Positions 1 through 47,087 of a stretch of DNA of 47,087 nt are shown one piece after another. The notes below the pieces were generated by a model. That model saw only the letters and a list, made by a program, of their open reading frames with translations, was not told where the DNA came from and searched no databases. Every line of letters begins with the position of its first letter. Position 1 is the first letter of the stretch. This stretch comes from a bacterium (GTDB lineage Bacteria; Cyanobacteriota; Vampirovibrionia; Gastranaerophilales; Gastranaerophilaceae). The translations under genes were made by a program, and so were the position numbers. The stretch lies in the NCBI GenBank assembly GCA_024408765.1, contig JAKSUR010000005.1:1-47087 (forward strand). Direction: 5' to 3'.

Positions 1-18
1 TTTTACTCAAAAACAATT

Positions 19-47
19 TTGTATTTAATGATTAATTTTGTTATAAT
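19..47 (+). promoter_or_regulatory. Promoter of rplU-rpmA (extended -10)
   Basis: A -35-like TTGTAT (19-24) is followed after 17 bp by a perfect TATAAT (42-47). TG at 39-40 makes it an extended -10 (TGtTATAAT). Transcription would begin near 54, leaving an unusually long leader of about 310 nt before the rplU ATG at 367. A weaker second candidate lies inside that leader: TTGACT at 202-207 and the extended GATAAT at 223-228, with a short 15-bp spacer. Seen directly; promoter activity is inferred. Confidence 0.6.
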
Positions 48-53
48 AGGGTT

Positions 54-366
54 ATAAGTGAATAGTATGTATGGTACAATTTTCGCACAAAACATAATAT
101 ATCCACTCGCTGTTTTGCCTACAAGTTGCTATTCAATCCGTATTAATCGCTATTAACCAAATACTATTTCTTAACTTTTCTTTATAGATATCACTGTATG
201 CTTGACTAGCTTATGCTATTGTGATAATTATACTATATAAATAGTATCAGATAGGTTAATCGCTGTTAAACGGGCGGATTGGAAAATTTAAACAAGCCGA
301 ATTGTTTGTTGATATTGTTAAAAAGCTCCTCCCCCTGCGATTCCTCAAAAAGAAAGGAAAAACAAA
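54..366 (+). promoter_or_regulatory. Structured 5' leader of rplU with long inverted repeat
   Basis: This stretch has no convincing gene. It holds an imperfect inverted repeat of about 30 base pairs: 134-140 with 275-281 (CAATCCG/CGGATTG), 143-147 with 265-269, 152-158 with 254-260, and 161-169 with 239-247. The loop contains a small TAGC-TTAT-GCTA hairpin (207-218). The right-arm sequence AATAGTAT (240-247) can alternatively fold locally with ATACTAT (230-236). A second AATAGTAT at 61-68 could compete for 161-168. Near the gene, a pyrimidine run CTCCTCCCCC (326-335) and a TTCCT/AGGAA pairing (341-345 with 355-359) could mask the ribosome site. An autoregulatory L21 leader is a reasonable guess, since other phyla have L21 leaders, but this is inference. 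Confidence 0.5.
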
Positions 367-720
367 ATGTACGCAATAGTCGAAGCTTGTGGTAAGCAAT
401 ACCAAGTGGAAGAAGGTCGTTACGTTGATGTTGAATTGCTTGGCGAAGAAAAAGATGCCAAAGTGGTTTTTGACAAAGTTGTAATGATAGTAAACGGCAA
501 AAAGTCAAAGGTAGGTCAGCCTTATGTTGCTAACGCAAAAGTTGAAGGCACTGTTATAAAACTTGACAGAGCAAAGAAAATTATAGTATACAAACAAAGA
601 CCTAAAAAAGGTTATAGAAAAAAACAAGGTCACAGACAAGGATTTGCTAGAGTAATGATTAACAAAATCAGAACTACGGCTACAAAAAAAGCTGAGGCTA
701 CAGAAACAGCTGAAGCATAG
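367..720 (+). CDS. rplU: 50S ribosomal protein L21
   Basis: L21 binds 23S rRNA in the large ribosomal subunit. The 117-residue product starts MYAIVEACGKQYQVEEGRYV and carries the family's conserved core (KQYxVxEG near the start, then the basic YRKKQGHRQ segment near residues 82-90). A short Ala/Glu/Thr-rich tail (about 103-117) extends past the usual end of about 103 residues. The ATG at 367 is preceded by an AAGAAAGGA ribosome site. The gene is followed after 58 bp by rpmA, the standard pairing, and both probably share the promoter at 19-47 and the terminator at 1055-1101. Confidence 0.97.
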   Translation: MYAIVEACGKQYQVEEGRYVDVELLGEEKDAKVVFDKVVMIVNGKKSKVGQPYVANAKVEGTVIKLDRAKKIIVYKQRPKKGYRKKQGHRQGFARVMINKIRTTATKKAEATETAEA

Positions 721-778
721 TTTTATTTAAGACTAATCCCTTAATAATTTAACAAGTAAAATCAAAGGAGAAAATAAA

Positions 779-1033
779 ATGGCACATAAGAAAGGTATGG
801 GGTCTACCAGAAACGGACGTGACTCGGAAGCTAAGCGTTTAGGCGTTAAAAAATTCGGCGGTGAAATTGTTAAAGCCGGAAACATTATTGTACGTCAAAG
901 AGGAACAAAAATTCACCCGGGCAATAATGTAGGCATCGGTTCTGATGATACATTGTTTGCAATGATTGACGGACAAGTTAAGTTTGAAGCTCACAGACGT
1001 GACAGAAAACAAGTTTCAGTTTACGCTGTGTAA
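779..1033 (+). CDS. rpmA: 50S ribosomal protein L27
   Basis: L27 sits near the peptidyl-transferase centre, with its N-terminus reaching towards the tRNA ends. The 84-residue protein begins [20 protein letters not shown] and includes [19 protein letters not shown]. It resembles the cyanobacterial version, including the HPGNNVG stretch and the SVYAV end. There is no N-terminal extension ahead of MAHKK, so the Firmicutes-type processing by Prp protease is not expected. A good AAAGGAGAAAATAAAATG start region is present. It is the second gene of the rplU operon and is followed by a hairpin terminator. Confidence 0.97.
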
Positions 1034-1054
1034 CATATCTCAAAATAAATAAAT

Positions 1055-1101
1055 AAAAAAACGGATTCTTATGTAAACAAATGTAACAATTCGTTTTTTT
1101 T
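1055..1101 (+). terminator. Rho-independent terminator after rpmA
   Basis: AAAAAAACGGATT (1055-1067) pairs with AATTCGTTTTTTT (1088-1100) using one G-U pair, across a 20-nt loop. The descending arm ends in a run of T. It closes the rplU-rpmA operon. Confidence 0.75.
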
Positions 1102-1168
1102 ATGCAATTTTCAACTTTCACCGGTTTTAAATTGCGTGTAAGTGTACAGAATAATGAAAGGTATTGTT

Positions 1169-1501
1169 ATGTCAACTATGTTAATACGCAGAATTTGCAA
1201 TGGGGAAGCAGTACTGGTACAAGCACAAGGAAAAAATGGTAAATTAATTGGCAGATCTTTTCCTGTAAGATCTTATATTGAAAATAAGCGTACACCTATT
1301 GCAGAATCTTTTTTGGAAAAATTAAGTGAAGAAGATAGGGGCAAATTTAATGAAACGATGCGAGCATATTATCTCCAGTTACCAAAAGCCTCATCATCAA
1401 AGAAAACAGTGCAACATAATTTTTCCAAACAATATAAAGAAGTAACATATCAGGAAGTTATAGATGCACTTCGACGCTCATCCATGTTCAATTACTATTG
1501 A
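1169..1501 (+). CDS. Small protein of unknown function
   Basis: I do not recognise this protein. An in-frame GTG at 1142 and ATG at 1154 exist, but the ATG at 1169 is chosen because GAAAGG (1156-1161) sits 7 bases upstream of it. This gives 110 residues starting MSTMLIRRICNGEAVLVQAQ. It is soluble and basic, with no signal peptide or membrane segment, and ends in an aromatic NYY. The first half looks beta-rich (VLVQAQGKNGKLIGRSFPV) and the second helical. It sits alone between the rplU operon terminator and another small unknown gene on the same strand 77 bp downstream, with which it may be co-transcribed. Confidence 0.6.
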   Translation: MSTMLIRRICNGEAVLVQAQGKNGKLIGRSFPVRSYIENKRTPIAESFLEKLSEEDRGKFNETMRAYYLQLPKASSSKKTVQHNFSKQYKEVTYQEVIDALRRSSMFNYY

Positions 1502-1578
1502 TAATTGCAACACTATTAAGTTGAAAAAATTTGTTTATGCTTTTTTATTCTAATATAATTAATCGGAAAGGAGTAATT

Positions 1579-1833
1579 ATGGTATCAGGAATCAGTATTT
1601 TAAACCCTAATAACAATATGACATTGCACTGTAAATTATCAGAGAAAGACTTTGTTTCTATGAGTGCTTATAAACAAACAAGAGGCAGAATAGCTCCGGG
1701 AGGTTTTGGTATATGTGTACCTAAACAATCAATTAAAGAAGAAAGTCCTATTGTAGTAAATTTTTTCAAAAAATTAATGGATTGTGGTTTTACAAAAGAA
1801 CATATTTCTTTTATCACAAAAAATATACATTAA
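1579..1833 (+). CDS. Small protein of unknown function
   Basis: I do not recognise this protein. The ATG at 1579 follows a near-perfect AAAGGAG ribosome site (1567-1573), so the longer in-frame start at 1531 is not used. The 84-residue product (MVSGISILNPNNNMTLHCKL...) has no signal peptide or transmembrane helix. A glycine-rich turn (RIAPGGFGI) lies in the middle and a basic helical end follows. It follows the 1169-1501 gene and ends 25 bp before a strong hairpin terminator, so the two may be one short operon. Clean translation signals argue for a real gene. Confidence 0.6.
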   Translation: MVSGISILNPNNNMTLHCKLSEKDFVSMSAYKQTRGRIAPGGFGICVPKQSIKEESPIVVNFFKKLMDCGFTKEHISFITKNIH

Positions 1834-1858
1834 TATAAAGCTCACATTTAACATAAAG

Positions 1859-1891
1859 CAAAGATATTATCCATTTTTGATAATATCTTTG
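1859..1891. terminator. Strong hairpin terminator between convergent genes
   Basis: CAAAGATATTATC (1859-1871) and GATAATATCTTTG (1879-1891) form a perfect 13-bp stem with a 7-base CATTTTT loop. It is followed on the plus strand by a moderately T-rich stretch. It lies between a plus-strand gene ending at 1833 and the minus-strand GH57 gene ending at 1924, so it probably serves the plus strand and possibly both. Confidence 0.7.
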
Positions 1892-1923
1892 TCGTTTAAT
1901 TAAATTTATTGTTGTTTATCAAA

Positions 1924-3642
1924 TTATTGGTATAAAGGTGCAAGCTTTTTCTCTTGTTGAGGTATTACACCTTCTTCAATTGACTGATAAACTCTGTAAT
2001 CAATTACAGGGAAACAGTTGTCAATTGATTCAATCTCTTGTAGCTTGTTTTCATCAATATTACCTGATTCAATCATATCGGCAATTAAACTAAATCTGTC
2101 AACGTGTTCATTAAATCTGTCTGTTGCATAATCTTTAGCCTGCCATGTCGTAATTAGGAACGGCCAGTCAGAAGATTGAAGAAGCAAATTTTCTCTTGCT
2201 AATTGATTTAATGCTCTGTGTAACAACTTATCTTGAGGTATTTCAGAATGATTGTCAACAATTGAACAAATTCGTTTCTCACAAGAATGGATAATAGGCC
2301 ACATCCATTCCGTTAAATGATTTTGCCATACATAGAAATGACCGCCTTGTCCCCAAGATGATTCGGGAATTTGTATAGCTTCTTTTGGCGGATATTTCGT
2401 AACATATTCGCCTGCAGTCATTCTTTCTACCTCCGGCAAATAATTGTTGAACTTTCTGATAACCTGCTTAATAAATTCAACACCCTCAAACCACCAGTGC
2501 CCGAAAAGCTCTGTATCAAATGAAACCATAACAAGACCTTCTTTGTTATTAGCAAGTTTGTAGTCATTTAACATGTGATAAATCAAAGTTGTATAGTGAT
2601 CAGAGTTTTCATTAACTTTGTTAAATGCAAGAACCGGATCGTAAAGCATTTTGTCACCCAAATCGGTTGTTGGAGAAGTTATCCTCCAATAGTGCATACC
2701 TGATTTGTCATCTCTTTTGTGAAATTCTCTAAAGCAACCGTCACCCGGATATCCGTCAGCGGCAGACCAAACTTGATAACCGGCTCTGTCATTACGCCCC
2801 ATAACAGCTACCTGTGCATCCGGAAGCCAGTATGCAGAATATGTATCATAACCTGTAGCAGGTCTTTCAGGGAGCGGTATGTATTCAATATTACCGTAAA
2901 CACCAATTACACGCCTATTGCCTATTGAGTTTCCGCCTTCAATAACATGAGATTCAGTGAAGAAGTAATGAATATCATTGTTTTGAAGAGTTACTTCAAT
3001 CGCCGGTCGCCAATGCTTTTTACCGTCTTTGCCTACATATTCATAACCTTGCCTGTATGCACACTCAGGAAGCCAAGCACCCATAGCTTTGTGACCAAAG
3101 ATTCTCTTTGTTGTATCTTGACCGACTTTAAACTGTGCATTCAAATTACTGTCAGTTGCAAGTAATGGTGAAAATCCGTGAGTTGCGCCCGATGTTGTAA
3201 TTTCTATACAGCCCAAATCTTGATATTTCTTAAAATATTTAACTAGATTCATTTCATATTTATTAACAAAATCATCTCTCATTTTATTCCATAAATCGAA
3301 ATAATATTTTGCGAGATATTTCAAGTGTTGCGAATGAGCAACATTCGGATCGGGATATCTGTCCAAATCTTTTGAAACAGCTTTAATTTGAGCATCAATA
3401 TAATTTAAAAATCCATGTTGTAAATGTTCATCATTAAGTTGTTCTGCAAGTATCGGAGTAATACCGACCGTTAATTTAGCTTTTATTCCTTCGTCATACA
3501 ATTCGGAAATTGCATTAAGCAAGGGTACGTATGTTTCAGCCATACATTCATAGAGATTTTCTTCTCCAAAAGGCCACATGCCGGCTTTTCTGTAGTATGG
3601 TAAATGACTGTGTAACATAAATACGAATTGTCCTATCGACAT
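1924..3642 (-). CDS. GH57 1,4-alpha-glucan branching enzyme
   Basis: Enzymes of this family transfer alpha-1,4-glucan segments to alpha-1,6 branches during glycogen synthesis in the cytoplasm. The GH57 motifs are present: HSHLPY near the start, WLPECAY with the likely nucleophile Glu at about residue 193, and SFDTELFGHWWFEG with the likely acid/base Asp at about 376. The helical C-terminal domain typical of the branching subgroup follows (SSWGQGGHFYVWQN). Length (572 aa) fits the family. An ATG four codons upstream exists, but GGAGG lies between the two, 5 bases before ATG-TCG, so the start at 3642 is preferred. It stands alone, facing the unknown genes at 1169-1833. Amylopullulanase-type GH57 is less likely given the WLPECAY context. 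Confidence 0.85.
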   Translation of the reverse strand: MSIGQFVFMLHSHLPYYRKAGMWPFGEENLYECMAETYVPLLNAISELYDEGIKAKLTVGITPILAEQLNDEHLQHGFLNYIDAQIKAVSKDLDRYPDPNVAHSQHLKYLAKYYFDLWNKMRDDFVNKYEMNLVKYFKKYQDLGCIEITTSGATHGFSPLLATDSNLNAQFKVGQDTTKRIFGHKAMGAWLPECAYRQGYEYVGKDGKKHWRPAIEVTLQNNDIHYFFTESHVIEGGNSIGNRRVIGVYGNIEYIPLPERPATGYDTYSAYWLPDAQVAVMGRNDRAGYQVWSAADGYPGDGCFREFHKRDDKSGMHYWRITSPTTDLGDKMLYDPVLAFNKVNENSDHYTTLIYHMLNDYKLANNKEGLVMVSFDTELFGHWWFEGVEFIKQVIRKFNNYLPEVERMTAGEYVTKYPPKEAIQIPESSWGQGGHFYVWQNHLTEWMWPIIHSCEKRICSIVDNHSEIPQDKLLHRALNQLARENLLLQSSDWPFLITTWQAKDYATDRFNEHVDRFSLIADMIESGNIDENKLQEIESIDNCFPVIDYRVYQSIEEGVIPQQEKKLAPLYQ

Positions 3643-3690
3643 ATTTGCCTCCATTCGATTTTTGTTTTTTGAGTATATATTTATATGTTA

Positions 3691-3699
3691 TTTATACCA
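3691..3699 (-). promoter_or_regulatory. Possible extended -10 of the GH57 gene
   Basis: Read on the minus strand this is TGG-TATAAA, about 50 bp upstream of the GH57 start. It matches the TGG-extended -10 form seen elsewhere in the window. No convincing -35 hexamer is present, so confidence is modest. Confidence 0.35.
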
Positions 3700-3835
3700 T
3701 AATAATACAAAAAAAATAACTCTTAAGTATTAGTTAATGTGAATAATGTTACAATTGTTAACCAAGTTTCAGGCACATTTTTTCAAAATGATGAATATAT
3801 AAGATTTATATAGCATTTTTGTGCAAATACAAAAT

Positions 3836-4660
3836 TTATCCGATTGCAAATATCATATTTTCATTTTTAGAACAAGTTGCGCAAAAATCCGTTTCAGCTA
3901 TAATATTTTTTGAAAAATTTTGAAAACTTGATCCCACTCTTCCTCTGTAATCACTTGATAAAAAAGGACAAGCATATACACCTGTTTCAGTTAAAACTCT
4001 TCCAAACATGCAATCTGTTTTTGAAGAAGATTTTACAAAGTTTTCATCACTGAAATCAGGATGGGAAGAAGCAATTTGCAAATCAACATTTTTGATTTCA
4101 TTCTCTTCTAAAATTCTTTTAAAATTATCCGCTATACAATTTTCTGAAAGCTTAAAGCAATTTTGAACAGAAAGTACCGAGTAAAAATTGTATCTTTCTA
4201 ATGTTTTTAAAGCAAAAATTGTCTGCCTGAAATTTCCTCTGTATTTCATTTTATCATTCTCTTTTTCGTCAAAATGTGTTAAGGAAAGCCTTATAAAAAT
4301 TTGATTTTGACCTTCCGATTCAACTTTATTTAAAAAACGAATCTTTTTTTCATTCAAAAAATAACCGTTCGTACAAATACAAACATTACATCTTTTAAGA
4401 CAAAGCCTGAGAATCGAATTAAAATCAGGATGAGTCATTGGTTCAGCACCATTAAGATATATACATTGTAAATTTTCATTTTTTGTATCATTTAAAGCTT
4501 CTTTTATTTTATCAATTGAGATAAAATCCTTAGAAGGTTTTCCTGAGGAAAATTTTATATAACAACTTTGGCATTTTTGATTACAGTTTTTTGCTGTCAT
4601 TTCAATAAACAGATTATTTAATTCTTTCAATTTATAACACGGTGCAGTACATATACTCAT
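3836..4660 (-). CDS. Radical SAM protein with SPASM-like C-terminal cysteines
   Basis: A 274-residue radical SAM enzyme. CNQKCQSC (Cys26, 30, 33) is the CX3CX2C motif that binds the 4Fe-4S cluster cleaving S-adenosylmethionine. YLNGAEPMTHPDF is the GGEP-like SAM-binding segment. The C-terminal part has CMFGR, ACPFL and CATC, a compact SPASM/twitch-like cluster site that usually means an auxiliary cluster and a peptide or protein substrate. It ends shortly after, so the auxiliary domain is short. The start follows AGGAGG. It lies 100 bp downstream of a glycosyltransferase on the same strand. No small precursor peptide was found beside it. Substrate unknown. Confidence 0.8.
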   Translation of the reverse strand: MSICTAPCYKLKELNNLFIEMTAKNCNQKCQSCYIKFSSGKPSKDFISIDKIKEALNDTKNENLQCIYLNGAEPMTHPDFNSILRLCLKRCNVCICTNGYFLNEKKIRFLNKVESEGQNQIFIRLSLTHFDEKENDKMKYRGNFRQTIFALKTLERYNFYSVLSVQNCFKLSENCIADNFKRILEENEIKNVDLQIASSHPDFSDENFVKSSSKTDCMFGRVLTETGVYACPFLSSDYRGRVGSSFQNFSKNIIAETDFCATCSKNENMIFAIG

Positions 4661-4760
4661 AATAAAATTCCTCCTATATATTTGACAGAATAATAATATT
4701 GCGATAAAAAAATAAATAAAATTAACTCATAGGGGAAATAAATATAGACTGTTGATTAAT

Positions 4761-5696
4761 TTATTTAACCGTATTTAGCATATATCTTGTACATATTTTT
4801 GAATTATGACTTTGCAAAGCTATATTATAACACTCGTTTACGACTTTATTATAAGCTTTTTTATCATCAAGATAATTTTCTATTTTAAAAATTAAATCCG
4901 AAAAATCTTCGTAAAACGGCATGAAGCCTTCAAACAAAGCGAGCTCTTCTCTATAGTCACTAATCATCAGACGTTTGCAGGCAACTGCCTGAAAAGTTCT
5001 GTAATTTAGAGATGAAATTCCTTGTGAGTTCATGTTGAAAACAATTTTAGAATTATTTATTGCTTTTGCCATATCATATTCGTTATCAATAAATCCTTGA
5101 TAACACAAATCAATCAAATTAGGATATCTTGAACGCTTTCGTGCATCTTCATGGTGTTTTTCAATTGCATACCAAGCAATTTTGAGATGTGGAAGTTTTA
5201 CCAATAATTCTTCAAAAAAGCTCAATCTGTAGTCTGTATCCAGTCTGCCTGCAAACATAATATCAAATTCAGGTTCCATCCCCATATCTTTGTATATTTC
5301 AAAATTTACAAAATGCGGAAGATAGTGAATATTTTTAAAATTTTCATAACTTGTTAAAACTTTGTCCCAATAAAAAGTATAATTATCACTGTTTTCCAAA
5401 AACGGCAAATATTCTTTCCAATAAGGTCCTGAGGTTTCACTTCTTATATCATCAGAAAAATAATTTACGGATGGATAATCAAGATGATTGTCAATTTTAA
5501 TTTTTAATCCTGAAAAATCATAACCGAGAATTTGCGAATACTTCTTTTTAAGAACCTCAGCCAAATTATCATCAAAAAGTTCATCATAAACAGTTACATC
5601 ACAGTTATTCTGCCTGTATCCGTCTATTATACTGTTTGTTGTGAGCCTTCCTCCAATACTAATCGGAAGGATAGCTAAAATTTTTTTCTTTCGCAT
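4761..5696 (-). CDS. CgeB-like glycosyltransferase
   Basis: A 311-residue putative GT-B glycosyltransferase resembling the CgeB / Glyco_trans_1_2 group. The N-terminal half starts with a Rossmann-like strand and glycine turn (KKILAILPISIGGRL). The C-terminal half has the family's characteristic run NMNSQGISSLNYRTFQAVAC, followed by an acidic EELALFEG segment that would bind the nucleotide-sugar. No signal or membrane segment, so it is cytosolic. GGGAG lies just before the ATG, and a strong promoter lies immediately upstream (5714-5742). Acceptor unknown; glycosylation of a surface protein or glycan is a guess from the neighbouring prepilin and flagellar genes. Confidence 0.75.
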   Translation of the reverse strand: MRKKKILAILPISIGGRLTTNSIIDGYRQNNCDVTVYDELFDDNLAEVLKKKYSQILGYDFSGLKIKIDNHLDYPSVNYFSDDIRSETSGPYWKEYLPFLENSDNYTFYWDKVLTSYENFKNIHYLPHFVNFEIYKDMGMEPEFDIMFAGRLDTDYRLSFFEELLVKLPHLKIAWYAIEKHHEDARKRSRYPNLIDLCYQGFIDNEYDMAKAINNSKIVFNMNSQGISSLNYRTFQAVACKRLMISDYREELALFEGFMPFYEDFSDLIFKIENYLDDKKAYNKVVNECYNIALQSHNSKICTRYMLNTVK

Positions 5697-5713
5697 AAAC
5701 TCCCTTTTCAGAG

Positions 5714-5742
5714 ATTATACCATTTTTGAAAAGTATTAACAA
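5714..5742 (-). promoter_or_regulatory. Promoter of the CgeB-like gene
   Basis: On the minus strand: TTGTTA (plus 5737-5742), 17-bp spacer, then TGG-extended TATAAT (plus 5714-5719). Transcription would start about 10 bases before the ribosome site of the gene at 5696. It is one of the clearest promoters in the window. Confidence 0.65.
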
Positions 5743-5766
5743 CAGTTTTGATATTTTAAAATTGAT

Positions 5767-5794
5767 AAAAAAAGAACGACCATTCAGCCGTTCT
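5767..5794 (-). terminator. Rho-independent terminator after the prepilin-like gene
   Basis: On the minus strand AGAACG (plus 5789-5794) pairs with CGTTCT (plus 5773-5778), followed by a run of T (plus 5767-5773). It separates the prepilin-like gene from the glycosyltransferase promoter. Confidence 0.7.
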
Positions 5795-5816
5795 CTTGTA
5801 AAAATTTTTAATTTAA

Positions 5817-6719
5817 TTAGTATTCCATTTTATAATTATTTTCAATTAACCTTGCAGTACAACCGAGTCCATGGTAATTACCGGTTGAACAACCATAGGT
5901 TGCATCTGCACTTTCCCAGTTTTTAACACCATCACTGTTAAGAACACTTGCCGTATTTGAGCCGTATGGATATAACACTCCGTCACCTCCAAGAACAAAA
6001 GCAAATACATCCCTTCCGTATTTATTTGGAGTTTGTGCACTATTTACATCAACATAAACTATCGCTGCATTTTTATTACAACTTACACCGGCAGCTTGAG
6101 CATCTGCAGATATAGGCATAGTCGCACCAATACCCTGCCAGAAAACCGTTGTACCTGAACCTGATTTTGTAGCAGTTGTATAATAAAATTTAATTGGCTT
6201 TCCATTAATATCAACCATTATATTACCTGTATCTTGTGATGATTTTGAACTTTCCGGATTATCCGGTTTTGGTGATGTTGGCGGGTCTTCCGGGTGTGGG
6301 TCTTTATATTCACTACTTTCTGTGCTTGTTTTAGATGAGCCTCCCATTTTTGTTTTTGACTGCTCTGCATAAGCTGCACCTATTAGTGACGGCATAACAT
6401 AAGCTGTGTAACCTAAATCTTCCATAGTAACTTTTGTTATGGGAGATTTTGTATATTTAGCTAATGCTTTATTCATGTCTTCAGCATTTCCTGCTAACAT
6501 TGCAATTCCAAACTCCGTATCGCAAATATCTACTTTGTTTTCTTTTACAAGCATCATCCCAAAAATGTTTTCATAGTCAGCAACAACAGAAGCAAGTTTT
6601 GAGGCATTAGCTTTGTTATACACACCACCTATAAATGTTGGTACAGTAAATGCGGCAATTACGCCGATAATACCTAATGTAATCAAAATTTCTGCTAATG
6701 TAAATCCTTTTTTTCTCAT
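5817..6719 (-). CDS. Type IV prepilin-like (type II secretion G-like) protein
   Basis: The N-terminus MRKKG-FTLAEILITLGIIGV is a textbook class III signal. Prepilin peptidase would cut after Gly5 and methylate Phe, and Glu at +5 of the mature protein is present. One hydrophobic helix follows. The rest is extracytoplasmic, with a Ser/Pro/Asp/Glu-rich low-complexity linker (about 125-165) dividing two parts, and a cysteine-containing C-terminal domain (SCNKNAA, YGCSTGNYHGLGCTARL). At 300 residues it is larger than a major pilin, so a minor pilin, pseudopilin or surface protein is likely. GGGAGG precedes the start. It has its own promoter and terminator, so it is probably monocistronic. The leader style is typical of Gastranaerophilales. 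Confidence 0.85.
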   Translation of the reverse strand: MRKKGFTLAEILITLGIIGVIAAFTVPTFIGGVYNKANASKLASVVADYENIFGMMLVKENKVDICDTEFGIAMLAGNAEDMNKALAKYTKSPITKVTMEDLGYTAYVMPSLIGAAYAEQSKTKMGGSSKTSTESSEYKDPHPEDPPTSPKPDNPESSKSSQDTGNIMVDINGKPIKFYYTTATKSGSGTTVFWQGIGATMPISADAQAAGVSCNKNAAIVYVDVNSAQTPNKYGRDVFAFVLGGDGVLYPYGSNTASVLNSDGVKNWESADATYGCSTGNYHGLGCTARLIENNYKMEY

Positions 6720-6741
6720 ATAAGTTCCTCCCTTTATGTTA

Positions 6742-6750
6742 ATTATACCA
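6742..6750 (-). promoter_or_regulatory. Extended -10 promoter of the prepilin-like gene
   Basis: On the minus strand: TGG-TATAAT (plus 6742-6750), 22 bp before the ATG at 6719. A weak TTTATA-type -35 lies about 18 bp upstream, overlapping the region just after fliR. Confidence 0.5.
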
Positions 6751-6776
6751 CACTTATGTAATACATATAAACTTAT

Positions 6777-7556
6777 TTAATAAATTGCAGAAAATGAATT
6801 AAAGAAATCCGTAATAACACCGATAAGCATTGGTAAAATCCAAATCAAAATAGCTGCACCAAATACAGGTTTAAAAAGAAAACTTAATTGAAATACATTA
6901 ACCTGAGGGGCTGTTTTTGAAATTACACCCAAAATTATATCTTGACCTAATGTGGCAAGCAATACCGGAGATGCGATTTGAAGTCCCATATACAAAACAT
7001 TTGAAGTAATTTTTACAAGATAATCCAGGTTTATAATTTTTTCCAAAGGGATATTAACTACATAGACAGGAAAAATTTCAAAACTTCTCATAAAAGCATT
7101 AAAAAGCCAATATAATCCGCCAATTTGAATAAATATACATATCCCTAAAAGCGTTATCATACGACTTAATATTGAAGTTTGAGAGTTTGTGGAAGGATCC
7201 ATAACCATTGCTGATGAAAGACCCATTTGAGTATTAATCATATCCCCGCCCGCTTCTATTGCAAGAATCAGCAATTGTGCAATATAACCTATTATTGCAC
7301 CCGCTACAAAATTTAATATCCACAAAAGTATAGGCGAAATGCTTGAAGGCGGATTTCCGGGATTTAAAAGCGGAGTTATCATTATTGTAAGCAAAATCGC
7401 AAGAGAAAGTTTTACGGTTGTAGCCATTTCTTTTCTGTTAAAAATAGGTGCAAAACGAATAAATCCAAGCATACGAGCAAATACAATAAATCCGGCAGAA
7501 AAATAGCGTTCAAAATCAGGAAATAATATTGCAATCTGTCGAAAAAGTTCTTCCAT
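6777..7556 (-). CDS. fliR: Flagellar biosynthesis protein FliR
   Basis: FliR is a core membrane component of the flagellar type III export gate, working with FliP and FliQ. The 259-residue protein has multiple hydrophobic helices and family signatures: FARMLGFIRFAPIF near the start, GDMINTQMGLSSAMVMDPST around 118-137, and PVLLATLGQDIILGVISKTAPQVNVF later. An AAGGAAT ribosome site precedes the ATG. It is the last gene of the minus-strand flagellar cluster, 4 bp after the small secreted protein gene. FliR is also homologous to SctT of injectisomes; the FliO-like neighbour favours the flagellar role. Confidence 0.9.
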   Translation of the reverse strand: MEELFRQIAILFPDFERYFSAGFIVFARMLGFIRFAPIFNRKEMATTVKLSLAILLTIMITPLLNPGNPPSSISPILLWILNFVAGAIIGYIAQLLILAIEAGGDMINTQMGLSSAMVMDPSTNSQTSILSRMITLLGICIFIQIGGLYWLFNAFMRSFEIFPVYVVNIPLEKIINLDYLVKITSNVLYMGLQIASPVLLATLGQDIILGVISKTAPQVNVFQLSFLFKPVFGAAILIWILPMLIGVITDFFNSFSAIY

Positions 7557-7560
7557 TTTG

Positions 7561-7926
7561 TTATTCCTTTATTATAGGAGGTTCGTCTAATGTAAATTCA
7601 ATATCATCTGTCGGTTTATCCAATGAAAGAACCTCAAAATCCGCAGGTGCATTAATTTTAGTTGTTAATTCATCAACCGAAACATCAAATAAAGATAAAT
7701 TCTTGTTATTTTTTAAAAGGCAAAACCTTGTTTTCCCTTGTTTTAAAGGATGTACAATAAGAGTGTTTTTATCATTCATAACGGTAACAATCGGATAAAC
7801 ATCAATTATTGTATTATCTTCAATATTTATATCCGTTAATTTCCCGTCCGAAATAATTACACAATCTTCAAACGCAAATGCAGGTGAAATCAATAAAAAT
7901 ATACAAAATAATACTTTTTTAATCAT
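7561..7926 (-). CDS. Small secreted protein inside the flagellar cluster
   Basis: A 121-residue protein with a clear Sec signal peptide (MIKKVLFCIFLLISPAFA, cleavage after AFA) and a beta-rich body (IIDVYPIVTVMNDKNTLIVH, GKTRFCLLKNNKNLSLFDVS). The pattern, in which a constant value locks a secreted beta domain, recalls the short N-terminal domain of secretin-like pilus proteins (T2SS-T3SS_pil_N type), but this is a resemblance judged by eye. It has two cysteines. The C-terminus is acidic and proline-containing. AGGAAG precedes the start. Its position between fliQ and fliR, with gaps of only 4-7 bp, suggests a periplasmic accessory role in flagellum assembly. It is not a standard flagellar gene. 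Confidence 0.7.
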   Translation of the reverse strand: MIKKVLFCIFLLISPAFAFEDCVIISDGKLTDINIEDNTIIDVYPIVTVMNDKNTLIVHPLKQGKTRFCLLKNNKNLSLFDVSVDELTTKINAPADFEVLSLDKPTDDIEFTLDEPPIIKE

Positions 7927-7933
7927 AAAATAA

Positions 7934-8422
7934 CTATCTTCCTATAATTTTATTTGTTTCAACAAAGTTTGGTTTTGGCATTGGCGTACGAGGTGCAGTA
8001 TCGTACTTTAATTTTTGTTGTTTATCTATATAAGGAACTTTTCCGGGATTGCGCATAATTTCTTTTGCTCCGGGCATATTCATCCCGTCAGCTTTCATTT
8101 CATTGTCAAAAGGTTTTGTGTATTTGTAATAATCAGCAGGCAAAACATAATTTTCGTTTTTTGTAACACCGTTAAATGCAAGTGCCGTTCCTTCCTGAAA
8201 AAGATTTGTTAAAAGCTTAATAAAACCGAGCCCGCCAATTATAATTACCAAAAATACAGCAAATATTTTTGGTGCTGCCGCAATAGTCTGCTCCTGAACT
8301 TGTGTAACAGCTTGAATAATACCGACTACCAAACCGATAGCGGCTGCCGTCAATACACAAGGCATTGATATTGAAAGCATTACCATAAAGCCTTTGCCAA
8401 GATATTCAGTTAACATTTCCAT
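7934..8422 (-). CDS. fliQ: Flagellar biosynthesis protein FliQ with long C-terminal tail
   Basis: The first 85 or so residues are FliQ: two hydrophobic helices with PCVLTAAAIGLVVGIIQAVT and the QEQTIAAAPKIFAV loop-helix. FliQ forms part of the export gate spiral with FliP and FliR. Family members are normally about 89 residues, while this one is 162. The extra 75 residues (from about FNGVTKNEN on) are polar, lysine- and proline-rich and not hydrophobic, so they should lie in a soluble compartment. AGGAG lies 9 bases before the first ATG. The stop is 7 bp from the next gene. Confidence 0.9.
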   Translation of the reverse strand: MEMLTEYLGKGFMVMLSISMPCVLTAAAIGLVVGIIQAVTQVQEQTIAAAPKIFAVFLVIIIGGLGFIKLLTNLFQEGTALAFNGVTKNENYVLPADYYKYTKPFDNEMKADGMNMPGAKEIMRNPGKVPYIDKQQKLKYDTAPRTPMPKPNFVETNKIIGR

Positions 8423-8434
8423 TTCAAATCACTC

Positions 8435-9073
8435 CTAATTATAACTTTGAACCAAACCTTGAACAATTAAAGCCCAACCATCAACGGCAATAAATATAAG
8501 CAGTTTGAACGGCAGTGAAATAATTGTCGGAGATAACATAAACATACCGAGTGCAAGTAATATATTAGCAACAACCAAATCGAGTACAATAAACGGAACA
8601 AAAACAACAAAACCGATTTCAAAAGCAACTTTTAATTCACTCAAAATATAAGCCGGAGCGACTTCCCAAATAGTAATGTCCTCGGGTGATTTTGGAGGGG
8701 CTTTTCTTTTTAATTCAACAAAGAAGGCTAAATCTGATTCTCTGGTTTGCTTCATCATAAATTCTTTTAACGGTTTAGAACCTTCATCTATCGCCATTAT
8801 TAAATTTCCGTTTTTTTGATATGGAATTGAACCTTTTGCATACATTTGCTCAAACACTCCGCCCATAGTATAAAATGTTAAAATCATACATAAACCAATT
8901 GTTACGATAGATGGCGGAACTTGAACACCCATAGCTGTTTTTAAAAGTGAAAATACTATTGTAAATCTTAAAAAACAAGTCATACAACAAAATACAAACG
9001 GTATAAGCGAAAACAATGTCATTACCGTAAGCATTTGAAGTACAGGGTTCATATCTTGTAGTACATTATTCAT
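8435..9073 (-). CDS. fliP: Flagellar biosynthesis protein FliP
   Basis: FliP is the main subunit of the export gate pore. Signatures: FLRFTIVFSLLKTAMGVQ-PPSIVTIGLCMILTF in the first third, ILSELKVAFEIGFVVFVPFIVLDLVVANILLALGM in the last third, then LPFKLLIFIAVDGWALI. At 212 residues it is shorter than enteric FliP (about 245) because it lacks the cleaved signal peptide region, a length also seen in the injectisome homologue SctR. It has several hydrophobic helices around a soluble segment (about 80-130). It is 5 bp after the FliO-like gene. Confidence 0.93.
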   Translation of the reverse strand: MNNVLQDMNPVLQMLTVMTLFSLIPFVFCCMTCFLRFTIVFSLLKTAMGVQVPPSIVTIGLCMILTFYTMGGVFEQMYAKGSIPYQKNGNLIMAIDEGSKPLKEFMMKQTRESDLAFFVELKRKAPPKSPEDITIWEVAPAYILSELKVAFEIGFVVFVPFIVLDLVVANILLALGMFMLSPTIISLPFKLLIFIAVDGWALIVQGLVQSYN

Positions 9074-9078
9074 TTATT

Positions 9079-9468
9079 TTATCCTCTGAGTTTTTCTGCT
9101 AAATTTTTCATTACCGATTCATAAGGTGCTCTTTGTGTTGTATAAATACCCTCATTATTATTTTTTAATACAGATGTATACGGAATATCCGTGTCTTCTG
9201 TGTTTTTAATTTTATTTTTATCATTTAATTTTGAAATAAGTGTTGTTCTGTCAATATCGCCTGCAATTAAGAATTTTTCTCCTTCCGCTTCTATTACATA
9301 GAGAGTTTTTCTCGTACTTAAAGAAAGCGTGTCTACAACTTTTAATCCGTTTCTTTTAGCGGATTTTTTAGTATTACAGCCGTTTACATGCTTAAATACG
9401 AACAATGCAAGCATTATTACGCCAATCATTGCAAGTACATATACGATAAAATTACTCAAATATCCCAT
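9079..9468 (-). CDS. fliO: FliO-like flagellar biosynthesis protein
   Basis: A 129-residue bitopic protein. One N-terminal transmembrane helix (about 6-27, IVYVLAMIGVIMLALFVF) is followed by a cytoplasmic domain with the FliO-type pattern of short beta strands: LKVVDTLSLSTRKTLYVIEA, then GEKFLIAGDIDRTTLISKL. FliO helps assemble the FliP ring of the export gate. Family identity rests on size, topology, this pattern and its place directly before fliP. FliO sequences diverge strongly, so the call is good but not certain. No injectisome counterpart of FliO exists, which supports a flagellum. Confidence 0.75.
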   Translation of the reverse strand: MGYLSNFIVYVLAMIGVIMLALFVFKHVNGCNTKKSAKRNGLKVVDTLSLSTRKTLYVIEAEGEKFLIAGDIDRTTLISKLNDKNKIKNTEDTDIPYTSVLKNNNEGIYTTQRAPYESVMKNLAEKLRG

Positions 9469-9543
9469 TTTTACCTCTTATTTCAACCAAAAATAATCTA
9501 AACTCAATGTTATTTTTAATTTTGATTAATACAAAGTCAAGAT

Positions 9544-10647
9544 TTATTCATTATTGTCATCATCAACTTCAAAGTCGCTGTAATCAAAGTTCTCTTCTTC
9601 TTGATGTTGATTTTCTTCGTCAGAAGAATTTTGCTTATTATCATATTCAACATCTTCATCAGATTTAGAGTCATTCACATTTTGGATTCTTACTCCAAAA
9701 CGGTCGTTAATTATAACAAGTTCACCGCTTGCGACTGCTTTACCTCCTACACGAAGGTGAACTTTGTTGTCATATACCGAACAAAGGTCTACAATTAATC
9801 CCTCTTCAATGCTTTTAAGCTCTCCGAGCGTAACTTTTACTTTATCAAATTCGGCAGACATATCAACCTGAATGCTATCCCATAAATTTGTATTATTTGC
9901 GTTCATATCTCCTCCTTCAGGTATTTCATAAGGTTCTACTATTCTTACATTTGGTGTAACTCTGAATTTTTGAATAATATTGTCGCATATCAGAGTCATT
10001 TCAGATGAATTACTGTTTTCAAAAACAACAATATCTCCAATATCAAGACGTTTAATATCAGCAAGCGGGAAAACAGTAGTTCCCAGTAAAAGATTAACTT
10101 CAACCGGACAATCTGCAAAATCCGTGTCATTAAATCGTTGTGCAGAAGTATCTATTGAAATCGGATTCAAAATTTCTCTCGGGACAGATATAATAAATTT
10201 TGCAGCCGTTCCTGAAATTTCACTTTTAACAAAATAAGTCAAATGCAAAATTTCACTGTATCTTTTATTAGGTTCAATAGTAAAATTAGGTGCTAATGAT
10301 TCATATAAGAAATCATTAAATGCCGTAATTATTCTTGCTTCAAGCTCTGTAACTTCCGTAAGTTCAAAACGCTTGTTGTTTTTCCCTAAAACTTTGTCTA
10401 ATATAACATCTATAGCTTCTTGTGAAATTCTTATATAAACATCGTTTTTTGCATTAATCTTTACTTTTGTCACAAAAAATGTTTCATTTTGTGAAAGAAC
10501 ATTCATATTCGTACTTACGGATTCCAAACGGTATTCAAATCCTTCAAAGAAAAATTCGCTGCTACAATCCTTTACAATCGGTGTAAAAACGGAATCATAC
10601 CAAGAATATTGTTTATATAATTCATCAAAGAATATTGAGTTTAGCAT
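9544..10647 (-). CDS. Flagellar motor switch protein with tandem SpoA domains (FliM/FliN-like)
   Basis: A 367-residue protein with a FliM/CheC-like N-terminal region (about 30-165) and two C-terminal SpoA domains. The first (about 178-240) contains CPVEVNLLLGTTVFPLADIK and LDIGDIVVFE. The second (about 258-325) contains VDMSAEFDKVKVTLGELKSI, GLIVDLCS and VHLRVGGKAVASGELVIIND, a typical FliN pattern. FliM and FliN normally form the switch C-ring as separate proteins, so here the two SpoA modules are in one chain, as in SctQ or FliY. No FliM N-terminal CheY-binding peptide is seen. The last 42 residues are strongly acidic and probably disordered. It heads the fliO-P-Q-R cluster, 75 bp upstream of fliO. 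Confidence 0.8.
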   Translation of the reverse strand: MLNSIFFDELYKQYSWYDSVFTPIVKDCSSEFFFEGFEYRLESVSTNMNVLSQNETFFVTKVKINAKNDVYIRISQEAIDVILDKVLGKNNKRFELTEVTELEARIITAFNDFLYESLAPNFTIEPNKRYSEILHLTYFVKSEISGTAAKFIISVPREILNPISIDTSAQRFNDTDFADCPVEVNLLLGTTVFPLADIKRLDIGDIVVFENSNSSEMTLICDNIIQKFRVTPNVRIVEPYEIPEGGDMNANNTNLWDSIQVDMSAEFDKVKVTLGELKSIEEGLIVDLCSVYDNKVHLRVGGKAVASGELVIINDRFGVRIQNVNDSKSDEDVEYDNKQNSSDEENQHQEEENFDYSDFEVDDDNNE

Positions 10648-10806
10648 GCTTTCTTATTTTGGGTATTTAGATTTATTAAACCTAATTTCCCATCTCCCTA
10701 CTATTGTCCATGCCTATCATACATATTTTATCCACATTTCACATCATCTGTTTGAATGAGAGATGATTCGTTAAACCACAATGCTTAATCAGATATTATA
10801 ATACTT

Positions 10807-12000
10807 TTAACCCACTATATATTTATAAATCATTTCGGATGCTTTGACTATAAAATCCTTACCCTGTTGTGAGTTATGCGGTCTTTCTGCCAGTATTACA
10901 ACGATATATTTTCCCCCGTTCGGAGCAAAAACTATTCCGGCATCTCCAAGCATTGTCCCGATGTCACCTGTTTTATGCACAAATAAAGCACCTTCACCAA
11001 GTCCTGCTTGAATAAGCCTGTTGTTTTTTACATGACTCATATAATCAATAATGTATTCTCTTGAATTTACATTTAAAAATCCCGGGTTATCAAGATTATA
11101 CAATATTTTTGCCATGTCCGATGCTGTAGTTTTATTTGTACCTTCCAAATCGGGTAACCATGTTCTTACGTAAGTTTTTGAAATTCCCCAATCACGAAGC
11201 CCGATATTAACATCATCCATTCCGCCCATTTTAGCCATAATCATATTTGTAGAAGTATTATCTGAATCTTGAATCATTGTTTTGGCAAGATAATCCATTG
11301 TATATAATTTATTAGCAGGTGCGTATTGCAAATTACCTGAGCCGGTAGAACGATACTGTTCAATCATTTTCATTTCATCATATATCGTAAACTGATTTGC
11401 CTCTATTGATTTAAACATTCTGACAAGAATCGGGACTTTTATGATACTTGCAGCAGGATAAATCTTATCAGCGTTAATATCAACATATCGCCCTTGTTCG
11501 TATTCCCAAACATATATTGCAGGCTTTATTGATTGATAATGTCCCATAAGCGAAATTAATTGTTTCTTTAAATCAATCATTTCACTTGTATGATACATTG
11601 TTGTAACTTCGCTATGCTCCTTTTGAATTGTTGGAGTTAAAAGCAGTTGGTTATTAAACATATCATTGTGAATATAATTGACAATAGGGTTTGAAATGCT
11701 GTACAAATCAACACCATGGTATGAAAACGGTTTTGTACTCAAATCATTTTGATAACCCATCGAAATTAATATTTTATTTGGGTAAAATACTTGTTTTATA
11801 AGATTGTGGTATGAAGTTGGCAGAACAAAAAAGGCAAAAGCACATAAAAATGTTAAAGTAAAAAATGACCTTAAATAATAAATAATAAAATTGGTTTTTT
11901 TCTTTTGGACTTTTTTACGGGATTTATATCGTACAGAGGTTGTGCGTTTAGGAACCGCATATATTTCTTTTGGTCTGATTTGTTCTTTATATGCGTACAA
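10807..12000 (-). CDS. Membrane-anchored class A beta-lactamase-fold serine hydrolase
   Basis: The start is taken as TTG at 12000, because GGAGGG lies 7-8 bases before it; a longer in-frame TTG start at 12015 would include that site inside the gene. The roughly 397-residue protein has a basic cytoplasmic N-terminus, one transmembrane helix (about residues 36-62) and an extracytoplasmic domain. That domain has the penicillin-recognising motifs SIIK (about 185-188, nucleophile Ser), SDN (about 246-248) and KTG (about 343-345). The omega-loop Glu of true class A enzymes is not clearly placed (LEGTN is the nearest). Envelope remodelling or a housekeeping hydrolase is as likely as drug resistance. 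It is divided from the flagellar cluster by 159 bp. Confidence 0.75.
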   Translation of the reverse strand: MYAYKEQIRPKEIYAVPKRTTSVRYKSRKKVQKKKTNFIIYYLRSFFTLTFLCAFAFFVLPTSYHNLIKQVFYPNKILISMGYQNDLSTKPFSYHGVDLYSISNPIVNYIHNDMFNNQLLLTPTIQKEHSEVTTMYHTSEMIDLKKQLISLMGHYQSIKPAIYVWEYEQGRYVDINADKIYPAASIIKVPILVRMFKSIEANQFTIYDEMKMIEQYRSTGSGNLQYAPANKLYTMDYLAKTMIQDSDNTSTNMIMAKMGGMDDVNIGLRDWGISKTYVRTWLPDLEGTNKTTASDMAKILYNLDNPGFLNVNSREYIIDYMSHVKNNRLIQAGLGEGALFVHKTGDIGTMLGDAGIVFAPNGGKYIVVILAERPHNSQQGKDFIVKASEMIYKYIVG

Positions 12001-12129
12001 CGAAAAACCCTCCAAGTCACACTGCTAAACCATAGTAGCATTTTGTTGAGTGGCATAACATCCATTAAATGGAGGAAATATAATGAATATAACAGAAGAT
12101 ATTATTGCAGATTGATTATATCCGCAAGA

Positions 12130-12597
12130 CTACTTAACATATTTTAAAAATTGTTGAACTTTTGTTTGCATCATTTCTTCTGTAATCAACCATTTCCCGT
12201 TTGGTTGTTTTTTTATAATTTGATAGGTTTTAAGCCAATATGATTCACCGGAAGGTTGTCTTTCGGCACTTATTTTATATCCGTCTTTCAATTGTAATAC
12301 GGTAATATTTCTGTATGCATTTTTGTATTTTCTCACCTTAGCAACCGCTGAGCTTAATCTCATTTGTTTTAAATATGTTGCTGTATCTGTGTATGCATTT
12401 GCAGTTGTTCCGTCAGGTTTAACCACCTGTCTTATTATAACTGCATTTGGTGCATACATGGTGCTTATTGAGTTTTCATAATTATTAGCAGCTTTGACAT
12501 AATTATTAAAGAAATCCAAAGCTTCTTGTCTGTTATCAGCATAAACCGTTAATGACACTAACGTAAATGTTAACAAAGTAAATAATATTTTTTTCAT
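12130..12597 (-). CDS. Secreted NTF2-like (SnoaL/DUF4440-type) protein
   Basis: A 155-residue protein with a Sec signal peptide (MKKILFTLLTFTLVSLTVYA) followed by an NTF2-like pattern. A first helix pair (RQEALDFFNNYVKAANNYEN) leads to the strand-loop SMYAPNAVIIRQVVKPDG. Antiparallel strands follow (YRNITVLQLKDGYKISAERQ, YWLKTYQIIKKQPNGKWLIT). Such domains are often ligand-binding or accessory and no catalytic residues can be assigned. It is the second gene after lysC, 9 bp downstream on the same strand, and therefore probably co-transcribed with it without obvious functional connection. Confidence 0.65.
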   Translation of the reverse strand: MKKILFTLLTFTLVSLTVYADNRQEALDFFNNYVKAANNYENSISTMYAPNAVIIRQVVKPDGTTANAYTDTATYLKQMRLSSAVAKVRKYKNAYRNITVLQLKDGYKISAERQPSGESYWLKTYQIIKKQPNGKWLITEEMMQTKVQQFLKYVK

Positions 12598-12606
12598 AAT
12601 AAACTC

Positions 12607-13872
12607 CTATACATTAGGCAAATCGCCTTTTACGTCTGCAATTTCGTCCGAATCCAGTCCAAACACACTGTGTAAAACAGAAACTGCTTCATCTGCTTTT
12701 TCTATATCAACAAGACAACTTATTTTAATATCACTTGTTGCAATCATTTTAATATTTATACCCAAGTTCGCAAGAGTTCTGAACATTTTTGCCGCAATCC
12801 CAGGACGACCTACCATTCCTGCGCCTACAATTGAAATTTTGGCTATTTTTTCATCAACAAAAACCCTGCTGTAGCCGAGTTCAAGTTTTACATTTCTCAA
12901 AACCTGCATTGCTTTGTCTAAATCAGCTTTTTCCATTGTAAAGGCTATGTCATTAGTGTTCAAATCTTTTCTTGCGTATGATTGAATAATCATATCAACA
13001 GAAATATTTTCTTTTGCGAGTCCGTCAAACAAAATAGCAGCAGTACCCGGATTATCCTGTACATCACACACAACTATTCTTATACGTTCTCTATCAAGCG
13101 CAACACCTGTTACCGGTTTATGAATTTCCATTTTGTCAACTCCTAATATTAATGTTCCTATATCATCAAGTTTAAATGTGCTTCTCACTCTTACAGGGGT
13201 ATTGTGTGTCATTGCCGTTTCAACCGCTCTCGGATGAAGAACATTAGCTCCGCCTGAAGCTAACTCCATCATTTCATCATAAGATATTTCCGCTAACTTA
13301 GAAGCACAAGGCACAATTCTCGGATCTGTAGTATAAACTCCTTCTACATCAGTATAAATATCACAGCGTTTTGCTTTCAATACACCTGCTAAAGCAACTG
13401 CCGAAGTGTCAGAACCGCCTCTTCCGAGTGTTGTGATTTCAAAATCATCGGTTATTCCTTGAAAACCTGCAATTACTACAACTTTTCCTTCTTCAAGATG
13501 TTTGGTTATTTTATCTGTTTTAATATCTAAAATTCGTGCTTTTGTATGCACTTTTTCGGTTATAATTCCTACTTGCATAGCATTCATACTAACAGCATCG
13601 CATCCTTGTTCTTGAAGTGCCATAGCTAAAAGTGCTATAGATACTCCCTCTCCTGTTGAAAGGAGCATGTCTAATTCTCTTGATGACGGTTTTGAAGTAA
13701 TTTCACCTGCAAGCTTCATTAAAATATCTGTTGTATGTCCCATTGCAGATACTACTACAACGACATTATGTCCTAAATTTTTCTCTCTTATGACTGCCTT
13801 AGCAACATTTTTAATCTTATCCGTATCAGCTACGGAAGTTCCTCCGAACTTTTGTACTATTATATCCTTCAT
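12607..13872 (-). CDS. lysC: Aspartate kinase
   Basis: Phosphorylates aspartate, the first step of lysine, threonine, methionine and diaminopimelate synthesis. The N-terminal KFGGTSVAD motif, the GRGGSDTSAVALAGVLKAKR segment and DVEGVYTTDPR belong to the kinase domain. Two C-terminal ACT repeats (from about residue 265) form the allosteric site. About 421 residues fits the monofunctional class. An ATG 12 bases upstream (13884) lacks a ribosome site. The ATG at 13872 follows a GGGA and gives the usual MxxIVQKFGG start, so it is preferred. The leader from the promoter at 13906 is short, with no room for a lysine riboswitch. Confidence 0.95.
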   Translation of the reverse strand: MKDIIVQKFGGTSVADTDKIKNVAKAVIREKNLGHNVVVVVSAMGHTTDILMKLAGEITSKPSSRELDMLLSTGEGVSIALLAMALQEQGCDAVSMNAMQVGIITEKVHTKARILDIKTDKITKHLEEGKVVVIAGFQGITDDFEITTLGRGGSDTSAVALAGVLKAKRCDIYTDVEGVYTTDPRIVPCASKLAEISYDEMMELASGGANVLHPRAVETAMTHNTPVRVRSTFKLDDIGTLILGVDKMEIHKPVTGVALDRERIRIVVCDVQDNPGTAAILFDGLAKENISVDMIIQSYARKDLNTNDIAFTMEKADLDKAMQVLRNVKLELGYSRVFVDEKIAKISIVGAGMVGRPGIAAKMFRTLANLGINIKMIATSDIKISCLVDIEKADEAVSVLHSVFGLDSDEIADVKGDLPNV

Positions 13873-13905
13873 TATTTTTCCCATAATAAAATAGAGTCAT
13901 TAACC

Positions 13906-13935
13906 ATTATATACAAAAAACGATAAATACAACAA
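13906..13935 (-). promoter_or_regulatory. Promoter of lysC
   Basis: On the minus strand: TTGTTG (plus 13930-13935), 18-bp spacer, TATAAT (plus 13906-13911). The predicted transcript starts about 27 bases before the lysC ATG. Confidence 0.5.
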
Positions 13936-13996
13936 AAAAGTTCATTTAATAAAATATATTAAAAATATAATACCTCCGCTTTAATTTATTACAAAC

Positions 13997-14026
13997 AAAA
14001 AAGGAGGGAAAAACTCGCCTCCTTTT
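13997..14026 (-). terminator. Rho-independent terminator after the YtxH/DUF948 cluster
   Basis: On the minus strand AAAAGGAGG (plus 14018-14026) pairs with CCTCCTTTT (plus 13999-14007), 9 bp with a 10-base loop, followed by more T. It ends the operon 15501-14051. Confidence 0.75.
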
Positions 14027-14050
14027 ATTGTAGTTATTTTCTAAACAATT

Positions 14051-14317
14051 CTATGATTCTGCACCATCTTTTTTGCCGAGCATATCAGAAAGTTTTGACA
14101 TAATTTCTTCGCTTTTTTCTTGTACATCCGAAACGATATCTTCGGCTTTTTTCTGGATATCTTTTACTCTTGCATCAGTTTTTTTTGAAATATCTGTTGC
14201 CATATCACCAAGCATCTCTCTTGTTTCTTCTCCTGATTTTGGTGCAAGAAGAACTCCTGCAACAGCACCAATTAATGCACCTACTGCAAATCCTGCTAAA
14301 AATCTTGTTACTGACAT
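14051..14317 (-). CDS. YtxH-domain protein (second copy)
   Basis: An 88-residue YtxH-family protein. A glycine/alanine-rich hydrophobic segment (FLAGFAVGALIGAVAGVLLAP, about 5-25) is followed by the family's APKSGEETR and a charged helical tail (about 40-80) rich in Lys, Glu and Asp. YtxH proteins are small envelope-associated proteins, often stress-linked, of unsettled function. AAAGGAGAAAAT precedes the ATG. It is the last of four genes, in two alternating pairs, that end at the terminator 13997-14026. A closely related copy lies at 14779-15093. Confidence 0.8.
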   Translation of the reverse strand: MSVTRFLAGFAVGALIGAVAGVLLAPKSGEETREMLGDMATDISKKTDARVKDIQKKAEDIVSDVQEKSEEIMSKLSDMLGKKDGAES

Positions 14318-14391
14318 AATATTTTCTCCTTTATTTTTAGTTTAAAATTAGTGATAAATTTTTTTATCCGCAAATTGTCTAATTCATAAGT

Positions 14392-14760
14392 CTATTTTTT
14401 CGAAAACATCTTTAAAGCTGTGCCCAATCCTGACCAAAAACCTCTGGAAGCTTTTGCCGTTAACTTTGAAAGTCCGCCTAGAAGCTTGAGAGGTGTTTTA
14501 GAAATAAAAGATTTAACTTTTTTAATATTTTCATCTGTTTTGATAACAATTCCGCTTACAATTTCAACGGATTTATTTATGTTTTTCAGAGTCGGTTCAA
14601 GCTCTGCTTTTGCCATTACAACAGTTTCATCAATATTTTTTGTTAATCTGGAAAAATCAAATAAAACTTTTGTAAGCATTAAACCCGCAATAAGAACTAT
14701 TGCGCCCGTTGTATATGCCAAAAATGTAAGACTATTGTTTAGTTGCACCGCAGATTCCAT
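14392..14760 (-). CDS. DUF948-like membrane protein (second copy)
   Basis: A 122-residue protein with one N-terminal transmembrane helix (about 11-33, LAYTTGAIVLIAGLMLTKVL). A long amphipathic helix follows (TKNIDETVVMAKAELEPTLKN... to about 85), then a basic C-terminus (LSKLTAKASRGFWSGLGTAL). The layout matches DUF948-type proteins, which often sit beside YtxH genes. It is the third gene of the four-gene group, 18 bp after the YtxH protein at 14779-15093 and 74 bp before the next YtxH gene. Biochemical role unknown; an envelope-associated partner of YtxH is the usual guess. Confidence 0.65.
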   Translation of the reverse strand: MESAVQLNNSLTFLAYTTGAIVLIAGLMLTKVLFDFSRLTKNIDETVVMAKAELEPTLKNINKSVEIVSGIVIKTDENIKKVKSFISKTPLKLLGGLSKLTAKASRGFWSGLGTALKMFSKK

Positions 14761-14778
14761 AAAATCCTCTTTCTGTTA

Positions 14779-15093
14779 TTAATTAAAATCGTAATCATTG
14801 ATATCTTCAAGTTCTTTTGCTCTTCTCATTTTTTTTGATTTAAGCATGTTTCCGAACTTTTTATATTGCTTTTCTAATTTGTATTTTAAAAGGTCAATTG
14901 ACTCTAATGCTTGTTTTTTAGCCTCTTGAACTTCCGGAGAATATTTTTCGGCTAAATCACAAACCGTATCTTTAACCTTGGCTCTCATTTCTTCACCCGG
15001 ACATGGTGCAAATAATACACCTGCGGTTATTCCGCCAAGTATACCTGCAATTAGTCCAAGTCCAAAGCCTATTGAAGTTTTTTCTTTACACAT
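14779..15093 (-). CDS. YtxH-domain protein (first copy)
   Basis: A 104-residue YtxH-family protein. SIGFGLGLIAGILGGITAGVLFAPCPGEEMR contains the hydrophobic glycine-rich helix (about 7-27) and the APxxGEExR motif. The long charged tail (KDTVCDLAEKYSPEVQEAKK onward) is helical, basic, and ends in an acidic DINDYDFN. It is distinguished from its paralogue at 14051-14317 by extra length and cysteines. Both copies follow a DUF948-like membrane protein, so the pair has been duplicated or recruited twice. Confidence 0.8.
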   Translation of the reverse strand: MCKEKTSIGFGLGLIAGILGGITAGVLFAPCPGEEMRAKVKDTVCDLAEKYSPEVQEAKKQALESIDLLKYKLEKQYKKFGNMLKSKKMRRAKELEDINDYDFN

Positions 15094-15129
15094 TGTTTTA
15101 TACCTCTTTTCTATATTGATTTGTTTGCA

Positions 15130-15501
15130 TTATATCACAAGTTGAAGTAGTGATAAACCTCTGCTTATACGTTTTATGAGTTTTGAACGTCTTAATTTTT
15201 TTATAAATTTTGAATTCATTTTCAATAAAATTAGTGCCAATAATATTTTATTTAGTTGATTTATGGCAAAATCTTCCTGTTTTTTCTTAAACTCTGCAAC
15301 CAAATCGTTTGCAAAATCAACGCACTGTGCTGAAATTTTCTTAACAATGTAACAAATATCTCTTAATGAAGGTTTTGCTGATATCAAAAGTTCATTAGCA
15401 TTAATAATTGCCTTATCCAAAGCATAAAGCTTTATAATAACTGAATAAGCAATTATTAATTCGGCTATAAAAACAATTGTTGTAAAAATTTTGTAAATCA
15501 T
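15130..15501 (-). CDS. DUF948-like membrane protein (first copy)
   Basis: A 123-residue protein with an N-terminal hydrophobic helix (about 5-25, IFTTIVFIAELIIAYSVIIK), an amphipathic helix (about 30-75) and a strongly basic stretch (KFIKKLRRSKLIKRISRG) ending in a short hydrophobic tail. By size, topology and position ahead of a YtxH gene it corresponds to the DUF948-like protein at 14392-14760, but sequence similarity is weak by eye. First gene of the four-gene minus operon, divergent from murT with an 82-bp intergenic region. Confidence 0.55.
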   Translation of the reverse strand: MIYKIFTTIVFIAELIIAYSVIIKLYALDKAIINANELLISAKPSLRDICYIVKKISAQCVDFANDLVAEFKKKQEDFAINQLNKILLALILLKMNSKFIKKLRRSKLIKRISRGLSLLQLVI

Positions 15502-15517
15502 ATTCAGTCCGTTATTT

Positions 15518-15546
15518 TTGTATTATGATTAATTATATTCTATTAT
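15518..15546 (+). promoter_or_regulatory. Candidate promoter of murT-pdxJ
   Basis: TTGTAT (15518-15523), 17-bp spacer, TATTAT (15541-15546), with a start expected near 15553, about 30 bases before the murT ATG. The -10 lies inside an inverted repeat (15536-15562). Confidence 0.4.
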
Positions 15547-15562
15547 TTAAAAAAATAGAATA
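15536..15562. promoter_or_regulatory. Inverted repeat in the divergent murT region
   Basis: TATTCTATT (15536-15544) and AATAGAATA (15554-15562) are perfect 9-bp arms around a 9-base centre. It overlaps the proposed murT -10 and lies between the divergent murT and DUF948-like genes, so it could be an operator. Its AT-rich composition means chance cannot be excluded. Confidence 0.3.
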
Positions 15563-15583
15563 CGATTATGGGACTATTTTAAA

Positions 15584-16906
15584 ATGATTAAACGAAGATT
15601 TGGGTTTTATTTAGCATTAATATTTGCAAAACTTGCTTATATGTTTTTAAAAATAACGAAATTATCATCAGGAACATCAATTATAGGGTTTTTGGTATTA
15701 AAAATCTGTCCTGACTTTCTTAAATTTGCCAACGATTACATTTCAAAAAAGATTAATGTAACCGGTACAAACGGAAAAACAACGACCTCGGGATTAATCA
15801 ACCATCTTATTAAAGAATCAGATAAAAGCGTTATTAATAATTCTATGGGTGCGAATATGCTGAATGGAGTTGTTAATTCTGTTGCGTTGGAAATTAATCC
15901 GCTTAAAAAAACAGAATATTCAGTAATTGAATTGGATGAAGCTAATGTAGGTCTTGTATACAAAAAGTTTGAGGCTGATTATATTCTTGTTACGAACTTA
16001 TTTAAAGATCAATTAGACAGATACGGTGAACTTGCAACAACAAAAAAGTTTATTCAAGACGGAATAAATTTAAAACCTGATATCAATGTGCTTTTAAACG
16101 CTGACGATCCCCTTGTGGCAAGCATCGAAGCCAAAAACAGAATATATTACGGCATAAGCGAAGTTATTTACAAAAACGAAACTGAGCATACCGAAACAAA
16201 GACAGGCGAAATTTTTAATTGTAACTGCGGAAAACCGCTTTGTTATACAAAGAAATTTTATGCTCAACAAGGACATTATTATTGTGAATGCGGTTATAAA
16301 CGTCCTAATGTAAAATATGAAGCAAAAGTTACGCTTTACAAAGATTTTTCCGTAATTACTCTTAACAATACGGAATATAAAGTTCCGCTTATAGGTCTTT
16401 TTAACGCATATAATGCAATAGGTGCAATCTCTTTGGCTCTTGAATTAGGGATTAAAGATATTGAAAAAAATCTTTTATCTTTTAAAGTAGCGTTTGGAAG
16501 AAGTGAAGTTAAATCACTCTATGGTCATAAAACACTTATTCAGCTTATAAAAAATCCGATTGGGGCAAATGAAGTTTTGAAAACGGTTGACGTAAATTCT
16601 AACATACTTATTGCAATTAATGACAATTATGCCGACGGAAGGGATGTTTCATGGCTTTGGGACACTGATTTTTCAATACTTCAAAAAGCTACGCAGGAGA
16701 TTGTTGTATCGGGTATAAGAGCATCGGATATGGCACTCAGACTAAAATATGCAGGTGTTGATATCAATAAAATTAAGGTTATTAAAGATATCAAAACTGC
16801 TGTTGATTATATTGGTAAAACAGCCGAAAATAATATTACAATATTGCCGTCTTATACCGTTTTGTTAAAAATGAACAAGTTAAAGGAGTTAAGAAAATGT
16901 TGTTAG
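15584..16906 (+). CDS. murT: Lipid II isoglutaminyl synthase subunit MurT
   Basis: A Mur-ligase-family protein of the MurT branch, which with the glutaminase GatD amidates the D-Glu of lipid II. The GTNGKTTT ATP-binding loop is at about 61-68 and the NNSMGANML segment at about 86-93. A zinc-ribbon insertion (Cys213, 215, 220, 234, 236) is diagnostic of MurT and absent from MurC-F. The DUF1727 C-terminal domain follows (about 310-440), with DVSWLWDTDF. Length 440 fits. A hydrophobic N-terminus (about 7-25) is present. No gatD follows; instead pdxJ overlaps the end by 10 bp. A weak ribosome site precedes the ATG. Confidence 0.85.
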   Translation: MIKRRFGFYLALIFAKLAYMFLKITKLSSGTSIIGFLVLKICPDFLKFANDYISKKINVTGTNGKTTTSGLINHLIKESDKSVINNSMGANMLNGVVNSVALEINPLKKTEYSVIELDEANVGLVYKKFEADYILVTNLFKDQLDRYGELATTKKFIQDGINLKPDINVLLNADDPLVASIEAKNRIYYGISEVIYKNETEHTETKTGEIFNCNCGKPLCYTKKFYAQQGHYYCECGYKRPNVKYEAKVTLYKDFSVITLNNTEYKVPLIGLFNAYNAIGAISLALELGIKDIEKNLLSFKVAFGRSEVKSLYGHKTLIQLIKNPIGANEVLKTVDVNSNILIAINDNYADGRDVSWLWDTDFSILQKATQEIVVSGIRASDMALRLKYAGVDINKIKVIKDIKTAVDYIGKTAENNITILPSYTVLLKMNKLKELRKCC

Positions 16907-17610
16907 GAGTAAATATAGACCATGTTGCAACATTAAGAAATGCAAGAGGCGGAATCGATCCTGATATAATTGCGGCAGCAAGGGTTTGTAAAGTTTGTGG
17001 CGTGGAAACAATTACAACTCATCTTCGAGAGGACAGAAGGCATATAAAAGATGCGGATGCGGAGGCAATAAGAATGCTTCCGAGAGTAAGATTAAACCTT
17101 GAAATGGCAATGACCGATGAAATGCAGGAAATTGCTTTAAGGCTTCGACCGCACGCTGTTTGTCTTGTACCTGAAAAAAGACAAGAACTTACAACAGAAG
17201 GCGGACTGGATGTTGAAGGTCAGCTTGACAGAGCAATTAAATTCGTAAAACCGCTTATTGAAAAGAATATTGAAGTAAGTTTTTTTATAGATCCTGATAT
17301 TCACCAAATTTCAGCGGTTTCTAAAACCGGAGCACCGTTTATTGAACTGCATACAGGCAAATATTCGGAAGCATTCGGGACGGAAGAAGAAGAAACGGCT
17401 TTTGAAAATTTAAAAGGAGCGGCAATATTTGCTCAAAACTTCGGATTAAAGGTTAATGCAGGTCACGGACTTAATTATCAAAACGTAAAAAGAATGCACG
17501 AAATTCCAAATCTGGTAGAATTAAATATTGGTCATTCAATAATTGCACGGTCAATTTTTGTAGGCTTGGAGCAAGCAGTAAAAGAAATGAAAACACTTTG
17601 TGAAGGTTAA
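16897..17610 (+). CDS. pdxJ: Pyridoxine 5'-phosphate synthase
   Basis: Condenses 3-amino-2-oxopropyl phosphate with deoxyxylulose 5-phosphate in DXP-dependent vitamin B6 synthesis. The 237-residue TIM-barrel protein starts MLLGVNIDHVATLRNARGG, the family hallmark. It has THLREDRRHI, RLNLEMAMT, LVPEKRQELTTEGGLDV, ELHTGKYSEA, NAGHGLNYQN and ELNIGHSIIARSIF in the expected order. AAAGGAG lies upstream within the murT 3' end, and the genes overlap by 10 bp, so translation is likely coupled to murT. Confidence 0.97.
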   Translation: MLLGVNIDHVATLRNARGGIDPDIIAAARVCKVCGVETITTHLREDRRHIKDADAEAIRMLPRVRLNLEMAMTDEMQEIALRLRPHAVCLVPEKRQELTTEGGLDVEGQLDRAIKFVKPLIEKNIEVSFFIDPDIHQISAVSKTGAPFIELHTGKYSEAFGTEEEETAFENLKGAAIFAQNFGLKVNAGHGLNYQNVKRMHEIPNLVELNIGHSIIARSIFVGLEQAVKEMKTLCEG

Positions 17611-17641
17611 TTATAAAACAAGTGTTTAACGGAAGGATAAA

Positions 17642-17956
17642 ATGAAATCAAAAGAAGAAGTAATCGCTGAAATGCAAGTCGTTGTTGAACAAATGAGGCT
17701 TGATGATATAGAAGAAAATCCCGACTCGGAAAACGAATTTTTCCAATGTGATGCTTGCGGAGAAGTTCATCCTTTGGCAGGTTCAGTGCAGTACGAAAGT
17801 TACAGACTATGCAATAATTGCGTTTTACTTGCAGAAGTGGGATTTGAACTAGGTCAAATTAAAAAAATCGAAGAATTAATAAACGCAATGGAGGACAAAC
17901 GACTTGCTTCTGATTGTGAATTTATTAAACAAGAAGAAAACAGAATGAATAATTAA
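17642..17956 (+). CDS. Small zinc-ribbon protein of unknown function
   Basis: I do not recognise a named family. The 104-residue protein has an acidic N-terminal helix and a clear four-cysteine knuckle pair: CDACGEVHPLAG (about 38-49) and CNNCVLLAEVG (about 60-70), as in treble-clef or zinc-ribbon folds. A helical acidic C-terminus follows. GGAAGG precedes the ATG. It follows pdxJ by 31 bp on the same strand and may belong to the murT-pdxJ operon. An RNA- or protein-binding adaptor is possible, but nothing more can be inferred. Confidence 0.65.
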   Translation: MKSKEEVIAEMQVVVEQMRLDDIEENPDSENEFFQCDACGEVHPLAGSVQYESYRLCNNCVLLAEVGFELGQIKKIEELINAMEDKRLASDCEFIKQEENRMNN

Positions 17957-17982
17957 ATTTTTACAAAAATTTAATATTTTTT
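17953..17982 (+). terminator. Weak AT-only hairpin after the zinc-ribbon gene
   Basis: TTAAATTT (17953-17960) pairs with AAATTTAA (17967-17974) and a run TATTTTTT follows. The stem has no G-C pair and overlaps the stop codon, so termination here is uncertain. Confidence 0.35.
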
Positions 17983-18014
17983 GAAAGTTACTAAATTAAC
18001 ATAAAAACATATTA

Positions 18015-18446
18015 CTATAATTCAATCCGAGTCCCGTTTTCACCTTTGGATGATATAAGGACATCATCATTCGGCGGTGATTTATACCATTGTAAAAGTG
18101 TTTTACCCTTTTCGGAGGAAATATTCATATACTTTATATATCCCTGTTCTGCCAGAGCGTTTGTCATATCATTAAAATAATATAATTCTGATTGTTTATC
18201 TTTAAAAATAACATTGTATACATAATCCCTATCATTGCCATTTACATTATACTTTCTATATATTGTTGCTTGATCAAATCGTTCTGTTGTACGATTACCT
18301 GCTTTTCCAAGTTCTATGAAATAGTCAAGCTTATTGTTTTTATTTAAAACTTTGATTTGAAAAACATTTTTCCCGTCTTTATCGCAATAATATTCAACAG
18401 TTCCATTTTTAGTCGATTTTGATACTTTTAAAACATCGAAAAACAA
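18015..18446 (-). CDS. Unknown protein, start uncertain
   Basis: I do not recognise this 143-residue open frame. It reads like a soluble beta-rich protein (TKNGTVEYYCDKDGKNVFQI, DYFIELGKAGNRTTERFDQA) with tryptophan near the end. No ATG and no ribosome site are found at its 5' end; the first usable codon is a TTG inside an A/T run. It may therefore be a 5'-truncated relic, start at an unrecognised site, or be a real gene with poor signals. It sits alone between two plus-strand genes, with an AT-rich 121-bp gap to the helicase. Confidence 0.4.
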   Translation of the reverse strand: MFFDVLKVSKSTKNGTVEYYCDKDGKNVFQIKVLNKNNKLDYFIELGKAGNRTTERFDQATIYRKYNVNGNDRDYVYNVIFKDKQSELYYFNDMTNALAEQGYIKYMNISSEKGKTLLQWYKSPPNDDVLISSKGENGTRIEL

Positions 18447-18567
18447 AAAATTGCTAAAGTTTTATCATTATGTGCATATTATTAATATACAACTAATTTT
18501 TATTTAAGTAGCAAAAAAAATTTTTACATTGTTTATATAACTATAGTACACCGGATAGGTATATAGA

Positions 18568-20946
18568 ATGTTAAAAATTTTACCAAATAATAAAATTCAA
18601 TTTATAAACAATCCTCTATTAAAACAGAACATAATTAACATAAGTAATATAACAACTCCACTGCGAGCAGATTTTTCCGTAATTCCTAAGCCAATTGTTT
18701 CAACATTTATAAAAGATTTTAGAGAAACTGTTGAGGAGGAAAATTATTTTAAATTTAAAACTAATCCGTCAACAGGAAAACCTTTTACACCGGATGTTTT
18801 TCAAAATGCTGCGGCAATGAATCTTTATATCGGAAATGATGTTTTGGTTACTGCTCCTACGGGAACAGGTAAAACTGCTATTGCAGAATATATAATCACA
18901 AAAAATCTAAAAGATAATAAACGAACTTTTTATACAACACCCTTAAAAGCACTAAGCAATGAAAAATTCCGAGATTTTTCAAAAATATATGGAAAAGAAA
19001 ACGTAGGGCTTTTAACAGGTGACACGAAAATTAATACAAATGCTCCTATTGTCATTATGACAACAGAAGTATACAGAAATATGACAGCTACCGAATATTT
19101 TAATACGGATAACCCGAGCAAGACATTGTTAAAAGACAATTTGGGAACTGTTATTTTCGATGAATTGCAATATTTAGGTGATATTGACAGAGGCGGTGTT
19201 TGGGAACAGTCAATTATGTTTACGCCAAAAAATGTACAGATATTATCACTTTCAGCAACAATAGAAAATAATACGGAAGTAAATAATTGGATTGCATCCG
19301 TAAAAGGTCAAAAAAGCGTATGCGTAACTCCTAAAGAAAAATATTTGCCCAATAACAGCATAGAAAAAGAGACAGTTTTAATAAATGTTCCAAGCGAAAA
19401 CAGACATGTTCCCCTCAAGTTTGAACCTGTATTTGAACCGGCTGAAATTAAAGTTCCGGTCGGACGATCAAGAAAGGAACAAATTAAAGCCAGGCGAGAG
19501 GGTGCGGTTAAAGCAAATACCATATATGCCAAACCGGCACAAGAAACATACATAGATATTACAAAGAGATTGTATCGAGAGGATCAATTACCGGCTATTT
19601 ATTTTGTTTTTAGCAAAAAGGATTGTAAAAATTTACTTAAATATTTATCCGTTGAAGGAGAAGAATTAACAACGAGAGAAGAACGAGCGGAAATTGATAG
19701 TATAATCAAGAAATACAAGAATGAAGGTACATATTTAGGTAAATCTCTTGATATAAATGCATTAAGAAAGGGATATGCAATACATAATGCAGGACTTTTA
19801 CCATCACAAAAGAAACTTGTGGAAGAATTATTTCAGAAAAAACTTGTAAAAGTTGTACTGGCAACAGAAACTCTTTCTGCCGGAATAAACATGCCTGCCA
19901 GAACGACCGTCATTTCTTCTCCAAGAAAACCTGCCTCAACTTCTGACGGAGCAAATGACCATAAAAGAAACCTTACTCCGAATGAATTCCATCAAATGGC
20001 AGGTCGTGCGGGGAGAAGGGGTATTGATACACAAGGATTTTGTTATCCGATAAGTTGCAATTTCGCACAAATGAATTTATACCTGCAACTCATCAATCAA
20101 CCTTCAAATCCTATTTTAAGTAATCTTGATATTGATTATTCATTTATTGCAAATTATTCATCAGAATATTTTAATGAAGAACTCCTCCAAAACGTACTCT
20201 CAAAATCATTTTATGCTTGCAACCCAAACGGGAGTTTGAATGAAGAAAAATTAAACGAGCTTATGAATCGGTATAATGTACGTAAAAATATTTTATCAGA
20301 ATATCATTTTATTGACAAAAACGGAAATTTAACAACAAAAGGTGAATTAATAAAAGATTTGAACGGATATGAACAAATTCCCATAATAAACTTGCTTTGC
20401 GATAAAGATTTTGCAAGGCTTGATGCTGTTCAAATCGCAAGTATAATCGGAGGATTGGCAAACATTAAATATAATGCGAAGGATGACAGTAGTGAAAATC
20501 AGTCGTTTGATGAAGAGAATACTTGTTGTAAATACAGCGTTGACCTTGATTACATTCAAGCTGTTGGGAAAGTGTATTCTGAAATAAAAAGTTATGAAAA
20601 AATAAGCGATTCACTTTATCCTGACAGAGATTTAACAGTAAACGGTAATATTATTGAACATATATACAAGTGGGCGGAATTAAACAGTGAAAACGAAAAT
20701 AGTATAGAAAATTGGGAAGATATTTATGAAAGCAATTTAAAGTATTCTATAAAAGACGAAGGAACTTTATTTAATGAAATTTCAAATACGATAGACTTAA
20801 TGAAACAACTTTGTATAGTAGCGTCAAATGGGGAAAAATTATCAAGCACTGAATACGACAAAGAATATTACAGAAATCTTCAAACCAAACTCGAAGAAGG
20901 AATATCACTACTCAAAAAAGAACCGATTGTTGAAGATTCAATATAA
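18568..20946 (+). CDS. Ski2-like superfamily 2 helicase
   Basis: A 792-residue putative RNA helicase. Motif I TAPTGTGKT is at about 95-103, motif Ia TTPLKALSNEK at about 123, motif Ib TTEVYRNM at about 165, and motif II DELQYLGD at 198-205 (DEVH/DELH in most relatives). Motif III LSLSATIENN is at about 227, motif V ATETLSAGINMPART in the middle, and motif VI FHQMAGRAGRRGID in the second half. The R-G-WEQSI segment after motif II is typical of the Ski2/Mtr4 group, which feeds RNA to exosome-like nucleases in eukaryotes and has homologues in cyanobacteria. A helical C-terminal region replaces the canonical arch domain. A weak GGATAGG ribosome site is 8 bases upstream. Its stop nearly touches the convergent gene's stop (20946/20948). 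Confidence 0.8.
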   Translation: MLKILPNNKIQFINNPLLKQNIINISNITTPLRADFSVIPKPIVSTFIKDFRETVEEENYFKFKTNPSTGKPFTPDVFQNAAAMNLYIGNDVLVTAPTGTGKTAIAEYIITKNLKDNKRTFYTTPLKALSNEKFRDFSKIYGKENVGLLTGDTKINTNAPIVIMTTEVYRNMTATEYFNTDNPSKTLLKDNLGTVIFDELQYLGDIDRGGVWEQSIMFTPKNVQILSLSATIENNTEVNNWIASVKGQKSVCVTPKEKYLPNNSIEKETVLINVPSENRHVPLKFEPVFEPAEIKVPVGRSRKEQIKARREGAVKANTIYAKPAQETYIDITKRLYREDQLPAIYFVFSKKDCKNLLKYLSVEGEELTTREERAEIDSIIKKYKNEGTYLGKSLDINALRKGYAIHNAGLLPSQKKLVEELFQKKLVKVVLATETLSAGINMPARTTVISSPRKPASTSDGANDHKRNLTPNEFHQMAGRAGRRGIDTQGFCYPISCNFAQMNLYLQLINQPSNPILSNLDIDYSFIANYSSEYFNEELLQNVLSKSFYACNPNGSLNEEKLNELMNRYNVRKNILSEYHFIDKNGNLTTKGELIKDLNGYEQIPIINLLCDKDFARLDAVQIASIIGGLANIKYNAKDDSSENQSFDEENTCCKYSVDLDYIQAVGKVYSEIKSYEKISDSLYPDRDLTVNGNIIEHIYKWAELNSENENSIENWEDIYESNLKYSIKDEGTLFNEISNTIDLMKQLCIVASNGEKLSSTEYDKEYYRNLQTKLEEGISLLKKEPIVEDSI

Positions 20947-20947
20947 A

Positions 20948-22324
20948 TTAAATTTGGGCTGAAAGTACGGTTGTTGTAAATTTATATGCTTCCAAGTTTT
21001 TTGAAAAATAATTAGGATTCAACCCTGCCTTTTCTTTTAGCGAATTTAAAAACACCTCTTTGTTGGGGAGTTGTTCCCAAACCTCAGGTAAATAAACAGC
21101 CCTATTATTTCTGTCAGAAATTATAATTCCGTAGGGATAAATTTTATTCAGCAAATCTCGTTCATCCTTAAACGGTATTTTTTCAATAGAAGAAAGTATT
21201 GAAACCGTAACTTCAATATAAGGCAATTCTCTTTCGCTAATCGGCTCAAATCTGGGATCATTAAATGCTGCATTTTTTGCATTATCAACCAAATCAAGTA
21301 TTAGCGGTTTTGTAGGATAAATTGAACCGATACAACCTCTTAATACACCATTCAATTTTAGTGTTACAAAACACGCTCCATATTGTGTTAAAATCGGAGG
21401 TATTTCTTTTGGAGCAAACTCTTTACCGTTTAATGAATTAATAATAGATGCAATTGCAGTTTGAGTAATATATTTTGAATAATATTTTTCAATATAATCA
21501 TTTTTTGTATCTGTATATAAAAACCAAGAACCATAACCTACAACTTTATCTGTTTCGCCGGTAATATCACCGGAATTGTACATCATAGACCTTATCATTG
21601 TGCAATCATTGTTGTTTGCGAAATCAATAAGCCCCATGATTCCTACAAGACCGCATGCCTGAGCCGGTTGAAAATATTCCAGTTTTCCTGTTTCGATTAT
21701 TGTTGCAGTATATGTATCAATTTGCCGACATTCTTGTTTTGAATAATAATGACTTAAATCTGATGAAATTACAAAAGAAGAATCTTCCCAATATGTTGAT
21801 ATTAAATCTGATATAAGTCTGTAATCACACTTGCCCACCAAAATAGGAATTATTTTTATCTTATGACCTATTTTTTTAAATTCTTTTACAAAATCTTTTG
21901 CACTCATGATTTTAGGTGTGCTTATATTTTGTATAAATGGGAGTTGAACCTCAATTGAATGCTCGTTTTCAAAAACCTCGTTTGAAATTAAACATGGGAA
22001 TTTTTCCGCAATTTCTTTAAGCCGTTTATTATTAACCTCTAAACTTCCAAGCGGAGTATCAAAATAGGTGTATTCAGGCAAAGCTATATTATTAAACTCA
22101 TGATGATGAGAAGGTGCAATTATAAAAATATTTTCGCTTAGTTCTAAGCGCTGAAAACCTGACATTGCAGCGTGTCCTGAGAAATAAAATCCGGCATGAG
22201 GGACAATGATTGCCTTACTTTTATATTTAATCGAAGCATCAAGCTTGAAAGAGTTTAATAAATTAGTCAATTCTTCAGGTTTTTCCGGATAAAAACTGCC
22301 TGCAAAACTTTGATTTTTATTCAT
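20948..22324 (-). CDS. Memo-AMMECR1 fusion (AmmeMemoRadiSam proteins B and A)
   Basis: A 458-residue fusion. The N-terminal about 275 residues are Memo-like, with metal-site candidates VPHAGFYFSG (His), APSHHHEF (His) and ACGLVGIM (Cys). The C-terminal part, from about residue 290, is AMMECR1, with CFVTLKLNGVLRGCIGS containing the hallmark LRGCIG. The family is usually encoded with a radical SAM enzyme (AmmeMemoRadiSam); Memo proteins in bacteria are redox or metal-dependent and their substrate is unsettled. No such radical SAM is adjacent; the radical SAM gene at 3836 is a different type. AGGAAG lies about 12 bases before the ATG. The gene ends 1 bp from the helicase stop. Confidence 0.85.
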   Translation of the reverse strand: MNKNQSFAGSFYPEKPEELTNLLNSFKLDASIKYKSKAIIVPHAGFYFSGHAAMSGFQRLELSENIFIIAPSHHHEFNNIALPEYTYFDTPLGSLEVNNKRLKEIAEKFPCLISNEVFENEHSIEVQLPFIQNISTPKIMSAKDFVKEFKKIGHKIKIIPILVGKCDYRLISDLISTYWEDSSFVISSDLSHYYSKQECRQIDTYTATIIETGKLEYFQPAQACGLVGIMGLIDFANNNDCTMIRSMMYNSGDITGETDKVVGYGSWFLYTDTKNDYIEKYYSKYITQTAIASIINSLNGKEFAPKEIPPILTQYGACFVTLKLNGVLRGCIGSIYPTKPLILDLVDNAKNAAFNDPRFEPISERELPYIEVTVSILSSIEKIPFKDERDLLNKIYPYGIIISDRNNRAVYLPEVWEQLPNKEVFLNSLKEKAGLNPNYFSKNLEAYKFTTTVLSAQI

Positions 22325-22437
22325 ATTTTAGAAATTCTTCCTATTTTATAACGGCGATTTTAACAATCAAAATTTTATCACAATTTGATTATTTTTTAAA
22401 CAAATTTTGTATATTAATTACCTTATTGACCTATATA

Positions 22438-22467
22438 TAAAAAAAAGCCGTTTCATTGAGAACGGCT
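22438..22467 (-). terminator. Rho-independent terminator of the proC-tsaE-tsaB unit
   Basis: On the minus strand AGCCGTT (plus 22461-22467) pairs with AACGGCT (plus 22446-22452) around an 8-base loop, followed by at least eight T (plus 22439-22446). It is one of the strongest terminators here and lies 99 bp past the tsaB stop. Confidence 0.8.
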
Positions 22468-22565
22468 ACCAGACTTGGGGAGGAGGTATGAAAAACCATT
22501 AAGGCTTTCCATATTACCTATATCGGCAGTCTTTCTCATTTCTTTAAATAAAAGTTCCGAATATC
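22438..22565 (-). ncRNA. Possible small RNA from the tsaB 3' region
   Basis: After tsaB the minus strand carries about 100 bases that are more G+C-rich than other spacers. They include a single-stranded C-rich run CCTCCTCCCC (plus 22477-22486) directly ahead of the strong terminator. A C-rich seed before an intrinsic terminator is the build of many 3'UTR-derived regulatory RNAs that block ribosome sites. There is no clear own promoter. A 28-residue reading frame (MRKTADIGNMESLNGFSYLL...) also spans it but has no ribosome site. Purely a candidate. Confidence 0.25.
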
Positions 22566-23204
22566 CTACGGATGTACTAGCATTTTTTGTGCAATTGGCG
22601 GCGGTTGAATATAAAGCGGTTTTAACTTGCCCCAATCAGTATCAATATTATTTTTCAATTTTTCAATTGCAATTTTTGTTAAAATTTCACCTAAATCATA
22701 ATCATTTTGTTGATAAGAAATTGCACTGCATCCGAGTTTGGTAAATCTTTGCAATAAGCTGTCATCTGTAATCAAAACTTTACCTTTAACAATTGAATCA
22801 ACTTCTTCAAGGTCAATTGCACCTTTAATTTCTTTATCAAACAAATATGCCTTATTTTTTCTTGCATCAAGTGCGACCAAATCATCACTGCCATTTATTT
22901 TTGAAAGAATTTCAAGCGAGGAAACTCCTATAAGACCTATATTTAATTGCTGAGCGAGCATTCTTGCAACGGTTGTACACGCTCTTATTCCCGTAAAACT
23001 CCCCGGCCCGATATCAGTTGCAATATAATCTAAATCAGCAGGAGTTAAATTTTGAGATTTCAAAGTTTCTGCAATTGTAGAAATTAAGTATGCCGAATGA
23101 TAATTTTCATTCGTCGATTTTATGACTTTATTCAAGAACATATCTTCTGCGAATAAAGTTATATAAGTTTTATCAAGACAGGTATCAAAAGCTAATATTT
23201 TCAC
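22566..23204 (-). CDS. tsaB: tRNA threonylcarbamoyladenosine biosynthesis protein TsaB
   Basis: TsaB is the non-catalytic partner of TsaD in the complex that adds threonylcarbamoyl to A37 of ANN-decoding tRNAs. The 212-residue ASKHA-fold protein starts MKILAFDTCLDKTYITLF and carries DIGPGSFTGIRACTTVARML (about 66-85) and IGVSSLEIL, the family signatures. It overlaps tsaE by 4 bp (ATGA arrangement), so translation is coupled. It lies at the end of the proC-tsaE-tsaB unit. Confidence 0.93.
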   Translation of the reverse strand: MKILAFDTCLDKTYITLFAEDMFLNKVIKSTNENYHSAYLISTIAETLKSQNLTPADLDYIATDIGPGSFTGIRACTTVARMLAQQLNIGLIGVSSLEILSKINGSDDLVALDARKNKAYLFDKEIKGAIDLEEVDSIVKGKVLITDDSLLQRFTKLGCSAISYQQNDYDLGEILTKIAIEKLKNNIDTDWGKLKPLYIQPPPIAQKMLVHP

Positions 23205-23671
23205 TTTCCAAGTCCCTCTATAATGTAATCATTAATTGTTCCAATTGATACAAATTCGTAATTTCTATTATCTTCATCATCATAAGTAACATTGATTTCC
23301 AATCTTTCAAACGGAAGTTCGCCTTGCGAAAATTCTGCCCATTCAACAAAGGTTATTTTTTTACCTTCGGAGTATTCCCTTAATTCTTCTGTAATCGTTG
23401 AAATACCGACATTTTCCAATCTGTATAAATCGAAATGATATACAGGAATTGAAGCACTGTGATATTCATTCAGGATTACAAAGCTCGGACTTGTAACTTT
23501 TTCTTTAACTCCGAGAGCTTCTGCTACAAATCGAACGAAAGCTGTTTTTCCTGCACCGATTTCACCGTAAAGATTAACAAAACACCCTTTTTCTTTTACA
23601 AGCTTTGCAAATTTTTCCGCCAGCTTTTTTGTATCTTCAATTGTTGAACATTTTTGTATAAATTTTTCCAT
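23201..23671 (-). CDS. tsaE: tRNA threonylcarbamoyladenosine biosynthesis ATPase TsaE
   Basis: TsaE is the ATPase that recycles the TsaBD complex. The 156-residue protein has the P-loop GEIGAGKTAFVRFVAEALGV (about 36-55) and the SPSFVILNEYHS and YHFDLYRLE segments. It ends with VEWAEFSQGELPFERLEINV, all typical. The gene overlaps the start of tsaB by 4 bp. It lies 31 bp downstream of proC. Confidence 0.95.
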   Translation of the reverse strand: MEKFIQKCSTIEDTKKLAEKFAKLVKEKGCFVNLYGEIGAGKTAFVRFVAEALGVKEKVTSPSFVILNEYHSASIPVYHFDLYRLENVGISTITEELREYSEGKKITFVEWAEFSQGELPFERLEINVTYDDEDNRNYEFVSIGTINDYIIEGLGK

Positions 23672-23702
23672 ACAAATATTTTATCACAAGATAGTTAAAA
23701 AT

Positions 23703-24515
23703 TTATTTCCCAAGTTCATGTGCTTTGTTTGTGGTGTCTTTTATAACAGTATTGAATATTTTTTGCGTATCAAGATTTTCCATAACGTCAATGCCTACTC
23801 TTGTGCAACCGCCTTTTGTAGCAACATTTGCAATAAGTGTTTCCATATCAACTTGACGATTCATTGCCATTTTTGCAGAACCTATTGCGGTTTGAATACT
23901 TAAAAGCAGAGCTTTTTCATAATCCATACCTAAACTTTCACCGGCTCTTGCAATATCATTAATAACTTTGTAAAAAAATGCAGGCCCCGAACCTGAAATT
24001 GCTGTTACAATATCCATTTGAGATTCGTTATCAACAATAATACATTTACCTATTGTTGAAAGAAGATTTTTAACATATTTTAAATCTTCTTCTTTTGCAT
24101 TTTTACCTCCGAATATACCGCTCATACCTTCACCTACCAACGCAGGAGTATTTGGCATAACACGGATTACTTTTGTATTTTCTGCCAAACCGGCTTCCAA
24201 TTTTGTAGTGCTTACACCTGCCGCAATTGAAACAATAAGTTTTTCTTTCGTAACAACGGGATTAATTTCGGCAAGCACATCCGCAACTTGATTCGGTTTT
24301 ACCGCAATAAATATAACCTCCGAATTTTTTACAAGTTCTTTATTATCCAATATTATTTTTATACCGAGTGCTTTTGATTTTTCTTCAACCCCCTCTTTTT
24401 CAGCCTGCGTTGCAATTAATTGTTCGGGTTTTGCGAAACCGGTTTTTATCAAACCGATTATAATAGCACTTGCCATTTTTCCTGAACCTATAAAACCGAT
24501 ATTATTAGTATTCAT
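23703..24515 (-). CDS. proC: Pyrroline-5-carboxylate reductase
   Basis: Performs the last step of proline synthesis, NAD(P)H-dependent reduction of pyrroline-5-carboxylate. The 270-residue protein begins with the dinucleotide-binding IGFIGSGKMASAIIIGLI. It contains FIAVKPNQVADVL and VIRVMPNTPALVGEGMSGIF. The catalytic or dimerisation segment is AISGSGPAFFYKVINDIARA (about 168-187), and TKGGCTRVGID is near the end. GGGGGAAAGAT precedes the ATG. It is divergent from rpmH and upstream of tsaE and tsaB. Confidence 0.96.
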   Translation of the reverse strand: MNTNNIGFIGSGKMASAIIIGLIKTGFAKPEQLIATQAEKEGVEEKSKALGIKIILDNKELVKNSEVIFIAVKPNQVADVLAEINPVVTKEKLIVSIAAGVSTTKLEAGLAENTKVIRVMPNTPALVGEGMSGIFGGKNAKEEDLKYVKNLLSTIGKCIIVDNESQMDIVTAISGSGPAFFYKVINDIARAGESLGMDYEKALLLSIQTAIGSAKMAMNRQVDMETLIANVATKGGCTRVGIDVMENLDTQKIFNTVIKDTTNKAHELGK

Positions 24516-24548
24516 ATCTTTCCCCCTTAATATTACTTAAACATGCAT

Positions 24549-24577
24549 TTGACTATAAAATATGTTTTGTTTAGTAT
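24549..24577 (+). promoter_or_regulatory. Possible rpmH promoter
   Basis: TTGACT (24549-24554), 17-bp spacer, TAGTAT (24572-24577). The -10 matches consensus at four of six positions. The next best reading is TATGAT (24575-24580) with a 20-bp spacer. Low confidence. Confidence 0.3.
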
Positions 24578-24619
24578 GATACTATTATAGGTAAAACTGG
24601 CTGAAAAGGAAATAGAAAA

Positions 24620-24772
24620 ATGAAACGTACATTAGAAGGAACAAAATTAAAAAGACAGCATGTTAGCGGATTCAGAGCAAGAATGGCAACACCGGGCGGA
24701 CGTGAAGTATTAAACAGACGTCGTGCTAAAGGCAGACATGTTATTTCTGTTACAGGCAGTGAACGTGCTTAG
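24620..24772 (+). CDS. rpmH: 50S ribosomal protein L34
   Basis: Translation gives 50 residues, [20 protein letters not shown] followed by [20 protein letters not shown] and a ten-residue tail. The GFRARM...GGR.VL..RRAKGRH pattern is diagnostic of L34. The start resembles the cyanobacterial form. It ends with an extra VTGSERA-type tail of about six residues beyond the usual 44-46. AAAAGGAAA lies 9 bases before the ATG. It is monocistronic: its own terminator follows. rnpA, the usual next gene, is absent. It lies between the divergent proC and mtnP. Confidence 0.96.
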
Positions 24773-24796
24773 TCTTTAAAAATGATTTTAAAAGAG

Positions 24797-24819
24797 AGCA
24801 ACCGAAAGGTTGCTTTTTT
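24797..24819 (+). terminator. Rho-independent terminator of rpmH
   Basis: AGCAACC (24797-24803) and GGTTGCT (24808-24814) form a 7-bp stem closed by a GAAA tetraloop, followed by five T. A classical terminator. Confidence 0.9.
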
Positions 24820-24830
24820 GTATTGGAATT

Positions 24831-24858
24831 TTGTTTAAATACAAATTTATGGTAAGAT
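24831..24858 (+). promoter_or_regulatory. Promoter of the mtnP operon
   Basis: TTGTTT (24831-24836), 16-bp spacer, TAAGAT (24853-24858) with the TGG extension (24850-24852). The transcript would start near 24865, about 28 bases before the mtnP ATG, and include its GGAGGG ribosome site. Confidence 0.5.
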
Positions 24859-24892
24859 AGATTATAATTATTCAAATAATAAGGAGGGAAAT

Positions 24893-25690
24893 ATGGAAAA
24901 TTTAGCAGATATAGGTGTTTTTGGCGGTTCGGGTTTTTACAAGTTTTTGGATGATATCAAAGAGGTTTCAATGGATACACCTTACGGTATGCCATCTGAC
25001 AGCTTGTTCATTGGAAAAATCGGACAACACAGAGTTGCTTTTATGCCAAGACATAACAGAAATCACAATATTTTACCACATTTAATCAATTATCGTGCAA
25101 ATGTTTGGGCAATGAAAAATGCAGGTTGCAAAAGAGTAATTTCTCCATGTGCGGCAGGAAGCTTGCAAAAACATGTTGAACCCGGACATTTTGTAATTTG
25201 CGATCAATTTGTAGACTGGACAGACGGAAGAAAGTCAACAATTTTTGAAGGCCCGATTGCAACCCACCCTTCGGCTGCCGAAACTTATTGCCCAGAACTT
25301 AGAAAATATGCAATAGAAACAGCCAAGGAACTTGGTATAACTGTTCACGAAACTGGTACTGTTGTTGTTATAAACGGCCCGAGATTTTCAACAAAATCAG
25401 AATCAAAATTCTTTACAAATCAGGGTTGGGAAGTTATTAATATGACTGCATTTCCTGAGGCATATCTTGTGAAAGAAATGGATATGTGTCCTTTAAATAT
25501 TTCTTTAATTACTGATTATGATGCAGGTCTTGTAGGTGATGTACCGCCTGTTTCACACCATGAAGTTATACAGGTATTTAATAACAATGTAGCTAATTTG
25601 AAAAAGCTTTTATTTACTATGATTGAGAAGTTACCAACGGATAACAATAATTGCGAATGTGCAAACACAAGCAAAAATTCACGAGTATAA
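24893..25690 (+). CDS. mtnP: S-methyl-5'-thioadenosine phosphorylase
   Basis: Splits methylthioadenosine with phosphate, giving adenine and methylthioribose-1-phosphate in methionine salvage. The 265-residue protein has IGVFGGSGFYKFLDDI at the N-terminus (phosphate loop) and MPRHNRNHNILPHLINYRAN. VVINGPRFSTKSESKFF and NMTAFPEAYLVKEMDMC are the phosphorylase signatures, and ITDYDAG is near the C-terminus. AAGGAGGGAA precedes the ATG. It heads an operon with yggT and two GT9-type genes. It could also act on related nucleosides. Confidence 0.9.
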   Translation: MENLADIGVFGGSGFYKFLDDIKEVSMDTPYGMPSDSLFIGKIGQHRVAFMPRHNRNHNILPHLINYRANVWAMKNAGCKRVISPCAAGSLQKHVEPGHFVICDQFVDWTDGRKSTIFEGPIATHPSAAETYCPELRKYAIETAKELGITVHETGTVVVINGPRFSTKSESKFFTNQGWEVINMTAFPEAYLVKEMDMCPLNISLITDYDAGLVGDVPPVSHHEVIQVFNNNVANLKKLLFTMIEKLPTDNNNCECANTSKNSRV

Positions 25691-25708
25691 ATTAGAAAAG
25701 GGTTAAAT

Positions 25709-25975
25709 ATGATAGCAAAATTAGTTAATCAGATATTTTATTTCTATTATATACTTTTGATTTTAAGAATCTTTTTGACTTGGATTCCGAGTATTGATTG
25801 GGATAGTCAGCCATTTAGAGGGATGTGTAGGTTAACAGACCCATTTCTAAACATATTCAGAAATATTATTCCACCGATAGGCGGTGCATTGGATATTTCA
25901 CCGATACTTGCTTTTATTGTTCTTCAAATCATTCAGGGAATAGTAGTAAGTCAACTTTTTAGGCTTGGTTTATGA
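25709..25975 (+). CDS. YggT-family membrane protein
   Basis: An 88-residue protein with two hydrophobic segments (about 6-26 and 65-85). YggT/YlmG signature elements are present: RIFLTWIPSIDW, RLTDPFLNIFRNIIPPIGG, DISPILAFIVLQII. In cyanobacteria and plastids the homologues influence nucleoid or thylakoid-division organisation. Here it is a small inner-membrane protein of uncertain role. It follows mtnP by 18 bp and overlaps the next start (ATGA), indicating co-translation. Confidence 0.85.
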   Translation: MIAKLVNQIFYFYYILLILRIFLTWIPSIDWDSQPFRGMCRLTDPFLNIFRNIIPPIGGALDISPILAFIVLQIIQGIVVSQLFRLGL

Positions 25976-27573
25976 CGGATAGAAAACTTTTAACAGATGC
26001 AATAAATCTTACAATGCATGGAAAATACAAGGAAGCTGAACAGATTTATAAAAATTTGCTGGAAAATGATGCTGATGACTATATGCTGTTATCAGCAATA
26101 GGACTTTTTTATGTAAGTACAAAGTCATATTGTGAAGCAAAAAAATACTTAAAAAGAGCAAGTGAAATAAATCCTTCCTTAGGAACAATTTCTGCCCTTG
26201 GGTTTGCATATTACGAAAACGGTGAGTTTGAAGAAGCTGCAAAAATACTTACGGATGTCCTTAAATATGGCGAAAATCCTGATATTTATGACAAAATTAT
26301 TATGAGTTATTTTAAGCTTAATCAATTCAAATTAGCAGTAAAATATTCCGAAATAATGTATGAAAAATATCCTCACGAAACTGCTTCTGTTGCAAATATG
26401 GTAAAGGCATTGACTCAGAGTGGTAAATTATTTGAAGCCGAGAAACTTTGTGTTGGATATCTAAAAGAACATAACGATTCGGGCGCTTTATGGATTCATT
26501 TGGGATTTTTAAAAGAACTTATATATTCTGATGATAAACAGGCATGCAAATGTTTTAAAATTGCTTCTGATTTGGGACATTTTGAAGCAATCTACAATAT
26601 GGCAGTAAGTTACCAAAAGCAAGGTGATTATGAAAATGCCGAAATCAATTACAAAAAAATGCTTGAAATAAATCCTGACGATAAAGAGGCTTTAACATCA
26701 TACGGAATGTGCCTTTTAAAACAAAAAAAATTTCAAGAAGGTTACGAACTTTATTTTAAACGTGATAAATCCGCTTTGGACAAAAATCTGAATAACAAAT
26801 GGATGCCGAACCAGGCATTTGAAAAAACAGTTATGGTAATCTCAGATCAAGGTTATGGTGATCATATTAATTTTGCAAGATATTTACCGTTTTTGAAGGC
26901 TAAAACAGAAAAGGTTATTGTAACCGTGAGAAAACAATTGAGAGAATTATTTGAAAACAATTATCCGGATTTAAAATTTATAAGTTATGAAGAAATAAAT
27001 CCTGAAATACAGTCAATAAGAATTACAGACCTTCCGTATGCTCTGGGTATGGATTTTAATAATATTCCTTCCGGCGAAGGTTATTTGAAAGCTCCGATGA
27101 CAAACATTAAATCAAATAAATTAAAAGTCGGTTTATGCTGGGAAGCAGGCGGTGCAGGCATAAGAACAATGAGTAACAGAACCGTTCATGTAAAAAACTT
27201 TGAACCGATTTTTAATCTTGAAAATATTCAATTATACTCTTTTCAAGTTGATGATACTTTTAACGGAAATGAAATTTATAAAGACAAAATGATTAATTTA
27301 GCAAAGGATTTTAAGAGTTTTGAAGATACGGCAGAAGCGGTTAATGCTATGGATTTAATTGTAACAGTTGATACTTCGGTTGCACATCTTTCCGGCGCTT
27401 TGGGTAAAAAAACATTGCTTTTACTTCCTTATGTAACCGATTGGAGATGGTTTGATGATACAAAAACTACTCCTTGGTATAATAGTGTGGAAATTTTTAA
27501 ACAGGTTGATCCTATCAGTTGGGAAAAAACTATTGAGGATATAATATGCAGAATAAACGAATATTGTTTATAA
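25972..27573 (+). CDS. TPR repeat and GT9-like glycosyltransferase domain protein
   Basis: A 533-residue protein. Residues about 1-265 are tetratricopeptide repeats (AEQIYKNLLENDADDYMLLS, AKKYLKRASEINPSLGTISA, ENAEINYKKMLEINPDDKEA). The C-terminal half, from about 275, is a heptosyltransferase/ADP-heptose-like domain. It has ISDQGYGDHINFARYLPFLK, VGLCWEAGG and VDTSVAHLSGALGKKTLLLL, the last being the nucleotide-sugar-binding end of GT9 relatives. TPR-glycosyltransferase fusions of this type often modify proteins or glycans. It overlaps yggT by 4 bp and the next GT9 gene by 28 bp. Confidence 0.8.
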   Translation: MTDRKLLTDAINLTMHGKYKEAEQIYKNLLENDADDYMLLSAIGLFYVSTKSYCEAKKYLKRASEINPSLGTISALGFAYYENGEFEEAAKILTDVLKYGENPDIYDKIIMSYFKLNQFKLAVKYSEIMYEKYPHETASVANMVKALTQSGKLFEAEKLCVGYLKEHNDSGALWIHLGFLKELIYSDDKQACKCFKIASDLGHFEAIYNMAVSYQKQGDYENAEINYKKMLEINPDDKEALTSYGMCLLKQKKFQEGYELYFKRDKSALDKNLNNKWMPNQAFEKTVMVISDQGYGDHINFARYLPFLKAKTEKVIVTVRKQLRELFENNYPDLKFISYEEINPEIQSIRITDLPYALGMDFNNIPSGEGYLKAPMTNIKSNKLKVGLCWEAGGAGIRTMSNRTVHVKNFEPIFNLENIQLYSFQVDDTFNGNEIYKDKMINLAKDFKSFEDTAEAVNAMDLIVTVDTSVAHLSGALGKKTLLLLPYVTDWRWFDDTKTTPWYNSVEIFKQVDPISWEKTIEDIICRINEYCL

Positions 27574-28538
27574 ATTTTGGCGGAATCGGAGATGAAATAT
27601 TGTTTTTGCCGTCAATTTTATCGGTCAAAAAACAATTTCCTAATGCTCATATTTCGCTTGCACTAGAAAGCAGGAGTAAAGGGATTTCTACACTTACAAA
27701 TGTGATTGACGAAACGATAGAAGCTGATATAAAAAGTAAAAATAAGTTTTTTGAACTTATAAAACTTCTTTTAAAAATACATAAAGGCCATTATGATATT
27801 GTAATTTCATCAGGAGCAAACAAATTTATTTCAATTCTTTTATATTTAACATGTATAAAAAAGCGTTATGGCTATGATACGGGAATTTTAAGCAAATTGT
27901 TGCTTACGCAGGCAATTCCTCTTAATAAAAATCAATATGCAGTGAATATGTACCATGACCTCGTAACTCCGATAACTGATTTTAAAACATTTTTACCTGA
28001 GTTGGATATACAAAAGCAAGAAATTGAATCAAATATAGTACTAATTCACCCGGGAGTCAGTAAAATCAGTGTTGATAGAGGTATGGTAAAAACTATCTCT
28101 GCCGTTGAATGGGCAAAAGTTATTGAATTGCTTTATAATTCAGGCATAAAAGTTAAATTAATCGGCGGGCCTGATGATAAACAATGCATTGATACAATAA
28201 AAGAAATTGTTTCCCCTGAAAAATTTGAAAATCTTTACGGTTCTACAAAAAATTTAAAAGAATTGGCGGAATTAATATCCGCTTCAGAAAAATTTTTATG
28301 TTCGGATTCTGCACCTTTGCATATTGCAGTAGGATTAGGTGTAAAAACTTATGTGATTTTTGGTTCAACTGATGACAAAAAACTTATTCCGCAATCAGAT
28401 AAAGTTATACCGATTAAAGCGGATTGTGATTGTCCTTTGATGCCATGTTTATGGGAAAGACGACAAACAACATGTGAAAAACTTGATTGTTTAAAAATTC
28501 TGCCGGAAAAAATTGTTGAAACGATTTTAAACGGATGA
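27546..28538 (+). CDS. GT9 heptosyltransferase-family glycosyltransferase
   Basis: A 330-residue GT-B protein. The N-terminus RILFINFGGIGDEILFLPSI (GGxGD) and the C-terminal half IHPGVSK...KVKLIGGPDDK and LCSDSAPLHIAVGLGVKTYVIFGSTD are characteristic of GT9 enzymes that transfer heptose or a similar sugar. No signal peptide: cytosolic face. It is the last gene of the mtnP operon, just before a 17-bp terminator hairpin. Its start lies 28 bp inside the previous gene, so translation is coupled. The sugar cannot be named from sequence; LPS or capsule-like surface glycans are plausible. Confidence 0.85.
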   Translation: MQNKRILFINFGGIGDEILFLPSILSVKKQFPNAHISLALESRSKGISTLTNVIDETIEADIKSKNKFFELIKLLLKIHKGHYDIVISSGANKFISILLYLTCIKKRYGYDTGILSKLLLTQAIPLNKNQYAVNMYHDLVTPITDFKTFLPELDIQKQEIESNIVLIHPGVSKISVDRGMVKTISAVEWAKVIELLYNSGIKVKLIGGPDDKQCIDTIKEIVSPEKFENLYGSTKNLKELAELISASEKFLCSDSAPLHIAVGLGVKTYVIFGSTDDKKLIPQSDKVIPIKADCDCPLMPCLWERRQTTCEKLDCLKILPEKIVETILNG

Positions 28539-28543
28539 TATAA

Positions 28544-28581
28544 AATATGTGCGGATGGCTTAGAAGCCATCCGCACATATT
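28544..28581. terminator. Perfect 17-bp hairpin between convergent GT9 and gltX genes
   Basis: AATATGTGCGGATGGCT (28544-28560) and AGCCATCCGCACATATT (28565-28581) pair perfectly around a TAGA loop. Read on the minus strand it runs into TTTATA, so it ends gltX. On the plus strand no T-run follows, though the stem is strong. It probably serves both convergent genes. Confidence 0.75.
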
Positions 28582-28593
28582 ACTAAAAAATAA

Positions 28594-30075
28594 CTACTTA
28601 TTAATATTTGCCAATATACATTTTTTAGCACGATTAAGCGAATGTTCTTTGCCTAAAATCGCTAAAATTGCTGTCATATCAGCACCGCACAATCTGCCGG
28701 TTACAGCGGAACGAATTGCCCACATTGTGAATTTCGGTTTGTAACCTTTTTGTTCTTTAAAATCACCTCTGAATTTTTCCAATTTTTCGTGAAGATTTTC
28801 TTCACTCCATTCCCAGCTTTCTGCTTGTTCTACAAAAGATTTTAAAACATCTTGCGAAAGTTCTGTTTCAATATTTTCTTTTGCTTTTTCATCTAATTCA
28901 ACATCATCTCCGCCGAAGAAATAAGCCACAGCATCTGTTATATCAGAAAGCAATGTTAACGGTTCATAAGTAATTTCTACCATTCTTGTATATTGTTCAT
29001 CCGTTAATTCATTCAGATTGTATTTTGTTAAATATTTCTTTAATTTTTCTTTCAACTCTTCGATTGAAAGCATTTTGATATAGTGGCTGTTCATCCATTT
29101 CAATTTATCATATTCAAAAATCGAATTTGAAGAAGAAATTTCACCGATTCTGAAATCTTTCGCAATTTCATCAACTGTTTTAATTTCTTGACCGTCAGAA
29201 GGTGCCCAGCCTAAGAGTGCGACAAAGTTTAGCAAAGCTTTCGTTAAATAACCTTGTTCAACAAAATCAGAAACAGCTGTTGCACCGTGACGTTTTGAAA
29301 GTTTACTTCTGTCAGGAGCAAGAATCATCCCTAAATGACCGAATCTCGGAACTTCAAAACCTAATGCTTCAAAGATTAAAATTTGTTTATAAGTATTTGA
29401 AATATGATCCTCGCCTCTTATTACATGTGAAATTTTCATAAGAGCATCATCTATTACAACGGCATAATTGTATGTAGGTGCGCCATTGGATTTCATTATT
29501 ACAAAATCACCGATAAGATTAGTATCGACATGAAGTTTACCTTTTACCAAATCATCAAATTCAAGAATTGAAGAATCATGGAAAGCTTTTTGTGCTTTTG
29601 AAACATTGAATCTTATAGCAGGTTTCCTTCCTTCTGCTCTTAATTTTGCTTTTTCTTCTTCGGTTAAATTTTCACATTTTTTTGAATAAACATAAGCCTG
29701 CTTATTTTTAGTAGCTTCTTCTTTTTCTGCTTCCAATTCTTCGGGAGTACAGAAACACTCATAAGCAAAACCTTTGTCTAATAATTCCTGAATGTATTTA
29801 GGGTATATGCCAAACCTTTCGGACTGAGTATATGGCCCGTAATTTCCGCCAACATCAGGCCCTTCATCCCAATTCAACCCCAAAGCTTTTAAACTGTCAA
29901 AAATATTATCAACATATTCCTGAGAAGTTCTTTCAGCATCAGTATCTTCTATTCTTAAAATAAATTTACCGTTATTTTTCTTTGCAAACAAATAATTAAA
30001 AAGTGCAGTTCTCGCAGTACCAACATGAAGATTACCGCTGGGAGAAGGTGCAATTCTTACTCTGACTTCATTCAT
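28594..30075 (-). CDS. gltX: Glutamyl-tRNA synthetase
   Basis: Charges tRNA-Glu. The start is the ATG at 30075: AAAGGA lies 6 bases before it, while the in-frame GTG seven codons upstream has no ribosome site. The 493-residue protein opens VRVRIAPSPSGNLHVGTART, containing the HIGH variant. FVIMKSNGAPTYNYAVVIDD, HVIRGEDHISNT and SKLSKRHGATAV (KMSKS-type) follow, and a helical anticodon-binding C-terminus completes the class Ib layout. Whether it is discriminating or also charges tRNA-Gln cannot be told. It is followed by a strong hairpin. Confidence 0.96.
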   Translation of the reverse strand: MNEVRVRIAPSPSGNLHVGTARTALFNYLFAKKNNGKFILRIEDTDAERTSQEYVDNIFDSLKALGLNWDEGPDVGGNYGPYTQSERFGIYPKYIQELLDKGFAYECFCTPEELEAEKEEATKNKQAYVYSKKCENLTEEEKAKLRAEGRKPAIRFNVSKAQKAFHDSSILEFDDLVKGKLHVDTNLIGDFVIMKSNGAPTYNYAVVIDDALMKISHVIRGEDHISNTYKQILIFEALGFEVPRFGHLGMILAPDRSKLSKRHGATAVSDFVEQGYLTKALLNFVALLGWAPSDGQEIKTVDEIAKDFRIGEISSSNSIFEYDKLKWMNSHYIKMLSIEELKEKLKKYLTKYNLNELTDEQYTRMVEITYEPLTLLSDITDAVAYFFGGDDVELDEKAKENIETELSQDVLKSFVEQAESWEWSEENLHEKLEKFRGDFKEQKGYKPKFTMWAIRSAVTGRLCGADMTAILAILGKEHSLNRAKKCILANINK

Positions 30076-30160
30076 AATAAATCCTTTCTGTTTCACGATG
30101 ATTATATCTCAAACGGTAATGCAGGTAAAGAGAAATTTATAATATTATCCTTTAAGATAT

Positions 30161-30188
30161 TTGAGAAGTATATTTTTTATGATATAAC
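30161..30188 (+). promoter_or_regulatory. Promoter of the ferredoxin-nitroreductase gene
   Basis: TTGAGA (30161-30166), 16-bp spacer, TATAAC (30183-30188) with the TG extension at 30180-30181. The transcript start would be near 30195, leaving about 34 bases to the ATG. Confidence 0.55.
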
Positions 30189-30228
30189 ATAAATTAAAGA
30201 GTGTTTGTTTTTAATAAGGAGTTTTATT

Positions 30229-31038
30229 ATGACAATGAATTTTATTGTTGATGAGGAAAAATGTATTCACTGCGGAATGTGTATAAAAGATTGCTCGGTT
30301 AATGTTTTGGAGTTTAATGAAAATAGAGTTCCTTATCCCGAGCATGAAGAAAGATGCTTTAAATGCCAACACTGTTTTGCAATTTGCCCAACAGGTGCAA
30401 TATCAATTTTCGGGAAGAAACCTGAAAATTCATCTCCTACACAAAACAATTATAACAGCGAAGAAATTTTAAATCTTATCAAAGACAGAAAAAGTGTACG
30501 TCAATATCAACAAAAAAATATTGATAAAGAAACTTTTGATAAACTGAAAGAAATGCTTAAATATATTCCGACAGGTACAAATTCAAGAGGATTGCATTTT
30601 TCTTTTATTGAAGATGTTGAAAAAATGAATGAAGTCAGAAAAAACATATATTCGGAATTGATAAAACATTCGGAACAAGATGAAAGATTAAGACAAAGCT
30701 TCGGATGGGCAATAAACGGATATAAATCAGGAAAAGATACGCTGTTTAGAACAGCACCGCATATTGTGGTTGTATCAAATGCAAAAACAGCCTCTTGCCA
30801 AGATGCAGACCCGATTATTGCATTATCTTACTTTGAATTGTATGCAAAATCTCTAAATCTGGGAACTTGTTGGAATCATGCAACAATGTGGTGTTTACGT
30901 TCAATTCCGGAGCTTCAAAAACTTTTTGATATTCCTGAAACTCACAATATTGGAGGCGCAATGCTTTTTGGCATACCTTCCGTTGGATATAAACGCTCAA
31001 CTCAGCCTGATGATTATTTAATTCATACAGTAAAATAG
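30229..31038 (+). CDS. Nitroreductase with N-terminal 2[4Fe-4S] ferredoxin domain
   Basis: The start is ATG 30229, placed 7-8 bases after AAGGAG; an in-frame GTG at 30205 is less good. The 269-residue protein has two 4Fe-4S motifs, CIHCGMCIKDC and CFKCQHCFAICP, in the first 60 residues. A flavin nitroreductase domain follows (SVRQYQQKNID, TGTNSRGLHFSF, NLGTCWNHATMW, GAMLFGIPSVGY). Such proteins reduce flavins, nitro compounds or related substrates using ferredoxin-type electrons, a form common in anaerobes. Physiological substrate unknown. It is monocistronic with its own promoter. Confidence 0.85.
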   Translation: MTMNFIVDEEKCIHCGMCIKDCSVNVLEFNENRVPYPEHEERCFKCQHCFAICPTGAISIFGKKPENSSPTQNNYNSEEILNLIKDRKSVRQYQQKNIDKETFDKLKEMLKYIPTGTNSRGLHFSFIEDVEKMNEVRKNIYSELIKHSEQDERLRQSFGWAINGYKSGKDTLFRTAPHIVVVSNAKTASCQDADPIIALSYFELYAKSLNLGTCWNHATMWCLRSIPELQKLFDIPETHNIGGAMLFGIPSVGYKRSTQPDDYLIHTVK

Positions 31039-31068
31039 AATCATTGGAACAATTGATTTTTATACAAA

Positions 31069-31094
31069 ATTCAAACAATATATATTGTTTGAAT
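31069..31094. promoter_or_regulatory. Perfect 26-bp palindrome before crcB
   Basis: ATTCAAACAATAT and its exact complement form a 13+13 palindrome centred at 31081/31082, between the nitroreductase stop (31038) and crcB. It has no loop and no T-run after it, so it looks more like a dimeric repressor site than a terminator. No neighbour encodes an obvious regulator. Confidence 0.4.
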
Positions 31095-31116
31095 GATTTG
31101 TGATATCTTAAAAACT

Positions 31117-31488
31117 ATGGAAAAGATTTTTTGTATATTTATGGGCGGAGGTCTAGGCTCTGTTTTAAGGTATTTAACCACTCAGATGGGATATAAATAC
31201 TTTAGACATTATTTTATAGGAACACTCGCTGTTAATATAATCGGGTGCTTTCTTATGGGACTTTTTATGGGCATTTTTTTAAATAAAACAAATATTATTC
31301 CGAATAATCTGAAATTATTTATTACAGTCGGATTTTTAGGCGGTTTATCCACGCTATCAGTTTTGAGTTTTGAAGTTTTTGAATTTATTAAAAACGGAAA
31401 GCTCTTGCATGGGTTAAGTTACATGTGTATAACTTGCATTGCTTGTTTGTTTGTAGCATTTTTAGGTTATTTTATTTCAACAAAGTAG
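31117..31488 (+). CDS. crcB: Fluoride channel CrcB/Fluc
   Basis: A small membrane protein that exports fluoride. The start is taken at ATG 31117, giving 123 residues (MEKIFCIFMGGGLGSVLRYL). The earlier in-frame ATG at 31093 lies inside the 26-bp palindrome and neither has a clear ribosome site. Four hydrophobic helices and family signatures are present: GGGLGSVLRY, LAVNIIGCFLMG and VGFLGGLSTLSVLSFEVFEF (GFxGGxST-S-E). No fluoride riboswitch is seen upstream. The 3' end overlaps the convergent rsmD by 17 bp. Confidence 0.85.
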   Translation: MEKIFCIFMGGGLGSVLRYLTTQMGYKYFRHYFIGTLAVNIIGCFLMGLFMGIFLNKTNIIPNNLKLFITVGFLGGLSTLSVLSFEVFEFIKNGKLLHGLSYMCITCIACLFVAFLGYFISTK

Positions 31489-31999
31489 ATTTATAAAAAC
31501 TTACTGATTTACCGCCGTAATTTTTTGTTTTAATAAGCTCAAAGTCTTTAATATCGATTACTTCAGAATGTTCTGCTATTAATATTTTTGCTTTTCCATT
31601 AAGTTTTGCAAAAATTTGTTCATAAATTCCGCTTTCGTAAGGCGGGTCAATATATGCTACATCAAAAACTTTGTCTGTTTTCTCAATTGATTTGAGACTG
31701 TCACCAACAACAATATCGGGATTAATTCCAATCAATGCATAGTTTTGTTTAATAACTTTTACGGCTTTAATATTTTTTTCAAAAATTTTTACCTCGGAAA
31801 AACCTCTTGAAAGTGCTTCCAAGCCCATTATTCCTGAACCTGCGAAAACATCCAATAAAGTTTTCCCTTCAAATTCACCAATTAAAGAATAAAGCGTATT
31901 AAAGACCCCCATCCTTACCTTTGAAAGAGTTGGCCTTGTAATATTTTCATCAGGTGCCGTTATTTTTCTTCCTTTGTATTTTCCGCCTGTAATATTCAC
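31472..31999 (-). CDS. rsmD: 16S rRNA (guanine966-N2)-methyltransferase RsmD
   Basis: Methylates G966 of 16S rRNA using SAM. The 175-residue protein begins MNITGGKYKGRKITAPDENI. It carries RPTLSKVRMGVFNTL, the SAM loop DVFAGSGIMGLEALSRG and the catalytic DPPYESG (about 118). It overlaps crcB by 17 bp at the 3' end. It is the last gene of a five-gene minus operon (35228-31472), just 3 bp after the BioD-like gene; its common partner coaD is absent. Confidence 0.94.
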   Translation of the reverse strand: MNITGGKYKGRKITAPDENITRPTLSKVRMGVFNTLYSLIGEFEGKTLLDVFAGSGIMGLEALSRGFSEVKIFEKNIKAVKVIKQNYALIGINPDIVVGDSLKSIEKTDKVFDVAYIDPPYESGIYEQIFAKLNGKAKILIAEHSEVIDIKDFELIKTKNYGGKSVSFYKSTLLK

Positions 32000-32002
32000 T
32001 GC

Positions 32003-32716
32003 CTAAAAATCCAACTTTGCTATTTTCACATTAAAAACGCTCTCTATATCTATTCCGTTAAGAACACCTGTCATTAACTCCTCCGGCGTAATATTTTTAC
32101 CTAAATGACGGAGCATTCCCAAAACTTTTGCATCCGAATATTCTTCAATTATTCTTATGAGCGTTGTAAGCTTTTTATTTTCTTCTTCGGATTTAATGTT
32201 ATTTATAACAACTCCATTTATACTGATACCGTTTGCTACCGCACAGTGTATCGAAAGCAAAATGTTGTTTATAGAATTTTCATTTAATGTAACAACAAAT
32301 AATACAGGTGTTTGAAGCTTGTTAATCAAGTCGATATTTTGCAATTCGTGTGCGATAGGTGTCATAATCCCGCCCTCGCCATCTAAAATTATGCAATCAG
32401 ATGTCATTGCAAACTTTTTTGCATCTTTAAAAATATAATCAAGATCAATAATTGTATCTTCTGCTTCCGAAGCTGTTAAAGGATCGCTTTGTCCTTTAAA
32501 TAAATAAGTAAAATGTGTGTCAATATACGGATCAAGCTTTTTCACCAATGTTAAATCAGGTGATTGCATAAAACCGCTGTTTTCAAGTCCTGAAAGTTGA
32601 ATTGGTTTATATACAGCCGTTTTGTATCCCAGGCTTTGCATAACGGTTGCAAGGCCTGCCGTTATAAAAGTTTTACCTTCTGCTTTTGATGGAGATGTGA
32701 TGTAAAGATTTAACAT
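32003..32716 (-). CDS. BioD-like P-loop ATPase (dethiobiotin synthetase family)
   Basis: A 237-residue protein resembling dethiobiotin synthetase. P-loop variant ITSPSKAEGKTFITAGLATV is at 7-26. YKPIQLSGLENSG and KGQSDPLTASEAED follow, and DGEGGIMTPI at about 113-122 matches the family's EGAGGLxVPL. The biotin-forming enzyme needs neighbouring bio genes, none of which is here, and the GEGGIM motif is off-consensus. It could therefore be a BioD-fold ATPase or cofactor-synthesis enzyme. It lies 3 bp upstream of rsmD and 32 bp after a TPR gene. Cytosolic. Confidence 0.65.
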   Translation of the reverse strand: MLNLYITSPSKAEGKTFITAGLATVMQSLGYKTAVYKPIQLSGLENSGFMQSPDLTLVKKLDPYIDTHFTYLFKGQSDPLTASEAEDTIIDLDYIFKDAKKFAMTSDCIILDGEGGIMTPIAHELQNIDLINKLQTPVLFVVTLNENSINNILLSIHCAVANGISINGVVINNIKSEEENKKLTTLIRIIEEYSDAKVLGMLRHLGKNITPEELMTGVLNGIDIESVFNVKIAKLDF

Positions 32717-32748
32717 AAAAAAATATTACCACAATTTTATTAATTTTG

Positions 32749-33306
32749 TTATATACCTGCTTCAAGAGTTTCTTTTATATATTGCCTAATTGCAGGTGTA
32801 ATCATTATATCCGGCTCTTCTGCACAAATTTCATCCAATATATTTATGCCTTTTCTTTTTTCGCCTGTTTTTATGTAAAGAATTCCGAGCTGAATTTTTT
32901 TGTAAACATCATTTGAATCACGAAATTCGTTTATTTTTTTTTGTGCTTCACCCAAAGAGATATAACAATCCGCCATGTTCAGATAATATTTAAAATTTAA
33001 TCCATACAATTGCAGTGCATTTTCAAAACAATCCTTTGCCATATCAGGATAACCTATAAAATTGTATGTTTCTCCAAGATTATTATAAAAAATTGCACTT
33101 GCCTGAGTTGACGGACTCAGTGAAATTGCTATTTTAAATTCCTGAATTGCGGCATAATAAACTCTGTCTTGCAAATAGTTTAAACCTACATTGTTGTGAA
33201 AAAAAGCATCTTTTTCCGCTTTTATTGTATATCTGTATGGCTTTCTGTATCCTGTACACAAAACCAATGTAAATAACAATAAAATTGTAAAAAGTTTTTT
33301 TATCAT
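32749..33306 (-). CDS. Exported TPR-repeat protein
   Basis: A 185-residue protein with an N-terminal hydrophobic signal (MIKKLFTILLLFTLVLCTGY). A Cys in LVLC hints at a lipoprotein but the residue before it is Leu, not the usual Gly/Ala/Ser, so signal-peptidase I or an anchor remains possible. The body consists of TPR-like helical pairs (VYYAAIQEFKIAISLSPSTQ, AIFYNNLGETYNFIGYPDMA, YYLNMADCYISLGEAQKK). Likely a scaffold or interaction protein at the envelope. It overlaps the MBL-fold gene's stop by 4 bp, hence co-translated. Confidence 0.7.
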   Translation of the reverse strand: MIKKLFTILLLFTLVLCTGYRKPYRYTIKAEKDAFFHNNVGLNYLQDRVYYAAIQEFKIAISLSPSTQASAIFYNNLGETYNFIGYPDMAKDCFENALQLYGLNFKYYLNMADCYISLGEAQKKINEFRDSNDVYKKIQLGILYIKTGEKRKGINILDEICAEEPDIMITPAIRQYIKETLEAGI

Positions 33307-34235
33307 AACAAAGATATTTCTAAGCCTTCATAAGCCATTATAGCATTGTTATCAGCATATTCTTCCGCCAATAAATTCAATTTTTCATCATCATAACCCG
33401 GATCATAATGGGTAAAGACTATTTGTTTAGCTTCAATTTGATTTTTACAATCTAATGCCATTTCAAATGTTGAATGTCCAAACCCTTGTTTTGGTACATA
33501 TATGCTCAAATAATCTTCTGTTGAATATTGCGCATCATGTATAATCAAGTCGCAGCCTTTTGCGAATTTAACCAGCTTTTTATCTCCGCCCGTGTAACTT
33601 TCTTTATCGGTAGCGTATACAAGAGTTTTTCCTTTGTATTTTATTTTATAGATAAAAACTCCGTTTTGAGGATGTGCATACGACTTATAACAAGTTATTA
33701 CAACATCATCTTCTTTCACATCATCTTCATGCAAATCATTTACACGAATAATTTTGGGCAAATCTTCATATTTTTTAAATATAATATAATTTGTTTCATT
33801 CAAATCCATTATATGCAAATCCGCTGCTATATCACCCAAATCAAGCGGAAATGATTTTGTAAATAAAAGTTTTGAAAGTTCTGCCTCAAGAGATTCATTA
33901 TACCCGACTCCACCTAAAAGTGCCATTTTTGTAGAAGCAAGATGTGAAGGTCTGAAAAACGGAAATCCTTGAATATGGTCAAGGTGTATATGACTCAATA
34001 AAATAGAACATTTAACAGGAGTCCTGTCCGTTATGGTTGTGCCTGATTCAATATATTTTTGCATCAATTCATTGCCAAGACTGATTAATCCTGTACCGGC
34101 ATCAAGTATAATGAGATGTCCTCCGACATTAACTTCAACGCAGGAAGTATTCCCGCCATATTTCAAAAATTTTTCATCGGGGACGGGGTAACTTCCTCTG
34201 ACACCTCTAAACTTAATCTTAAATTCTTCCGTCAT
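33303..34235 (-). CDS. MBL-fold metallohydrolase
   Basis: A 310-residue metallo-beta-lactamase-fold protein resembling PhnP-like and cyclic-phosphate phosphodiesterases. FRGVRGSYPVPDEKFLKYGG and NTSCVEVNV open the sequence. The metal motif LLSHIHLDHIQGFPFF (HxHxDH) is at about 80, with further ligands in YATDKESYTGG, IIHDAQY and FTHYDPGYDD. The substrate is unknown; hydrolysis of a phosphodiester or a cyclic nucleotide is typical. The start is 3 bp from the upstream phosphatase stop, and the TPR gene follows with a 4-bp overlap. Confidence 0.8.
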   Translation of the reverse strand: MTEEFKIKFRGVRGSYPVPDEKFLKYGGNTSCVEVNVGGHLIILDAGTGLISLGNELMQKYIESGTTITDRTPVKCSILLSHIHLDHIQGFPFFRPSHLASTKMALLGGVGYNESLEAELSKLLFTKSFPLDLGDIAADLHIMDLNETNYIIFKKYEDLPKIIRVNDLHEDDVKEDDVVITCYKSYAHPQNGVFIYKIKYKGKTLVYATDKESYTGGDKKLVKFAKGCDLIIHDAQYSTEDYLSIYVPKQGFGHSTFEMALDCKNQIEAKQIVFTHYDPGYDDEKLNLLAEEYADNNAIMAYEGLEISLL

Positions 34236-34238
34236 TTT

Positions 34239-35228
34239 TTATTCCTTCTCTTTTTTTATTTCAAAAGTTATATTTCTGTCCTCTTCATCGCCATATAATG
34301 TGTCTGCTCCAAGCACACGTAATTTTGCTCGTGATTGAACATCTTTAAGTCGGGTTTCTTTCAGAAATACATCTATTAAAGTGCGTTTTTTGTTTGAATT
34401 TATGTTTACAATTCTAAATCCGTTAGGATAAGAAACCAAAGATGGTGATGTAATGTAAACTATATTGCCGTTTTGCCGTGCTCTTACACAGTGATAATGT
34501 CCTTGCAATACAATTATCGGGTTTGAGTAACTTCTTAACAAGCTTTTGATTTCATATTCGTTTTTCATTTTGTGATTTGGACTTGAATATGGTTCATCAA
34601 TTGGTACATGTGTACAGATTATTACAACATCATTTTTATGATTATCTAATTCTTCTTTAAGCCATTCAAATTCTGTTTTAGAAATTTCTCCGTTTGCTAT
34701 AATTTTATAATCAATTATTGAATCCAAGCAAACTACACGAAATCCTCGTTTCGGAGTGAAAGCATAATATATCGTATCGCTTTTCATATTTTTATTTTTT
34801 GAATTTAACATTTTGCGGAATTTATCTTTTGTTAATGTTCCGCCAACAGCAATATCATGATTGCCGTTTATTGCATACCAATGATAATTTATTTTATCTG
34901 CGTATTTTAAAAACTTTTCCAGTTCGGATTCTTTTGGAGTATTTATTAAATCACCGCTAAAAATAACAAAATCATAAGGCCCTGATGTGTTTAATTGAAA
35001 TATTGCATCTTCCAGCAATTCGGGTGATTTTTTTAGCATTTTAAAAGAAGTATTTTCCTCATAAGAAGAAAAGTGTACATCACTAATCTGCGCAAGTCTT
35101 AAATTGTTATTAGCTGCCGTACACATTTGCGAGCTTATTGCACAAGCAACAAGAATTGTTAAAACAAAATTAACAATTTTTTGAAAAAAACTCTCTTTTT
35201 TTTCTTTTTTTAAATACTTTCTCGCCAT
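34239..35228 (-). CDS. Secreted or anchored metallophosphatase
   Basis: A 329-residue calcineurin-like phosphoesterase. Hydrophobic segment VNFVLTILVACAISSQMC (about 17-34) after a basic start suggests a signal or anchor. The metal motifs follow in order: LRLAQISDVHFS (DxH), FVIFSGDLIN (GD), WYAINGNHDIAVGG (GNHD), CTHVPIDEP and VLQGHYHCVR (GHxH). Predicted outer-face phosphoesterase; substrate unknown. It is the first gene of the operon ending in rsmD. No ribosome site is seen. A TATAAA box lies only 8 bp before the ATG (plus 35237-35242), so a leaderless start is possible. Confidence 0.8.
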   Translation of the reverse strand: MARKYLKKEKKESFFQKIVNFVLTILVACAISSQMCTAANNNLRLAQISDVHFSSYEENTSFKMLKKSPELLEDAIFQLNTSGPYDFVIFSGDLINTPKESELEKFLKYADKINYHWYAINGNHDIAVGGTLTKDKFRKMLNSKNKNMKSDTIYYAFTPKRGFRVVCLDSIIDYKIIANGEISKTEFEWLKEELDNHKNDVVIICTHVPIDEPYSSPNHKMKNEYEIKSLLRSYSNPIIVLQGHYHCVRARQNGNIVYITSPSLVSYPNGFRIVNINSNKKRTLIDVFLKETRLKDVQSRAKLRVLGADTLYGDEEDRNITFEIKKEKE

Positions 35229-35288
35229 GGTTATTATTTATATAATAATCTATTCTCAAAAAAAAATCTATAATTAAATTAAGGCTGA

Positions 35289-36224
35289 TTGTCTATCTAT
35301 TGTCTTAGTGGTAATAATTATGAATTTAATAAACTTGTGACGAATTTTTCGATGATAAAAGAATTTTTGCAAAGAAACTTTGAAGTATTTATAACAACTA
35401 TTCCGCAGTTATATTTATCAGGAAATATTGCTTATGCAAAGTGTTATGAAAGTTTTTTAACGAATGAAAATATTTTTTACAAAGATATTTTGTATGATAA
35501 AGAAATTGATTCTTTTGATTTGATTATGTTTCGCCCTGATCCTCCCGTTGATATGAATAATAACAACGCAACTTATATTTTCGATTTTGTTAAAACAAGA
35601 GTTGTTAATTCACCGAAAGCGATAAGAAACTTTAATGAGAAGTTGCACAGCCTGTATTTTAATGAATATATGTCACCAAATATCGTAACAAGTTCTTTGA
35701 ATGACATAGAGTCATTTTTAAAACAACATGGTCAAATAGTTTTAAAACCTTTAAACAGATGCTTCGGTTCAGGTGTAATGTATCTGTATGATGGCGATCC
35801 TAATACGCACACAATTATAAATACCGTAACCGAAAATGAAACAGCTCTTGCTATGGTGCAAAAATATATTCCGGAAGTAAAAGACGGAGATATTCGTGTT
35901 TTAACACTCGGTGATAAAATCCTTCCATACAGTATAAAAAAATTGCCGAACAAAGACGATTTTAAATTTAACAATCATTCCGATAGTTTTATAGCAGATT
36001 CGAAACTTTCAAAATCCGATTTGGAATATTTTACTCCAATAGCAAAAAAACTTAATTCTATGGGTATTGAACTTGCCGGACTGGACGTTATAAATAACAA
36101 GGTTATAGAAATAAATGTTACAAGTCCTTGTTACTTTATAAAAGAAATGAACAATTGTTTTAATATTTCCGTTGAAAAAATGATATCAGATTATCTGTTG
36201 ACACCGGCGTTGTTAACATTATAA
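35289..36224 (+). CDS. gshB: ATP-grasp glutathione synthetase-like enzyme
   Basis: A 311-residue ATP-grasp protein with the GshB pattern. MFRPDPPVDMNNNNATYIFD (MR-DPP-D) is around 77, and VNSPKAIRNFNEKLHSLYFN follows. LKPLNRCFGSGVMYL is the lysine/glycine ATP loop, QKYIPEVKDGDIRVL a substrate segment, and LDVINNKVIEINVTSPCYF the metal-binding end. GshB ligates glycine to gamma-glutamylcysteine to form glutathione. No gshA is near. The start is a TTG directly after an in-frame TGA; a modest AAGG lies 4 bases before it. The divergent neighbour is the metallophosphatase. The exact substrate is less certain than the fold. Confidence 0.78.
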   Translation: MSIYCLSGNNYEFNKLVTNFSMIKEFLQRNFEVFITTIPQLYLSGNIAYAKCYESFLTNENIFYKDILYDKEIDSFDLIMFRPDPPVDMNNNNATYIFDFVKTRVVNSPKAIRNFNEKLHSLYFNEYMSPNIVTSSLNDIESFLKQHGQIVLKPLNRCFGSGVMYLYDGDPNTHTIINTVTENETALAMVQKYIPEVKDGDIRVLTLGDKILPYSIKKLPNKDDFKFNNHSDSFIADSKLSKSDLEYFTPIAKKLNSMGIELAGLDVINNKVIEINVTSPCYFIKEMNNCFNISVEKMISDYLLTPALLTL

Positions 36225-36237
36225 AATATGGTATAAT
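36210..36237 (+). promoter_or_regulatory. Promoter of the TPR-fliW-csrA unit
   Basis: TTGTTA (36210-36215), 16-bp spacer, TATAAT (36232-36237) with the TGG extension (36229-36231). It starts within the last bases of the GshB gene and gives a leader of about 72 nt before the TPR gene at 36316. Confidence 0.65.
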
Positions 36238-36315
36238 AAATCATGTAATGTATTCCGTTTTTGAAGAAAATGCGATATCATTATCAAAGTAATGTTTAAA
36301 AAAAGAAGGATGCTT

Positions 36316-37059
36316 ATGAAAAAGAAATTATTAGTAGCTTTGAGTTTAATGATGGCATTTGCGGTTAGCGGTTCTGCTATTGCCGGAACAAAAGTTAATT
36401 CGGACTTGGCTGCTGCAATAAAATTTTATAAACAAGGGAATTATGTACAATGCTATAACAAGCTTGAAGCCTCATTGAAAAAAGACCCTTCAAATGCTCT
36501 TGCTTATTATTATAAAGGAATGACAGCGGCACAGATAGGGAAAAAAGAAGAAGCAATTGAAAGTTATCAAAAAACATTGGACTTGTCGTCAAAAAACAGT
36601 AATCTTAGTCAGTATGCGGAAAAAGGGAAAAGATGCTTAGAAACCCCTGATGCTTGTCATGAAGTAAAGCAAGAAGATGTAATAGACAATTTTATAAGAA
36701 ACAGGCAGGCAGACGGTTTTTCTGATGAAGCCAGAGGAATGTACGAAAAATTAAAAATAGAACAAATGATGAGAGATATGAACAGACAAGATGACATTAA
36801 TCCTCAAAAATTTAAAGAATATAAAGATTTTTCAAGCATGAATACTCCATCAGATGTACCTACAAATGAAGAGATTGTTGCAGCGGTTAAAACTCTTCAA
36901 AAAGCAGGCATGATGAATTTTGGGAATAATGTTTATTCCGATTTGTCACTTATGACAGGTGAAACAAATAACTCGATGGTGAATTTAATAAATTCCGGTA
37001 AAATGGATCCGCAACTTATCCAAGCAATGTTAACAAACAATATGTCACTTGGTTTTTAG
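36316..37059 (+). CDS. Secreted TPR-repeat protein upstream of fliW
   Basis: The start at ATG 36316 follows AAGAAGGA; earlier in-frame ATGs at 36292 and 36310 are less well spaced. The 247-residue product has a Sec signal peptide (MKKKLLVALSLMMAFAVSGS to AIAG). TPR-like helices follow (LAAAIKFYKQGNYVQCYNKL, NALAYYYKGMTAAQIGKKEE). A polar C-terminal half contains a Met/Asn-rich segment. Cysteines are present in the middle. Function unknown; its place ahead of fliW and csrA, and the shared promoter at 36210, suggest a role in motility or envelope. The 3' end is 16 bp before fliW. Confidence 0.75.
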   Translation: MKKKLLVALSLMMAFAVSGSAIAGTKVNSDLAAAIKFYKQGNYVQCYNKLEASLKKDPSNALAYYYKGMTAAQIGKKEEAIESYQKTLDLSSKNSNLSQYAEKGKRCLETPDACHEVKQEDVIDNFIRNRQADGFSDEARGMYEKLKIEQMMRDMNRQDDINPQKFKEYKDFSSMNTPSDVPTNEEIVAAVKTLQKAGMMNFGNNVYSDLSLMTGETNNSMVNLINSGKMDPQLIQAMLTNNMSLGF

Positions 37060-37075
37060 AAAGTAATGATAGAAT

Positions 37076-37507
37076 ATGATAATCAACACAGTTAAATTTG
37101 GAGAAATAGAAGTCGAAGAGGAGAGAGTTTTTGATTTCAAACTCCCGATAATAGGTTTTGGCGAACTCAGGAAATTTGTTATTCTTGATACAAGTAAAGA
37201 TAGTTTTTTTAAGTGGCTTCAATCTACGGAAGATCCTTCGCTTGCGTTTCCGATAATTTCTGTATTTAGTATGGATGTTGAATATTCAATTGATTTAGCG
37301 GATGAAGTTGTTGAAAAGTTAGATATTAAAAATGTAGAAAGTTTGCTTGTAATGAACATAGCCTCAATACCTCAAGATAATCCGCATGGTACCACGATAA
37401 ATCTGCTTGCACCTCTTATATTTAATCTTGAAAAACAAGTCGCAGGTCAGATTATACTTTCTGGTTCCGGTTATGATATAAGTTTCCCATTATTTAAAAA
37501 AAATTAG
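37076..37507 (+). CDS. fliW: Flagellar assembly factor FliW
   Basis: FliW binds flagellin and CsrA, so that free flagellin titrates FliW away and lets CsrA repress flagellin translation. The 143-residue protein has the family pattern: an N-terminal GEIEVEEERVFDFKLPIIGF, FFKWLQSTEDPSLAFPIISV (about 43-62) and GTTINLLAPLIFNLEKQVAGQIIL near the C-terminus. It is directly followed by csrA (12 bp), the classic partner arrangement. The ATG lacks a strong ribosome site. Flagellin itself is not in the window. Confidence 0.93.
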   Translation: MIINTVKFGEIEVEEERVFDFKLPIIGFGELRKFVILDTSKDSFFKWLQSTEDPSLAFPIISVFSMDVEYSIDLADEVVEKLDIKNVESLLVMNIASIPQDNPHGTTINLLAPLIFNLEKQVAGQIILSGSGYDISFPLFKKN

Positions 37508-37519
37508 TTAAGGATAATA

Positions 37520-37855
37520 ATGTTAGTAATTTCACGAAAAAACGGTCAAAAAATAATGATAAATGACAATATTGTCATAACGATTGTTGAATCCAAAAAC
37601 GGTCAATGCAAAATTGCTATTGAAGCGGATAAAGATGTAAAAATTTATCGTGAAGAAATTTATTATCAAGTTAAACTTGCCAATTTGGTCGGTAAAAATT
37701 CAAATATAAATTCAGTCAATTCGGTTTCTGATTTGTTAAAAGATGACAGTATAAAAATTAATAATAAAGTTGAACAAACAGCAGAAGCTTCAGAAATCTC
37801 TGTTGATGAAGTTAAAAAGCCTAAGTTTATAATTAAAAAACAAAATAATCAATAA
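37520..37855 (+). CDS. csrA: Carbon storage regulator CsrA with long C-terminal tail
   Basis: CsrA binds GGA sites in mRNA leaders and blocks translation. The first 55 residues are classic: MLVISRKNGQKIMINDNIVI, then AIEADKDVKIYREEIYYQVK, with the RNA-binding Arg at about 44. The usual protein is 60-75 residues; here a Ser/Asn/Lys-rich tail brings it to 111. The tail is polar, likely disordered, and ends in a basic patch (KKPKFIIKKQNNQ). AAGGATAATA precedes the ATG. It is paired with fliW, so flagellin control is the expected role. Confidence 0.9.
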   Translation: MLVISRKNGQKIMINDNIVITIVESKNGQCKIAIEADKDVKIYREEIYYQVKLANLVGKNSNINSVNSVSDLLKDDSIKINNKVEQTAEASEISVDEVKKPKFIIKKQNNQ

Positions 37856-37872
37856 ATCTTTTAGGATTGCAG

Positions 37873-38430
37873 ATGTTTTTTTTTGATACAAATGATAAAG
37901 AAAAAAAATTCAGACCAAGAAGTGTCGAACACGCATACTTAGCAATATTAAATGATGATTTGAAAACAGCTCAAGCTGTATTTGAATCTATTGATTCACC
38001 AAGAGCTCATTGGGGGAAAGCGTTTGTTGATATTCTATCAGGTTATATCGAAAAATATCCAACATATTTTGAAATAAGAAATTTTTTGGAAATTGATTTG
38101 GATTTTCTTATTAAAAATGAAAAATTTACTTATGTAGAACAATTTTTAGGTTCATTAGAATTGTTATCAAAAATTAATCAGGAAGTGTATAAGTATGTTG
38201 CAAGGGTTATGTTAGAAAATAAACTTTTTAATGTTGCGATAGAATATATGGAAAAATCAAAGAATTACTTTTACAATGATCCTGAACTTCATTTTATGCT
38301 CGCAAAATATTATATAAGTAAAAATGAACTTGACGAATCGAAATATTATCTTGATGAATGTCTTAAAATTATTCCCGATTATTTTCCTGCATTAAGATTA
38401 AAAGAATTTATACAAAACGATTTTGTATAA
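37873..38430 (+). CDS. TPR-like protein following csrA
   Basis: The start is the ATG at 37873, 6 bases after AGGA; an in-frame TTG two codons upstream is not needed. The 185-residue product has no signal peptide. Helical repeats (YLAILNDDLKTAQAVFESID, ELHFMLAKYYISKNELDESK, YYLDECLKIIPDYFPALRLK) indicate a soluble TPR fold in the C-terminal half. A cytoplasmic partner of the flagellar or CsrA system is possible from context only. The gene ends 26 bp before the leaderless gene at 38457. Confidence 0.7.
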   Translation: MFFFDTNDKEKKFRPRSVEHAYLAILNDDLKTAQAVFESIDSPRAHWGKAFVDILSGYIEKYPTYFEIRNFLEIDLDFLIKNEKFTYVEQFLGSLELLSKINQEVYKYVARVMLENKLFNVAIEYMEKSKNYFYNDPELHFMLAKYYISKNELDESKYYLDECLKIIPDYFPALRLKEFIQNDFV

Positions 38431-38450
38431 ATAAAAATATTTAGTATAAT
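38423..38450 (+). promoter_or_regulatory. Promoter placing the 38457 ATG at the transcript start
   Basis: TTGTAT (38423-38428), 16-bp spacer, perfect TATAAT (38445-38450). Only six bases separate it from the ATG at 38457, so the mRNA should begin at or very near the start codon. No Shine-Dalgarno is present. Confidence 0.6.
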
Positions 38451-38456
38451 ATTTTT

Positions 38457-39140
38457 ATGAACGAAAAAAATTCTGATATATTTCAATCATCAAGCAATCA
38501 AGCTTCAACAGAAAAAAACAATAACTTTTTTCTGAGTAACGGCACTAATTCTATAAGCGTTGATAAACATTTCGTTAATACGCAACACCTGAATGATTAT
38601 GATTATAATATTATGCAAAAGGGAGCATATAAAGATATCCCTGACAATGCACTTAAGATAGAATACCAAATATCTGAAACCGAAAAAAACATTACCGACA
38701 TTGAAACACAAATTGACTTGGCAAGGGAAATGGCTGATTATGATAAATATCAGGAACTTCAAGGAAAACTTATTATCTTAAAAGAAAATTATAAAAATCT
38801 TTTATCATCATACAATGAACAAGCTCTGTCAGCCAAGATATCAACTTCTGTTTTTAATGTTTATGACAAAATTATAGGTTCAAATTTTTTAAAATTAAAA
38901 AATTTATCCGGTAATATATATGAAAAACTTTTAGCTTTACTTCCGGATAAATTCGGCTCAATCGTTAAAATCAAAAAATCATTATCAGCGCTGGAAAATA
39001 TAAACAAAAGTGTAGACAACCTCGTTTCTATGGATATTCCGTATGGTGAAAGCATAGATAAATATAAAAAATTATCAAAATATATAATTAAAGCAAATTC
39101 TATTCAATCAGACATTTCAAAATATATAAAAAGACATTAG
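38457..39140 (+). CDS. Unknown coiled-coil protein, apparently leaderless
   Basis: I do not recognise this 227-residue protein. It opens with an Asn/Ser-rich disordered stretch (about 1-40). A likely coiled coil follows (ALKIEYQISETEKNITDIET through about 115), then a helical C-terminal half rich in Lys (LSALENINKSVDNLVSMDIP). No signal peptide or membrane helix. The ATG has no ribosome site and sits 6 bp after a perfect -10 box. It overlaps the convergent cheA stop by 4 bp and sits between the fliW-csrA unit and the chemosensory genes, so it could be a motility or chemosensory accessory. Confidence 0.6.
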   Translation: MNEKNSDIFQSSSNQASTEKNNNFFLSNGTNSISVDKHFVNTQHLNDYDYNIMQKGAYKDIPDNALKIEYQISETEKNITDIETQIDLAREMADYDKYQELQGKLIILKENYKNLLSSYNEQALSAKISTSVFNVYDKIIGSNFLKLKNLSGNIYEKLLALLPDKFGSIVKIKKSLSALENINKSVDNLVSMDIPYGESIDKYKKLSKYIIKANSIQSDISKYIKRH

Positions 39141-42100
39141 CCTTTTGATTCGTTAAGGGCCGTTTTGACCAGATTAATAAAACTGTTTTGCTCAAATGAA
39201 TCTTTTTGTACATAATATTCAATATCATGTTGTTTTAGCTGTGCAATAACATTTTCCTTTGCATGAGAACTCATTACTATAACAGGAATTTTTTCATAAT
39301 TTTCATAATTTCTCAATGCTTCTATAAATTGAAAACCGTTAATATCCGGCATGTCAATATCAGTCATAATTAAATCGTAAGAAGTTGTATTAAGCTTTGA
39401 TAATGCATCTTGTGCGTTAGGTGATATGTCCGTTAAATATCCAAAATTGTTCATAATATTTTTTATCATACTTCTTGTCGTTAAAGAATCATCAACAACC
39501 AGTATATTTTTGTTTAAACTGTCTTTGCTTGTTAATAAGGTTAACGGTTGAGATGTGCTGATAGATTTATTAAAATCATAATGCAAAATATCTTGCATAT
39601 TTATAATCAAGCATAATTCACCTGATGCGAGGTTTGTAATCCCTGATATATATTTAACTTTATAAAGAGGTGGTGACAATTTCTTTTGTAAAATATCCTG
39701 ATCACCAAGCAGTTTATCTACAACAAGTCCAATTGACTTATCATCTGATTCTATAATAAGCACTATTTCCTTATCATTTCTTGGTGTTGGCGGTAATCCT
39801 AAAATTTCTGCGAGGTAATATAACGGCAAAATTCTATCATTAAACAAAATTGAACGATTACCGTTATTTGTCTTAATTTCATTCTGTTTTTTTAAAATAA
39901 ATGTCGTTATCGTCTGTATAGGAATTGCAAATGTTTGTTCAGAAATTTTAACCAAAAATACTCTCAAAGTTGCAAGAGTAACCGGAATTTCTATATGTAT
40001 ACAACTTCCTTTTCCAAACTCTGAAACAACCTTAACTTTTCCGTTTAGTTGAGAAATCTTTGTTTTAACAACATCTAAACCAATCCCTCTCCCTGAAATA
40101 CTTGTTATTGAATCTCCGGTTGTAAATCCGGGCCAAAAAATTATATTCATAATTGCATCATCAGACATTGCTTCAATGTCCTCTTGCGTTAAAAATCCTC
40201 TTGATACGGCACGTTCTTTAATTTTTCCCAGATTAAAACCTTGTCCGTCATCAACAACTTCTATGATAACATTGTTTTCATCTTGTTTTGCTGATAGCAA
40301 GATTTTGCCTACGGGATTTTTCCCTGCAAGTATTCTGTCCTCCTTCGATTCAATGCCGTGGTCAATTGCATTTCTTAGTATGTGCATTAATGGAGTTTTT
40401 ATTTCTTCGATAATTTTTTTATCAGCACAAGTATCATTCCCTTGAATCTCAAAGTCAATATCTTTTCCTTTTTCTGTTGCAATATCACGCACCATTCTCG
40501 TAAAAGAATTAAACACGGTTGATATAGGCAATACCCTTATATTTTTCACCATAGATTCCATTTCATCTATGATTAAACGCATTTTTGCATCATCCTCTTT
40601 TGATGAACGATAAAGAGCACTTAAATCATATATTGTACCGGAAAGATTTTGAGTTATATCGGAAAGGAGTGTAAAAACTTGTTTTATAAAGGATGTGGTA
40701 TATTGACTTCCGTTTTGTGATTGCATGTATTTACGGTTATAGTATCTTAAATAATTGAATGTTTTAAGTAAATCTTTTTGACAATTTTCATTTGCATTTT
40801 TTATTGCATCAATTTTATCAAGATTTTTTTCGGCTTTAATTTTTGTAATAATTAATTCACCCAGCATATTTACAAGTAAATCGAGTTTTTGCGCATTGAC
40901 ATGAAGCGTTTTAATTTCGGTTGTTGTTCTGCTTGTCATTGACGATTGAGCCGAAAGATTTTTAATTTCACTTATACCTGTATCTTTTTTAAAATTCAAT
41001 TCAAGCAATTGTTTCATAATTTCTAATTGTTGAATTATCAAATCACCATCAATACCTTCATTTGGCGAAGCACAATATTCTAATGCACTCCTTAATGTTT
41101 GAATCATTTGCTCTTCAAGTTGCACAGAATTATCTTTTATAAAATCAAGAATTTCAATTAGTAAATTAACAATTTCTAATATACTTGTATCACTGATTTT
41201 TGTCTTAAAAGCCTCAATATCGTCTTTTATTTCTTGTGCATATACACTACTGCCTTGTAACATTGGAATTTTACCCGATACATCAAAAAGTGAAATGCCT
41301 GTTTCTTCCTCTTCAATACAGCATGTATTGAATTTTGAAGCGGCAGAACCCAGACAATCTCTTAATTCCAAAATTTCACTTATTGTAAATATATTGGTTG
41401 CATTCATAACAAAATCTAATTTTGCCATAATATCTTCCAATGAAGTTTTTATTTCATAAAGATTGCTGTCTTTAATAAGGTTATATATTTTCTGCACTTC
41501 TTCTTTTAATATAACTGTTTCTTGTGATTCTTCCTCGGGAACGATACTGTCAATAAGGTTGAAGCAATCATTAAAAACCGCATTAATTTCTTCTTTGTGT
41601 TGTTGATATTCTTGAATTTTTTCTTTCGAAGATGATTGGCTATCATCGGATGCTATAGTTTGTTCCAAGCCTGCTATTTCTGCCAAATTGCCCAATCCCA
41701 CCAAATCAGGTGAGAAAATATCATTTTCTGACTGACCTGAATCATTTTGTAAATCAACATCACGCATAAATTCAAGCATGGAAACAGTTGGCTTAAACCT
41801 TTCGTCAACAATTTCCCGCATATTTTTTACAGAAACTTTTAAATATTCTGCAACAAGTTCAATGGATTTTGTTATAACATTTATTTTAGCGGAATCTAAA
41901 ACGATATCCCTCGTTTTTACAATATCAAAAATATCTTCAATTTTGTGAACAATATCTTGAATATTATTATAACCGACCATCCTGACTGCACCTTTTAAAC
42001 TGTGCATGTCACGATATAACGTAGCAGAAAGATTCTTGTCATCGGCATTTTTTTCAAGGTTTATAAGACAGTCAAATATTCGCTCAATAATATCTTCCGT

Positions 42101-42160
42101 TTCTGTTTGGAAGATATTCATTAACTCCTCGTCGTTTTGTTTGTTATTTTTATCGTCCAA
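39137..42160 (-). CDS. cheA: Hybrid CheA histidine kinase with C-terminal receiver
   Basis: A 1007-residue chemosensory kinase. The N-terminal Hpt domain has LYRDMHSLKGAVRMVG with the phosphorylated His at 53. A long helical linker (about 120-420) has no second clear Hpt. The dimerisation domain (about 425-560) holds AQKLDLLVNMLGELIITK. The HATPase has HILRNAIDHGIE, VVDDGQGF and SGRGIGLDVV. A CheW-like domain and a REC domain (about 885-1005; NILVVDDSLTTRSM, DLIMTDIDMPDING) follow. Such REC-tailed CheAs are typical of Chp or Frz-like systems. Start: TTG at 42160, 9 bases after GGAAGG inside the MCP gene end; an alternative ATG lies at 42121. Confidence 0.9.
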   Translation of the reverse strand: MDDKNNKQNDEELMNIFQTETEDIIERIFDCLINLEKNADDKNLSATLYRDMHSLKGAVRMVGYNNIQDIVHKIEDIFDIVKTRDIVLDSAKINVITKSIELVAEYLKVSVKNMREIVDERFKPTVSMLEFMRDVDLQNDSGQSENDIFSPDLVGLGNLAEIAGLEQTIASDDSQSSSKEKIQEYQQHKEEINAVFNDCFNLIDSIVPEEESQETVILKEEVQKIYNLIKDSNLYEIKTSLEDIMAKLDFVMNATNIFTISEILELRDCLGSAASKFNTCCIEEEETGISLFDVSGKIPMLQGSSVYAQEIKDDIEAFKTKISDTSILEIVNLLIEILDFIKDNSVQLEEQMIQTLRSALEYCASPNEGIDGDLIIQQLEIMKQLLELNFKKDTGISEIKNLSAQSSMTSRTTTEIKTLHVNAQKLDLLVNMLGELIITKIKAEKNLDKIDAIKNANENCQKDLLKTFNYLRYYNRKYMQSQNGSQYTTSFIKQVFTLLSDITQNLSGTIYDLSALYRSSKEDDAKMRLIIDEMESMVKNIRVLPISTVFNSFTRMVRDIATEKGKDIDFEIQGNDTCADKKIIEEIKTPLMHILRNAIDHGIESKEDRILAGKNPVGKILLSAKQDENNVIIEVVDDGQGFNLGKIKERAVSRGFLTQEDIEAMSDDAIMNIIFWPGFTTGDSITSISGRGIGLDVVKTKISQLNGKVKVVSEFGKGSCIHIEIPVTLATLRVFLVKISEQTFAIPIQTITTFILKKQNEIKTNNGNRSILFNDRILPLYYLAEILGLPPTPRNDKEIVLIIESDDKSIGLVVDKLLGDQDILQKKLSPPLYKVKYISGITNLASGELCLIINMQDILHYDFNKSISTSQPLTLLTSKDSLNKNILVVDDSLTTRSMIKNIMNNFGYLTDISPNAQDALSKLNTTSYDLIMTDIDMPDINGFQFIEALRNYENYEKIPVIVMSSHAKENVIAQLKQHDIEYYVQKDSFEQNSFINLVKTALNESKG

Positions 42161-42165
42161 TTAAT

Positions 42166-43212
42166 CTAACCTTCCGCAACTGAATTTTTAATTTCCTCCG
42201 ATAATACATTTAATTTATCCAGTTTCTCCGAGCCGGATGTCATTAAATTTGTTAAGTCTAATGTGATTTGCTGATTTTCTTCTTCGATAATATTTAATTT
42301 TTTGATAATTTCGTCTTGTTTTTCCGCATTTTGATTTAAAAGTTCTAATGACTCAAATACACCATTAATTTGATTCAAAAGAGATTCTGAACTTAAGGAC
42401 AAAGCTTCTATATCTCTGACAACACTTTCAATTTCCTTAGAACCTTCTTCGGTAGCCATAACTGTTGAGTTGGTAGTATATTGTATATTGCCTGTTAATG
42501 CAGAAATCTTTGTTATTGCTTGTTTTGATTCATCTGCAAGTTTTCTTATTTCACCGGCAACAACTGCAAACCCTTTTCCGTGTTCACCCGCTCTTGCCGC
42601 TTCAACTGCCGCATTCAGGGCAAGCATATTCGTTTGCTCAGCTATATCATCAACAATACCTATTGAATTACCTATTTGTTGCGTATGTTCAGACAACTCC
42701 AAAATTAATTCGGCAATCATTTGTACTTTCTGTCTTAATACAAGCATTTTTTCAGAATTTGACTTTACAGCTTCATGCTCGGTTCTGGAGAATGCAATCG
42801 ATTGATTAACCTGCTTTTCTGTATTTTTTGAAGTTCCTATTGCATCTGTCGTTATTGATTTTAATTTATCAATCAGTTCGGAAACATTTTTGCTGTTATT
42901 GCTTAATTTTTCAAATATTTTTTTCTGTGACATAAAAATTTTTGTTACGTTATCAGTCGCCAATGACATGGTTTCAGATTGGTTTGATAAAGATTTTTTA
43001 ATAGATTTTGTTATCCAATTTTTTGTTATTATGTGTATCGGTATAAATATCAATAGCATAATTACGACATAAACAATGCCTTCGTATACAGTTAATTCAT
43101 GTCTTATAAAAATTGATGCAAGCATACCCATTAATATTACAAATACTGCAATATCGATACCACATTTGATACCAAATTTTTGCACCAACCCAAAATTCAC
43201 TTTTTCAAGCAC
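42166..43212 (-). CDS. Methyl-accepting chemotaxis protein without large sensor domain
   Basis: A 348-residue chemoreceptor. Two close hydrophobic segments (about 17-35 and 44-62) are joined by a short loop, so no sizeable periplasmic sensor exists. The rest is the cytoplasmic signalling helix pair with the hairpin [30 protein letters not shown] (about 192-221). No HAMP domain is evident. Start: GTG at 43212 after AGGAGGG. It is the first gene of a two-gene operon with cheA, whose ribosome site lies in its 3' end. The input probably comes through a partner protein or the membrane, as for PilJ-like receptors; that is inference. Confidence 0.88.
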
Positions 43213-43296
43213 AACTTCCCTCCTATAGCTTTTTTTTTACATTTATTATATAATCATTTTATACTAAAATTTATAAAATTGGAATATCTTGATATT

Positions 43297-44751
43297 ATGG
43301 CACATAAAATTTTACTGGTAGAAGATACTGAAACAGAGCTTAAATTTTTAAAAACAAGTCTTGAAGAGAACGGTTTTGAAGTTGTAACAGCAATCAACGG
43401 CTCAGATGCTTATAAAAAATTATATGTTTGTACACCTGACATTATTGTATCAGATATAATTATGCCGGTGATTGACGGGTATCAATTATGCAGAATGATA
43501 AAAAATGATGAAGAAACAAAAAAAATCCCAATTATTTTATTAACTGCTATGGATAAAAAAATTGATGCCTTTTGGGGTAAAAAATCCGGAGCACAACTTT
43601 TTCTTACAAAGTCTATAGACATAAGAGAATTAATATTACATATTGAGGCTACTATAAGAAGATATCCGGTTAAAGATGAATATAAAGAAAATTTAAAAAT
43701 TCAATCGGAATCAACAAGTACGGCGCAGTTAAAATTGAATAATATTTTAAATGATTTGCTGATGAAAAGCACATTTTCCAATGAGTTTAGAAATTTAAGT
43801 GATTTTTTAAATTATGAAAGAATTTTGGTAGAAAAATTATTTTCACTTTTAAGTTCTTTTGTAGAATATAATGTTGCCGGAATATACTTTTCATCACCGG
43901 ATGATTTTGCAGAAAATATTTTGTACATTGATACACTTGGGAAAAATTATTCAAAAAGTCTTTTAAATGATGTAAGCAGAGATTTCTTTAAAAGTATGGA
44001 AGAACGAAAAGCAATAAAAAATTCGAAATTTGAAGTTATAAGAATGCTTTTAGGCAAAGAAACAGATTATCAAATATCCGACTTCGCTTCTAAAATTATT
44101 ATTCCGTTAATTTTTGACAAAAAGTTAATAGGGGGAATTTGTTTTTATACCGCCCAAGATATCAATTATACATCATTTCGCTATTTCGATATTATGATAA
44201 GCGAATTACTTGCAATCTTTAAAATGAAGTATCAATATACGGAAAAAGAATTTATGTCTGTTCTGGATGGTTTAACAGGATTATATAACCGCAGACAATT
44301 TGAAATCAGTATTGAACAGGAATTTAATCGTACAAAACGTCATCCTGCGGATTTTTCACTCGCAATTCTTGATATTGATTTCTTTAAAAAAGTAAATGAC
44401 ACTTATGGACATCAATATGGAGATTATGTTCTTAAAACAGTGGCAGATTTAATGAAACAGTCTTTTCGCAAAACCGATTTGCTATACAGATATGGCGGAG
44501 AAGAAATGGTAATCATTATGCCGGAAACAAATGCTGAAAATGCGCTTTTGCCCGTACAAAGATTAAGAAAAACAGTTGAAGAATATGATTTTGAATACAA
44601 CAATGTTAAATCTAAAGTTACCGTAAGTGTCGGATTATCAATGAATTATCAAGATTTTACAAATGCATCTGATATTTTAAAATCTGCCGATAATGCTTTG
44701 TATAAAGCAAAAGAGAGTGGCAGAAACAGGGTTATAAGGCATGAACAATAA
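43297..44751 (+). CDS. REC-GAF-GGDEF response regulator diguanylate cyclase
   Basis: Start is ATG 43297 (MAHKILLVEDTETELKFLKT); the frame runs open further upstream but into the divergent MCP gene. The 484-residue protein has a receiver domain (Asp10, phosphoacceptor Asp53 in VSDIIMPVID). A GAF-like middle (about 160-310) follows, then a C-terminal GGDEF domain with DGLTGLYNRRQF, DIDFFKKVND and the active-site GGEEM at 400-404. An inhibitory RxxD (RKTD, 391-394) lies exactly five residues earlier. It should make c-di-GMP under phosphorylation control. It lies divergent from the MCP-cheA operon and overlaps the CheW gene by 11 bp. Confidence 0.88.
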   Translation: MAHKILLVEDTETELKFLKTSLEENGFEVVTAINGSDAYKKLYVCTPDIIVSDIIMPVIDGYQLCRMIKNDEETKKIPIILLTAMDKKIDAFWGKKSGAQLFLTKSIDIRELILHIEATIRRYPVKDEYKENLKIQSESTSTAQLKLNNILNDLLMKSTFSNEFRNLSDFLNYERILVEKLFSLLSSFVEYNVAGIYFSSPDDFAENILYIDTLGKNYSKSLLNDVSRDFFKSMEERKAIKNSKFEVIRMLLGKETDYQISDFASKIIIPLIFDKKLIGGICFYTAQDINYTSFRYFDIMISELLAIFKMKYQYTEKEFMSVLDGLTGLYNRRQFEISIEQEFNRTKRHPADFSLAILDIDFFKKVNDTYGHQYGDYVLKTVADLMKQSFRKTDLLYRYGGEEMVIIMPETNAENALLPVQRLRKTVEEYDFEYNNVKSKVTVSVGLSMNYQDFTNASDILKSADNALYKAKESGRNRVIRHEQ

Positions 44752-45739
44752 TTATATAGAACAAAAAAAGAATACCCATCTTTATTTTGAAATAGACGGA
44801 AGCAAATATGCGATTAATACAAATAACATATTGGAAATTATGAAGCTTCCTGCGCTTGATTATCCGTCAAAACTTCCGAATAATGTAGTAGGTTTGTTAA
44901 AATACAACAACTTTGTTATAAATGTAATCGATATAAGATTTTACCTTAATATTGAAGCTACACCGTATACTACAAGCAACGATTTGCTTATTGTAAAAAC
45001 AGATGAAATAATTTTTGGTATTATTACAGATAAAATAATAGGAATATTACCGTTTGATTCATCTTTTGTTGATCAAATTCCGTTTGCAGATGATAATATG
45101 ATTGTTGAATCTTTGTACAAACATGATGAAGAAACAATATTTATTGTAAACATATATTCAATTGAGATATTACTCAAAGGTCATCATACCAATTTCCCCG
45201 AAATAGACATACCGTCTTTGATGCCAAAAGATGCTAAGTCAAAAGCATTAATGCTTAAAAGAACACACGATATGCTTGAAAAAGCATCCGTAAGATTGGC
45301 AGCAAGCGGAGGACAAGTTAAAAATAAATACATTTCATTAAATTTAGGCAATGATTTTTATTGTATATCGCTGGATTATGTAAAAGAAATTTTAAATGAT
45401 ACCGCAATAACAAAAGTTCCCGGAGTGTCTGATTTTATATCGGGAATAATGAATCTTAGGGGAGATTATGTTACAGTAATTGATATAAAGAAATTCTTGG
45501 GTTTAACAGAAACCCAAAATCAAATAAAAAAACCTATAATTATAATACAATACAATGAGTTAACATTGGCTTTTCTTGTTGATAAAATAAATGAAATATT
45601 TGAATTTGAAGAATTTACAGAAGGAAACGGTTCCGATAGTTATTATTTATGTGAATTTATAAATGATACTGTTTTATATACGGTTTTGAATATTGATAAA
45701 ATAGCCTCCGACAAACGACTTGTTGTAACTGAGATGTAG
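44741..45739 (+). CDS. Double CheW-domain protein
   Basis: A 332-residue protein with two CheW-like domains joined by a linker. Domain 1 (about 10-150): THLYFEIDGSKYAINTNNIL, VVGLLKYNNFVINVIDIRFY. Domain 2 (about 190-325): NKYISLNLGNDFYCISLDYV, DFISGIMNLRGDYVTVIDIK. CheW links chemoreceptors to CheA. Two copies in one chain resemble the adaptor proteins of some non-flagellar pathways and could crosslink arrays. It overlaps the GGDEF gene by 11 bp, so translation is coupled. No CheR/B/Y follows. Confidence 0.85.
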   Translation: MNNNYIEQKKNTHLYFEIDGSKYAINTNNILEIMKLPALDYPSKLPNNVVGLLKYNNFVINVIDIRFYLNIEATPYTTSNDLLIVKTDEIIFGIITDKIIGILPFDSSFVDQIPFADDNMIVESLYKHDEETIFIVNIYSIEILLKGHHTNFPEIDIPSLMPKDAKSKALMLKRTHDMLEKASVRLAASGGQVKNKYISLNLGNDFYCISLDYVKEILNDTAITKVPGVSDFISGIMNLRGDYVTVIDIKKFLGLTETQNQIKKPIIIIQYNELTLAFLVDKINEIFEFEEFTEGNGSDSYYLCEFINDTVLYTVLNIDKIASDKRLVVTEM

Positions 45740-45788
45740 TATTCGGATGAATTTTTGTAAATTTATATATTATTTTGACAAATTATGC

Positions 45789-45794
45789 TAAAAT
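45789..45794 (+). promoter_or_regulatory. Possible extended -10 before the 45802 gene
   Basis: TGC-TAAAAT (45786-45794) ends 7 bases before the ATG at 45802 and no ribosome site is present, suggesting a second leaderless transcript. A TTGACA at 45775-45780 is too close to act as its -35. Confidence 0.3.
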
Positions 45795-45801
45795 TCATAG
45801 T

Positions 45802-47087
45802 ATGAAGGATTTTAGGAAGAAATCACTTGTTCTTACGTTAGCATCGGTTATGGCTGTAACCGGCTCGTTTGCAACAGAAAACTATAAGAATTGCATAATG
45901 GACATATCGTTCAAACCTGCCGATAATAATGTAATCAATATGGTACTTGGAACAAAACGATTTTACGAAAAAAATATTACCTCAATAAAAAAAGACAAAA
46001 ATACTTATGTAATAATGCTTAGCGAATTTGATATTACATCAGGCACACCGGATTTATCCGATGCAGGCGGGCTTATCGAATCAGTTGATGTAAAAAAAAT
46101 GCCATATACAAACGGCAATAAGGGATATACAAAAATTACGGTAAAAACAGGCGGAAATGTTAATTTATTCACCACAAGCACTTTATACATACCTTCCGAC
46201 AAAAAAGAAAATTTACTTGAGACCAAATCAAGTAATGAAGATATAAAACGTGAAATAAACGAAAATGAAAATAAAAGGGTTATTAAAGCAAAAAGGCAAT
46301 CTGTTTCTTTAGAAAATACCTCATTGAAAAATAAATACAAAACAGAAGCCGAACCGGTTAAATATAGCCCTAAAATAAAAGATTCTAATGAATTAAACGG
46401 AGATGTTTCTTCAAAACAAGAAAATCAAGAAGATTTATTGGAAGTTCAAACGAAAGATGATTTACAAGAGAAAATAAGAAATGATAATGCTGATTTTCAA
46501 AAATACATGATAGGATTATTCGTATTATTAATAATTTTGACCAGTATTTATTTTTATAAAAACGCACAAAATAAACTGAGAAATGTTATGGGAGAACATT
46601 TTGAAATTGATATTGAGGATGAACAAAAACAACCTGCCGCTACTAAATCGAGCAGAAAAAGACAAATTCATAATACAATAAATAAGCTTGATTCAACTTA
46701 TGCAAAAACAGCTGTCACCTCAATAACCAATAAAAATATAATTCAAAATTCAAATGACAATCAATCTGAAAATGATTTGAATATAATTGATTTAGACGAA
46801 CTTTTTAATGAACAGAATAAATCAATTGACTTAAATAATAATAACAAAGATGAAAAAAATGAGGCTCTTGATGACTTTTTGAGAGAATTTTCATTTGAAG
46901 AAACAGTTGATACTCAAAATGTTACAAATGAACTTTCGAAGTATGATAATAGTTTATATGAACAAGTTATAAATAACAATGAATTAACATTTAATGCGGA
47001 CGATATAACATGTCTTAACGAATTGCTCAAATCGGAAATCAGCATTGAAGTTATAAATAACCCTGAAAAATATCTGGTGACTAATCC
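45802..47087 (+). CDS. Bitopic membrane protein, cut by window end
   Basis: The frame is open from ATG 45802 to the end of the window (428 codons, no stop), so the C-terminus is missing. It starts with a Sec signal (MKDFRKKSLVLTLASVMAVT to SFA). A periplasmic, beta-rich AMIN-like stretch follows (NCIMDISFKPADNNVINMVL), then a Lys/Glu/Asn-rich spacer. One transmembrane helix is at about 236-256 (YMIGLFVLLIILTSIYFY). A large acidic cytoplasmic region (QSENDLNIIDLDELF..., with Asp/Asn-rich runs) extends to the window edge. A FimV-like or other envelope-to-cytoplasm adaptor is suggested by topology and its place downstream of the CheW gene. No homologue is recognised. Confidence 0.65.
   Translation, partial: MKDFRKKSLVLTLASVMAVTGSFATENYKNCIMDISFKPADNNVINMVLGTKRFYEKNITSIKKDKNTYVIMLSEFDITSGTPDLSDAGGLIESVDVKKMPYTNGNKGYTKITVKTGGNVNLFTTSTLYIPSDKKENLLETKSSNEDIKREINENENKRVIKAKRQSVSLENTSLKNKYKTEAEPVKYSPKIKDSNELNGDVSSKQENQEDLLEVQTKDDLQEKIRNDNADFQKYMIGLFVLLIILTSIYFYKNAQNKLRNVMGEHFEIDIEDEQKQPAATKSSRKRQIHNTINKLDSTYAKTAVTSITNKNIIQNSNDNQSENDLNIIDLDELFNEQNKSIDLNNNNKDEKNEALDDFLREFSFEETVDTQNVTNELSKYDNSLYEQVINNNELTFNADDITCLNELLKSEISIEVINNPEKYLVTN

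Follow-up and report, generated by a model that had tools for sequence, protein, structure and literature searches.

A reduced, Wsp-like chemosensory module with a candidate c-di-GMP output in the order Gastranaerophilales

Background

Among chemosensory systems, the wiring in which a CheA kinase with a C-terminal receiver (CheA-REC) signals to a REC-GGDEF protein is known from Wsp (PMC8552884), and a Wsp-like cluster, cluster 2, has been described in Halomonas (PMC5907407). For other CheA-REC proteins the receiver has been described as a phosphate drain (PMC10782961), and CheR has been called a core enzyme of all chemosensory families (PMC3447774). As for gut Melainabacteria, flagella were noted in one account and chemotaxis genes were said to be lacking (PMC3787301), while for the group in general both flagella and chemotaxis genes have been mentioned (PMC5877343).

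Here we report a chemosensory module in a stretch of 47,087 nucleotides, called the window below, which is one contig (C59) of a Gastranaerophilales-like genome of 1.58 Mb in 113 contigs, 94.6% complete. These bacteria are gut-dwelling relatives of the cyanobacteria that do not photosynthesise. In published work on chemosensory or c-di-GMP topics in Gastranaerophilales and Vampirovibrionia, we found no account of this module.

Results

The sequence-only reading of the window had listed FliW, CsrA, two TPR proteins, an MCP signalling domain, a CheA, a protein with REC and GGDEF and a CheW-CheW protein, and Pfam finds every one of these parts in place. The module proper spans 39137-45739 and consists of two divergent two-gene units, MCP-CheA on the reverse strand and cyclase-CheW-CheW on the forward strand. 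Between them lies an intergenic region of 84 bp (43213..43296), a putative shared promoter, which is strongly conserved inside the genus in the alignment of 62 relatives. On the reverse strand, the MCP-like receptor (42166..43212, 348 aa, GTG start, by Pfam) is accompanied by the CheA-REC hybrid kinase (39137..42160, 1007 aa, TTG start), in which Pfam recognises the domains Hpt, H-kinase_dim, HATPase, CheW and REC. The kinase is ordered as P1/Hpt with His53, two extra helical bundles, P3, P4, P5 (CheW-like) and a C-terminal receiver (39197..39505, reverse strand, by Pfam), the acceptor Asp of which is intact according to motif conservation in 38 CheAs. On the forward strand, the REC-(GAF-like)-GGDEF diguanylate cyclase (43297..44751, 484 aa; Pfam, motif alignment and AlphaFold) overlaps by 11 bp with the gene of the CheW-CheW double adaptor (44741..45739, 332 aa, by Pfam). 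The next gene (45775..47087, forward strand), which is cut by the contig end and encodes a signal peptide, a TM helix and a long cytoplasmic part, adjoins the module only within its own genus and is a doubtful member. Beyond CheA, and oriented towards it, lie fliW-csrA (37076..37855, forward strand, by Pfam) and the TPR genes. The adjacency to FliW-CsrA pointed out in the sequence-only reading is present here, but it is a local arrangement, found in 5 of 70 near relatives and in none of the loci L060-L109, and FliW-CsrA is rejected as part of the module.

Identical order and strands of the four genes are found in 62 of the 70 near relatives, which shows that the order is not due to chance. Those near relatives that carry names are mainly MAGs of Gastranaerophilales, recovered from rumen and gut. 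On the whole, a CheA occurs in 121 of the order's 241 genomes, and the module kinase is counted in 120 of them, because G032 shows only a flagellar-type CheA. Among 38 loci read across the order, the MCP adjoins CheA in 37, CheW-CheW is in place in 33, and a cyclase-like gene is present in 25, always divergent and beside the MCP. The four-gene order is seen in several families, and the module is old in the order. Most families have, bordering on the 3' end of cheA or overlapping it, the gene of an HD protein that consists of a Ppx/GppA domain III on its own; the window's genus has no such gene beside the module.

The receptor has two adjacent TM helices and a long cytoplasmic hairpin. No periplasmic domain is found, in accordance with the earlier description of an MCP lacking a sensor domain, and no methylation consensus is found either; only one of the module MCPs read matches this consensus. 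Every CheW domain of the genome lies within the window, either in CheW-CheW or in CheA, and a genome-wide domain search shows no second CheA and no further CheW or MCP elsewhere. The same genome-wide search gives zero matches to CheB and a best match to CheR at E 0.75, so none is present, and the absence of CheR and CheB noticed within the window extends to the whole genome. Across the order, true CheR, defined by E below 1e-49, is found only in the genomes of the families f2, f3 and f4 and in G138, a set which nearly coincides with the genomes having a second, flagellar-type CheA; G026 alone has true CheR without such a second CheA. Nearly all genomes of the window's family (f1) have no CheR-grade match. 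Weak matches to the CheR domain (E 1e-7 to 1e-31) are many, but genomes that have no CheA at all show them too, and therefore they are not read as MCP methyltransferases. Missing data as the source of the CheR/CheB absence is rejected for the order; near-complete relatives in the family are also without true CheR. In G026, a single fragmented genome, the CheA-MCP locus (L099) adjoins CheR, CheB, FliM and FliY. Without CheR, CheB and methylation sites, the module has no methylation-based adaptation, so it would report a level and not a gradient. The chemotaxis of Helicobacter pylori likewise runs without CheR and CheB and with a CheA-REC; unlike the module, it uses CheY and CheV and steers the flagellum.

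In the cyclase, the acceptor Asp53 is present, and the inhibitory RxxD site (R391, D394) is intact, just as it had been read before. The active site is GGEEM in place of GGEEF. In relatives, GGEE is invariant and is followed by L, I, V or M; GGEEM is the form typical of the window's genus. An intact acceptor Asp is found in 24 of the 25 aligned cyclases, and the same count holds for GGEE and for RxxD. With respect to the REC-GAF-GGDEF architecture proposed from the sequence, REC and GGDEF are recovered by Pfam, but a GAF domain is unrecognised by Pfam at E 0.1; we call the domain GAF-like because, in the AlphaFold model, the segment that separates REC from GGDEF has the alpha/beta order of a GAF-like fold. 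PleD and WspR are among the solved multi-domain structures nearest to this model. All three have a GGDEF under the control of REC, with both an active site and an inhibitory site, whereas here one REC and a GAF-like domain precede GGDEF, and nearly all relatives have M, L, I or V, not F, as the fifth signature residue. The cyclase gene is missing at the locus in five genera (g14, g20, g23, g24 and g31), and GGDEF is decayed in the loci of two others (g17 and g18), so this output is not universal; several members of g20 have lost the CheA receiver as well.

His53 of CheA is kept in all 38 aligned kinases. In the AlphaFold model, P1 folds as four helices, much as in solved P1 structures of CheA, and there are two extra helical bundles without a recognised phospho-site; Pfam finds one Hpt, and no histidine outside P1 is conserved in the 37-sequence CheA alignment. 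In the kinase-core tree (69 rows, 458 columns), the module kinases of Gastranaerophilales form one clade (100/100), which is sister (100/98) to cyanobacterial CheA-REC kinases. Many of the latter have genes for CheR, CheW-CheW, MCP and REC-CheB alongside, and several of their loci also encode a regulator with a PatA-like start and a receiver at its end. The AU tests reject a common group of the module kinases with the Halomonas and Novosphingobium Wsp-like kinases (p-AU 2e-49, P. aeruginosa WspE being outside the set), with Novosphingobium-type Wsp-like kinases (p-AU 2.6e-5) or with ChpA and cyanobacterial Tfp kinases (p-AU 4.3e-4), all three p-values being only indicative because the named groups were picked after viewing the first tree. 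The topology also separates the module CheA from the flagellar-type kinases of the same order. The identity of the module kinase as a flagellar CheA is rejected, the flagellar-type CheA being a separate kinase in sister families. Neither cheY, cheR and cheB with the kinase nor a CheY-responsive FliM, the features of the F class, are found, and a full cheYRB set is not present elsewhere in the genome either.

The genome encodes flagellar genes, several histidine kinases and seven GGDEF matches, and a genome-wide search for pilT finds two PilT-family matches. There are 17 receiver matches, most of them within DNA-binding regulators or larger proteins. The earlier statement that CheY is absent is right for the module, as no receiver-only gene of PilG/PilH or CheY type lies within the window, but elsewhere the genome has one clear stand-alone receiver and a second candidate, a weak match of 125 aa. 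The clear one lies on contig C25, flanked by a hybrid histidine kinase and an MshEN/T2SSE-like ATPase (PilB/MshE-like, T2SS/T4P-type); its gene is directly upstream of fliF-fliG-fliH-fliI and overlaps that of the receiver's own histidine kinase.

The CheY-binding box of FliM, LSQ.[ED]ID, is present in 17 of 17 sampled genomes of the families f2-f6, most of which have a second flagellar-type CheA, and in none of 24 sampled genomes of f1 and f7; it is absent in all 21 genomes sampled from f1. FliM of the window genome starts with MTNSNELMNKLTNTEEEFEDS and has no such box. The box is found in three f6 genomes and one f5 genome in which no flagellar-type CheA was detected, so loss of the box and loss of the flagellar CheA do not always go together; in G138 the box is lacking in spite of a flagellar-type che cluster. 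Flagellar chemotaxis, where present in the order, has a separate CheA with CheY and CheR. Flagellar genes (FliG/FliM) are found in 92 of 120 module genomes versus 4 of 121 others, in counts that ignore kinship, and complete modules with intact GGEE are kept in three FliG/FliM-negative genomes (G152, G226 and G153, of g22 and g27).

Discussion

In comparison with Wsp (WspA-F and WspR of Pseudomonas; cluster 2 of Halomonas), the module shares a CheA with C-terminal REC in WspE-like architecture, two CheW domains (WspB and WspD there, one fused protein here), one MCP, the lack of a CheY, and an adjacent REC-GGDEF output (WspR) with acceptor Asp, RxxD and GGEE. Unlike Wsp, it has no CheR (WspC) and no CheB (WspF), its receptor is without periplasmic domain and methylation consensus, its cyclase carries a GAF-like domain, its gene order is divergent, and its CheA falls outside the clade of the Halomonas and Novosphingobium Wsp-like references. 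Membership in Wsp is rejected, for the wiring is alike but kinship and adaptation enzymes fail. A c-di-GMP output in place of CheY had been thought an unusual wiring; since it is known from Wsp (PMC8552884), it is not unusual by itself. The unusual feature is that CheR, CheB and the sensor domain have all been lost together.

By kinship, the closer systems are cyanobacterial clusters (L196, L197, L205, L206, L208 and L210) of CheR, CheW-CheW, MCP, CheA-REC and CheB with a PatA-like regulator (REC C-terminal). With them the module shares the sister CheA clade, a fused CheW-CheW (about 350 aa there) and a very similar MCP hairpin. In contrast to the module, most of them retain CheR, CheB, a receptor periplasmic domain (about 140 aa) and the methylation consensus (one site in most cases), and their output, where seen, is the PatA-like regulator and no cyclase.

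Judged from sequence and gene order, the module is probably a reduced, Wsp-like chemosensory c-di-GMP switch of the order Gastranaerophilales. For phosphotransfer, activity, stimulus and downstream effect we infer the following scheme. The membrane-anchored receptor without periplasmic sensor, tied to CheA via the double CheW, would set the autophosphorylation of CheA, and the adjacent cyclase, REC-(GAF-like)-GGDEF, would receive the phosphate of His53 on its Asp53. Phosphorylation of Asp53 would turn on c-di-GMP synthesis, with the RxxD site limiting the cyclase through product feedback, and the C-terminal REC of CheA may act as an internal phosphate sink or timer. The state whose level is reported would be a membrane, cytoplasmic or surface-related one, and c-di-GMP would set the choice between a settled life and motility by flagellum or type IV pili. 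The neighbouring cyclase appears the best candidate output because its synteny and catalytic motifs are conserved, FliM has no CheY box, and modules occur in flagellum-less genomes. A c-di-GMP output, as suspected in the sequence-only reading, is thus probable, and its companion claim, an output other than flagellar bias, agrees with the lack of CheY in the module, the FliM without CheY box and the flagellum-less module genomes. Several points count against the switch reading: some genera have no cyclase or only a decayed GGDEF at the locus, another of the genome's histidine kinases could drive the cyclase, and the strong flagellar co-occurrence may reflect a part played in the flagellum, or else common descent followed by loss.

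It is unlikely that the module controls type IV pili in a Pil-Chp-like manner, with CheA acting through the stand-alone receiver on C25 and the cyclase as a side branch. All 120 module genomes have pilT-family genes, the flagellated genomes without PilT (G176 and G238) are also without the module, and the C25 receiver adjoins a T2SS/T4P-type ATPase; however, PilT is nearly universal (236 of 241 genomes), which makes the association weak (Fisher p 0.06), and the receiver gene overlaps that of its own histidine kinase. Pil-Chp (PilG/H/I/J and ChpA) and the cyanobacterial Tfp systems have in common with the module a REC-tailed CheA and type IV pilus genes in the same genome, but their kinases belong to separate clades, and the module has no PilG/PilH, one histidine-bearing Hpt and no PilJ-type receptor. 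Membership in Pil-Chp is rejected by tree and architecture, pilus machinery being the only one of the tested class features that agrees. The kinship with Pil-Chp suggested from the sequence is not supported, in view of the AU test against ChpA/Tfp (p 4.3e-4) and of these differences, and the receptor, whose two TM helices adjoin each other and which has no periplasmic domain, cannot be called PilJ-like.

Rather improbable, too, is a decaying flagellar chemotaxis in which CheA acts through an unlinked CheY on the motor and the cyclase tunes flagellar speed. The strong co-occurrence with FliG/FliM is in its favour, together with fliF-fliG-fliH-fliI lying 3-4 kb downstream of CheA in G103 and the own-genome stand-alone receiver just upstream of fliF-fliG, but the CheY box is missing from FliM throughout the own-family sample (21 of 21), CheR and CheB are absent, the module is kept in flagellum-less genera, and true flagellar chemotaxis in the order uses its separate CheA with CheY and CheR. 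No better are the chances that CheA phosphorylates its own receiver only and acts by protein-protein contact, for instance with the HD protein, the cyclase not being its target: several genera do keep CheA, MCP, CheW-CheW and the HD gene without a cyclase at the locus, and that gene, whose product resembles Ppx/GppA domain III, overlaps cheA in most families, but the window's genus, without an HD gene beside the module, has a conserved and intact cyclase, and in g20, without a cyclase at the locus, the CheA receiver too is gone from several members.

Conclusions

Concerning the origin, we tentatively suggest that a cyanobacterial-type CheW-CheW/MCP/CheA system may, independently of Wsp, have shed CheR, CheB and the sensor domain and gained a diguanylate cyclase, with CheY control being lost from the motor of the same lineage; this would be an apparently independent second origin of Wsp-type wiring. 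Adaptation by methylation is treated as core, including in non-motility systems, and the module in about half of a large gut-associated order dispenses with it; as a minimal four-gene system, it raises the question of what an unadapted array would report. The picture of gut Melainabacteria lacking chemotaxis genes (PMC3787301) is corrected in that many of them keep a CheA, though not of the steering type. If the suggested origin is right, much of the order would have shifted its sole chemosensory input from steering to c-di-GMP.

Surroundings of the chemosensory module

In the divergent intergenic region between the MCP and cyclase genes (window 43213-43296), a core of TATTCCAATTTT and TATAAAATNATTATATAATAAA is nearly invariant among 62 relatives. 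The gene lying 3' of CheW-CheW (window 45775-47087) encodes a protein whose layout recalls that of FimV, with a signal peptide, a periplasmic part, one transmembrane segment and a long, acidic cytoplasmic region; a gene of this type adjoins the module in the window's genus only. On the cheA side, most families of the Gastranaerophilales have an adjoining or overlapping gene for a stand-alone HD protein similar to Ppx/GppA domain III (positions 8217-8807 of locus L091, with equivalents in about 19 loci), and this gene is not found at cheA in the window's genus. The GGDEF encoded by the cyclase gene is degenerate at two loci, L066 (6277-7665) and L068 (5766-7241), where the receiver is retained; the output may there have been converted to a non-enzymatic one.

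Chemotaxis and flagellar genes

CheR-domain methyltransferase-like proteins are detected in many genomes of the order with E-values of 1e-7 to 1e-31 (for example G018:C3:108857-109429), including genomes without any CheA. In a single fragmented genome, G026, the module's CheA-MCP pair immediately adjoins CheR, CheB, a FliY-like protein and FliM with the CheY-binding box (locus L099, 9103-17599), which may represent a rearrangement, a misassembly or an ancestral link. The window's own genome has a SctQ/FliN-type C-ring protein of 367 aa within the fliO-fliP-fliQ-fliR gene set (window 9544-10647), besides a true FliM on contig C26. Its only clear CheY-like protein is a stand-alone receiver on contig C25, encoded together with a hybrid histidine kinase and an MshEN/T2SSE-like ATPase (locus L115, G000:C25, 1449-10354) immediately 5' of fliF-fliG-fliH-fliI, and this gene set possibly constitutes a link between pilus and flagellum.
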